37,392 bases of DNA from a virus (IMGVR_UViG_3300023174_000362:1-37392); one strand, 5' to 3'. Positions 1 through 37,392 are shown, counted from the first letter of the stretch. The notes: generated from the letters alone by a model not told the origin. Made by a program: numbers and translations.

Positions 1-195
1 TGAGAAGGCACCGAGAAAAGCATCACCAGCAGCGGCAACTTGAATCTGGCCAGATGTGTCCATCTTGACAGGTTGCCCTTTGAGAATATCCGATGTATAA
101 CCGGAAAGAATACCGTCAGCTTGCGCTTGGGCGCGATCCAAACCAGAAGGATGGAAAGCGGGGCGCATACCGAACGGAGCGTTAGTTGCAGACAT
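1..195 (-). CDS. Partial phage head protein (capsid region), N-terminal 65 residues
   Basis: The frame is open from an ATG at 195 to the left edge, so only the first 65 residues are visible. An SD-like GGAG lies about 8 bases upstream of the ATG. The N-terminus starts MSATNAPFGMRP and continues with a Gly/Ala/Thr-rich, beta-prone segment. The gene follows the scaffold-like gene and an unknown in the late operon, where the major capsid or a decoration protein is normally found. I infer a head structural protein; too little is visible to choose between capsid, decoration or another virion protein. Confidence 0.6.
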   Translation of the reverse strand, partial: MSATNAPFGMRPAFHPSGLDRAQAQADGILSGYTSDILKGQPVKMDTSGQIQVAAAGDAFLGAFS

Positions 196-233
196 AGTCT
201 TACTCCAATTTAAAAGGTTTGCTTACCCTGAGC

Positions 234-776
234 TCACGTAAATACGGGCGCAGGAGGAACTTCATTCATGCGGTCAAGACCTTCGCCCTCAACTTGGCCA
301 AGTCTACGACCATTGCTGTCACGAGTCGACTGAAAGTTATCAACTTGGGAACGGATTTTCTCCGCTTCCTCACGAGGAGCATTGTAATGTAACTCCGTCA
401 TGATTTCTTGATAGATCTCCATCGGCATCTTGTACAGCACCATTTCATTACACGCAACAAATCCGGTCATTTCTCCAGCCTTAACCTTCAGGTTCTCAAA
501 GCCAGGTATATCATCGGCTTTCACAGGCTCATAACCCATTCGCATACGCTTATGAATAGGATCGTATTGATTGGTTGTTGACAACCAGCATAAATGATAT
601 CCGGGAATTTCCGGAGGAGTGGGCAGCGCTTCTTGAATCCACTCCGAACGGAACATTCTACGACGTTCCTGCGCACTTGCTAACTCTGTATCCGCAGACG
701 CACGTGTTTTATCCTCGCTTGCGCGAGACTCACGACCTCCGGCTACAGTATCTTTTTTGAGACGTTCGTCACTCAT
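234..776 (-). CDS. Conserved phage head-region protein of unknown function
   Basis: About 180 residues. I chose the ATG at 776 (MSDERLKK) over one five codons upstream because GAGGAA lies at proper SD spacing before it. The first 45 residues are highly charged and probably disordered or helical. The middle (PEIPGYHLCWLSTTNQYDPI) looks folded, and the C-terminus is again charged, ending in a Pro-rich tail. It lies between the scaffold-like gene and the capsid-region gene, so a minor head or head-assembly role is plausible. No catalytic motif was recognised. Confidence 0.7.
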   Translation of the reverse strand: MSDERLKKDTVAGGRESRASEDKTRASADTELASAQERRRMFRSEWIQEALPTPPEIPGYHLCWLSTTNQYDPIHKRMRMGYEPVKADDIPGFENLKVKAGEMTGFVACNEMVLYKMPMEIYQEIMTELHYNAPREEAEKIRSQVDNFQSTRDSNGRRLGQVEGEGLDRMNEVPPAPVFT

Positions 777-847
777 AATCTTTTTCCTCACCAGTTTAAC
801 TAACCGGCATTAGGGTTGATGAAATTTTAACCTGTTTTTTGTTGAAT

Positions 848-1816
848 TTAACGCAGCCCTAAAGAGCGGTCATATTCAGCATATCGGCGGATCATTTTCT
901 GACGCTCGGTCTGGTCCTCCCACTTACCCGCATCCTTAATCGCTTTGACGCGCTCAGGGGATAAACGGAACTCACCAGGACGTGAGGCAGGTGAACTTTC
1001 GCGCCCTGAGCCCACTACCGAGCGAGGGCGACGCGTGGTGCCTTGCGATTGTTGCCTACCGTAACGATGCGGTAAGTAACGCTGCAAACGCGTATCCAAC
1101 TCATCCCAATAGTCCTCAGAAGTTGGATCCCATCCTTCTTCCACAAGTTCTTCATCAACTTTGACAGCGATCTTAGAGTCGGTATCTTTCCCGTTAGGAT
1201 CGTACCAATCATTCCTCGCCATCCAATCACTTGCGTGCCGTTGCAGCCTTGGATCAGGAGCTTTGGGTACAGAAGCTGATGTAGGTTCCGCGGATGAACG
1301 CCTCTTCAGCGCATCCAACGACTCATAGTTTCGCTTCGCATCATACCAAGCCTCTTGCGCATCTGCTACGCCTTGACCGTCTCCGATCTTAGCCGCTTCG
1401 GCAATTTTCATCTTAGCATACTGCACGCGAAGGGCTGCATCCTCGATTGCTTTATCCAATCGGGCTACGTCCGCTCCGGCAGTTCGCTTCTCTAGAACAG
1501 CAAGACGTTCAGCCATGTGGTCGTTCTGACGCTTGAGCACGTTGATAAGCTGGTTAGACTCTTTCGCCTTTTCGCGGTGAATCTGTTTTTTCAACTTACG
1601 TTCTTCACGTCTGGCTTCTCTAATCGCCTCACGCTCAGGATCGGTGCCACGGTCTTCACCGTCATCATCGTCCTGGTCATCAGCGCTGCTCAGGTTCTTG
1701 TCGTCATCCTGGTCATTACGATTGTCATCAGGTGCTTCACCTGCTGGCATCTTAACAACAGCGGAGCCGTCTTGCTCTTCTGAGACTTGTAGTTCGAGTT
1801 TTTCAGTTGCGTTCAT
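848..1816 (-). CDS. Putative head scaffolding protein
   Basis: 322 residues. The N-terminal 60 are extremely acidic (runs of Asp around residues 35-55). A long Lys/Arg/Glu-rich helical stretch follows at about 60-170, with coiled-coil character, then a basic Ser/Pro/Arg-rich C-terminal part. This composition, and the position between portal and capsid-region genes, are typical of scaffolding proteins that guide procapsid assembly and then leave. The start overlaps the stop of the GroES-like gene by four bases. Residues 16-23 (DGSAVVKM) closely match portal residues 42-49. The assignment rests on composition and synteny, not on a sequence signature. Confidence 0.6.
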   Translation of the reverse strand: MNATEKLELQVSEEQDGSAVVKMPAGEAPDDNRNDQDDDKNLSSADDQDDDDGEDRGTDPEREAIREARREERKLKKQIHREKAKESNQLINVLKRQNDHMAERLAVLEKRTAGADVARLDKAIEDAALRVQYAKMKIAEAAKIGDGQGVADAQEAWYDAKRNYESLDALKRRSSAEPTSASVPKAPDPRLQRHASDWMARNDWYDPNGKDTDSKIAVKVDEELVEEGWDPTSEDYWDELDTRLQRYLPHRYGRQQSQGTTRRPRSVVGSGRESSPASRPGEFRLSPERVKAIKDAGKWEDQTERQKMIRRYAEYDRSLGLR

Positions 1817-2244
1817 AGGAATGCTTTCACTTCTAAGGGATCACCCGTCACTTTAGCAATGACTTCGTGATCGTTAAAAATTGAGAACAAAGCAACTTGT
1901 CCAAGTGCTTTATCCCCGTACACGACTTCCCAGCGGTCGCCGCCCCACTTGGGCATACGAACGTAGTCGCCTACCTCAATCCAGTTGCCCTCAGGCCACG
2001 GCTCAAGGCTATCGCGTTTCTTGAAAGCGAGCGGTCCAATGGCGATAACTTTCGCTACCTGATTGTTCCACTTCTCAGTTTCCTTGGTCTCTTCGACCAG
2101 AACGATCCCTGATGAGGTAACCGTCTTTTTGGCTTGACGCCATTGGACTAATACTCTACCACCAACAGGTACTGCTCCGGCATCAACTGCGGGAAATGCT
2201 TCCTGCAACGCTGCTTCATTCGAAGCTTCCGGTTTATCGCTCAT
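1813..2244 (-). CDS. GroES-like co-chaperonin
   Basis: 143 residues, longer than bacterial GroES (about 97) because of an acidic N-terminal extension and insertions. Family features in order: GGRVLVQW (28-35, first strand), a mobile loop with GIVL at 46-49 (GroES uses an IVL tripeptide to bind GroEL), KVIAIGP (65-71), an inserted loop, VGDYVRMPKWGG (91-102) and NDHEVIAKV (124-132). Phage co-chaperonins such as T4 gp31 replace host GroES so that GroEL can fold the capsid protein. Its place between scaffold and portal fits that role. AAGGA lies upstream of the ATG. Good match by eye; function is inferred. Confidence 0.78.
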   Translation of the reverse strand: MSDKPEASNEAALQEAFPAVDAGAVPVGGRVLVQWRQAKKTVTSSGIVLVEETKETEKWNNQVAKVIAIGPLAFKKRDSLEPWPEGNWIEVGDYVRMPKWGGDRWEVVYGDKALGQVALFSIFNDHEVIAKVTGDPLEVKAFL

Positions 2245-2422
2245 CTTTTTCGTCTTCCTTTAAAAGATCATCAATGATATCAAGAGCCATCTTCAGCCCT
2301 TGTCTTTGACCTACAAGCAAGTTGTAAGCCTCAACACTGCCGGCATTGCCGTCAGCTATTGACTCGCCGATCTCTGCCCTTCGCTGTTTCACCACAGCGA
2401 TCAGATCGCTCACATACCTCAT
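2234..2422 (-). CDS. Small helical protein of unknown function
   Basis: 62 residues, predicted mostly alpha-helical with a charged C-terminus (DDLLKEDEKDER). The start forms a TAATG junction with the 46-residue gene upstream, and the end overlaps the GroES-like start by 11 bases, so it is probably translated by coupling within the late operon. No domain recognised. Its size and place between portal and scaffold would suit a small head-assembly or co-chaperonin-associated protein, but nothing in the sequence shows this. Confidence 0.65.
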   Translation of the reverse strand: MRYVSDLIAVVKQRRAEIGESIADGNAGSVEAYNLLVGQRQGLKMALDIIDDLLKEDEKDER

Positions 2423-2562
2423 TACTTGTTTTTCTTAGCAACAGAGGGAGTGGGGGTTTTCTTTTGCTCGCTACCGCCTTTGGGAGCCAAGCTGGTCCCG
2501 TCAAGCTTCTCGCCCATGGCGATTCGTTTGTGCATGGGGATGCTTTCTTTTTCATTGCTCAT
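2422..2562 (-). CDS. Very small basic protein (46 residues) overlapping the portal end
   Basis: The frame starts with ATG at 2562 and runs 46 residues to a TAA at 2422-2424. It begins MSNEKESIPMHKRIAMGEKL and ends in a Lys-rich tail. A perfect AGGAGG lies five bases before the ATG, inside the portal coding sequence. The start overlaps the portal stop by 11 bases, and the stop forms TAATG with the next gene. Strong SD, coupling at both ends and coding-like composition support a real gene. Function unknown. Confidence 0.65.
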   Translation of the reverse strand: MSNEKESIPMHKRIAMGEKLDGTSLAPKGGSEQKKTPTPSVAKKNK

Positions 2563-5059
2563 TTGAGCCTCCTAGAGATTTATTAGCAGATTGTAGCGCT
2601 GCCGTGGCCGCTTTTTCCTGTTCACTGCGAAAGCTGACGTCATCCTGTTGAGTTTGCATACGTTCTTTCGTCAAGTTATCCGCTGCGTTCAACGCAACTT
2701 CAATTTGCTGGTCCCTCGTACGGATAATGTTGTCGGCTTTGTCTTTTGCTGCCTTCAACTGAATATCCGCTTGGTCACGCTGAGTGCGACGCTGAGTTTC
2801 AGCCATAGACGCTTTCAACAGCGCTATGTCACCGCCTTCCATTGGAGGCTCAGGCTTGTATTGCGAGGCAATTTTTGCCATATTAGCAAGTACGGGTGTA
2901 ATACGCTCAAATACTTGCTGGCTATCCAAGTTGACGTGCTGAGAAGCTAGACCAAACAGGCGATCGACCTGCTTTGTGATCTCTGGCATGTCGTAGCCGC
3001 TGATAGGTTCGCCCATAGCCTTCTCAACGTAGCCCTTCATATGCTCGCCGTACCACAACACCAAGTGTTGCTTGATGTGCTCGAGGGCGTTCATAGTAAA
3101 TGCAGGGGCGATTAGCGGGTTTGAGCCGTAAATCGGGTTCTGAGCGTAGTCCAAGTGGACTTGCAGGTGAGCAAGGTGATTCTGATGCGGGTAGGCGAAG
3201 GCGGCGCGTCCTAACGACATGGCTACATTCTCCTCAGCTGCGTTCAACTCCTTCGGCTCAGGCATATTAGGCATGAGCTCTTTGATATTTGATATCTTAA
3301 GCTGCTTCAGCGTGCGTTTAACCACCGCCTTCGGATCCATGATACCTGGGTACTGCTTATCAAGCGCAATAACCGCCTGATTTTGCGCCATGCGTTGCGT
3401 TTCGCTGAAGATATGCGGGTCACTGACGGGGATAACGTCTGTGTTACGTGCAAAGTCTTCCTTGCGGATAGGCAACTCAGCTACAATCTCACCTCGGCGC
3501 TGCTCATCTAGGTACCAGCGGTTCAGGCGACCCAAGATTTTCAGCATTCGACCTTGGCTGTTGTGCAAACGAGCGTGAATCGCGCTGAAAACTGCCGCGC
3601 CTTGCTCGATCAAAGCCTGTGTAGTACCAACTGGAGCCTGTGATGTGACGTCAGCAATCTTCTCTTCGCTCGTTGTCACCACGCCTTTAGCTGCTGAAGT
3701 CAACCAACCCAGCAACTCAAACAGTACGGGTGATGGAGGATTGAACGGCATAGGCATCGCTATCTTGCGAACGTCGTCAACTCCTGGGGCACCTTCTATT
3801 TCGGTTACCTGCGTTACCTCAATCTGTGGGCTCTGTCCGCTGATCTTGGCTCCCTTCAACTTCAGCATCGTGGCTGAGTTGTTTATGTGGGCAGTGTCAA
3901 GCAGAGCACGAAGACTTCCAGTAAGAGCAGCAGCCAAACCGCCAATAAGATGAGGAAAACCGATCGCGTACGCGCCGCGCCATGGGATGAACTTAAACTC
4001 GACCAACCAGTCTAACTTGGTCATCGTGTCATCGCCCTCTTCCCAGTTGCGATACAAACCCACGACTTCCGAGTTTAACTCGTCAATCATCAAAATGTAT
4101 GGAGCTAACTCGCCGTTTGATCGGCCATCATCTTCCATCTCGAGGTCAAGATAGATGTGATAGACGCGACGCTCACCATCGACGTTTTCTTCCGACTTCT
4201 TACCTTCAATCTTGTTGTTGGCCTTCTGCGCTTTGCTTTCGTCAGGCTCCATCGTTGCGCGAATGAAGTCAACATCGCGGTACATACCGATATTCATACG
4301 GCGCTCAAACTCTTGCGCAGTGATATCTTGTATTTCAGTGACGCGCTGTGCAGTGTAGAAGCTACCGGCTGAGAACGGCAGCAACACGTTGTCAATAGGT
4401 ACGAACTCAGCGCATGGGCGCTTCTTCTGTTCGTCGTACCACATCTTCATATACTGAGAGCCGCCCAGCGGGAGTTGAGTCAGCATTTGTTCCATCTCAT
4501 CACGGAACTCTTCAATCTGCTCAGTCAACTGCCAGTTCATATAGTCACGCTTACGCTCAGCTACCTCGGTCTTGTCTTCCGTGGCGTCGCCTAGGATGTT
4601 CGTACGCACGGGACCATCAGGTGGGAACAACTCTTTAATTGCTCGAGACTCAAAGTCCACACACGCTTCGGCCATAATCGGATGCACGACCTTGTTCGCG
4701 CCTTGGAAGTTCGCACCTCCTGGGGCGTCGTGTCCTAGACCCGTCCGGCGTAAACCCTCTTCGTACTGCTTGTCTCGCTCTTCCCGCGCCTCACGGTCCT
4801 TGTCAACGAGCTCTAAATAGCGTAGCGCAAGTTTATCAAGGTCCTGCGGGTCAAACTCATCAGCCAAGTTCGCGTAAAAGTCCTCATCCTCTGTAGGACC
4901 CTTCGTGTCAGTCATCCGAACAATAGCCGACCCGTCTGGCATTTCCTCAACATCAGAGTCTATTTCTTCGGTAAAGTCAACGACTAAACCCTCGGTGTCC
5001 TCTGGACCCTCAGGTAAATCCATCAGCGGTTGGGGGAATTCTGGATTTAACGTAGCCAT
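2552..5059 (-). CDS. Portal protein (P22-like type)
   Basis: 835 residues, the length expected for the large P22-type portal. It should form the dodecameric ring at one capsid vertex through which DNA is packaged and ejected. Visible features are an acidic N-terminus, a conserved segment around residues 117-145 (VVHPIMAEACVDFESRAIKE) typical of this group, a central Gly/Ala-rich helical stem region (GGLAAALTGSLRALLDTA), and a long Gln/Lys/Glu-rich helical C-terminus (about 740-835) resembling the barrel helix. It is preceded by TerL and other packaging genes and followed by scaffold, the usual order. An AAGG SD-like sequence precedes the ATG. Confidence 0.85.
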   Translation of the reverse strand: MATLNPEFPQPLMDLPEGPEDTEGLVVDFTEEIDSDVEEMPDGSAIVRMTDTKGPTEDEDFYANLADEFDPQDLDKLALRYLELVDKDREAREERDKQYEEGLRRTGLGHDAPGGANFQGANKVVHPIMAEACVDFESRAIKELFPPDGPVRTNILGDATEDKTEVAERKRDYMNWQLTEQIEEFRDEMEQMLTQLPLGGSQYMKMWYDEQKKRPCAEFVPIDNVLLPFSAGSFYTAQRVTEIQDITAQEFERRMNIGMYRDVDFIRATMEPDESKAQKANNKIEGKKSEENVDGERRVYHIYLDLEMEDDGRSNGELAPYILMIDELNSEVVGLYRNWEEGDDTMTKLDWLVEFKFIPWRGAYAIGFPHLIGGLAAALTGSLRALLDTAHINNSATMLKLKGAKISGQSPQIEVTQVTEIEGAPGVDDVRKIAMPMPFNPPSPVLFELLGWLTSAAKGVVTTSEEKIADVTSQAPVGTTQALIEQGAAVFSAIHARLHNSQGRMLKILGRLNRWYLDEQRRGEIVAELPIRKEDFARNTDVIPVSDPHIFSETQRMAQNQAVIALDKQYPGIMDPKAVVKRTLKQLKISNIKELMPNMPEPKELNAAEENVAMSLGRAAFAYPHQNHLAHLQVHLDYAQNPIYGSNPLIAPAFTMNALEHIKQHLVLWYGEHMKGYVEKAMGEPISGYDMPEITKQVDRLFGLASQHVNLDSQQVFERITPVLANMAKIASQYKPEPPMEGGDIALLKASMAETQRRTQRDQADIQLKAAKDKADNIIRTRDQQIEVALNAADNLTKERMQTQQDDVSFRSEQEKAATAALQSANKSLGGSNEQ

Positions 5060-5062
5060 AGG

Positions 5063-5737
5063 TTACCTTGCTTTATATTTTGGGTTCTTTACAATCCGCC
5101 CAGTCTTAGGGTCAAGTATATACATACTTACGGTGTCAGAAATTTTTGGGGCTTCTACCCCTGCGCTACTGTACTTCATTGGACCGCTCAACACACTTTC
5201 GTACTCTAACGTGCCAGGAAAAGTCTTTGACAGATAGTCGCGCCAGCGTTGTGAAGCTACATTGAAAGCATCTGGGTTTGCTTGCGCCAACGCCGCCGTT
5301 TGTTTGTCCATTGTACCGATACCTTGAGCACGCGCAGTTTCTGCAGCGAGTTGTTCAAGAGGTGAAAGAAGCTGAGCGCCGTAGACAGCTTGATTCTCGC
5401 CCATAGGTCTTGTCATATCTTTAGACAAAACATTTTGGTAATTTTCTGGAGTTAGACCATAGAAGTTAGCGCGATTTTGTAAATCCACACCAGACCCAAC
5501 GCCCTCGTCTTTAATACCTGCAGCGCCAGCATACGCCTCATAATTATTAAAATCCATCGGGTTAACGTAACCAGGACGCTGCATCTGCCAAGACTCAAGC
5601 GCGATTCGTTGCTCCATCGGATTGGTTATTTTGGTTAAATCTGGTTGACGAGCAGCCCATTGCTCTACAGTCTCAGGTGGAGCGCTCACTTCGCCGCCTC
5701 CGGCGTATAGGGCTATCAAATCTTGTATTTCTTTCAT
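5063..5737 (-). CDS. Unknown protein between packaging and portal genes
   Basis: 224 residues, rich in Ala, Gln, Asn and Pro, with no membrane segment and no motif recognised. The start overlaps the end of the 841-residue PcfJ-like gene by four bases (ATGA) and the stop lies four bases before the portal start, so the three are co-translated. The Ala/Gln-rich composition resembles low-complexity virion proteins of podovirus-like phages. A minor structural or ejected protein is possible, but not shown. Confidence 0.65.
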   Translation of the reverse strand: MKEIQDLIALYAGGGEVSAPPETVEQWAARQPDLTKITNPMEQRIALESWQMQRPGYVNPMDFNNYEAYAGAAGIKDEGVGSGVDLQNRANFYGLTPENYQNVLSKDMTRPMGENQAVYGAQLLSPLEQLAAETARAQGIGTMDKQTAALAQANPDAFNVASQRWRDYLSKTFPGTLEYESVLSGPMKYSSAGVEAPKISDTVSMYILDPKTGRIVKNPKYKAR

Positions 5738-8259
5738 CGCGGTTGCTCCATAACAAAACGAGCGAAATCAGGGTCAGTAAAGAAACCGCCGCCGTCGCTC
5801 ATGTCCGGCGTGGTGAAATCATCAGGGGTAGTGACTGAGCCCCCAACGGCGTAAGCAGGTGGTTCCTCGCCGCCTATGCGGAACTTCTTCAAGTCTTCTA
5901 AGGTTTTCGCCCCACGGATAGCCTCAGCTGGTACGTTCTCGTACAACGACGAGCCGCCGCTGAGACTAAACTTCTCATGCGGTAGGTTCTTTTCGTTGAG
6001 CATCGCTTGTATTGAGCTCAAAGACTCAGGCGTAAACTCATCAACCTGCATCAAGTTCAACGTGTTAGGTGCAGTCTTCTCAGTTCGCCCCATCAGCAGC
6101 GAGCCGTGTTCCATGTTCAAGCTGCTAGGGTCAAGCGGAGCTACACCTAACTTCGTTGCGTAGTCTGGATCCATCAACGACTTAGTATGCGTGTTCTCAA
6201 CGTCAAACACCTCAAGCTGCTTGGACTTTGGATTGTACCAGAACGGATTAGTGACAGGTTCTGGAGTTGGAGCGGGGAGTGGAGCCGGAGCGGGTGCCGC
6301 TTCTACGGGTGCGTACTTCCTCAATACGTCTGGAACTTCTCTTGGTATTCCCGTCTCTATAGTCTCATCCATATGCTGAATCAGTTGTCTGTAGTCTTTA
6401 TCAGACACGAATCTTGGTAGCTTCAAACCGAGGTCTTCAGCGTATTGGAGCGTAGTACCGAGTTCGTAACTAGTATCGCGCAGCCCTGCATTATGCGCCT
6501 CTTCAACGATATGCCAGTCATTTCCTTGTATGAAATCCTGCGTGTAGGGGTCGTACTTTTCAATAGGGCGTGCGTTGCCTTTGCCCTTGATCTGGTGTAT
6601 AGTGGGCTCAAAAGGTCCAAGCTGCGGCATGTACCTACCTGTAGTGTCATCAAACTTCCAGCGTATGTTATCGTCTAAGACGTTGCGTCTTTTCAGATCG
6701 GCGAAAACCTCAGGAGGTAGTTCTTCTTGACCGATAGTTCCTTCTCTAGGAGACACAGGAGGCTCAACCTCAATGGTCGCATGAGCTCTACCTTTGGGGT
6801 CGCGCAAACTGAATATTCGCACTTTTCCTTCAGCGACGGCGGGACAATAGCCGCCTACGCAGTGACCCATGGAGCTGCCTTCAAGCTCTAGAGCTTTTTC
6901 TAACTCACCGTAGTTTTTAGATTTTGAGTACGCTGCGGTTGCATCTTCAGGCGACTTCCAACCTATTTTACCAGTGCTCGGGTCTTTCCAAGAAAGAGCT
7001 TGTCCTGGCTCATAGATTTCAAATACATCTCCGTCTTTTCGGATTAGAGAGGTAATGTCCTGAACTGTGTCAGGCAGTTTAAGCTCAACCCACTTATACC
7101 CGTCAGGATATTCTTTCACTACTGAGGTGACTGGGCTCTTCTCTAGAGCCTTGATTGCCGCGTCGTGAGAACGAGCAGCTTGATTGGCTCGCCATTCGTT
7201 GATCTTAGACACGTGATTGACTACGTCAGATACTGACATCTGCTCAAGCTTCTTGGGATCTATCTGCAACACTTTGGGTAAGTTGTCGCCCAGCGTAGTA
7301 GCGTTGCGCAGCTCGTCAACGATATGATCGAACCCGAGCATCTTGGTAGGTTGATAGCTGGTTCCGAATTTATAAACGTCTGCATCAGGATCTACTTTAT
7401 GTATCCAAGATCCTGCCCCCGCCTCAGCTTTGATGCTTGGGTCTGGCCATACGGTGCTATTTCTCGCCTTACCCCCTTGGATCTGAGCGTCGGTTAGAGC
7501 TTCCCAGTCTGCAGCGAGTTGTGATCCTGCTGAGCCTTCAGTTGGGTATCCTGCCAAACCGCGATGCGTCTGAGCCCTCAGCCTCATAGAGTTACTGACA
7601 TCGGGTTCGAAGTGTAACTTGCCCTTCTCCGCTAGTAAACGTACTGGGTCTTTATCAGTACCCATCTCGTTCTTGATGTACTTGTTTAGCTTGGTGTCGA
7701 TCCAATTACTAATAGCGACATCGCCCCTGTTACCGATACCAAGCTCGTACGCGTCCTTCGGGTCTATGCCTGCGTTGGGCTTTATGCTCTCTAGGTTCTT
7801 CTCAACATTGAACCAGTTGCCCCCGCCGCCTTTTGGCTTCACGACGTTGAGCGGCTTCACGGCTTCGGGTATGAACTTGGATAGTGGGCTTTCCGCTCCA
7901 TGATAGATCGCTTCGTTCAGTCCGGCTCCCAGAGCCTTGCCGGTCAGCTTCGCCCCCTTCAGCGCAGGACCAGCGAGTGGAGCGATTTGGGCTGCGGTTC
8001 CGACGGGGAAGCCGTACTCAGCGCCCTGTCTCACTCTTGATGTGTTTGGGTCTAGCACCGAGCCGCCCAGTTCGTCAGGCGCCATACCGAGTAAACCCGC
8101 TCCTGCACCATAGACCTCGGGGTACTGCTGACGCAAGTACGAGCCTTCGCCTGTGCGCGTGAGCATCTGCGTGTTACGTAGGTCACCTGCTGCCGGTTTC
8201 CCGTACAGCATGTCCAGAAGCTTGGCTTCTTTCGTTTGAGGTTTTCCGCGTGTGGCCAT
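5734..8259 (-). CDS. Large putative virion or packaging-region protein with PcfJ-like domain
   Basis: 841 residues. The N-terminal 130 residues contain Gly/Ala-rich segments, as in virion proteins. A PcfJ-like region is visible: SMGHCVGGYC at about 462-471, then GKVRIFSLRDPKGRAHATIEV, and QIKGKGNARPIEKYD at about 554-568. PcfJ is a conjugative-plasmid protein of poorly known biochemistry, and related domains occur in phages. A Pro/Ala-rich linker (about 660-680) precedes a second folded part. It lies between the terminase block and the portal. No SD is seen before the ATG at 8259, but a TATAAT sits exactly where it would start a leaderless transcript. Confidence 0.65.
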   Translation of the reverse strand: MATRGKPQTKEAKLLDMLYGKPAAGDLRNTQMLTRTGEGSYLRQQYPEVYGAGAGLLGMAPDELGGSVLDPNTSRVRQGAEYGFPVGTAAQIAPLAGPALKGAKLTGKALGAGLNEAIYHGAESPLSKFIPEAVKPLNVVKPKGGGGNWFNVEKNLESIKPNAGIDPKDAYELGIGNRGDVAISNWIDTKLNKYIKNEMGTDKDPVRLLAEKGKLHFEPDVSNSMRLRAQTHRGLAGYPTEGSAGSQLAADWEALTDAQIQGGKARNSTVWPDPSIKAEAGAGSWIHKVDPDADVYKFGTSYQPTKMLGFDHIVDELRNATTLGDNLPKVLQIDPKKLEQMSVSDVVNHVSKINEWRANQAARSHDAAIKALEKSPVTSVVKEYPDGYKWVELKLPDTVQDITSLIRKDGDVFEIYEPGQALSWKDPSTGKIGWKSPEDATAAYSKSKNYGELEKALELEGSSMGHCVGGYCPAVAEGKVRIFSLRDPKGRAHATIEVEPPVSPREGTIGQEELPPEVFADLKRRNVLDDNIRWKFDDTTGRYMPQLGPFEPTIHQIKGKGNARPIEKYDPYTQDFIQGNDWHIVEEAHNAGLRDTSYELGTTLQYAEDLGLKLPRFVSDKDYRQLIQHMDETIETGIPREVPDVLRKYAPVEAAPAPAPLPAPTPEPVTNPFWYNPKSKQLEVFDVENTHTKSLMDPDYATKLGVAPLDPSSLNMEHGSLLMGRTEKTAPNTLNLMQVDEFTPESLSSIQAMLNEKNLPHEKFSLSGGSSLYENVPAEAIRGAKTLEDLKKFRIGGEEPPAYAVGGSVTTPDDFTTPDMSDGGGFFTDPDFARFVMEQPR

Positions 8260-8268
8260 GGGGCGTAA

Positions 8269-8550
8269 TTATAACGCGCTCGGTTCTGGTTCGTACGTGG
8301 CTTCAAAGATCTTGGGTTTCACTGGGTAGTGCTCGCCATTGACCCCTGTGACGACCCAGTCTCCTGGGCATACGCGATGGCCTCCCTCCAGAGTGAGGAT
8401 CCATCCGTGGGTCACTACCGGAAGGTCACACACTGGGCAAGTGCGGTTGCCGTTCCCCTTCGGATGTCGGTAGTGGTCAACGCACTTCAGGTCTCCGAAC
8501 TTGCGCCACTGCATGGCGTCTACTAGTACTGGCTTCTTGCGGAACTTCAT
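8269..8550 (-). CDS. Small conserved phage protein with a Cys cluster (MKFRKKP family)
   Basis: 93 residues. The start MKFRKKPVLVDAMQW and the C-terminal pattern ending GDWVVTGVNGEHYPVKP match a widespread family of small phage proteins of unknown function. Between them lie C23, C38 and C41, with His residues nearby, a possible metal site inserted in the family core. An AAAGGA SD-like sequence precedes the ATG. It sits downstream of TerL in the packaging operon. No function can be assigned. Confidence 0.75.
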   Translation of the reverse strand: MKFRKKPVLVDAMQWRKFGDLKCVDHYRHPKGNGNRTCPVCDLPVVTHGWILTLEGGHRVCPGDWVVTGVNGEHYPVKPKIFEATYEPEPSAL

Positions 8551-8561
8551 GCGAATATCCT

Positions 8562-9962
8562 TTATGCTGCATATGGGTGATACTTCTTCTTCCAGTACGA
8601 GGGCTCGTCTTCTAGGTCGTCACGGTAGACGCCCAGCGTAGACTTCAGGTAGCCCATCTGGTTCAGGTAGTGCAGAGCCTGACTGATCGTGTCGACGTAG
8701 TCATCGTGCTCGTCGTTCGGGAACATGGTGATCTCCTCCATCATGTCGTCCGTCCAAGTCGTTGGCTGTCCTGGGTATTTCTGTGACTCAGGTAGATAGA
8801 TGAATCCGTCCTTGATGAGTGGAGCCACGACGTTGGCTCGCTGTATCTTGTCTGCTCGTCCTGGGTTGAACGGAGTGACGGGTATGCCCTCGCTCTGCAG
8901 TTCTTGCCTCAGGCTGATACCTGAGCCCTTGTCCTCAATCAAGATCGTGTTTGCGTGCTGCTCATGCTCGCCGTAGCTCGCCATCCACATTTCTCTCGCC
9001 TTCTCACGCAGCTCAGGATAGTTCAAGCGATCAGCCCAGCAGTCTAAGAGCAACGCACCGTAGCACTTCGTGTCGCTGTCAAAGAACACTCCCCACACTG
9101 TGCACGCTGTCCGGTCATTCGCCGAGTCCTTCGTGAACGCAGTGTCTAGGGATATCAACACGTGCTGGAACTTCGGTGTGCCGTCTGCTACATCCATCAG
9201 TCTGAACCACGACTTCTTCCAGATGCCTGCCTCAGACAAGTCTAGCAGTTCTCCGTGGATCTCCTGCCGTCCCTGCTCGGTTCCCTCCAACTGCAGGATC
9301 TGCGTCTTGAAGTTACCGGACAGATTGCGCAAGTTCTCATACGTAGACGCACGTGACACTATAACGCCTTCGCCCTCGCGCCGGATGAGGTCACGCAGAA
9401 GCGGGATAGGCTTGGGCGTGGTGGTGATGATGGTCTTGGTCTGCTTACCTAGACGGACGCCCATCTGTGAGAGGTCCCAAGCTGCCTGTGGTTTCTCCAT
9501 GGCCGCAAGCTCGTCATACCATGCGTAGTGGAACTGAGGACCGCGATAGCGTTCAGGCTCGGAGCCAGGTATACCCTTGATCAGCGAGTCGTTGAAGAGG
9601 ATCAACTCATGCAGCGACTTGTTGTACTGCTTGATCGCCCATCGCGGTAGAGTGTTCAGTAGCCCTGAGTCGCCTTCGAAGCATGTGTCCCTGATGTCGC
9701 TCGATGTTGGTGCAGTGACCAGTGAGCGAGTACCAGGATTGGCCAGCGCAAGCCAGCCCAGTTCGTTTGATGCGCACTTGGTCTTGCCTGCTCCCCGTCC
9801 GGCGATCAGCATCCAGATGTCCCACGGCTTGTTGGTCGGTGCGAGTTGATACAGATGCGCTGACTCCAACCACTTCATCCGCCAGTCCAGCAGAGACTGT
9901 CCTTCGGGGTAGAGGTCAGCTATCCTGCTGAGCACTTCCTGCTCGGTCTGCTTCTTGCTCAT
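8562..9962 (-). CDS. terL: Terminase large subunit (packaging ATPase and nuclease)
   Basis: 466 residues, the usual size. The ATPase domain shows Walker A GRGAGKT at 55-61 and Walker B WYDEL with D150/E151. The motif-III region TIITTTPKP follows at about 178-185. The C-terminal RNase H-like nuclease begins with SLDTAF (D273), has a second acidic site in ILIEDKGSG and a third in DDYVDTISQALHYL near the end. The enzyme cuts concatemeric DNA and drives it through the portal. The start overlaps the small upstream gene by four bases; TerS lies just beyond. Confidence 0.95.
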   Translation of the reverse strand: MSKKQTEQEVLSRIADLYPEGQSLLDWRMKWLESAHLYQLAPTNKPWDIWMLIAGRGAGKTKCASNELGWLALANPGTRSLVTAPTSSDIRDTCFEGDSGLLNTLPRWAIKQYNKSLHELILFNDSLIKGIPGSEPERYRGPQFHYAWYDELAAMEKPQAAWDLSQMGVRLGKQTKTIITTTPKPIPLLRDLIRREGEGVIVSRASTYENLRNLSGNFKTQILQLEGTEQGRQEIHGELLDLSEAGIWKKSWFRLMDVADGTPKFQHVLISLDTAFTKDSANDRTACTVWGVFFDSDTKCYGALLLDCWADRLNYPELREKAREMWMASYGEHEQHANTILIEDKGSGISLRQELQSEGIPVTPFNPGRADKIQRANVVAPLIKDGFIYLPESQKYPGQPTTWTDDMMEEITMFPNDEHDDYVDTISQALHYLNQMGYLKSTLGVYRDDLEDEPSYWKKKYHPYAA

Positions 9963-10147
9963 TGGAGTGGCGACTCCTCGTACTTCTCTCGACCGTCTAG
10001 TGCGTTGTGCGTCACGACGTTCTCGTCGTCTACCTCAGCCCCGCACCAACACCTCCGTGTGAAGTCATGCGGACGGTAGTCGCCCACAGGCATGACATGG
10101 ATGTCTGCCTTGGTCGGGCTCAGCCACAGGCTCCATCCCTGCGTCAT
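9959..10147 (-). CDS. Small conserved phage protein (Cys/His-containing)
   Basis: 62 residues, with a short HVMPVGDYRPHDF segment, a CWC pair at 33-35, and a C-terminal VVTHNALDGREKYEE. I recognise the pattern as a recurring small phage protein next to terminase genes, without known function. The Cys and His residues could bind a metal. It overlaps TerS upstream and TerL downstream by four bases each, so it is translationally coupled to packaging genes. Confidence 0.72.
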   Translation of the reverse strand: MTQGWSLWLSPTKADIHVMPVGDYRPHDFTRRCWCGAEVDDENVVTHNALDGREKYEESPLQ

Positions 10148-10683
10148 TTGATTCTTTGCAAGGACTTCTTCTCTTGAATGCGCTCCGACAAGAGCTGCTC
10201 AATGCGCTGCATCAGGTCGGTCTGCTCCTTCATCTGCTCCTCTTTCAGACGGTCATCCTTGACGTCGATGGTCTGGGGCATCTTGCGATGCACGTAGTCG
10301 AGCAGGGCTCGGGCTGCGCTGATGCGGTCGTTCGTACGAGCATTACCAGAGCGATACGTCTTTGCGAGGAACTCGATCGGGGTCTCGCCCGTCCTCTGGA
10401 TCCATGCCAGCGTATCCTTGATGTCCTCGCCTACGGGAGGAGGAGCAATGTGCAGCTTCTCCGACTCGTTGCGGTATTCATCCCTCGCCATGATCATCGT
10501 GTTGCAATACTGGGTATAGTATGACTGGCGAGTCATGAAGTTCTCATACGGCTCAGCCGAGCCAGGAGCAGGAGCAGAAGGCACGTCCTCCATCCAGACC
10601 TGTACTTCAGCCTCGGTCATCTGGGAGATCTCCTTCTGAAAGCGAGGGTGATCATGCGGGTAGCGGATATCGGTTACGTCCAT
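10144..10683 (-). CDS. terS: Probable terminase small subunit
   Basis: About 179 residues. I chose the ATG at 10683 (MDVTDIRYP) because AAGGAG lies six bases upstream; an in-frame ATG at 10704 lacks this. The stretch TPIEFLAKTYRSGNA followed by NDRISAARALLDYVHRKMP resembles the helical core of many small terminase subunits, which bind the packaging site and regulate TerL. A charged helical C-terminus (KEEQMKEQTDLMQRIEQLL) would suit oligomerisation. Position directly upstream of TerL supports the call. Confidence 0.75.
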   Translation of the reverse strand: MDVTDIRYPHDHPRFQKEISQMTEAEVQVWMEDVPSAPAPGSAEPYENFMTRQSYYTQYCNTMIMARDEYRNESEKLHIAPPPVGEDIKDTLAWIQRTGETPIEFLAKTYRSGNARTNDRISAARALLDYVHRKMPQTIDVKDDRLKEEQMKEQTDLMQRIEQLLSERIQEKKSLQRIK

Positions 10684-10696
10684 GTTAGACTCCTTG

Positions 10697-11155
10697 TCAA
10701 GCACTGGCCATTAGTTTAACCTGAGAACGCAGCTTCCCGTCCTTCCATCCAATGCGGTCGCACTCCGTGCATGCTCCCGATGATACGTACCGTGAGGCGT
10801 AGTGCCCATTGCGGCAAGGCATCCCCGTGACGTAAGTCTTCTCGCCTCGCTCAACTGCTTCGGCTTGCAGCCTCGCGTTCTCAGCCCGACGGTGAGCACC
10901 ACGCGTAGGGTCTGCCTCTTTGATCTGCTTCTTCAGGACGCGCACCACCTCTTTCGCATCGTCAAGTGCCGCCTTCCTCTCTGCTTCCGTATTTTGAGCA
11001 TTGGCTAACTGGTTAGCAAGGTCATCTAAAGTCCTCTCAAGACGCACGTTTTCCAGCACAGCAGCATACTTGGCTCGCTTCAGAGCGCTCTCTCTTGCTA
11101 CCTTCGCGTCGTACGCTGGGTCGTCACCGAAAGCAGGATGATCGTGCTCTATCAT
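10697..11155 (-). CDS. Coiled-coil protein with C-terminal zinc-binding (HNH-like) module
   Basis: 152 residues. Residues 20-105 are a long charged helix with coiled-coil character. The C-terminus holds C114, H118, C129 and C132 in the pattern PCRNGH...CTEC, which is the zinc-binding lead segment seen in some phage HNH-type proteins; no complete HNH active site follows. It is the first gene of the late minus-strand operon, directly after the promoter-like motif, with AAGGAG before the ATG. It could assist packaging-site binding or regulation. Function is not established. Confidence 0.7.
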   Translation of the reverse strand: MIEHDHPAFGDDPAYDAKVARESALKRAKYAAVLENVRLERTLDDLANQLANAQNTEAERKAALDDAKEVVRVLKKQIKEADPTRGAHRRAENARLQAEAVERGEKTYVTGMPCRNGHYASRYVSSGACTECDRIGWKDGKLRSQVKLMASA

Positions 11156-11171
11156 ACTTAAATACTCCTTA

Positions 11172-11196
11172 TGAGTTATTATAACTCAAAGCTAAG
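11172..11196 (-). promoter_or_regulatory. Promoter-like motif for the late leftward operon
   Basis: Read on the minus strand: CTTAG (11196-11192), seven bases, TTATAAT (11184-11178), then AACTCA. The same arrangement recurs at 13.6, 19.6 and 21.45 kb. It lies about 17 bases before the ATG of the first gene of the packaging operon, so any transcript leader would be short. No canonical -35 box was seen at 17-bp spacing. Confidence 0.55.
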
Positions 11197-11200
11197 AAAA

Positions 11201-11530
11201 AACTTTTAAGTGGTTTTAAGTGGTTTAAGAATATACTTAGAGAGGAGAAGCGAAAAGATTTTTCGTCTAAGAACCTTCTTAAACTACTTAAAACCTCTTA
11301 AAACGTCCTAACCCCTCTACTCTATTGATTATTTATTCTCTTTAAGTAGTTTAAGTAATATTCTAAAGAAAGTGAGAAGAAAAACAGAAAAGATTAAAAA
11401 AGTTAATGCTAAAGTTTTAACTTTTATCTGGTCAAATCACCACCAACCCCACCAAAACCTTCCAAAACACTAAAAATATAAGCCCCAGCCAAATAATACT
11501 TAAACCACTTAAAACACTTAAAACCACTCC
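11201..11530. repeat. AT-rich region with nested inverted repeats; candidate replication origin
   Basis: The gap 11156-11684 contains no supported gene. It holds many copies of AAGTGGTTTT-type elements and their complements. The 17-base GTTTTAAGTGGTTTAAG at 11213-11229 recurs as a perfect inverted copy at 11499-11515. Inside it, CTTAAACTACTTAAA at 11278-11292 recurs inverted at 11341-11355. Partial copies occur at 11204-11213, 11290-11303 and 11509-11527. AT-rich iterated and inverted elements between two transcription units are typical of phage origins or initiator and operator sites. The origin call is inference. Confidence 0.5.
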
Positions 11531-11552
11531 AGACACTGCCTCCAAAGCCGAC

Positions 11553-11581
11553 AAAAAAGCCCCAGCATGCAGGCTGAGGCT
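11553..11581 (-). terminator. Rho-independent terminator for the early leftward genes
   Basis: On the minus strand, AGCCTCAGC (11581-11573), a six-base loop and GCTGGGGCT (11566-11558) form a nine-pair stem with one G-T wobble, followed by six T (ending at 11553). It lies about 100 bases downstream of the last gene of the small leftward cluster, and would separate early leftward transcription from the packaging operon. No T-run follows in the plus direction. Confidence 0.75.
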
Positions 11582-11684
11582 AAAGTTTAAAGACCCACTG
11601 ACCAAGGTAGGCAACTGCAAGAAGCACCCTTAGTCAGCAGTCTACTGGACATTGAACGGCTGCTGCATCAGCCTGTCCTAGTTC

Positions 11685-11987
11685 TTACAATCTTAACTTA
11701 CCCTGATGCCTGTCATACATCTCCTCCCACACTTGGAAGAAGTCACAGACTGTGTAGTCCGATAACGTCTCTTCATCCTCAAGACCGAACGGCACGACCT
11801 GAGCCCAGCCCACCTTTTCGCCGTCTTTATAGATGATCAGTTCCGCGATCTCGACTGCCTCAATCGCGTCAATGATCTTCTGATACTTGTCACAATGCGT
11901 TTCCGCTGGCTCATCGCCACCGTCCCAGACCGTGATATCGCCCCCTGTGGCAAGGACGTGCTTGACTAAATGCTTGTACGCTTTCAT
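11685..11987 (-). CDS. Small acidic protein of unknown function
   Basis: 100 residues, starting MKAYKHLVKHVLATGG. I chose the ATG at 11987 because GGGAG lies upstream and because it overlaps the preceding stop as ATGA; the longer frame would run far into the preceding gene. The protein is acidic in its middle, and ends in a Trp/Phe-containing segment (CDFFQVWEEMYDRHQGKLRL). It is the last gene of the seven-gene leftward cluster. No domain recognised. Confidence 0.7.
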   Translation of the reverse strand: MKAYKHLVKHVLATGGDITVWDGGDEPAETHCDKYQKIIDAIEAVEIAELIIYKDGEKVGWAQVVPFGLEDEETLSDYTVCDFFQVWEEMYDRHQGKLRL

Positions 11988-12256
11988 ACTGTCTCCCTGA
12001 AGTTGATGACTTGGTTGACGGAAATCAGCTGACCAAAGTTCGCGATATGCCACTCGATTTGCTCGAGGCTGGGCTTCTTCAGCATGTAAGTTTGAGCAGG
12101 TTTTGACAGGAAGCGATTGCCCTCCATCCATTGCACGATAGCCGTATGATTGCCGCTATCAATTTCAGCAATCGTGCAGACCGTTGCACCAGGATAGTCA
12201 GTCGTCACAACGAGCTGACCAACGTATAGATTTTTTGAGCTTAAAAAACGACGCAT
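11984..12256 (-). CDS. Small unknown protein, possible beta-barrel
   Basis: 90 residues. The segment from about 10 to 45 (YVGQLVVTTDYPGATVCTIAE) alternates hydrophobic and polar residues, suggesting a small SH3-like or beta-barrel fold; the C-terminal third is helical. AAGGAG precedes the ATG, and the stop overlaps the next start by four bases. Member of the early leftward cluster. Function unknown. Confidence 0.68.
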   Translation of the reverse strand: MRRFLSSKNLYVGQLVVTTDYPGATVCTIAEIDSGNHTAIVQWMEGNRFLSKPAQTYMLKKPSLEQIEWHIANFGQLISVNQVINFRETV

Positions 12257-12272
12257 GATGTATTCTCCTTAA

Positions 12273-12560
12273 TTAGATCCAATTTTCATCTTGACCGCTA
12301 GCGATCGCGACGGCTTGTATGACGTAAGACTTGATATTGGGGGAAGGGTGGTCCTTGTAGAACGCAGCCCAGTCTTTGACTGCGTGCAAAGAACCGCACT
12401 CTTTAGTAACAGCGAAAGGCCAGGTATCACAAACACCGACGATCTTTTCGCTGGGGATAATCAAGATGTCACCCATCTCAACACGAACCCCGCCATCAGT
12501 TTCGCCGATCTGGGTGGCGTCATACGCCTCGCCGGATGATTCAAAGTAATGAGCAGCCAT
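12273..12560 (-). CDS. Small unknown protein of the early leftward cluster
   Basis: 95 residues, starting MAAHYFESSGEAYDATQIGE. The ATG at 12560 is preceded by AAGGA at suitable spacing; the upstream in-frame ATG at 12593 is not and would add 11 residues. The centre (EMGDILIIPSEKIVGV) looks like beta strands, and the end is helical. No motif recognised. Confidence 0.68.
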   Translation of the reverse strand: MAAHYFESSGEAYDATQIGETDGGVRVEMGDILIIPSEKIVGVCDTWPFAVTKECGSLHAVKDWAAFYKDHPSPNIKSYVIQAVAIASGQDENWI

Positions 12561-12580
12561 GATATATTTCCTTGAGTTTA

Positions 12581-12775
12581 TTAGATTAGCCAAGCATCAG
12601 CACCAAGTAACCCTTGGCGAATAGCGACTTCAACGGCGTTGTTTTCTACGCCTTCTGTCGCTTCTGTAACAGTCGCACCTGCGGCCAGTTGTTCATCGAT
12701 ACAAGTACCACTCACAAACACTTCGCAAACACGCCCTGTACTGTCTTGCATCTTGATCGTGTAATCTTTTGTCAT
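12581..12775 (-). CDS. Small unknown protein of the early leftward cluster
   Basis: 64 residues, starting MTKDYTIKMQDSTGRVCEV. The ATG at 12775 has AAGGA about nine bases upstream, so it is preferred over an in-frame ATG at 12808. The first 35 residues look like beta strands; the rest is acidic and helical (TEATEGVENNAVEVAIRQG). Function unknown. Confidence 0.65.
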   Translation of the reverse strand: MTKDYTIKMQDSTGRVCEVFVSGTCIDEQLAAGATVTEATEGVENNAVEVAIRQGLLGADAWLI

Positions 12776-12786
12776 AATATTATTCC

Positions 12787-13089
12787 TTACAGTACGTTGA
12801 CAAGCCACTTGCTGTAGAAGCTGTTGTGGAGTTTGTATTTCTTGATGAACGCTTTCAGCATGCGGACATCTTTCTGAGCAGTCTTTTTGCCTTCGGCACC
12901 TTCGAGACCAACACGCATATCGTTGTTGATGTGACCGTTCTCAAAGTAGGTATACAGACGGTACTCAGCCTCGGCCACGACTTCAGAGTCAGTGTAATCG
13001 TTCGGCTCTTTCTTGTCGTCAGGGCAGAGGCACTCAAATGCAAACTGCATTTCAGGGATAGCCAGTGCGGCTTTGATGATATCGCGCAT
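12787..13089 (-). CDS. Small unknown protein of the early leftward cluster
   Basis: 100 residues, starting MRDIIKAALAIPEMQFAFEC. The N-terminal half is acidic with Cys residues at about 20 and 22, and the C-terminal 35 residues are basic and helical (KDVRMLKAFIKKYKLHNSFY). GGAG precedes the ATG, two bases after the previous stop. No family recognised. Confidence 0.68.
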   Translation of the reverse strand: MRDIIKAALAIPEMQFAFECLCPDDKKEPNDYTDSEVVAEAEYRLYTYFENGHINNDMRVGLEGAEGKKTAQKDVRMLKAFIKKYKLHNSFYSKWLVNVL

Positions 13090-13091
13090 GA

Positions 13092-13367
13092 TCAGTTCTC
13101 CAAAGCATTCAAGAAATCATCAGCTGCGTTCTCAAGATCACCCAAAGCTGAGCTCAGGGTATCGACAGCGTCGTCGAGTGAAGAAGCGATAGCTTCCATA
13201 GACTGACCACGCTCGGCTTGTTGCAAGCCTTCGGGCAGATTGTCAAAAGCCTCTTGTTCTTCGTCTTTCAAAGACTCGAGAGTTGAGTGCAACTCTTGCA
13301 GCTCGCTCAACTTAGTCTGCAGTTCTTCAACTGCGGCTTCGATTTTGGCGCGACGGTCTTGGTTCAT
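13092..13367 (-). CDS. Acidic coiled-coil protein of the early leftward cluster
   Basis: 91 residues from the ATG at 13367 (MNQDRRAKIEAAVEEL), which has AGGAG at good spacing. The sequence is almost wholly charged heptad-like helix: residues 8-45 with regular Leu, then an acidic second helix from about 60 to 91. A DNA-mimic or protein-binding role would suit the acidity, but that is speculation. No known family recognised. Confidence 0.68.
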   Translation of the reverse strand: MNQDRRAKIEAAVEELQTKLSELQELHSTLESLKDEEQEAFDNLPEGLQQAERGQSMEAIASSLDDAVDTLSSALGDLENAADDFLNALEN

Positions 13368-13383
13368 TTTGTATCTCCTAATA

Positions 13384-13578
13384 TTAAGCGAAAAAGCGAC
13401 GGGGTGATTTCCATGTTGAGCCATTGCGTGAATCGCGGACCCAAACATAGTCTTCAGTGATCTTGATGATCTCGCCGGTAATTACGTCTTCGCGCTTTGC
13501 AGTGCGAGCAGATACGCCGTTATAGGCGACGACGCAAACTTCTGCGCCAATAGTAGGTTTTCCGTAAGCAGCTTCCAT
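13384..13578 (-). CDS. Small basic protein, first gene of the early leftward cluster
   Basis: 64 residues from the ATG at 13578 (MEAAYGKPTIGAEVCVVAYN), with GAGGA upstream. The pattern of short strands (AEVCVVAYN, GEIIKITEDYVWVRD) followed by a basic tail (WKSPRRFFA) suggests a small beta-barrel, possibly nucleic-acid-binding. It is the gene nearest the leftward promoter at 13.64 kb, so it is probably among the first expressed. Function unknown. Confidence 0.66.
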   Translation of the reverse strand: MEAAYGKPTIGAEVCVVAYNGVSARTAKREDVITGEIIKITEDYVWVRDSRNGSTWKSPRRFFA

Positions 13579-13635
13579 TTTGCAGTTCCTCAGGTAGTAG
13601 TTAGTAGTTAGCAGCGAGTCACTTTTGCAACTCAC

Positions 13636-13661
13636 TGACTAAATTATAGCGCGAAACTAAG
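13636..13661 (-). promoter_or_regulatory. Leftward promoter-like motif for the early small genes
   Basis: On the minus strand: CTTAG (13661-13657), seven bases, CTATAAT (13649-13643), then TTAGTCA. Spacing matches the copies at 11.18 and 19.59 kb. It is about 65 bases upstream of the first ATG of the cluster (13578). There is no good -35 hexamer, so recognition may depend on the extended upstream element. Confidence 0.55.
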
Positions 13662-13884
13662 TAAAAAACCGTCTGTAACTAAGTATTTTATAGGGTTAAA
13701 CCCTTAAAACCTCTGTTTTAACTTTAAACTAAAAGTTAAACCTTTCGTTTTAAGATTTTAGACCTTTCCTCAGTGCTTAGATATTGACCATGCCGCCACG
13801 GTTATATTGAAAAAGGTAATCGAACGATCTAGGAAGTTTTTACCAGACGCGGTTTAACTTTCTAAAACGAAAGTTTTAATTTTA

Positions 13885-13905
13885 AATTTCGTGTTATCAT
13901 AACTA
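13885..13905 (+). promoter_or_regulatory. Rightward -10-like element upstream of the helicase gene
   Basis: TTATCATAACT (-10-like TTATCAT at 13894-13900) resembles the other motif copies with one substitution and lacks an upstream CTTAG. It would give a leader of about 75 bases before the helicase ATG at 13980. That leader contains AACTTGTAAC, similar to leaders at 19.6 and 21.5 kb. Confidence 0.35.
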
Positions 13906-13979
13906 AATTTTATAAAGTCGTCTTGAAAAAACCCGTTAAACTTAGCGGCATATGTCTAACTTGTAACGGATAACTTCTC

Positions 13980-15503
13980 ATGCAACTGCGCTACTACCAG
14001 AGTGAAGCCGAGTCTGCAGCGATTGACGCGCTGAAGTCGGGGCTCAATCCTGTCATTCAACTGCCCACTGGATCCGGCAAGTCGCTTGTCATCGCGTCGA
14101 TGGCTGCGAAGTTTGCCAAGAAAGGTGGACGTCTAGTCGTGCTAACGCACGTCAAAGAACTCGTTGAACAGAACGAAAATACATTGAAGCGCTTCAGCCC
14201 CGACACCGTCACTGGTGTTTGCTGCGCTGGCTTGAACCGCTACGAACCTGACCCTAATATAACCTTTGCGTCCATACAATCGGTGTTCAAGCGAGGCGCT
14301 GAGTTCGCAGCACGGGGTACAGACTTGATCATCATTGACGAGGCTCATACCGTCCCCCCAGACGGGGAAGGGCTGATGTACAAGCAGTTCCTGCGTGAGT
14401 GCAACACGCGCCGATTAGGTCTTAGCGCTACGCCGTGGCGTCTAAGTGGTGGCACCATCTATGGCGAGGACAAGCCCTTTGATGTCCTATCTTATCAGGT
14501 GCCCGCACTAGACCTCGTGGGTGATGGATACCTTGCTCCGCTGAAGGGCGTGGAGACTGATTGGCAACTGAACACCAGCTTGTTGTCCAAGGTCGCGGGT
14601 GATTACAGTCAAAGCAAGACGGGCGACCTCATGGCTACTGCAGGGTGGCTTGACGCAGCATTGAAGAACGCTTTGACGCAGGTCAAAAAGCGTAAGCATG
14701 TCTTGGTGTTCTGCCCCACGGTAGCTACGGCTAAAGAGGCGGCTGACTACCTGAACAAGCACGGACAGTCAGCTGAGTACATCAGTGCAGATAGCGACAA
14801 TCGTGACGACCTGCTGAGTGCTTGGAAGGCGGGTGAGTTCAAGTTCATGTGCAATGTTGATATCTTGACCACAGGGTTTGACTTCCCCGCACTTGACGCT
14901 ATCATCTGCCTTCGCCCCACGCAGTCTAGCTCACTTTGGGTACAGATGCTAGGTCGCGGTATGCGTATAGCTGACGGCAAGAATGACTGCTTGATCTTGG
15001 ACTACGTCGGTAACCTTGCGCGCCTCGGTGGCGTTGATACAATGGAGTCATGGTCTAAGGAAAAGAAAGACGGCAAGATGGAGGTCGTTCAGGAAAAGAA
15101 GAAGGCCACCACACCGAAGCAGGCAGTGAAGGCGGTCGGGCTTCAGGCGATAGATCCTATGCTTGGCAGTGCGCAGGGTTTGACCGTCAACGTGCTTAAA
15201 TGCTCATACATCGTACGCCGAAGCGCTCGTCACCCCGAGCTCAGTATGCTTATGGCGGTGTATGACTGCGAAGCTGATAATGGTGTTGGAGTGGGCGTAA
15301 CGCAGTTTGTATGCGTCGAGTATGAAGGCGGTGCTCGCTGGCATGCGGAACAATGGGCGAAGCGGAGAGGTTATACTAACCCTCCGGCTTTTCCCCGTGA
15401 TGCTCACCGTGCTCGCGTGGAGTGTTACGCCCTGCCAACACCCAGAAAGCTGTTGGTACGACGCAACGAAGGTCATATCAATGTCATAAAAGAATTCTTC
15501 TGA
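13980..15503 (+). CDS. Superfamily 2 DEAD/DEAH-box helicase
   Basis: 507 residues. Helicase motifs in order: Q-like RYYQSEA at 4-10, motif I LPTGSGKS at 28-35, motif II DEAH at 120-123, motif III SATP at 149-152, and near residues 320-330 the motif VI-type QMLGRGMR. These define a two-RecA-domain SF2 helicase of the SSL2/RecQ-like phage type that opens DNA or drives recombination during replication. The last 125 residues are a phage-specific C-terminal region without recognised motif. It is the first gene of the rightward operon. The SD is weak (GGATAACTTCTC before the ATG). Confidence 0.9.
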   Translation: MQLRYYQSEAESAAIDALKSGLNPVIQLPTGSGKSLVIASMAAKFAKKGGRLVVLTHVKELVEQNENTLKRFSPDTVTGVCCAGLNRYEPDPNITFASIQSVFKRGAEFAARGTDLIIIDEAHTVPPDGEGLMYKQFLRECNTRRLGLSATPWRLSGGTIYGEDKPFDVLSYQVPALDLVGDGYLAPLKGVETDWQLNTSLLSKVAGDYSQSKTGDLMATAGWLDAALKNALTQVKKRKHVLVFCPTVATAKEAADYLNKHGQSAEYISADSDNRDDLLSAWKAGEFKFMCNVDILTTGFDFPALDAIICLRPTQSSSLWVQMLGRGMRIADGKNDCLILDYVGNLARLGGVDTMESWSKEKKDGKMEVVQEKKKATTPKQAVKAVGLQAIDPMLGSAQGLTVNVLKCSYIVRRSARHPELSMLMAVYDCEADNGVGVGVTQFVCVEYEGGARWHAEQWAKRRGYTNPPAFPRDAHRARVECYALPTPRKLLVRRNEGHINVIKEFF

Positions 15504-15513
15504 TTTAGAAGAA
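15495..15513 (+). other. RNA hairpin at the helicase stop codon
   Basis: TTCTTCT (15495-15501) and AGAAGAA (15507-15513) are perfect complements around a five-base loop, overlapping the helicase stop. No T-run follows, so it is not a standard terminator. It might stabilise or attenuate the message ahead of the primase gene. Confidence 0.3.
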
Positions 15514-15545
15514 CGTAACATAACGATAACTTACAGGAGCTACCC

Positions 15546-17879
15546 TTGTCAACTGCATCACTAGACGAAGCACGGGCACATTCAGAATCGATACGCAAAG
15601 CGTACGATGCATACACAGGTAAGGGATGGAAGTGCGTCCCGATTGAGCCTCGGTCAAAAGTAATCCGCATCAAGCAATGGCAAGAGCGACCGTTCAGCGC
15701 AGATGATTTCAAAGGTCTGTGCAACATCGGCGTTCAGATGGGAGCCGTATCGGGTAACCTGATTGATATCGACCTTGACCACCCCATTGCACGCAAGATC
15801 GCTCCGTGGTTCCTACCAAAGACAGGCTGGCGGTTCGGTCGCATCTATCCTGGTGAAAGCGATACGGTGCTTCCGTCTCATTATCTGTACCACGTTGAGG
15901 GCAGCACGAAGTCCAGTGCGGACTGGCGTCTGTCAAAGAAGGAAACAGGAGGCGCGATCGTTAAATGTATCGAATACAGAGGCGATGAGAACCAGACGGT
16001 GATGCCCCCATCGGTGCATGAGCATAACGTTCAATGGATTGACTGCTCAGGCGAGCCTCCGCTCATAGATGAGAAAGAACTCAAGCTGGCGCTGGGCGTC
16101 ATGATGACGGTCATATGGGTCAAGTTCAGTATAGCTCCGGGCATACGTCATGACTCTATGCTACGGGTGATAGGTGGGTTCGCGAAGGCGGGTGTACCAA
16201 TAGATATGACGCGACGCGCAGTGAGCGCGATTGCATTCTTGATTGATGACGACGAAGACAAACAAGGAGACGTCGATGATACATATAAGAAACTTGCAGA
16301 CGGCAAGGCGATTGCAGGTTTTGCGTCACTTGAAGCGTTCGGGTGGGAAACCGATAGGGTCAAGAAGTGGTTACCTTCTTTACTCAGCGAGTCTGGTAAG
16401 GTTGCTAAAGATGGAAAGCCGAAGATCAACCTCAGTCGCGTCAGCATGGAGGACGCCGTCAATGAGGCGGTCAAGATCATTGCTGCTGTTCCGGACACGG
16501 ATAAGACGCTATTTAGCTACGGGGGGACACCAGTCGTCGTCTTGAAGCGAGGGTCTCCTGGGTACAACGATACGGTCATGCTCCGTCCTGGGGTTGACGC
16601 CTTCGCTCATCACCTTGAGGGTCACGTTCAGTTCGTCAGGCAGGACGGCAAAGAGAAAGTTGACGTATTGATTGAGGCTGACCACAGACTCGTACGCCGG
16701 ATGATGGACTCGTCAATCAACTGGGGCATGCCAAAGATATCAGGCGTCATCATGTATCCCGTAGTGACGCGTGACGGCTCGCTGGTTACGGCTGAGGGCT
16801 TCAATCGTGAAACGGCTCTGTACATTGGTGAGGGGCTGGGTATCACGCAGAATGAGCTAGACGCTACTCCAATCAGCGCAGCTCTTGACACGATCTTAGA
16901 CCTGTATTCTGACTTCCCTTTCCATGACCCCTCCATCGGTCAGTCGCTATCAGTCGCTTGCTTCCTCAGTGCGTTCGCACGAAAGGCTCTAGACAAGAGC
17001 CCTGCCTTCATCGTCACATCGCCCTACCCCGCTGACGGCAAGACAATATGGTCGTACATCCCTCAAATCGCTCTATCCAAAGAACCAGCCAACTACAGTC
17101 TATCTGGTAATGAGGAAGAACAGATCAAGCAGCTGACGTCGTACTTCATGGAGGACCCCGACCTGATGGTGTTTGACAACCAGAACGGTCGCTTCCACAG
17201 CCAAGCGTTGACTGAGCTGCTGACGTCGGGTAAGTTCAAAGCTCGTTTACTCGGTAAGAACGATACGGTTCAGTTCACCCCGAAGACGTCTATCATCGTG
17301 AACGGTATCAACGTACGACCCAGCGAGGAAATCATGACTCGTTCAATCGTCGTGGAGTTTGACCGTCGTACAAGCGAGCAGTTCAAGCACCCGCAAATCC
17401 TAGAGTACGTCATGCAGCAGCGACGTAATGTAGTGAAGGCGGCGCTACGCTTGCTGCAACACGGCGTGACGGCTGACATCAAGCCCTTCAAACCCTCTCG
17501 CTTCTATGAGTGGGATCAGTTCGTGCGGAAGGCAGTCATTGCTGCAGGTCTGGTTGACCCGATGCGTGAGGACTTGCGTAGCCGCTCCATGGACGAAGAA
17601 AGCTCAATCAAAGACGAGTTGGTCAGCTGGCTGTTCAAGCAGTTCCCTCCTGGCTCGTCATTCAGCTCACACGACATCCAAGACCGCATCGGGCTTGATA
17701 GGAACTTGGAAGCTATCATCTTGTCTTTGGGACGTATGCGCACGATGTCTAGCGTGGCGGTGGGTCGCGCGATAGGCGGCGTGAAGGGCTCCGAATGGGA
17801 GGGCTATCGCCTGACGTGGCGTGCGGGGTATGCAAACCGCTACGCTGGTGAATTCAAGAAGACGGGGACATCATCATGA
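15546..17879 (+). CDS. Bifunctional primase/polymerase-helicase
   Basis: 777 residues, starting at TTG with AGGAG at good spacing. The N-terminal 200 residues match the archaeo-eukaryotic-type Prim-Pol fold, with VPIEPRSK at about 31-38, GVQMGAVSGNLIDIDLDHP at 62-80 (acidic metal-binding residues within D74/D76/D78) and later ECIEYRGD-like strands. The C-terminal part is a P-loop helicase: a degenerate Walker A SPYPADGKT at about 490-498, Walker B DPDLMVFDN at about 537-545, and a sensor-like SIIVNGINVRP at about 580-590. It should unwind and prime DNA at the fork. The stop overlaps the HTH gene (ATGA). Confidence 0.85.
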   Translation: MSTASLDEARAHSESIRKAYDAYTGKGWKCVPIEPRSKVIRIKQWQERPFSADDFKGLCNIGVQMGAVSGNLIDIDLDHPIARKIAPWFLPKTGWRFGRIYPGESDTVLPSHYLYHVEGSTKSSADWRLSKKETGGAIVKCIEYRGDENQTVMPPSVHEHNVQWIDCSGEPPLIDEKELKLALGVMMTVIWVKFSIAPGIRHDSMLRVIGGFAKAGVPIDMTRRAVSAIAFLIDDDEDKQGDVDDTYKKLADGKAIAGFASLEAFGWETDRVKKWLPSLLSESGKVAKDGKPKINLSRVSMEDAVNEAVKIIAAVPDTDKTLFSYGGTPVVVLKRGSPGYNDTVMLRPGVDAFAHHLEGHVQFVRQDGKEKVDVLIEADHRLVRRMMDSSINWGMPKISGVIMYPVVTRDGSLVTAEGFNRETALYIGEGLGITQNELDATPISAALDTILDLYSDFPFHDPSIGQSLSVACFLSAFARKALDKSPAFIVTSPYPADGKTIWSYIPQIALSKEPANYSLSGNEEEQIKQLTSYFMEDPDLMVFDNQNGRFHSQALTELLTSGKFKARLLGKNDTVQFTPKTSIIVNGINVRPSEEIMTRSIVVEFDRRTSEQFKHPQILEYVMQQRRNVVKAALRLLQHGVTADIKPFKPSRFYEWDQFVRKAVIAAGLVDPMREDLRSRSMDEESSIKDELVSWLFKQFPPGSSFSSHDIQDRIGLDRNLEAIILSLGRMRTMSSVAVGRAIGGVKGSEWEGYRLTWRAGYANRYAGEFKKTGTSS

Positions 17880-18049
17880 ACGGGCATGGAGGGGCACGCA
17901 AGGGTGCAGGACGCCCAGCCACGCCGATAGACAAGCGTCGCGTGTTTGTGTTACGCGAGCAGGGTTTGAGTCAAAAAGCGATAGCAGAACGATTCGGTGT
18001 AACCGCAACGATCATAAAGCGAGTATTGAAACAAGGACTGCCCGCATGA
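17876..18049 (+). CDS. Small helix-turn-helix DNA-binding protein
   Basis: 57 residues. The frame starts at ATG 17876, overlapping the primase stop as ATGA, and ends with a TGA that overlaps the glycosyltransferase ATG, so both ends are coupled. The N-terminus has a Gly/Arg-rich GGARKGAGRP, common in small phage DNA-binding proteins. Residues 31-51 form a resolvase-like HTH: LSQKAIAERF then GVTATIIKRVL. It could be a transcription regulator or a terminase-like DNA binder. The fold call is good; the target is unknown. Confidence 0.75.
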   Translation: MNGHGGARKGAGRPATPIDKRRVFVLREQGLSQKAIAERFGVTATIIKRVLKQGLPA

Positions 18050-19374
18050 GCAGAGTAGCGATAGTCCAGTACGACAACCGAAATGACCAAGATTTGGGAG
18101 CTATGCGTGAGTTGATAGAGATAAACGCTACGTATGCTAAAAAGCACGGGTACGAGCATAGTTTTTGTAATGACGTTTATCTGAACTACCCACCCTACTG
18201 GGCAAAGATCTTTGTCGTTCTTGACGCGATCAATAAAGGATTTGATATCGTACTGTGGATTGATTCTGACGCAGTCGTGCATGATTTTGACCGTACGATT
18301 GAAAGCTTCTTCACAGGTAATGAGCTCTTCATCTATTCTAGCGACTGCGGGGTATGGCCTGAGTTTTTCAATGCTGGGATCTTTTTTGTGAAAAAAGAAG
18401 CGAAGCATATCATTGAGGAATGGGGCGCTCTGTACGACGAAACGATGTGGGTCAAAGAGCCTGATTACTGGAGACATTGCGTTGGAAGATGGGCTGGCGA
18501 GGCTTTCGAGCAAGGCACATTTACCGAGCATATAGTACCGAAGTACGAGAAAGTTTTAAAAAAGATTGATTGGCGAATCATCCAAAACCCATACCCGATA
18601 AAAGAATCATTTATCGTGCATTTTGCCGGGAGGTTTAGAGAAAACGCAGTGATGTACAACCATTTAAAGCACGCAGGAGAAAAACCTATGACCAGAAGAG
18701 TAGCAATCGTCAGCCCATCCTATGACGGTAAGATCGTTTGTGACCACGCGATCGCCCTTGTCACGATCTTTCAGCGAGCGGCTCGTGAACGACCTGACCT
18801 GCAGCTGAGCCTATCGTACTGGATGAACGAGGCGTTACTGCAGAAGGCGCGTAACAATCTGTTCTGTGATGCGTACGACTCCGGAGTGGATGATATCGTT
18901 TTCTTAGACGTCGATCAATCATTTGACGCGCAGGCATTTTTTGATATCTTGGACCACCCTGTTGATGCAGTCGGTATCACGGCGCGTATGAAGACTGATG
19001 ATGAGCGCTACACGCATCGCCCTGAGAACCCACGGGAGCACGTCTGGGACAAGGACTTGCGTCTGCTACAAGTCAAGTACCTCGCTACGGGTTTTATGCG
19101 TCTGTCACGCAAAGCGATGAAAGCTCTGTACGATTCGTCCAAGCATTATAATGACGGCAAAGACCGTCGTTTGATTTGTGACATAGAGATTATCAACGGC
19201 GGCATGATTTCAGAGGATATACAGATCGGCAAGAAGCTTCATGAAGCGGGGATCAACCTATACCTAGACATCAGGCATACGTGCGATCATTTCGGTACGA
19301 AGCGATACACAGGCGATTACAAAGAGCATTACGCGATGTCAATGATTGAGGATATCATGGGAGAAAAGAAATGA
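18046..19374 (+). CDS. Two-domain glycosyltransferase (fused GT-A domains)
   Basis: 442 residues. I start at ATG 18046 (MSRVAIVQYDNRN), which overlaps the HTH stop. Domain 1 (1-210) has a GT-A fold with the nucleotide-sugar metal motif DSD at 73-75 (IVLWIDSDAVV) and FFNAGIFFVK, like galactosyltransferase family 34. Domain 2 (215-442) is another GT-A-like domain: AIVSPSYDG, FLDVDQSF with D288/D290, and SEDIQIGKKLHEAG, like GT2 enzymes. AGGAG and ATG at 18675-18690 mark a possible internal start for domain 2. Targets could be modified DNA bases or the host surface; the replication-operon location favours DNA, which is inference. Confidence 0.75.
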   Translation: MSRVAIVQYDNRNDQDLGAMRELIEINATYAKKHGYEHSFCNDVYLNYPPYWAKIFVVLDAINKGFDIVLWIDSDAVVHDFDRTIESFFTGNELFIYSSDCGVWPEFFNAGIFFVKKEAKHIIEEWGALYDETMWVKEPDYWRHCVGRWAGEAFEQGTFTEHIVPKYEKVLKKIDWRIIQNPYPIKESFIVHFAGRFRENAVMYNHLKHAGEKPMTRRVAIVSPSYDGKIVCDHAIALVTIFQRAARERPDLQLSLSYWMNEALLQKARNNLFCDAYDSGVDDIVFLDVDQSFDAQAFFDILDHPVDAVGITARMKTDDERYTHRPENPREHVWDKDLRLLQVKYLATGFMRLSRKAMKALYDSSKHYNDGKDRRLICDIEIINGGMISEDIQIGKKLHEAGINLYLDIRHTCDHFGTKRYTGDYKEHYAMSMIEDIMGEKK

Positions 19375-19562
19375 CCAAAGACGAGTTGATCACTCTGCTT
19401 CGCTCGGTTGATGCTGAACCGAAGTATTTGGATATCGTGGAAACAGCCCACAGTATCGGTTGGAACGCTGCTCTTGATGACGCGGCAACCCGTATATCTC
19501 AGATGCCTTTCGGTGATACGTCTGACTCTTTTGCAGTATTTATAAAAAGTTTAAAAACATAG
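19371..19562 (+). CDS. Small unknown protein
   Basis: 63 residues, starting MTKDELITLLRSVDAEPKYL. It overlaps the glycosyltransferase stop by four bases (ATGA). The protein looks alpha-helical with no membrane segment. It shares its first six residues with a common phage small-protein type also seen at 26885. It ends the first rightward transcription unit, just before the promoter-like motif at 19.59 kb. Function unknown. Confidence 0.68.
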   Translation: MTKDELITLLRSVDAEPKYLDIVETAHSIGWNAALDDAATRISQMPFGDTSDSFAVFIKSLKT

Positions 19563-19582
19563 GGTTTCCCCTAGTTAAAATA

Positions 19583-19608
19583 CTTAGATAGACGTTATAA
19601 TAAACTCA
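19583..19608 (+). promoter_or_regulatory. Rightward promoter-like motif
   Basis: CTTAG (19583-19587), seven bases, TTATAAT (19595-19601), then AAACTCA. No convincing -35 hexamer. A leader of about 55 bases follows, with AACTGGAGAACTG just before the ATG at 19662; the same leader sequence is found at 21.5 kb. Confidence 0.6.
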
Positions 19609-19661
19609 GCTCAGTAATTTACTAAGCTACTAGCCCATAACTTGATAACTGGAGAACTGCT

Positions 19662-19958
19662 ATGAATTTATCTTTCACACACGGCGATGGTTCTGAAACC
19701 AACGGCTTCTCGTACCAAGGTACGCACATGACTACGTATGACGACTTAGTCAAGGCTTTCGGCCAGCCTACACAAAAAGGTGACGGCGAAAAGACTACCG
19801 TTGAATGGGTCATCAAATTCAATGACGGCACTGTTGCTACAATCTATGATTGGAAATACGGTTACACTCCCAAAGATTTTACAGAATGGAACGTAGGCGG
19901 CAAGAGCAAGAAGGCTTACGTCAATGTTGGTTTTGCTTTGATGAAGGAGGAAGTATGA
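19662..19958 (+). CDS. Small conserved phage protein of unknown function
   Basis: 98 residues. The core VEWVIKFNDGTVATIYDWKYG (about 47-67) and EWNVGGKSKKAY (about 74-85) form a beta-rich fold that I recognise as a recurrent small phage protein without known function. A GGAG SD precedes the ATG. It is the first gene after the promoter-like motif at 19.59 kb, so it is probably well expressed. The stop overlaps the next gene as ATGA. Confidence 0.7.
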   Translation: MNLSFTHGDGSETNGFSYQGTHMTTYDDLVKAFGQPTQKGDGEKTTVEWVIKFNDGTVATIYDWKYGYTPKDFTEWNVGGKSKKAYVNVGFALMKEEV

Positions 19959-20179
19959 AATACAGACGCGCATTCAATATCTGGGACGTACCTGCTCAGA
20001 TGATTGCAAAGATTCAACCAGGACAGTGGGTCTTTGCCGGTAGTAAAGACTCTATGGGTCGCTTCTTGGGCGTCAAGCCCTCGGGCTCAGTCGTCGTCGG
20101 TTGGAAAGGTAATGCTGCTGCTCATAAGAGCCGTCGCGCTTACTACCGCGCACTTCGTGACTACGCGATTGGAGGTTGA
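19955..20179 (+). CDS. Small basic protein of unknown function
   Basis: 74 residues, starting MKYRRAFNIWDVPAQMIAKI. GGAGG precedes the ATG, which overlaps the previous stop. It has a beta-prone middle (QWVFAGSKDSMGRFLGVKPS) and a strongly basic end (HKSRRAYYRALRDY), so nucleic-acid binding is possible. No family recognised. Confidence 0.68.
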   Translation: MKYRRAFNIWDVPAQMIAKIQPGQWVFAGSKDSMGRFLGVKPSGSVVVGWKGNAAAHKSRRAYYRALRDYAIGG

Positions 20180-20180
20180 T

Positions 20181-20360
20181 ATGTCCTACGATTATGATGA
20201 CTATGATCCCGCACTTGATGATTTGAAAGCTGAGGCTCGTCTCGAGCGTCAACGTGCTACTAGGTTGATGTACAATCCAGACTGCCGTGATCCTGACCAT
20301 CCTGGTTGCGCTGACTGCGCAGAACATGATGAGGAGGGCGAAGATGAAGCCGCCGTTTGA
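20181..20360 (+). CDS. Very acidic small protein with Cys/His cluster
   Basis: 59 residues starting MSYDYDDYDPALDDL. GGAGG lies a few bases before the ATG, one base after the previous stop. Residues 35-49 contain C35, H40, C43, C46 and H49 (CRDPDHPGCADCAEH), which could bind zinc. Flanking segments are acidic. No family recognised. The end overlaps the next small gene. Confidence 0.62.
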   Translation: MSYDYDDYDPALDDLKAEARLERQRATRLMYNPDCRDPDHPGCADCAEHDEEGEDEAAV

Positions 20361-20448
20361 TCACGAGCCGTCAGACACGGTAATGCGTGTGCTATTCCTG
20401 ATCGGTTTGATCGTCGTTGCCTTGGACGTGCTGATATGGAGACCATGA
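20344..20448 (+). CDS. 34-residue single-span membrane protein
   Basis: The frame starts at ATG 20344 with a near-perfect GAGGAGG SD seven bases upstream, overlaps the end of the previous gene by 17 bases, and stops at TGA 20446-20448. The protein starts MKPPFDHEPSD and then has one hydrophobic span (about 13-32, VMRVLFLIGLIVVALDVLIW), ending RP. Such tiny early membrane proteins may affect host membrane proteins, or act like holins. Nothing more specific is visible. Confidence 0.6.
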   Translation: MKPPFDHEPSDTVMRVLFLIGLIVVALDVLIWRP

Positions 20449-20687
20449 TGTCACACTTCCGCAGTACCGGACCTTGGTTGGTCGCTGGGCGTACCGTACG
20501 CCAGAAGCTCAACCCTGAGAATATTGTCGCGCAGACGTATAAGTACGGCGACACTCAACTGATTGCGGCTGCTCCAGAAATGGCAGCTGCTCTTAAAATG
20601 GTGCTATCCTATTATGAGGATATCGCTCCCCCGAACAGAGCCCTGATCGCATGCGCGATCGCATTAGAGAAAGCAGGAGAATTATGA
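20448..20687 (+). CDS. Small unknown protein
   Basis: 79 residues, starting MSHFRSTGPWLVAGRTV. I chose the ATG at 20448 because GGAG lies six bases upstream; ATGs at 20436 and 20445 are in the same frame. The pattern of a GPW start, a beta-rich middle and an Ala-rich helix (QLIAAAPEMAAALKMVL) recurs in small phage proteins of unknown function. The stop overlaps the next start as ATGA. Confidence 0.66.
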   Translation: MSHFRSTGPWLVAGRTVRQKLNPENIVAQTYKYGDTQLIAAAPEMAAALKMVLSYYEDIAPPNRALIACAIALEKAGEL

Positions 20688-21406
20688 TGAAAAAGATTCG
20701 TTGGACAGAGAATGAGCGTAATGAAGTAATACACACTGCTGCGAGGTACTACCTTGAAGGCGGCTACTCTATGCTTGCTTCTCTTAGACAAGCTCAGCAG
20801 CTGATGGTGCATCCCGACCGTCGTCGCAGTTTAGGTAGTCACTCGGCTGCTCCTGACTTGATCAAACTTCTAAAGCAAAGAGTCGCTAACACCGTACCGA
20901 CTAAGAAAATAGTATCGCCAGCTCCAGAGCCCTCTAAAATAGAGGCTCCCGAAGCTTCCGATATGACTCTAGAGAAATCTTTCGATGGGTTAGTGAGAAC
21001 CTTGGCTGAAAAGTTCGCTCAGGTATTAAAACAGGAAGTCAAGAGGGTTGTGCTGGAATTAGAGCACGATTTTAAGGTACAGAAGCACGATCCTAGCTAC
21101 GAAACCACTGGCGTGTCAAAACCTAGAGTTGTCGTCATCGGTTTGCTAGGTGATCAGGTGCACTCAGTTAATCGCGAGTTCGGTAGCATGTTTGATCTTA
21201 AATTCATCGACACTGATCGCGCTATGGGTATGACTCCACCTGACGCTGACATCTATCTGCTGATGAAGAACTTCATTAATCACCCGCTCTATCACAAGTA
21301 TCAAGTCTACCCGAATCACGTCTTGATAGACGGCGGTATGACCTCGCTTCGCACTTGGCTGTATAAGAATCGTAATGAGTACACGGCTCAGCTGAACATG
21401 CTGTAA
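20684..21406 (+). CDS. Unknown protein with DUF2325-like C-terminal domain
   Basis: About 240 residues. The start is ATG 20684 or 20687, both after AGGAG. The N-terminal 50 residues look like a small helical module (ARYYLEGGYSMLASLRQAQQ). A Pro/Glu-rich linker and a helical segment follow. The last 90 residues form a Rossmannoid strand-helix pattern (RVVVIGLLGDQVHSVN, ADIYLLMKNFINHPLYHK, PNHVLIDGGMTSLRTWL) reminiscent of DUF2325, a domain of unclear function. This is a fold-level impression only. The gene ends the unit before the 21.45 kb promoter-like motif. Confidence 0.65.
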   Translation: MMKKIRWTENERNEVIHTAARYYLEGGYSMLASLRQAQQLMVHPDRRRSLGSHSAAPDLIKLLKQRVANTVPTKKIVSPAPEPSKIEAPEASDMTLEKSFDGLVRTLAEKFAQVLKQEVKRVVLELEHDFKVQKHDPSYETTGVSKPRVVVIGLLGDQVHSVNREFGSMFDLKFIDTDRAMGMTPPDADIYLLMKNFINHPLYHKYQVYPNHVLIDGGMTSLRTWLYKNRNEYTAQLNML

Positions 21407-21444
21407 AAATATTTTTAAAATATTTATTTGAAAACGCCTAAATG

Positions 21445-21472
21445 CTTAGATTTTGAGTTATAATTTACTCAA
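21445..21472 (+). promoter_or_regulatory. Rightward promoter-like motif before the hypermodification operon
   Basis: CTTAG (21445-21449), eight bases, TTATAAT (21458-21464), then TTACTCA. The upstream 21407-21425 is a perfect AT-only palindrome (AAATATTTT, T, AAAATATTT) that may act as an UP-type element or weak terminator of the previous unit. The leader ends in AACTGGAGAACTG before the ATG at 21521. Confidence 0.6.
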
Positions 21473-21520
21473 CGCCCTAAAACAGCGTTACCCTCTCATA
21501 ACTTGTAACTGGAGAACTGT

Positions 21521-21814
21521 ATGACTGATTTCACTAAACTCTCACTCGAGCAGCGTGTCGACCTCATGGGTCAGCTCAAGGCTCAAATGGCCACTCTAGA
21601 AAATGACTATGACAAGCTGAAAAGTCTCATGCTTGAGGACGGCGGCGTAGGCGCGTTCGAAGGTGACATCTTCCGCGTCACAATTTCTATCACCACTCGC
21701 GAAACGCTCGACATGGAAGCCGTTCGCAATCACCTTTCACCTCAGTTCATCCGTGCTCACACACGCACTACTGAGTCGCCTACCGTTCGCGTCACTGCAC
21801 GTAAGGGTAAGTAA
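21521..21814 (+). CDS. Small conserved phage protein (helical N-terminus)
   Basis: 97 residues. The N-terminal helix (QRVDLMGQLKAQMATLENDY) resembles a coiled coil. The C-terminal half has FRVTISITTRETLDMEAVRN and HTRTTESPTVRVTARK, a beta-rich pattern I recognise in small phage proteins of unknown function. A GGAG SD precedes the ATG. It is the first gene after the 21.45 kb promoter-like motif and leads directly into the modification cluster, one base before the next ATG. Confidence 0.7.
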   Translation: MTDFTKLSLEQRVDLMGQLKAQMATLENDYDKLKSLMLEDGGVGAFEGDIFRVTISITTRETLDMEAVRNHLSPQFIRAHTRTTESPTVRVTARKGK

Positions 21815-21815
21815 C

Positions 21816-22319
21816 ATGAACATCTTTTACTTACACCACGCCCCTCCTCTTGCCGCCGTCATGCACTGCGATGTGCACGTGGTCAAGATGATTCTTGAAA
21901 CGGCTCAGATCTTATCTACCGTCCATCACCTGCATGGTAACGGCGATGCCGTTCCTTACAAACCTACTCACATTCATCATCCCTCCGTTCGTTGGGCTGC
22001 TGAATCCAAGCTGCATTACTCTTGGTTGCGTGACTTAGGTGAATATCTTTGCCGCGAGTACGCGATGCGCTACAGCCCTCGTCGCCACGCTTGTGAGCGC
22101 TACATCAATAACGATCTCAGGTCACCCCCTCCTGCCCTCCTGACTATGCCCTTCGTTTGGCGTGAGCCGCCTCAGGCTATGCCTGATGAGTGCAAAGTTG
22201 AGGGTGATGCCGTTACCGCTTATCGTAATTACTACCGCACTCACAAGGCTGCATTTGCCAAGTGGCGTCTCGGCGGTATTCCTGTTTTTATGCTCGAGAA
22301 CAAGGTAGAATTCGCATGA
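21816..22319 (+). CDS. Conserved phage protein, possibly related to pyrimidine-dimer glycosylases
   Basis: 167 residues, from ATG 21816 (MNIFYLHHAP). The signatures HCDVHVVKMILETAQILS (17-34), YKPTHIHHPSVRWAAES (about 50-66) and the C-terminal QAMPDECKVEGDAVTAYRNY define a widespread phage family. It is vaguely similar to T4 endonuclease V-type proteins, but I do not see a decisive active site. Conserved His residues suggest metal or DNA binding. It lies at the head of the DNA-base modification cluster, so it may act on or protect modified bases. The stop overlaps the next start. Confidence 0.7.
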   Translation: MNIFYLHHAPPLAAVMHCDVHVVKMILETAQILSTVHHLHGNGDAVPYKPTHIHHPSVRWAAESKLHYSWLRDLGEYLCREYAMRYSPRRHACERYINNDLRSPPPALLTMPFVWREPPQAMPDECKVEGDAVTAYRNYYRTHKAAFAKWRLGGIPVFMLENKVEFA

Positions 22320-23074
22320 ATGCTAGGCACGTCTCCTACAAGGGTTTCCAGTTCTATGTACCAGAACCTGACGAGGAGGCGGCTTCAGTTGACGAAGTCG
22401 GCATGCAACACTGGTTCGATCATTCGCTTCGGTCTACACTGACTTACGCTGAGCAAGTCTGGCATGTGAACAAGTTCATCACAGAGACGAATCTATCTAT
22501 CTTGGAGGTATTCTGCGGCTTCGGTATGAGCACTGTAACGATAGATTCCTCTAGAATCGAGAAGCACGTGGCGTTCGATCATGATGATGCTTGCTGTGAA
22601 GCGTTTCAATTCTTACGTCCTGACGCGGATGTTATAATCACCGACTCCTACGTCGCTACTACAATCGCTACAAAGATCTATAAGTTCGACTGCGTTTACC
22701 TAGAGTTCAACTCCATGACCACCTACCGCGCCATGCAGGATCCTAATGAGTTGGCGCTCATAGAGGCGGTGTTGAACTCGGAGCCGCGCTACGTCATCTT
22801 CGTTGATAGTGCCAAAGTCAAAGAGCATTTACATCGCGCCACTTACTCAAAGTTCTTTGACTTCGGTATAGACAGTTCAGACGCTTACGTCCGTGCAGTT
22901 GAGTATTATTTCATTACACACTACGGCTACCGTATGGCGGCGTGCGCGCATGACAATATCAATTACACCTTTCTACTGAAGAAGGGTACCGACCTGACGC
23001 CGTGCGAAATCGTTGACACGCGCCAGCTAGTACGTCTCGATCAATTCAAGGACTTAGGCTATGTTGAAATTTGA
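22316..23074 (+). CDS. Rossmann-fold, SAM-methyltransferase-like protein of the modification cluster
   Basis: 252 residues from ATG 22316. A class I methyltransferase-like core is visible: motif I ILEVFCGFGMS at 62-72, an acidic residue after strand 2 (HVAFDHD, D88), ADVIITDS at 104-111 and FDCVYLEFN at 124-132. The usual DPPY or NPPY of DNA methyltransferases is absent, and the LEFN-like motif differs. It overlaps the upstream gene by four bases and the downstream pyrophosphorylase-like gene by 14. It may methylate or otherwise tailor the modified thymine. Fold call moderate, activity unproven. Confidence 0.6.
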   Translation: MNARHVSYKGFQFYVPEPDEEAASVDEVGMQHWFDHSLRSTLTYAEQVWHVNKFITETNLSILEVFCGFGMSTVTIDSSRIEKHVAFDHDDACCEAFQFLRPDADVIITDSYVATTIATKIYKFDCVYLEFNSMTTYRAMQDPNELALIEAVLNSEPRYVIFVDSAKVKEHLHRATYSKFFDFGIDSSDAYVRAVEYYFITHYGYRMAACAHDNINYTFLLKKGTDLTPCEIVDTRQLVRLDQFKDLGYVEI

Positions 23075-23852
23075 CCCCGCACTCTCTTGGCAGGACTTTG
23101 CGGCTAAGACCATCGCTACCGATGACCTAGACCCCGTATACGTTGCTCTGTATCTAGCTCAAATGCCTGAGGATATGCTCATGCGTTGGTGTGCTGCGTT
23201 CGTCACGTACTATCACATGGGTACCGCCTGTCAGCTGTGTACTCTGAAAGGTGATGAGTTCTGGCTTGAGCTCTGGAACCGATACGATACCGCTCCCCGC
23301 GCTTCAGAGCGTCGTCACTTCCGAGGTGAGTCAGGTAAGAAAGCGATCAAGGCTTGGATTAATACGTACGGTACTCCTGAGAACTTTTTCGCCGCCTGTA
23401 TGCAGCCCTCTTTCATGAAGCTTCTTCAGAAGGGCATACCTCAAATCGGTCAATACTTTACTTGGAAATGTATGGATTTGCGTGAGGCTGTGTTCGGGTA
23501 TCCTGTTGACTGGACAGACTCTGAACATCACATGGTGCAGTTACCGAAGCAAGGCTTGGAGGTTATCTTTCCTGAGCTGCTCACAGTTGAGAAGCCTGAC
23601 TATGCAACAGCGCTGCTGAAAGTAGCCGATACTATCAGCTACATCAATGCACCTCCTCGCGGCGTACGTAGCTGCGGCGTAGCTGAGGCTGAGACAGTTT
23701 GCTGCATGGCGAAGGCATACTACAAGAGCTCCAAGCCAATCGGTAAGGACATCGTTGAGAAGCGTCACGACCTGACGGGTTACGGCGAAATTTCTGATTA
23801 CATCTTGTCTTTCATGCCTGCAGAACCTTTTGATATCGAGATCATATCATGA
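23061..23852 (+). CDS. Alpha-glutamyl/putrescinyl-thymine pyrophosphorylase-like protein
   Basis: 263 residues, all-alpha. Conserved features resemble the aGPT-PPlase family defined in thymine-hypermodifying phages: DPVYVALY at 24-31, AAFVTYYHMGTACQL (about 45-59), EFW at 66-68, RRHFRG at 84-89, and GQYFTWKCMDLRE followed by GYPVDW in the middle. Members are DNA-glycosylase-like helical proteins that replace the pyrophosphate of activated 5-hydroxymethyl-dU in DNA with an amino acid or polyamine. It lies directly before two predicted 5-hmdU kinases. Which substrate is attached cannot be read from the sequence. Confidence 0.75.
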   Translation: MLKFDPALSWQDFAAKTIATDDLDPVYVALYLAQMPEDMLMRWCAAFVTYYHMGTACQLCTLKGDEFWLELWNRYDTAPRASERRHFRGESGKKAIKAWINTYGTPENFFAACMQPSFMKLLQKGIPQIGQYFTWKCMDLREAVFGYPVDWTDSEHHMVQLPKQGLEVIFPELLTVEKPDYATALLKVADTISYINAPPRGVRSCGVAEAETVCCMAKAYYKSSKPIGKDIVEKRHDLTGYGEISDYILSFMPAEPFDIEIIS

Positions 23853-24442
23853 ATCACATCATCAATATTCGCGGTACGAACGGCTCAGGTAAGACTACTA
23901 CAGTCCGTACGCTGATGAATTACTTGACGCATTACAAAGACGCGACTACATCTAACGGCGTGTTCTTTCACGTATACACGACTCCAGCAGGTGAGTACGT
24001 AGCCTTCATCGGTAAGTACGAGGGTGCGGTAACGGGAGGGGTTGATCGGGTGCGTAACGTGCGTGACGTAGTTGAAGCTTGTCGCGAAATAATTCCCTAC
24101 GCTCATATCGTCATGGAAGGCTTGCTCATGTCAGGTCTGCAGCAGTTGACCAAAGACGTAGCTGACGCTTGCGTGGGTGACGGGCAGTTTCATGCGCTGA
24201 CGCTTGACACTCCGAAAGAGAAGTGCATCGCTCAAACGCTCAATCGCCGCGCTCTTGCCGGTAACGACAAGCCCTTCGATCCGGGAAAGTCACTCGTTCC
24301 AAAGTATCGCGCCGTTGAGCTGGCTCACGCTAAGATGAAAAGCTGGGGCATGGATGCGAAGCTTGTCTCGCAGCGTGACGCTCTCATCGAGGCGCTTCAA
24401 CTCCTCAATATTCCTTTCAATCCTCAAAGTATATCATTATGA
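23849..24442 (+). CDS. P-loop kinase, 5-hydroxymethyl-dU DNA kinase type (copy 1)
   Basis: 197 residues. Walker A RGTNGSGKTT at 8-17, then IGKYEGAVTGGVDRV (about 51-65), a pattern shared with phage 5-hmdU DNA kinases, and a Walker B-like HIVMEGLL near residue 87. The lid-like region has TLDTPKEKCIAQTLNRRA. Such enzymes phosphorylate 5-hydroxymethyl-dU within DNA, activating it for substitution. It overlaps the pyrophosphorylase-like gene and the second kinase by four bases each. It is clearly a paralogue of the next gene. Confidence 0.75.
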   Translation: MNHIINIRGTNGSGKTTTVRTLMNYLTHYKDATTSNGVFFHVYTTPAGEYVAFIGKYEGAVTGGVDRVRNVRDVVEACREIIPYAHIVMEGLLMSGLQQLTKDVADACVGDGQFHALTLDTPKEKCIAQTLNRRALAGNDKPFDPGKSLVPKYRAVELAHAKMKSWGMDAKLVSQRDALIEALQLLNIPFNPQSISL

Positions 24443-24996
24443 CCAAAGTATTCTCTATACGCGGCTCCAATGGCGCTGGCAAGACATGGGTCGCTCGCCG
24501 TATCATGGATAAAGCTGAGCCTGACTTCAAGAAAAAGATGACGCTTGATAACGGCGTACTAATCAACATTTACAAAGACTTTGTCATACTCGGCTCTTAT
24601 GATCGTGTATGCGGCGGGTGCGACACTATCAAAACTCCTACCCTAGTCTGGGACGCCGTAGTTGAGTGCGCTGCCTATACGAATGTAATTTATGAGGGTG
24701 TCATCGTAGGTAACGTCTATGAGCCTACAATGATCTTGAACGCGAGGCTCAAAGAAGTCGGCGGCGAAATCGTACCTATCTGTTTGAGCACTCCGTTCGA
24801 ACAATGCGTCGCGAACGTGAACGCTCGCCGTGCTGTGGAAGGTAAGCCGCCGATTGAAAAGACTGATAATATCTTGACGAATGACAAAAAGAATATCTCC
24901 TCAGCGAAGAAGCTACACCTCGCGGGTCTAAACCCTCACTGGGTGAGTGCTGAGGAAGCCGTAGAAGTTGTCTTGAAGGAGTTGGGTTATGTTTGA
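24439..24996 (+). CDS. P-loop kinase, 5-hydroxymethyl-dU DNA kinase type (copy 2)
   Basis: 185 residues, with Walker A RGSNGAGKTW at 8-17. It then has LGSYDRVCGGCDTI (about 52-65), matching the family pattern even better than copy 1, and NVIYEGVI as Walker B-like strand. CLSTPFEQCVANVNARRAV aligns with the equivalent segment of copy 1. Length and motifs agree across the two, so they arose by tandem duplication. One copy may add the first phosphate and the other the second, or they may use different substrates; this is inference. Its end overlaps the helical-domain gene by eight bases. Confidence 0.75.
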   Translation: MTKVFSIRGSNGAGKTWVARRIMDKAEPDFKKKMTLDNGVLINIYKDFVILGSYDRVCGGCDTIKTPTLVWDAVVECAAYTNVIYEGVIVGNVYEPTMILNARLKEVGGEIVPICLSTPFEQCVANVNARRAVEGKPPIEKTDNILTNDKKNISSAKKLHLAGLNPHWVSAEEAVEVVLKELGYV

Positions 24997-25900
24997 TCAG
25001 CAAGCCAGTGTAGCGAGTATTGACTTGCTTCGTACGATGGCGTACTTCGTCAGCGAGCGTGACTTCATTCGTACAGAGCGCGAGGTGGGGGCTCCTGGTC
25101 CTTGGACTGAGGATGAGATCTTGCAAACTTATCGTTTCTGTAACGTTCGCCGTAAGCACGATCGTGTATCCAAGTGGATAATTGAGAACGTCATCAATCG
25201 CTACTCCGATCATCCTCACCTTTGGTTCATGATCTGCTGCGCTCGTTGGATCAACTGGCCTCCTACAATCCAAGCCCTCATGGATAGAAAGTACTGGCCG
25301 ACTGACGGGTTTGATCCTATCCGTTTTGGTCGCTACATTGATGACCGCGTCCGCGGCGGGGAGAAGACTTGGACTGGCGCGTACATGATCACCGCTCGTC
25401 AGGTTCCGAAAGATCTAGGTAAGGGCGAGTTCATCGCTACGCATATGCTCAACCCTCTGCTTCAGCGTCAAGAGCGGTTCCGTATGTACTTGGAAGTTCG
25501 TGTACCGCAGTGGCGATCTGTAGAAGGCGCGATGGAACTGTTTGAGGACGCGAATGGCTGGGGTACATTCATGACGGGTCAAGTCGTGGCTGATATGACG
25601 TATTGCCGATTGCTGAACCAAGCTCGTGATCTGCACTCCTACGCCCCTATTGGTCCTGGTTCAACTCGCGGTCTGAACCGTATGTACGGTCGCCCTCTTG
25701 ATCAGCGTATTCCGCAAGAGCGGTTCAATCAAGAACTGATAGATACTAAAGACAAGGTTGAGGATATCTTGAAGTACAAGCTAGAGGATCACACCTTGCA
25801 CGACTGGCAGAACTGCTTCTGCGAGTTTGACAAATACCTACGGGCGAGGAACGGCTCAGGTCGTCCCCGCGCTATCTATAAACCCGAAACAGCCTTTTGA
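24989..25900 (+). CDS. DNA-base hypermodification protein, 5-hmdU kinase-associated helical domain
   Basis: 303 residues, predicted all-helical. Hallmarks: PWTEDEILQTYRF (38-50) running into NVRRKHDRVSKWI (52-64), GTFMTGQVVADM (about 191-202), GPGSTRGLNR (about 222-231) and near the end CEFDKYLRARNGSGRPR. This is the pattern of the helical domain found fused to, or beside, 5-hmdU DNA kinases in phages with hypermodified thymine, and is related to DNA-glycosylase-like pyrophosphorylases. Here it is a separate protein, not fused to a kinase. It could be the base-flipping subunit for the kinases, or a second transferase. Family call is good; role is inferred. Confidence 0.75.
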   Translation: MFDQQASVASIDLLRTMAYFVSERDFIRTEREVGAPGPWTEDEILQTYRFCNVRRKHDRVSKWIIENVINRYSDHPHLWFMICCARWINWPPTIQALMDRKYWPTDGFDPIRFGRYIDDRVRGGEKTWTGAYMITARQVPKDLGKGEFIATHMLNPLLQRQERFRMYLEVRVPQWRSVEGAMELFEDANGWGTFMTGQVVADMTYCRLLNQARDLHSYAPIGPGSTRGLNRMYGRPLDQRIPQERFNQELIDTKDKVEDILKYKLEDHTLHDWQNCFCEFDKYLRARNGSGRPRAIYKPETAF

Positions 25901-25907
25901 GGACATC

Positions 25908-26888
25908 ATGGAAGTATTCAACGTCACCAACGTCAATCAAGCCTTTCCGCTCGAGATCAACTCTATCAAAGCGAAGGGCGTTCCCCGCGACTCGCGTAAT
26001 GGTCCAGTCATCGAGTTCAGCGAGCCTGTCGCTACTACTTACAGCCGCCCCATGGAGCGCGTTCTGTTCAATAAGAAGCGTATGTGTAATCCGTTCTTTC
26101 ACGCGATGGAAGGGCTCTGGATCATAGGCGGCTATCGCGATGTTGAGTTCTTGGATTACTTCAACTCACAGATGAAGCAGTACAGTGATGACGGCGATAC
26201 GTTCTGGGGTGCCTACGGCTATCGCTTGCGTCATTCAGCCAAGTTCGATCAGCTTGATCTAGCGGTCACCCTGTTGAAAGCTAACCCGAATGACCGTCGT
26301 GTAGTGACAACGATGTGGGATCCTGCGCTTGATCTAGGCGGCTCGAAGCTTGACCACCCCTGCAATACTCACATCTATTGGAAGATACGTGATAAGAAAC
26401 TGTACATGACCGTATGCTGCCGCTCAAACGATATGCTGTACGGTAAGCTGGGCGCGAACGTAGTTCACTTTAGCATGTTGCAGGAGTATATGGCTTTCCG
26501 CGTCGGTTGCGAAGTTGGTCCTTATACTCAGGTTTCTGACTCGCTACACGTCTATACAAGTCTACCCGTGTGGGAGGCGGTCAAAGATACGCCCTACCTG
26601 CCTGAGGATTACTATGATAGCGAGTACGCCGACCTGCTAGTCACTCCCTATCCTATGTTCAAGGACTGCTTCCTAGACGAATGGCATCGTGATCTTGAGG
26701 ACTTTATGTTAGACCCGCAAGACGATAAGATCTATCGCACGCCGTTCTTCCAAGACGTCGCTCAACCTATCAGCCTAGTCTGGTGGGAGCATAAGAAGAA
26801 CCGTAACGGCTTGCGCTACGTTGATAGTATCAAAGCTACCGACTGGCGCCGTGCATGCGCAATGTGGCTCAAGGAGAAAGAAGCATGA
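25908..26888 (+). CDS. Thymidylate synthase homologue, probable dUMP hydroxymethylase
   Basis: 326 residues from ATG 25908, with GAGG upstream. The thymidylate synthase fold is clear, and residues align with E. coli ThyA: catalytic C152 (C146) in HPCNTH, R172/S173 (R166/S167), D175 (D169), N184 (N177) in LGANVVHFS, and H214/Y216 (H207/Y209) in LHVY. Keeping Asn rather than Asp at 184 indicates a dUMP, not dCMP, substrate. In this cluster the likely product is 5-hydroxymethyl-dUMP, as with phage enzymes such as SPO1's. PCN replaces the usual PCH after the catalytic Cys. Ordinary dTMP synthesis cannot be excluded. Confidence 0.85.
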   Translation: MEVFNVTNVNQAFPLEINSIKAKGVPRDSRNGPVIEFSEPVATTYSRPMERVLFNKKRMCNPFFHAMEGLWIIGGYRDVEFLDYFNSQMKQYSDDGDTFWGAYGYRLRHSAKFDQLDLAVTLLKANPNDRRVVTTMWDPALDLGGSKLDHPCNTHIYWKIRDKKLYMTVCCRSNDMLYGKLGANVVHFSMLQEYMAFRVGCEVGPYTQVSDSLHVYTSLPVWEAVKDTPYLPEDYYDSEYADLLVTPYPMFKDCFLDEWHRDLEDFMLDPQDDKIYRTPFFQDVAQPISLVWWEHKKNRNGLRYVDSIKATDWRRACAMWLKEKEA

Positions 26889-27226
26889 CCAAAGACGAAG
26901 GATTACGCCTTGCATTGGAGGTTCTTAAAGCTGCTTATGTGCCTGTTGACTTAGATAAACAGCGTGAGAAAGCCATCACCGCCATTAAAGCCGCACTAGA
27001 AGCGAAGGATGAGCCTAAAGATGGCGGTTGGACACACGAAAGGATTGCTGGCATGGAAAGACTTAAAGCGCAACAAGATAGTCGGTTTGAGCCACAGCGC
27101 CCATGGGTAGGGCTGACGGATGAGGAGATTTGGGAATGGTTTAGAGATAACACAGCACTGACAAATGAGTCAGGCATAAGAATTGTCCGAGCCATTGAAG
27201 CCAAACTCAAGGAGAAGAACACATGA
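26885..27226 (+). CDS. Small conserved phage protein of unknown function
   Basis: 113 residues from ATG 26885, after AAGGAG and overlapping the previous stop. It starts MTKDEGLRLALEVLKAAY, has a Lys/Glu-rich helix, and ends with VGLTDEEIWEWF and AIEAKLKEKNT. This modular type is very common in phages of aquatic and Burkholderiales-like bacteria, and is often duplicated within genomes; its function is unknown. The stop overlaps the DNA polymerase start by four bases. Confidence 0.75.
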   Translation: MTKDEGLRLALEVLKAAYVPVDLDKQREKAITAIKAALEAKDEPKDGGWTHERIAGMERLKAQQDSRFEPQRPWVGLTDEEIWEWFRDNTALTNESGIRIVRAIEAKLKEKNT

Positions 27227-29019
27227 GAACTCTAGTCATCGACTTCGAGACGTTTTACGACCCGAAAGACTTCTCGCTTGCAAAGATGACGTCTACCGAG
27301 TATATTCGTGACCCTCGGTTTCAAACCCTGTGCTGCGCTTTCAAGCTAGACGATGAGCCTACAGTTATCGCTTGGGGTGATGATGTAGCGAAGGCATTTC
27401 AGCACTACGGTACAAACGTACGCGCCGTTGCTCACAATGCTCAGTTCGATGGGGCTATCGCCGCTCATCACTACGGCTGGTTTCCTGACGAGTGGGTTGA
27501 TACCGTAGGCTTGGCTCGTGCTCAGCTTCGGTTGAAGTCTTACAGTCTAGGCAACCTCGGTCAAGCGATGGGCTTCGGTGACAAGCTAGACGGACTCAGC
27601 GTATCCAAGGGTAAGCGTCTTGAGGACTTGCAGGAGTTTGAAAAGACGATCCTGAGCGAATATTGCATACGTGACGTGGAGCTCTGTCATAAGATTTACT
27701 CCTCGCTCATCGATGCCTGCCCTCGTTTTGAGCGTATGCTGCTTGAGTGGTCTATCAAAGCCGTAACCGATCCAAAGCTGGCTATTGATCACGAGATGCT
27801 AGATCAATACGTCGTTGACTTAGTCGAGAGTCGTGAAAGTACTCTAGCTGAGGCGGGTATCACGCGTGACGTCATCATGTCTAACCTCAAGTTCGCTGAC
27901 GCCCTCAGGAACCTCGGTGTTGAACCGCCTATGAAAATGAGCGAGCGTACGGGTAAAGCTACATACGCGTTTGCCAAGGACGACAAGGGTATCACAGACT
28001 TGCTATCACATCCTGATCTGCACGTTCAGACCATCGTCGCTGCTAGGCTCAAGCTCAAGTCAACGATTGAAGAAACACGCGCTCAGCGGCTGAGCAGCAT
28101 CGGCAAGTCAGGCTTACTTCCCGTACCCTTACTTTACTACGGTGCTCACACTGGGCGCTTCAGCGGCGGTGGAGGTATCAACCTGCAGAACTTGACTCGC
28201 GGCTCCAAGCTACGTAAGGGTATCATCGCGCCTCCCGGTAAAGCCCTTGTCGTTGGCGATAGCTCACAGATTGAGGCTCGTGCTCTAGCGATGGCGGCAG
28301 GTCAGCAGGACTTGGTTGAGGTTTTCCGTAAGGGTCTTGACCCCTACTGCGATATGGCGTCTTTTATCTACGGTCGTGAAATCACAAAGAAGGATGAGGA
28401 CGAGCGCTGGCTAGGTAAGGTTACGGTTCTGGGCGCTGGCTACGGTATGTCAGCGAATACATTCTTTGAGTTCCTCCGCGCTCAAGGTAAGCCCCGCCCC
28501 ATGGAAATGTGTCAGCGTGCTATCACCGCCTACCGCAAGAAGAACTACATGATTACGCAGTTCTGGGACAAGTGCGACAAAGCGCTGCAGAGCGTATTCA
28601 ATGGAGTCGAGACATCGCTCAGCGATTCGTTTGACGTGCGTACGGGGCAGAACAGTATCAAGCTACCTGTCGGCTTTCCGCTCATCTATCCTGATTTAAA
28701 GTATGGCGCTGCCGAGCGTCGTTGGACATACATGTCTCGCGGTGACGGTCGCTCAGGAATCTATGGCGGGTTAGTCACAGAGAATATCATCCAGTCAGTC
28801 GCCCGTCACGTAGTGATGGAACAACTGCTGATTGTGAACGAGATGTATCCCGTGGCGCTGACAGTGCATGACGAGATCGTTGCGGTGGTTGACGAAGCGG
28901 AAGGACCCGCCGCCCGTGACTACATTGAGCAAGTAATGAAGACCCCTCCTCGTTGGTGGCCGGACTTACCGGTCAATGCCGAGGTTAAATGGGGTAAAGT
29001 GTATGGAGAAATAAAATGA
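27223..29019 (+). CDS. Family A DNA polymerase with 3'-5' exonuclease
   Basis: 598 residues. The exonuclease domain shows DFETF (D7, E9), AHNAQFD at 70-76 and YCIRDVEL at 147-154. Polymerase motif A is GDSSQIEAR at 345-353 (D346), motif B RWLGKVTVLGAGYG at 395-408, and motif C HDE at 549-551. Aligned to E. coli Pol I, R395/K399/Y407 match R754/K758/Y766, and the position of F762 is Leu403. No 5'-3' nuclease domain is present. It should replicate the phage genome with the primase-helicase. Codon-level overlaps tie it to the modification cluster upstream and a small gene downstream. Confidence 0.93.
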   Translation: MRTLVIDFETFYDPKDFSLAKMTSTEYIRDPRFQTLCCAFKLDDEPTVIAWGDDVAKAFQHYGTNVRAVAHNAQFDGAIAAHHYGWFPDEWVDTVGLARAQLRLKSYSLGNLGQAMGFGDKLDGLSVSKGKRLEDLQEFEKTILSEYCIRDVELCHKIYSSLIDACPRFERMLLEWSIKAVTDPKLAIDHEMLDQYVVDLVESRESTLAEAGITRDVIMSNLKFADALRNLGVEPPMKMSERTGKATYAFAKDDKGITDLLSHPDLHVQTIVAARLKLKSTIEETRAQRLSSIGKSGLLPVPLLYYGAHTGRFSGGGGINLQNLTRGSKLRKGIIAPPGKALVVGDSSQIEARALAMAAGQQDLVEVFRKGLDPYCDMASFIYGREITKKDEDERWLGKVTVLGAGYGMSANTFFEFLRAQGKPRPMEMCQRAITAYRKKNYMITQFWDKCDKALQSVFNGVETSLSDSFDVRTGQNSIKLPVGFPLIYPDLKYGAAERRWTYMSRGDGRSGIYGGLVTENIIQSVARHVVMEQLLIVNEMYPVALTVHDEIVAVVDEAEGPAARDYIEQVMKTPPRWWPDLPVNAEVKWGKVYGEIK

Positions 29020-29324
29020 CTGAAAGAACTGTGTGGCTGGTGCATTCTGACCGCCGTCGCGACTACTCCGCTGCTGAGGTATACGGCGAAGTAAAAGAAA
29101 TCTTTTCATCTGTGAATCGAGACTTCGATCCTGCAGGTGCAATAGAGCACGCACGCCGTGCATTGAGTAAGATGGCTCACGATGACTATTTAGTCATGGC
29201 GGGTGATCCTGCGCTTTGCTCGATATGCGTTACCGTAGCCGCCGAATTCCATGGCGGTTGCAACATCATGAGGTGGGATAAAAATAAACTTAGTTACAGT
29301 ACAATGTTTTTAGCGTTTGAATAG
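29016..29324 (+). CDS. Small conserved phage protein of unknown function
   Basis: 102 residues, starting MTERTVWLVHSDRRRDYSAA. Conserved-looking elements are WLVHSDRRRDY, an Ala/Arg helix, and DYLVMAGDPALCSICVTVA followed by MRWDKNKLSY. I recognise the pattern as a recurring phage protein next to replication genes; function is unknown. It overlaps the polymerase stop by four bases and ends the unit before the promoter-like motif at 29.34 kb. Confidence 0.72.
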   Translation: MTERTVWLVHSDRRRDYSAAEVYGEVKEIFSSVNRDFDPAGAIEHARRALSKMAHDDYLVMAGDPALCSICVTVAAEFHGGCNIMRWDKNKLSYSTMFLAFE

Positions 29325-29330
29325 CGTTAC

Positions 29331-29355
29331 GTTAAGTTTTTAGGTTATAATAACG
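29331..29355 (+). promoter_or_regulatory. Degenerate promoter-like motif before the recombination genes
   Basis: TTAAG, eight bases, GTTATAATAACG (TTATAAT at 29345-29351). The upstream element is a one-base departure from CTTAG and the downstream ACTCA is missing. A short leader with GAGGAG leads to the ATG at 29389. Confidence 0.45.
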
Positions 29356-29388
29356 TCCTAGTCTAATTTTAATGAGGAGAAATCAAAA

Positions 29389-30129
29389 ATGAGTGACTGG
29401 AAAACTCAGCTCATCACGGGCAAACAAGAACTCCCGCCGCGTATTTGTATATTCGGTGGGCACGGTATCGGTAAGAGCACTATCGCTAGTCAGTTCCCGA
29501 AGCCGATCTTTATTTCAACCGAGGATGGCTTGGCGTCGCTAGATGTCGTGTCTTTCCCTCGCGCTGAAACAGTTGACGACGTTGCGCAGAATATTCGCAC
29601 GTTGATCAAAGAAGATCATGACTTCAAGACTGTCGTCTTGGATAGCGTCGACTGGCTGGTTGAGCCGCTCATCACGAGCGACATCGAGTCCAAGCACGAT
29701 GCTAAAGAGTTGGCGTACGGTAAAGGGCAAATGATGATCGCTGAGGCGTTTCGTGAGTTGCTCAGCGGGTTTGACGTGCTTCGTAAGAAGCGTGACATGA
29801 ACGTGGTTTTGATCGCACATTCTAGTATCGTGCGCTATGAGGACCCTCGCTCTGAACCCTACGATCGTTATCAACCCAAGTTGTCTAATCGCTGCAATGC
29901 GCTTCTGCAAGAGTGGGTTGACGTGCTGGCTTTTGCTGGCTTCCGAATCATTGTTAAGAAGTCTGACGTGGGCTTCAACAACAGTGTTACGCGTGGTATC
30001 ACTACTGGGGAGCGGTTGCTTCACATGATTGAGAACCCTGCGTACGTAGCGAAGAACCGCTACAACTGTCCGGACACCGTTCCTATGGTGTACGAAAAAC
30101 TTATCGAGTATGTCCCTGTAAAAAGTTAA
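29389..30129 (+). CDS. Sak4-type RecA-like ATPase (AAA_24 group), recombination
   Basis: 246 residues. Walker A GGHGIGKS at 23-30, strand with STEDGLASLD (44-53), Walker B TVVLDS at 81-86, and a sensor-like VVLIAHS at 139-145. This is the compact RecA/Rad51-like core of Sak4 single-strand annealing and recombination ATPases found beside SSB-like genes in phages. The neighbour is such an SSB-like gene, 12 bases downstream after AAGGAG. The protein probably loads on ssDNA during recombination-dependent replication. The assignment to Sak4 rather than another AAA_24 protein rests on context. Confidence 0.8.
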   Translation: MSDWKTQLITGKQELPPRICIFGGHGIGKSTIASQFPKPIFISTEDGLASLDVVSFPRAETVDDVAQNIRTLIKEDHDFKTVVLDSVDWLVEPLITSDIESKHDAKELAYGKGQMMIAEAFRELLSGFDVLRKKRDMNVVLIAHSSIVRYEDPRSEPYDRYQPKLSNRCNALLQEWVDVLAFAGFRIIVKKSDVGFNNSVTRGITTGERLLHMIENPAYVAKNRYNCPDTVPMVYEKLIEYVPVKS

Positions 30130-30141
30130 GGAGAATTTAAT

Positions 30142-30675
30142 ATGGCTAGATTTGGTTTCAATGCGGGTGAGTACGAACCCGACACAGGTCCCGGCAACTA
30201 TGAGCCTATCCCTGATGGTGAGTATCAATTGATGTGCGAGGAAGCTGAAGAAAAGCGTACCTCTGCCGGAACTGGCTCTTACATCAAGGCTAAGTTCCGC
30301 GTGCTCGGTCCTACGAACGCTGGGCGTTTCATCTGGATGAACTTCAACATCCACAATCCTAGTACCAAAGCTGAAGAAATCGGGCGTAAGCAAATCGCTG
30401 GTTGGGCTCGTGCTTGCGGTCGTGCTAATGCGGGTGATACTGATGAGTTGGTTAACCTGCCCTTCAGTGCGAACGTTACTACCGAGCCAGGTAGCGGTAA
30501 CTACGGTCCTCAAAACCGCATCAACGGCTTCAAAGTTGCTGAAACTGCGAAAGCCGCGCAAGCTGCCCCAAAGCCAGCAGCCCCTGCCGCCACAGCCCCC
30601 GCTGCGGTTGCCTCTACCCCTGCTCCGGCTACAGCTTCTAAGCCAGCCGGTAAAAAAGCCCCTTGGGATGATTGA
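30142..30675 (+). CDS. DUF669-like single-stranded DNA-binding protein
   Basis: 177 residues. The N-terminal 130 residues look like the DUF669 OB-fold type: IPDGEYQLMCEEAEEKRT, IKAKFRVLGPTNAGRFIW, then IGRKQIAGWARACG. An Ala/Pro-rich linker (about 135-170) leads to the acidic tip PWDD, a hallmark of SSB C-termini that recruit partner proteins. It follows the Sak4-type ATPase after a good SD. Together they form a phage recombination pair. The linker composition is typical and not a sign of a frameshift. Confidence 0.82.
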   Translation: MARFGFNAGEYEPDTGPGNYEPIPDGEYQLMCEEAEEKRTSAGTGSYIKAKFRVLGPTNAGRFIWMNFNIHNPSTKAEEIGRKQIAGWARACGRANAGDTDELVNLPFSANVTTEPGSGNYGPQNRINGFKVAETAKAAQAAPKPAAPAATAPAAVASTPAPATASKPAGKKAPWDD

Positions 30676-30677
30676 TC

Positions 30678-30977
30678 ATGGCAACTAAGATACAAGTAGC
30701 GAAGGCGGTTGCTAAAGACACTGCTGATCAGCTTGAGGTCTTAGAGGCGGCAGTTCAGGAAGAAGTTAAACCTGCTGCCCCCGCGCCTGACCTGAGCGAT
30801 ATTGAGGCAAAGCGAGTGCGTGCCGCGAAGGAAACTTTTGACAATACTATCCAGTACTTGAAAGCCCTTCGTGACTCACAGCACGACGCTGAAGTTCAAC
30901 GTATGTTCAGCATCGCTATCACAAATGCAGAAACTGCCTACATGTGGGCGGTCAAAGCGATCACTTGGAGAGGCTAA
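30678..30977 (+). CDS. Small unknown protein between SSB-like and nuclease genes
   Basis: 99 residues from ATG 30678, two bases after the SSB stop. The N-terminus is Ala/Val/Glu-rich (QLEVLEAAVQEEVKPAAPAP), resembling the SSB linker, and the rest is helical (SDIEAKRVRAAKETFDNTIQ) with a Trp pair at the end. No clear SD is seen, so translation probably couples to the SSB gene. The stop overlaps the nuclease ATG as TAATG. Function unknown; helical recombination partner possible. Confidence 0.65.
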   Translation: MATKIQVAKAVAKDTADQLEVLEAAVQEEVKPAAPAPDLSDIEAKRVRAAKETFDNTIQYLKALRDSQHDAEVQRMFSIAITNAETAYMWAVKAITWRG

Positions 30978-31813
30978 TGGCTCAACTACCGCGACATAAT
31001 GCTGCCCTAGAGGAAATGATCTATGAGGCATATCGTCAAAAAGAAAGCAAAGAGCTCATGCTCACCCGCATCGGCGCTTCAGGCATCGGTGAGGAGTGCG
31101 TGCGCTCTATCTGGTACGATTGGCGAGGTGCACATAATGACACTCCCGATGGGCGTATGCTGCGGTTGTTCAAGACGGGTTACATCCAAGAAGATAGAGT
31201 CGTTCAAGATTTGAAAGACGCTGGGCTTGAGGTCTGGGAGTTAGATCCTGAAACGGGAAAGCAGTGGACGTATACGGCGGCTGACGGGCATTTTGTCTGC
31301 AAGACTGACGGTACGATTCGCGGCGTTCCCGGAGCTGAAAAGACTCCTCACATACTCGAGATCAAGTCTTCCAATGTGAACGGCTTCAAAGAGCTTGAGA
31401 AGCGAGGCGTCAAGGAAGCCAAGCCTCAGCACTACTACCAGATGCATGCCGGAATGTGGCTATCAGGTCTGACTCGTGCTCTGTACGTTGCTGTATGTAA
31501 GGACAATGAAAAGTTCTACATTGAGCGTATTGAGCGTGATGAGGCAACGATAGAGGAAATTAAAGAGAAGCTGAACAAGCTCACCTCGATGATGTCCCCG
31601 CCGCCTAGAATCGCTGAGAAAGAGGGCGACTGGCGTTGCAAGTTCTGTGATGCTAAAGACGTGTGCTGGGGTAAAGCCGCACCTATTCAAAATTGTCGTA
31701 CTTGCCAGCATGCCGCTATCAAAGACGAAGGCGGGTGGTTCTGTGAGAAGTTTGCACAGGAGATCCCTTACAAAAATCAACTCAAAGGATGTGACCTATG
31801 GACACCGTATTGA
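30977..31813 (+). CDS. PD-(D/E)XK nuclease of the RecB/Cas4-like type with Fe-S cluster
   Basis: 278 residues. The nuclease core shows E72 in the GYIQED segment, D111 in KTDGT, E128-x-K130 in ILEIKSS, and a QxxxY-like HYYQMHAGMW after residue 151. One Cys before the core (C41) plus C221, C224 and C230 after it match the 4Fe-4S arrangement of Cas4 and AddB-like nucleases. A second Cys group (C240, C243, C256, C272) follows and is unusual. It probably makes the 3' ends used by the Sak4/SSB pair. The end overlaps the RuvC-like gene by 16 bases. Confidence 0.82.
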   Translation: MAQLPRHNAALEEMIYEAYRQKESKELMLTRIGASGIGEECVRSIWYDWRGAHNDTPDGRMLRLFKTGYIQEDRVVQDLKDAGLEVWELDPETGKQWTYTAADGHFVCKTDGTIRGVPGAEKTPHILEIKSSNVNGFKELEKRGVKEAKPQHYYQMHAGMWLSGLTRALYVAVCKDNEKFYIERIERDEATIEEIKEKLNKLTSMMSPPPRIAEKEGDWRCKFCDAKDVCWGKAAPIQNCRTCQHAAIKDEGGWFCEKFAQEIPYKNQLKGCDLWTPY

Positions 31814-32295
31814 AAACTTACGTCGGCATCGACCCAGGACTCAGCGGCGCGATCGCTTTCATAACAGGTACTGGTGCTTACGCCGTGTATGATATACCGA
31901 TCATGGCAAAGGGCACGGGCACTGTCAAGAATGAGATCAACGCGAACGGTATGAGACAAATCTTGCAGAAGACTATTACGCTAGAACCCGTCGCTATGCT
32001 TGAGCGTGTTAACGCGATGCCTGGTCAGGGTGTATCTAGCGTGTTCAGTCTAGGCGACTCTTTTGGGGCTTGCCGCTCAGTACTTGCCTGCACGGATATT
32101 CCCACGTTCTACGTCACCCCTACAGAGTGGAAGAAGCATTTCAAATTGACAAGCGACAAAGAGGAAGCTCGTGCGTTGGCTATCAAGTTGTATCCGCAAG
32201 CTGAGTTACATCTTAAGAAGCATATTGACCGCGCTGAGGCGCTGTTGATTGCTACGTATTTAAAGCATAAAGTAGAGAAAGCTCATAATGACTAA
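31798..32295 (+). CDS. RuvC-like Holliday junction resolvase
   Basis: 165 residues. The RNase H fold acidic sites are visible: GIDPG (D12), AMLERV (E69), and HIDRAEALLIA with H142/D144, as in RuvC. The segment PGQGVSSVFSLGDSFGACRS fits the central helix region of the family. It resolves four-way or branched DNA before packaging or during recombination. The start overlaps the nuclease gene by 16 bases, and the stop overlaps the next gene by eight. Confidence 0.88.
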   Translation: MDTVLKTYVGIDPGLSGAIAFITGTGAYAVYDIPIMAKGTGTVKNEINANGMRQILQKTITLEPVAMLERVNAMPGQGVSSVFSLGDSFGACRSVLACTDIPTFYVTPTEWKKHFKLTSDKEEARALAIKLYPQAELHLKKHIDRAEALLIATYLKHKVEKAHND

Positions 32296-32740
32296 ACCTT
32301 TCGATTCTGAAGCGAGCGCAAAGGCTCGCGAACAGTCTGAATTTCAACGCGAGTTGTATATCCGTAAGCACGCTGATGATGACTTCTGGGTTGATCTAGC
32401 TCGCGAGGCGGGTGTTTCACTTCCAATGTACTACGCCCGTCCTTCTGACTCAGGCGTCAAAGGTCTGCTTCGCAAGCTGAAGGTTGACTGGAATATCTAC
32501 TTGGAAGCCTATGGTTGGGAGAACACGGCTCAGTTCGAAGCCCTGAACCCTCGCTACAGCATGCGTGCTCTATCAGGTCTAATCTTAGAACTCTGGGGTG
32601 AGCGTCAGCGCCTTCGTGAGTCATGCGCAGCAGCTGCTGATCTGCGTGGCGTCAAAGTAGGCTCCTCTGAACCCAAAACTTTCAAGTATCCAAGAGGTAC
32701 TGCCAAAGTTCGCCGCACGCCTCTTAAGACCGCCGCCTAA
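32288..32740 (+). CDS. Unknown helical protein after the resolvase
   Basis: 150 residues, starting MTKPFDSEASAKAREQSEFQ. The N-terminal half is charged and helical (DDDFWVDLAREAGVSL), followed by a basic Leu-rich region and a basic C-terminus (TFKYPRGTAKVRRTPLKTAA), so DNA binding is possible. It overlaps the resolvase by eight bases. No domain recognised. A weak AT hairpin (CTTTTTAATTAAAAAAG) follows and may end this unit. Confidence 0.66.
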   Translation: MTKPFDSEASAKAREQSEFQRELYIRKHADDDFWVDLAREAGVSLPMYYARPSDSGVKGLLRKLKVDWNIYLEAYGWENTAQFEALNPRYSMRALSGLILELWGERQRLRESCAAAADLRGVKVGSSEPKTFKYPRGTAKVRRTPLKTAA

Positions 32741-32780
32741 ACTCGCTACGCTTTTTAATTAAAAAAGATAACGTCGCCGC

Positions 32781-32800
32781 GCGTATCTAGGTTATAATTA
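32781..32800 (+). promoter_or_regulatory. Degenerate promoter-like motif before the HD-hydrolase unit
   Basis: GTATCTAG followed by GTTATAATTACTTC, with TTATAAT at 32792-32798. The CTTAG box is not at the usual spacing. It gives a leader of about 25 bases to the ATG at 32829, with AAGGA at good spacing. Confidence 0.4.
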
Positions 32801-32828
32801 CTTCTGAACTGATAACTCAAGGAACTAT

Positions 32829-33338
32829 ATGGTTGCTCATCACATGATCAAAACTATCCGTCACGGTAATACCGTCAGGCGGTGGCACACGAGGCGTATG
32901 CATCACTACGAAACTGTAGGCGAACATACGGCTAACGTGCTTACAATTATCTTCGCGCTCTGTCACGACCGTAACCCTTCGGCTTCGCTTATCGGCGCTG
33001 CATTGATGCACGATACGGCTGAGCAGTGGGTAGGCGACGTGCCTGCTACGGCGAAGTGGGAATCACCTGAGTTGAAAGCGGCTCTCGATGCCTTGGAAGA
33101 AAAGAAGCTGAGCGATAACTGGATACATATCCCAGACATTGACGATGATGAGCGGCTCGTGCTGAAGTGGGCTGATATGCTTGACTTATGCTATACCTGC
33201 CTCATTGAGCTAGATATGGGCAATCGTGATATGGCTGACGTGTTTGATCGCGGTGTTGACTACTTGAAAAAGCTAGAGCCGCATCCTGTAGGGTTGGATT
33301 TATTAGATGCACTTGTAAAGGAAAGAAAGCATGTCTAA
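32829..33338 (+). CDS. HD-domain phosphohydrolase (YfbR-like nucleotidase)
   Basis: 169 residues. Features: VRRWHTRRM (16-24), VGEHTANV with H33, the HD pair H61-D62 in LMHDTAEQWVGD, PATAKWE after it, and a later WADMLDL supplying the last Asp. This is the YfbR-like layout of 5'-deoxynucleotidases, in which the RW residues bind substrate. In phages with altered bases, HD enzymes such as DatZ remove competing canonical dNTPs, so a similar role here is attractive but unproven. It starts after its own promoter-like motif and is coupled to the DUF1599-like gene by an eight-base overlap. Confidence 0.85.
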   Translation: MVAHHMIKTIRHGNTVRRWHTRRMHHYETVGEHTANVLTIIFALCHDRNPSASLIGAALMHDTAEQWVGDVPATAKWESPELKAALDALEEKKLSDNWIHIPDIDDDERLVLKWADMLDLCYTCLIELDMGNRDMADVFDRGVDYLKKLEPHPVGLDLLDALVKERKHV

Positions 33339-33681
33339 GTTGTTAGAGGGTTTGAACGGTATCACCGCTGCCGATATCAGCGGGTTGGTCAAGGCTGAGC
33401 GTAGCTATGGTGATAGCTGGCGCCGCCGAGGGGGTATCGGGGCTTTCATGATGCTTGCCCGTAAGTGGGATCGCATTGAGAATCAAGCTCAGGTGTATGG
33501 TTGGGACATATTTGATGCTATTACTAGCGACAAGCGTCCTGAGGGTATAATTGATGATATCCGTGACTTACGTCGATACCTTCTGCTCGTCGAAGAACAT
33601 CTGTTTGCTAGCGTTGCTCAAGTTGCCAAAGAAGCCCCTGAAGGTGATGCCGGTCAGGGTTACGTCAATCAAGATCGTTGA
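33331..33681 (+). CDS. DUF1599-like (nucleotide-modification-associated) protein
   Basis: 116 residues. The core YGDSWRRRGGIGAFMMLARK followed by WDRIEN (26-51) and the C-terminal DDIRDLRRYLLLVEEHL (75-91) match the DUF1599-type domain, also called nucleotide modification associated domain 1 from its neighbourhoods in modified-DNA phages. It is helical, with conserved Asp and Arg residues, and may be a nucleotide-pool or MazG-like factor. It overlaps the HD gene by eight bases. The biochemical function is unknown. Confidence 0.65.
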   Translation: MSKLLEGLNGITAADISGLVKAERSYGDSWRRRGGIGAFMMLARKWDRIENQAQVYGWDIFDAITSDKRPEGIIDDIRDLRRYLLLVEEHLFASVAQVAKEAPEGDAGQGYVNQDR

Positions 33682-33689
33682 GGTTCTGC

Positions 33690-33878
33690 ATGGCTCAGTT
33701 TCAAATTGAACTACAAGTCACAGAGGGTAAGACGCCTCTAGTATCTGTTCTCGGGGATATTGAAACCCCAGGATGGGAAGGTCAGTTGATCAAAGGTATA
33801 GACGAATTGCTAGAATTGATCGTTGATATGTATGGTAAAGACGTAGTCCAGAAAGGGCTAGAAAGGCATTTCAAGTGA
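33690..33878 (+). CDS. Small unknown protein
   Basis: 62 residues from ATG 33690 (MAQFQIELQVTEGKTPLV), with GAGG upstream and an eight-base gap from the previous stop. A short beta-rich N-terminal part is followed by an amphipathic helical half (LIKGIDELLELIVDMYGKDV). The end overlaps the GTG start of the next gene by four bases. No family recognised. Confidence 0.64.
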   Translation: MAQFQIELQVTEGKTPLVSVLGDIETPGWEGQLIKGIDELLELIVDMYGKDVVQKGLERHFK

Positions 33879-34051
33879 ATGATACTACTAGAAGTTATCC
33901 CCGCACGATGCAAGAAGCTTTCAAAGATGCGGACTACGCGATATCTATTGAGGGCTATACAGAAAATCCTAAAATGACAGTTCTAGACTACGCTGTCATT
34001 GTTCTAAGTTTATCTGTTTGCGGCTGCGTTCTCGCTTACGTTCTATTGTGA
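33875..34051 (+). CDS. Small protein with C-terminal membrane segment, GTG start
   Basis: 58 residues, from GTG 33875 overlapping the previous stop as GTGA, with AAAGG upstream. The N-terminus SYPRTMQEAF recalls a small phage family with an R-x-YPRT-x-x-EAF motif. A hydrophobic span (about 37-58, VLDYAVIVLSLSVCGCVLAY) follows. It is the last gene of the rightward block. It may be a membrane-inserted host-interaction or holin-like factor; nothing decisive is visible. Confidence 0.6.
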   Translation: MNDTTRSYPRTMQEAFKDADYAISIEGYTENPKMTVLDYAVIVLSLSVCGCVLAYVLL

Positions 34052-34053
34052 GC

Positions 34054-34085
34054 AAAAAAGACCCCCTTCCTTGCGGTTGGGGGTC
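34054..34085 (-). terminator. Strong rho-independent terminator of the leftward late unit
   Basis: On the minus strand, GACCCCC (34085-34079), a 12-base loop with an inner GG/CC pairing, then GGGGGTC (34066-34060), followed by TTTTTT (34059-34054). It sits just past the end of the lytic transglycosylase gene and just before the rightward block ends, so it separates convergent transcription. The plus strand has only four A after the stem and no T-run, so it acts mainly leftward. Confidence 0.85.
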
Positions 34086-34104
34086 AAAAGTCTCAACGGC
34101 AAAC

Positions 34105-35448
34105 CTATTGAGGACTTGAGGAGAACTGTTTCATTTGCTGATCTAGCTCTTGCAGCAAAGCGCCATTGTACTGTAGGGGAGATACTTTTGGACGACCGAA
34201 AGAAGGCTTCTGATACATCTGCTCTTCTCTAGGTGTAATCGGCATAACTGGTCCTTCAGACGCAATCTTATTCCGAGCTTTGTCAAGCGTTGCCAATGCG
34301 CCAGCTGAACCTAGACCGACTAGAGTTGCTGGAATTGTCGCGGGAGGGAACATGCCTGCAGCTGAGGACAGAGCACCTGTTCCGGCTAGGACGGCTCCCG
34401 GAATGTCACCCCGACGAAGGCGGCTCTCAGTTTCTACTCCACCTGCCCCAATACCGAATCCACCAAGGGCTCCTCGAGTAATTGGTGATCCTGCAACTGC
34501 TCCTAGAGCGCTCTTGACCTGCTGACCCACTGTAGGGGGTGGGGCTTCAAATGCTGGAGGCTTCGGAAAATTAAATTCCGGTTTTCTAACTTCACCCGTC
34601 ATCGGGTTACGCCATTTTGAGCCCTCTCTCGTACCCGTCTCAAACATGTGAGCTTCTTTATATCCTGGTGCTCCACGATCTTTGTAACCTTGAGACAAAG
34701 CCCAGTTACGAACACCAGGAGGGCTACCCGAGGCTGAAGGTCCTGAGGGAACGCCTCTAAATGACTCGCCTATTTCTTTTGCTACAGTCATCAAGCCCTG
34801 CTTCGCGGCGGGTATGGCTCCTGCTGAGGCTCCAAGCGCAGTACCGAGTCCTCCACCGATAATGTCTTGTTTGACGTCAAACCCGTAGGCAGGTTTATTG
34901 GCTTGCTGTTTTTGAGAGAACAGATCATAGTCAAACGCCCAAGGGTCAGGTTGAGTTGACTCTGCAGGTTGAGTAGCTGCAGCTCCAGTAGTTGAAGCTG
35001 AAGCCGCAGTTGGAGTTCCGGTTGCAAACTGTTTGATTCGAATCAAATAGTCTAGCGTTTCTTCAGGTAAATGTTTTGGATCGCCTGTTTTAACGAACTG
35101 AGTCCCCGGACCAGCGTTATATGCGGCGTACACACGATCTATTCGCTCAGGATCACCTGCACCTACTTTTTTATCAGTGTAGAGCTGTTTAAAGAACATA
35201 ACACCGCCTCTGATGTTATCATCCTCGTTTTTAGGATCTACGTTGAGAAGCTTCGCCCTATCAGGCATCAGCTGCATTGGACCTAGTGCCCCAGCTGGCG
35301 ATGTTATATTGCCGAATCTATTTTCAGCCATAGCCATCGGTATAATCAACTCAGGGGGGACACCCTGCTTCTCAGCTTCAGTATAGATCTTTGAAGCTAC
35401 GCGTAGCTGATCTTCTGAAAGTTGCTTTGAGAGTTTAGTTAAGTCCAT
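34105..35448 (-). CDS. Virion-associated lytic transglycosylase (SLT domain)
   Basis: 447 residues. The N-terminal 125 residues are a soluble lytic transglycosylase domain: catalytic E42 in AMAENRFG, then SPAGALGPMQLMP at 50-62 and AAYNAGPG at 108-115. It cleaves peptidoglycan, probably at DNA entry. The rest contains Gly/Ala-rich hydrophobic stretches (GGGLGTALGASAGAIPAAKQ and ITRGALGGFGIGAGGVETE) resembling ejection proteins that line a channel, plus Pro-rich linkers. It is the last gene of the leftward late unit, before the terminator. Confidence 0.85.
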   Translation of the reverse strand: MDLTKLSKQLSEDQLRVASKIYTEAEKQGVPPELIIPMAMAENRFGNITSPAGALGPMQLMPDRAKLLNVDPKNEDDNIRGGVMFFKQLYTDKKVGAGDPERIDRVYAAYNAGPGTQFVKTGDPKHLPEETLDYLIRIKQFATGTPTAASASTTGAAATQPAESTQPDPWAFDYDLFSQKQQANKPAYGFDVKQDIIGGGLGTALGASAGAIPAAKQGLMTVAKEIGESFRGVPSGPSASGSPPGVRNWALSQGYKDRGAPGYKEAHMFETGTREGSKWRNPMTGEVRKPEFNFPKPPAFEAPPPTVGQQVKSALGAVAGSPITRGALGGFGIGAGGVETESRLRRGDIPGAVLAGTGALSSAAGMFPPATIPATLVGLGSAGALATLDKARNKIASEGPVMPITPREEQMYQKPSFGRPKVSPLQYNGALLQELDQQMKQFSSSPQ

Positions 35449-35456
35449 ACGCCGCC

Positions 35457-37034
35457 TTACTGTGGTTTCTTGGCTTTGTTTCTAGCTTCGCGCTCGGCTT
35501 CGAAAGGATTCTTAGCACCACTAGTAGGGGCAGGTGCAGAGGAGGGCGTCTCGCCAAGTTTAAACGTCTTAGAGAGCCATCCTTCATAACCATTGACTAG
35601 TTTATCGTACTCGGGTGTACTCTTGAATTCTTCAAGCGTCTTAGTCGCACCTTCAGCTTTGCGGTAGGCGCGCAAGCCTTTCATCACATCAAGATCAAAG
35701 TCATTTCTACGACCTGTCAATTGAGCCATAGAGATAAGTTGAGCGGCGGGGTCGCTTGTTGAGCCGATAACCCTCGCCACGCCAGCGTCTTCCATGTTAG
35801 ACACAGAGCCTTGACCGACCAGCATAGTTTTGCGGAAGTTAAAATGCAAGCGAGCAAGATCGCTAGCCATTTGACTTACAGCCAGCATATCTACGTCTTT
35901 AGTGTCAAAATCAGCTTTACGTAAAAAGTCTTCAATATTCTCTTTAGTAAACGTCGCTTTAGACGCATCGGCTGCGTTTTCGCCTTTTTCTTTAGCGAAA
36001 GAAGCTAGAGCATAACCGATTCCTGGCTTCTTTAGTAAACCGTACATTTGCGCATTTTCATTAGCATTTTTAATGATACGCAATGCTGTGAATTTAGACT
36101 CACGACTTGTAGGCTCTGTTTCCAAGAACTTCTGCGTATCAGCCGCCTGACCTTTTCCAGTTTCTGTAGAGGCGGCTTGCGTTTGAGCTTCTGTAGCTTT
36201 AGACTGCTGTACTGTGGAGGCGGCTACTTTTGGAGCATTTGTACCTGCACCTGCCTCTGTAGCAGGAGGAGCTCCAGTAGCGCCGAACCGCAACTTGTTA
36301 AATATCTTGTCAATCGTTGGAAGATCGCTTTTATTTCGAGCCTCACGCAACGCGATAAGATCTTCTTGAGAACCGAGCAATACTGGGGTGCCTTTGTCAG
36401 TAGTCTTCTCAGGGAAACGAATCTCGACGTCGGGACCTCCTGGTGGAGTAACAGGCGTGATTTGTCCGTTCAACTTGTTGTACATGTATCCTGGTTGAGA
36501 GCCGATAGCGGCAAGGTTCATCTCGTACTCTGCTTTTAACGCTTCACCTAGTTTAGGATTAGCGATCATCATATTACGAATAAACTCAGGATTTACTGGC
36601 GTGCCTCTAATGTTAATAGTAGGTGACCCGCCTTGACCTGCAGCTCCAGTGCCGCCGACAGTTGCTCCAGATTGAGGAAGCATTTTAAGAGCCGCGCCTG
36701 TTTGTGCGCTCTCCAAGCCCATACGCTCCATCTGATAACGCATCATCGCGTTATCAGCGGCTTGTTTGTCTTCCATCTGTTTTGCAGCTGCGTAGCTTTT
36801 TGTAGCGCGTCCTAGGCTTTCACCGAAAGAGCCTGTACGTCCTGGGTCAAAGAACTCACCCGCCGCCGCTAGCATAGAGGGGCTGAGTGAAGGCTCTTCG
36901 GTACGCTTCCGAAGCATGTCAGCGAGAACACCCTCGGCTTCTTTTACCGACTTCAATTTAGCCGCGTACTCAGGATCTGAACCTAAGAACGGGATGTCGT
37001 TTACCGCAGAAAGTCCAGATTTTATTTCAGCCAT
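35457..37034 (-). CDS. Large probable internal virion/ejection protein
   Basis: 525 residues, Ala/Gly/Gln/Thr-rich. Features include a helical charged N-terminus (YAAKLKSVKEAEGVLADMLR), a Gly-rich region with GGTGAAGQGG near 130, a low-complexity Gln/Thr/Ala stretch near 280 (AAPKVAASTVQQSK-like), and a helical second half. There is no enzymatic motif. It lies between the SLT protein and another virion-like protein, the place of ejection proteins in podovirus-like genomes. Function is inferred from composition and context. Confidence 0.7.
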   Translation of the reverse strand: MAEIKSGLSAVNDIPFLGSDPEYAAKLKSVKEAEGVLADMLRKRTEEPSLSPSMLAAAGEFFDPGRTGSFGESLGRATKSYAAAKQMEDKQAADNAMMRYQMERMGLESAQTGAALKMLPQSGATVGGTGAAGQGGSPTINIRGTPVNPEFIRNMMIANPKLGEALKAEYEMNLAAIGSQPGYMYNKLNGQITPVTPPGGPDVEIRFPEKTTDKGTPVLLGSQEDLIALREARNKSDLPTIDKIFNKLRFGATGAPPATEAGAGTNAPKVAASTVQQSKATEAQTQAASTETGKGQAADTQKFLETEPTSRESKFTALRIIKNANENAQMYGLLKKPGIGYALASFAKEKGENAADASKATFTKENIEDFLRKADFDTKDVDMLAVSQMASDLARLHFNFRKTMLVGQGSVSNMEDAGVARVIGSTSDPAAQLISMAQLTGRRNDFDLDVMKGLRAYRKAEGATKTLEEFKSTPEYDKLVNGYEGWLSKTFKLGETPSSAPAPTSGAKNPFEAEREARNKAKKPQ

Positions 37035-37035
37035 T

Positions 37036-37392
37036 TTATGTACTTCCTACTCCGCCGTCTTGGACTACGCCTTCATAATTGAAAGTTGGGTCTAAACCAG
37101 GAAAAATTGTACCTACTCCGCTGTTAGGGCTAGATAAAGCGCTGTTTAGAGCTTTCTGGAACCCTTGGAATGGGCTTGTACCTCCGGCTCCAGAGGCAAA
37201 CAGGGCTCCTAGTCCTGCGATCTGCTGCAAAGGTGATGCTGAGTATGCACCAGGCAGCGGTCCTTTGTACTCTTGCGCTGTAGACGTCGGTACTGTATAA
37301 CCGCGTAGCAGTTGAGCCGCATTAGTAGCAGTCGTCAATGGAGCATTAATCTTTGCCTGTCGGAGAGCTTGCTCTTGACCGCCTAAGTCCAT
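37036..37392 (-). CDS. Partial virion protein, C-terminal 118 residues visible
   Basis: The frame is open from the right edge, with a Met codon exactly at 37390-37392 that is more likely internal than a start. The visible 118 residues are Gln/Ala/Gly-rich (LGGQEQALRQAKINA, YKGPLPGAYSASPLQQIA) and end GGVGST. The stop is one base before the next start. The composition resembles tail, internal or adhesion-type virion proteins of podovirus-like phages; the true N-terminus lies outside the window. Confidence 0.6.
   Translation of the reverse strand: MDLGGQEQALRQAKINAPLTTATNAAQLLRGYTVPTSTAQEYKGPLPGAYSASPLQQIAGLGALFASGAGGTSPFQGFQKALNSALSSPNSGVGTIFPGLDPTFNYEGVVQDGGVGST

Follow-up and report, generated by a model that had tools for sequence, protein, structure and literature searches.

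A predicted thymidine-hypermodification operon with two divergent 5-hmdU DNA kinase-family proteins and a methyltransferase-like gene in an environmental phage genome

Pseudomonas phage M6 carries 5-(2-aminoethyl)deoxyuridine, which is made via 5-hydroxymethyl-deoxyuridine (5-hmdU) and a 5-hmdU DNA kinase (PMC6449724), and the same cassette has been described in SN1, a near copy of M6 (PMC9476957). Resistant restriction sites in M6, ViI and phiW-14 point to TG/TC contexts (PMC6449724). In our analysis the M6 genes followed the order amino acid:DNA transferase (AADT, gp051), PLP-like (gp052), photolyase-like/radical SAM (gp053), kinase (gp054), helical protein (HEL, gp055), thymidylate synthase (TS)-type (gp058), HD (gp059) and polymerase (gp062). 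The order AADT-(x)-kinase-HEL-(x)-TS-(HD)-polymerase was common to M6, Ab18, Rhizobium phage RHph_TM26 and the genome described here.

Organisation of the locus

The window, that is, the whole stretch of DNA analysed, is an entire IMG/VR virus record, 37,392 bases long. The virus lacks an isolate and is represented by this metagenome contig, whose ORF annotation also includes genes for terminase, portal, polymerase, primase and recombination. Positions 21816-26888 hold seven co-directional genes on the + strand that abut or overlap, with stop/start overlaps at 22316/22319, 23061/23074, 23849/23852, 24439/24442 and 24989/24996 and an 8-base gap between the HEL gene and the TS gene that follows it. 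The single overlapping operon proposed in the preliminary description was thus confirmed, all of the genes it named lying on this strand. Five of the seven (AADT, K1, K2, HEL and the TS-type protein) belong to families of the pathway. The features are as follows.

21816-22319, +, phrog_624 protein with a weak Pyr_excise (pyrimidine-dimer glycosylase-like) match; first gene of the run
22316-23074, +, MT, class I SAM-methyltransferase-fold protein by its predicted structure, 252 aa; candidate tailoring enzyme
23061-23852, +, AADT, amino acid:DNA transferase, 263 aa; PF18724, motif RASERRHFRG
23849-24442, +, K1, P-loop protein of the 5-hmdU DNA kinase family, 197 aa; below the PF18748 cut-off, placed by profile homology
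24439-24996, +, K2, 5-hmdU DNA kinase, 185 aa; above the PF18748 cut-off
24989-25900, +, HEL, stand-alone HMUDK_hel helical protein, 303 aa; PF18723
25908-26888, +, TS-type pyrimidine (dUMP) hydroxymethylase, 326 aa; PF00303, Cys152 and Asn184
27223-29019, +, family A DNA polymerase; phrog_17 1.4e-80, DNA_pol_A 5.2e-23
32829-33338, +, HD-domain YfbR-like 5'-deoxynucleotidase, accessory; PF12917 2.3e-17

The protein at 21816-22319 matched phrog_624 at 3.4e-51 and Pyr_excise at 0.0064, the latter under the cut-off; in the two-kinase clade its homologues are neighbours of the cassette, and in contigs L013-L016 they lie next to HEL. Comparison of the cassette region with phages by megablast returned a single 48-base match. 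Judged from the E-values of the protein matches and from a gene order conserved in distant phages, chance can be excluded as the source of the gene set.

Several other genes in the record were recorded in passing. A small protein without a Pfam match (33331-33681) has counterparts close to the HEL/TS cassettes of many distant phages (L010, L013-L021 and L024). The head gene block contains a GroES-like co-chaperonin (1813-2244, - strand; Cpn10, 1.4e-8), and the structural block an 841-aa protein with a PcfJ-like stretch (5734-8259, - strand). An ORF at 17941-19374 fuses a GT34-type glycosyltransferase domain to a second, phrog_1574 domain, and its product might contribute an additional tailoring step with a sugar or have the host surface as its target; in L004, a near-identical phage, the gene at the equivalent position is shorter and only weakly similar.

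Core enzymes of the predicted pathway

The transferase that marks hypermodification cassettes was found in the window. AADT matched PF18724 (Pfam ADDT) at 1.8e-11, scoring 44.7 bits where the cut-off is 26.2, the solved PaMx11 glycinyltransferase 8z2m/8z2n at 1.8e-22 and phiW-14 gp109 at 2e-36 (32% identical). The preliminary description had correctly picked out this RRHFRG protein, under the name aGPT-PPlase-like; in Pfam the family is now the amino acid:DNA transferase. The AADT tree split (100/99) into one branch with M6, Ab18, Sonora and RHph_TM26 and another with phiW-14, P26218 and the window; L108-type phages carry a diverged AADT. Because the window protein branches apart from the M6/Ab18 type, glycine specificity cannot be assumed for it. 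An M6-type 5-NedU pathway would be marked by an AADT of the M6 branch together with radical SAM and PLP enzymes that act on the glycine once it is attached; the AADT lies on the other branch, no radical SAM gene was found in the window record and no PLP-enzyme match among the window ORFs scanned.

The preliminary description had also proposed a thymidylate synthase homologue with Asn184. Indeed, the protein encoded at 25908-26888 matched PF00303 (8.4e-20) and phrog_5131 (1.5e-104), was 44% identical to M6 gp058 and retained both the catalytic Cys152 and the dUMP-selecting Asn184, which were invariant across eight phage homologues in the alignment. Its nearest solved relative was the CMP 5-hydroxymethylase 5b6d, with thymidylate synthases, including that of Bacillus, ranking lower, and the tryptophan pair in the WDQW of Bacillus TS is missing, as it is in M6. 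On these two grounds the protein resembles hydroxymethylases more closely than methylating thymidylate synthases. The family A polymerase, which is syntenic across the clade, presumably incorporates hmdUTP, and the HD-domain YfbR-like protein, whose gene is the immediate neighbour of TS in M6, P26218, Ab18 and numerous relatives, plausibly removes dTMP.

HEL matched PF18723 over its full length (3.6e-48, residues 14-288) and carries both the GPGSTRGLNR and CEFDKY motifs, whose GPG and CE..KY residues were invariant in 30 sequences. Its structure was predicted with a pLDDT of 92.7 from an alignment whose rows were the window and viral contigs only. The best PDB fold matches were 8-oxoguanine glycosylase 3knt (E 0.11, probability 0.96) and AADT 8z2n (E 0.23), neither significant; a plain DNA glycosylase was considered and set aside, since the top matches were glycosylases but none was significant.

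HEL was not restricted to genomes with a 5-hmdU DNA kinase. P26218-type phages have a kinase and AADT yet lack HEL (whole P26218 genome), and in five contigs (L013-L017) HEL lies beside a TET-associated glycosyltransferase (TAGT, PF20691) and a TS-type gene. The HEL/TS/TAGT loci of two of these span L014:8909-13375 and L017:10004-13602, and neither a PF18748 kinase nor AADT was found in either contig, both checked whole. These five contigs probably use the same helical protein in a glycosylated hmdU route. No TAGT was found in the window, and TAGT glycosylation was rejected there. Given that P26218-type phages lack HEL and that HEL sits beside TAGT, with no PF18748 kinase found in the two such contigs checked whole, we infer a shared role for HEL in recognising hmdU or flipping the base, as opposed to that of a dedicated kinase subunit. 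The family and motifs named in the preliminary description were correct; its term "kinase-associated" proved too narrow. That HEL neighbours kinases in some loci and TAGT glycosyltransferases in others points to hmdU recognition as a common module; two routes of DNA modification generally regarded as distinct would then be connected.

Plain nucleotide metabolism, with a thymidylate synthase and nucleotide kinases and no base modification, is very improbable as an explanation of these genes. Phages commonly encode TS and P-loop kinases, and K1 is a weak family match; however, AADT and HEL match their families strongly, neither has a known role in nucleotide metabolism, and the cassette is syntenic with that of M6.

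Tandem kinases and the methyltransferase-like protein

Two 5-hmdU DNA kinase-type P-loop proteins had been proposed at the outset, and profile searches with the kinase, HMUDK helical and aGPT-PPlase families placed the kinases and the helical protein where expected. K2 matched PF18748 at 1.4e-6, its 28.4 bits exceeding the curated cut-off of 27, whereas K1 scored 18.7 bits, under the cut-off, and was assigned by iterated profile search to the same family as K2 and the phage kinases. All 16 family-invariant positions were kept in both proteins in the alignment, and their identity to each other was about 27%. Comparison with close relatives indicated purifying selection on K1 (dN/dS 0.02-0.04), K2 (at most 0.07), AADT, HEL and MT (0.02). 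PHROGs (phrog_800) and several GenBank records name the kinase family at 23849-24996 "terminase small subunit", which is probably a mis-annotation, the family evidence pointing to 5-hmdU DNA kinase.

The K1-K2 pair precedes HEL in 16 other environmental IMG/VR contigs (L004, L005, L006, L008, L009, L010, L012, L035, L041, L042, L043, L044, L045, L046, L082 and L085), and the remaining kinase-bearing relatives have one kinase. When K1 and K2 were each searched against 50,697 phage records, they matched 24 and 336 records, respectively, at exactly one place each, and no annotated phage gave a second kinase match. In the kinase tree K1 (100/100) and K2 (100/99) formed well-supported groups. With regard to a recent tandem duplication as the origin of the pair, the best tree kept the groups apart, but a common clade was not rejected by the AU test (p 0.17). 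In a separate observation, the P-loop pattern missed only one of the K1 and K2 proteins of tandem pairs, the K1 homologue at L046:1850-2443, in which the first P-loop glycine is replaced (RSTNGGGKTS).

We tentatively favor a division of labor between K1 and K2 by sequence context, which would be the most likely way for two kinases to share the work. Two other arrangements are each unlikely. The kinases might act in succession, one phosphorylating hmdU in DNA and the other adding a second phosphate to give pyrophosphoryl-hmdU for AADT. The grouping of the window AADT with phiW-14 and not with M6 (100/99) would agree with this, as would the separate clades and low mutual identity of K1 and K2, as for different substrates. 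However, phiW-14 is without any PF18748 match, so that its pyrophosphoryl group would not come from a K1/K2-type pair; P26218-type phages, whose AADT falls on this branch too, have a single kinase; and the solved AADT takes the monophosphate 5-PmdU, according to the title of the PDB entry (8z2n, 5-phosphomethyl-deoxyuridine glycinyltransferase gp46/PUGT). Comparably unlikely is a mixed complex, or regulation for the most part of one kinase by the other, with HEL as a shared DNA-binding partner. The two genes are adjacent, overlapping and jointly conserved, and the altered glycine of the L046 protein is what might be seen if one partner could tolerate loss of catalysis; on the other hand, both window kinases retain every family-invariant residue and a single kinase suffices in most relatives. 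A pair of DNA kinases that is divergent yet conserved offers a possible explanation of how phages select the thymidines that are modified.

MT gave no Pfam match and a weak match to the DNA methyltransferases of phrog_116. Its AlphaFold model (pLDDT 81.7) has a Rossmann-like methyltransferase fold, and a Foldseek search of the PDB returned 1037 matches at E<=0.001, of which nearly all among the matches listed were methyltransferases. The gene was present in eight of the 13 other two-kinase contigs with a readable upstream part. Distant relatives were found in the AADT cassettes of L072, L073 and L076. In L072, ordered AADT-rSAM-MT-PLP-...-kinase, the homologue lies between the radical SAM and PLP enzymes, and in L076 it is located upstream of genes for a radical SAM-like protein, AADT, a kinase, HEL and TS.

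An action of MT on the appended group is possible but less likely than not. The converse, that MT has no part in thymidine modification and is a conventional methyltransferase of DNA or small molecules carried along in the operon, is nearly an even prospect: the fold matches are to generic SAM methyltransferases, the phrog_116 match is to DNA methyltransferases and the gene is absent from five of the 13 readable relatives. Against this, MT overlaps AADT by 14 nt, homologues, though distant, turn up in independent AADT cassettes that also contain radical SAM genes (L072 and L076), and no relative was found in annotated phages or, in one pattern-based scan, in bacterial genomes. The recurrence of a SAM-methyltransferase-like gene in unrelated AADT cassettes makes it a candidate for a new tailoring step.

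Proposed pathway and comparison with known systems

The model is that the operon would replace part of the phage thymidine with amino acid-bearing thymidine after replication. The TS-type enzyme would convert dUMP to 5-hydroxymethyl-dUMP while the HD nucleotidase depletes dTMP, and the phage polymerase would incorporate 5-hmdU into DNA. HEL, possibly DNA glycosylase-like, may then recognise or flip hmdU and present the base to K1 and K2, both of which would phosphorylate the hydroxymethyl group. AADT would displace the phosphate with a free amino acid to yield alpha-aminoacyl-thymidine. The formation of hmdUMP, its incorporation and the transfer are modelled on homology to characterised systems, while the parts given to HEL, the kinase pair and MT are predictions. 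Since neither a radical SAM nor a PLP enzyme was found, the chain would stay an amino acid or be changed only by the SAM-dependent MT.

The succession hmdU, phospho-hmdU, aminoacyl-thymidine is the best reading because of the synteny with M6, the homology of AADT to 8z2m and the hydroxymethylase-like TS protein. On sequence grounds, it is highly probable that this core pathway (hmdU made and built into DNA, kinase action and the AADT step) operates in the phage, and the scheme of the preliminary description, in which 5-hmdU is made, incorporated, phosphorylated and substituted, appears well supported by family membership and gene order. Against the core weigh the score of K1 and the PHROGs label of the kinases, and the loose association of HEL with the kinase, in view of P26218-type phages and of TAGT phages with no recognised kinase. 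As the sculpting enzymes of M6 were not found, the product is likely to be an amino acid attached to thymidine, and their absence favors a simple aminoacyl-thymidine unless MT acts on the product. The new final base suggested in the preliminary description is a possibility. A still undescribed base, with the amino acid placed by AADT on the C5 methylene and methylated by the SAM enzyme, and with the two kinases dividing sites such that modified thymidines make up a greater fraction, or a different selection, of the total than in phages with one kinase, is a bolder and rather unlikely extension.

Site avoidance in the window's genes, measured against a synonymous-codon shuffle, gave a mixed signal that lends weak support to thymidine modification. 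The T-free sites GGCC (18 seen, 98 expected; z -10.9) and CCGG (45 seen, 88 expected; z -5.8) were depleted, as would be expected if modification protects only T-containing sites, but TCGA (z -9.7), AATT (-6.5) and TTAA (-6.1) were depleted too; GATC, CATG, ACGT, AGCT, GTAC and CTAG were not. Separately, in a pool of L014, L017, L019, L021 and L024, observed/expected was 0.01 for CCGG and 0.43 for GGCC, with most T-containing tetramers near expectation.

The YuA-type cassette of Pseudomonas phage M6 shares with the window AADT, a kinase, a stand-alone HEL, a TS-type protein, HD and a family A polymerase in the same order. M6 has one kinase and the threonine dehydratase-like (PLP) and photolyase-like (radical SAM) genes, whereas the window has two kinases and MT, neither sculpting gene and an AADT of another branch. 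PaMx11 gp46 (PUGT; 8z2m, 8z2n) is homologous to the window AADT over nearly its full length and shares the ERRH(F/W)RG and C-terminal EAET/EVET motifs, but at low identity. Delftia phage phiW-14, which makes alpha-putrescinylthymine, has an AADT of the same branch (gp109) and a HEL homologue (gp72); unlike in the window, its genes are scattered over a 157 kb genome that gave no PF18748 match, and the substituent on its product is putrescine. Rhodoferax phage P26218 and Manatee Spring podovirus are of similar genome size and have the minimal set AADT-kinase-TS-HD, but differ in having a single kinase and in lacking MT and, across the whole genome, HEL.

The preliminary description had not recognised the gene set from any characterised phage. 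This was correct for the divergent tandem kinases and the in-operon MT gene, neither of which was found in the annotated phage records searched, and too broad for the remainder, AADT-kinase-HEL-TS being standard in M6, Ab18 and RHph_TM26 and AADT-kinase-TS in P26218. By these comparisons the system is of a known kind: thymidine bearing an amino acid is an established form of DNA disguise, and the window would extend its pathway with the kinase pair and the MT-like gene.
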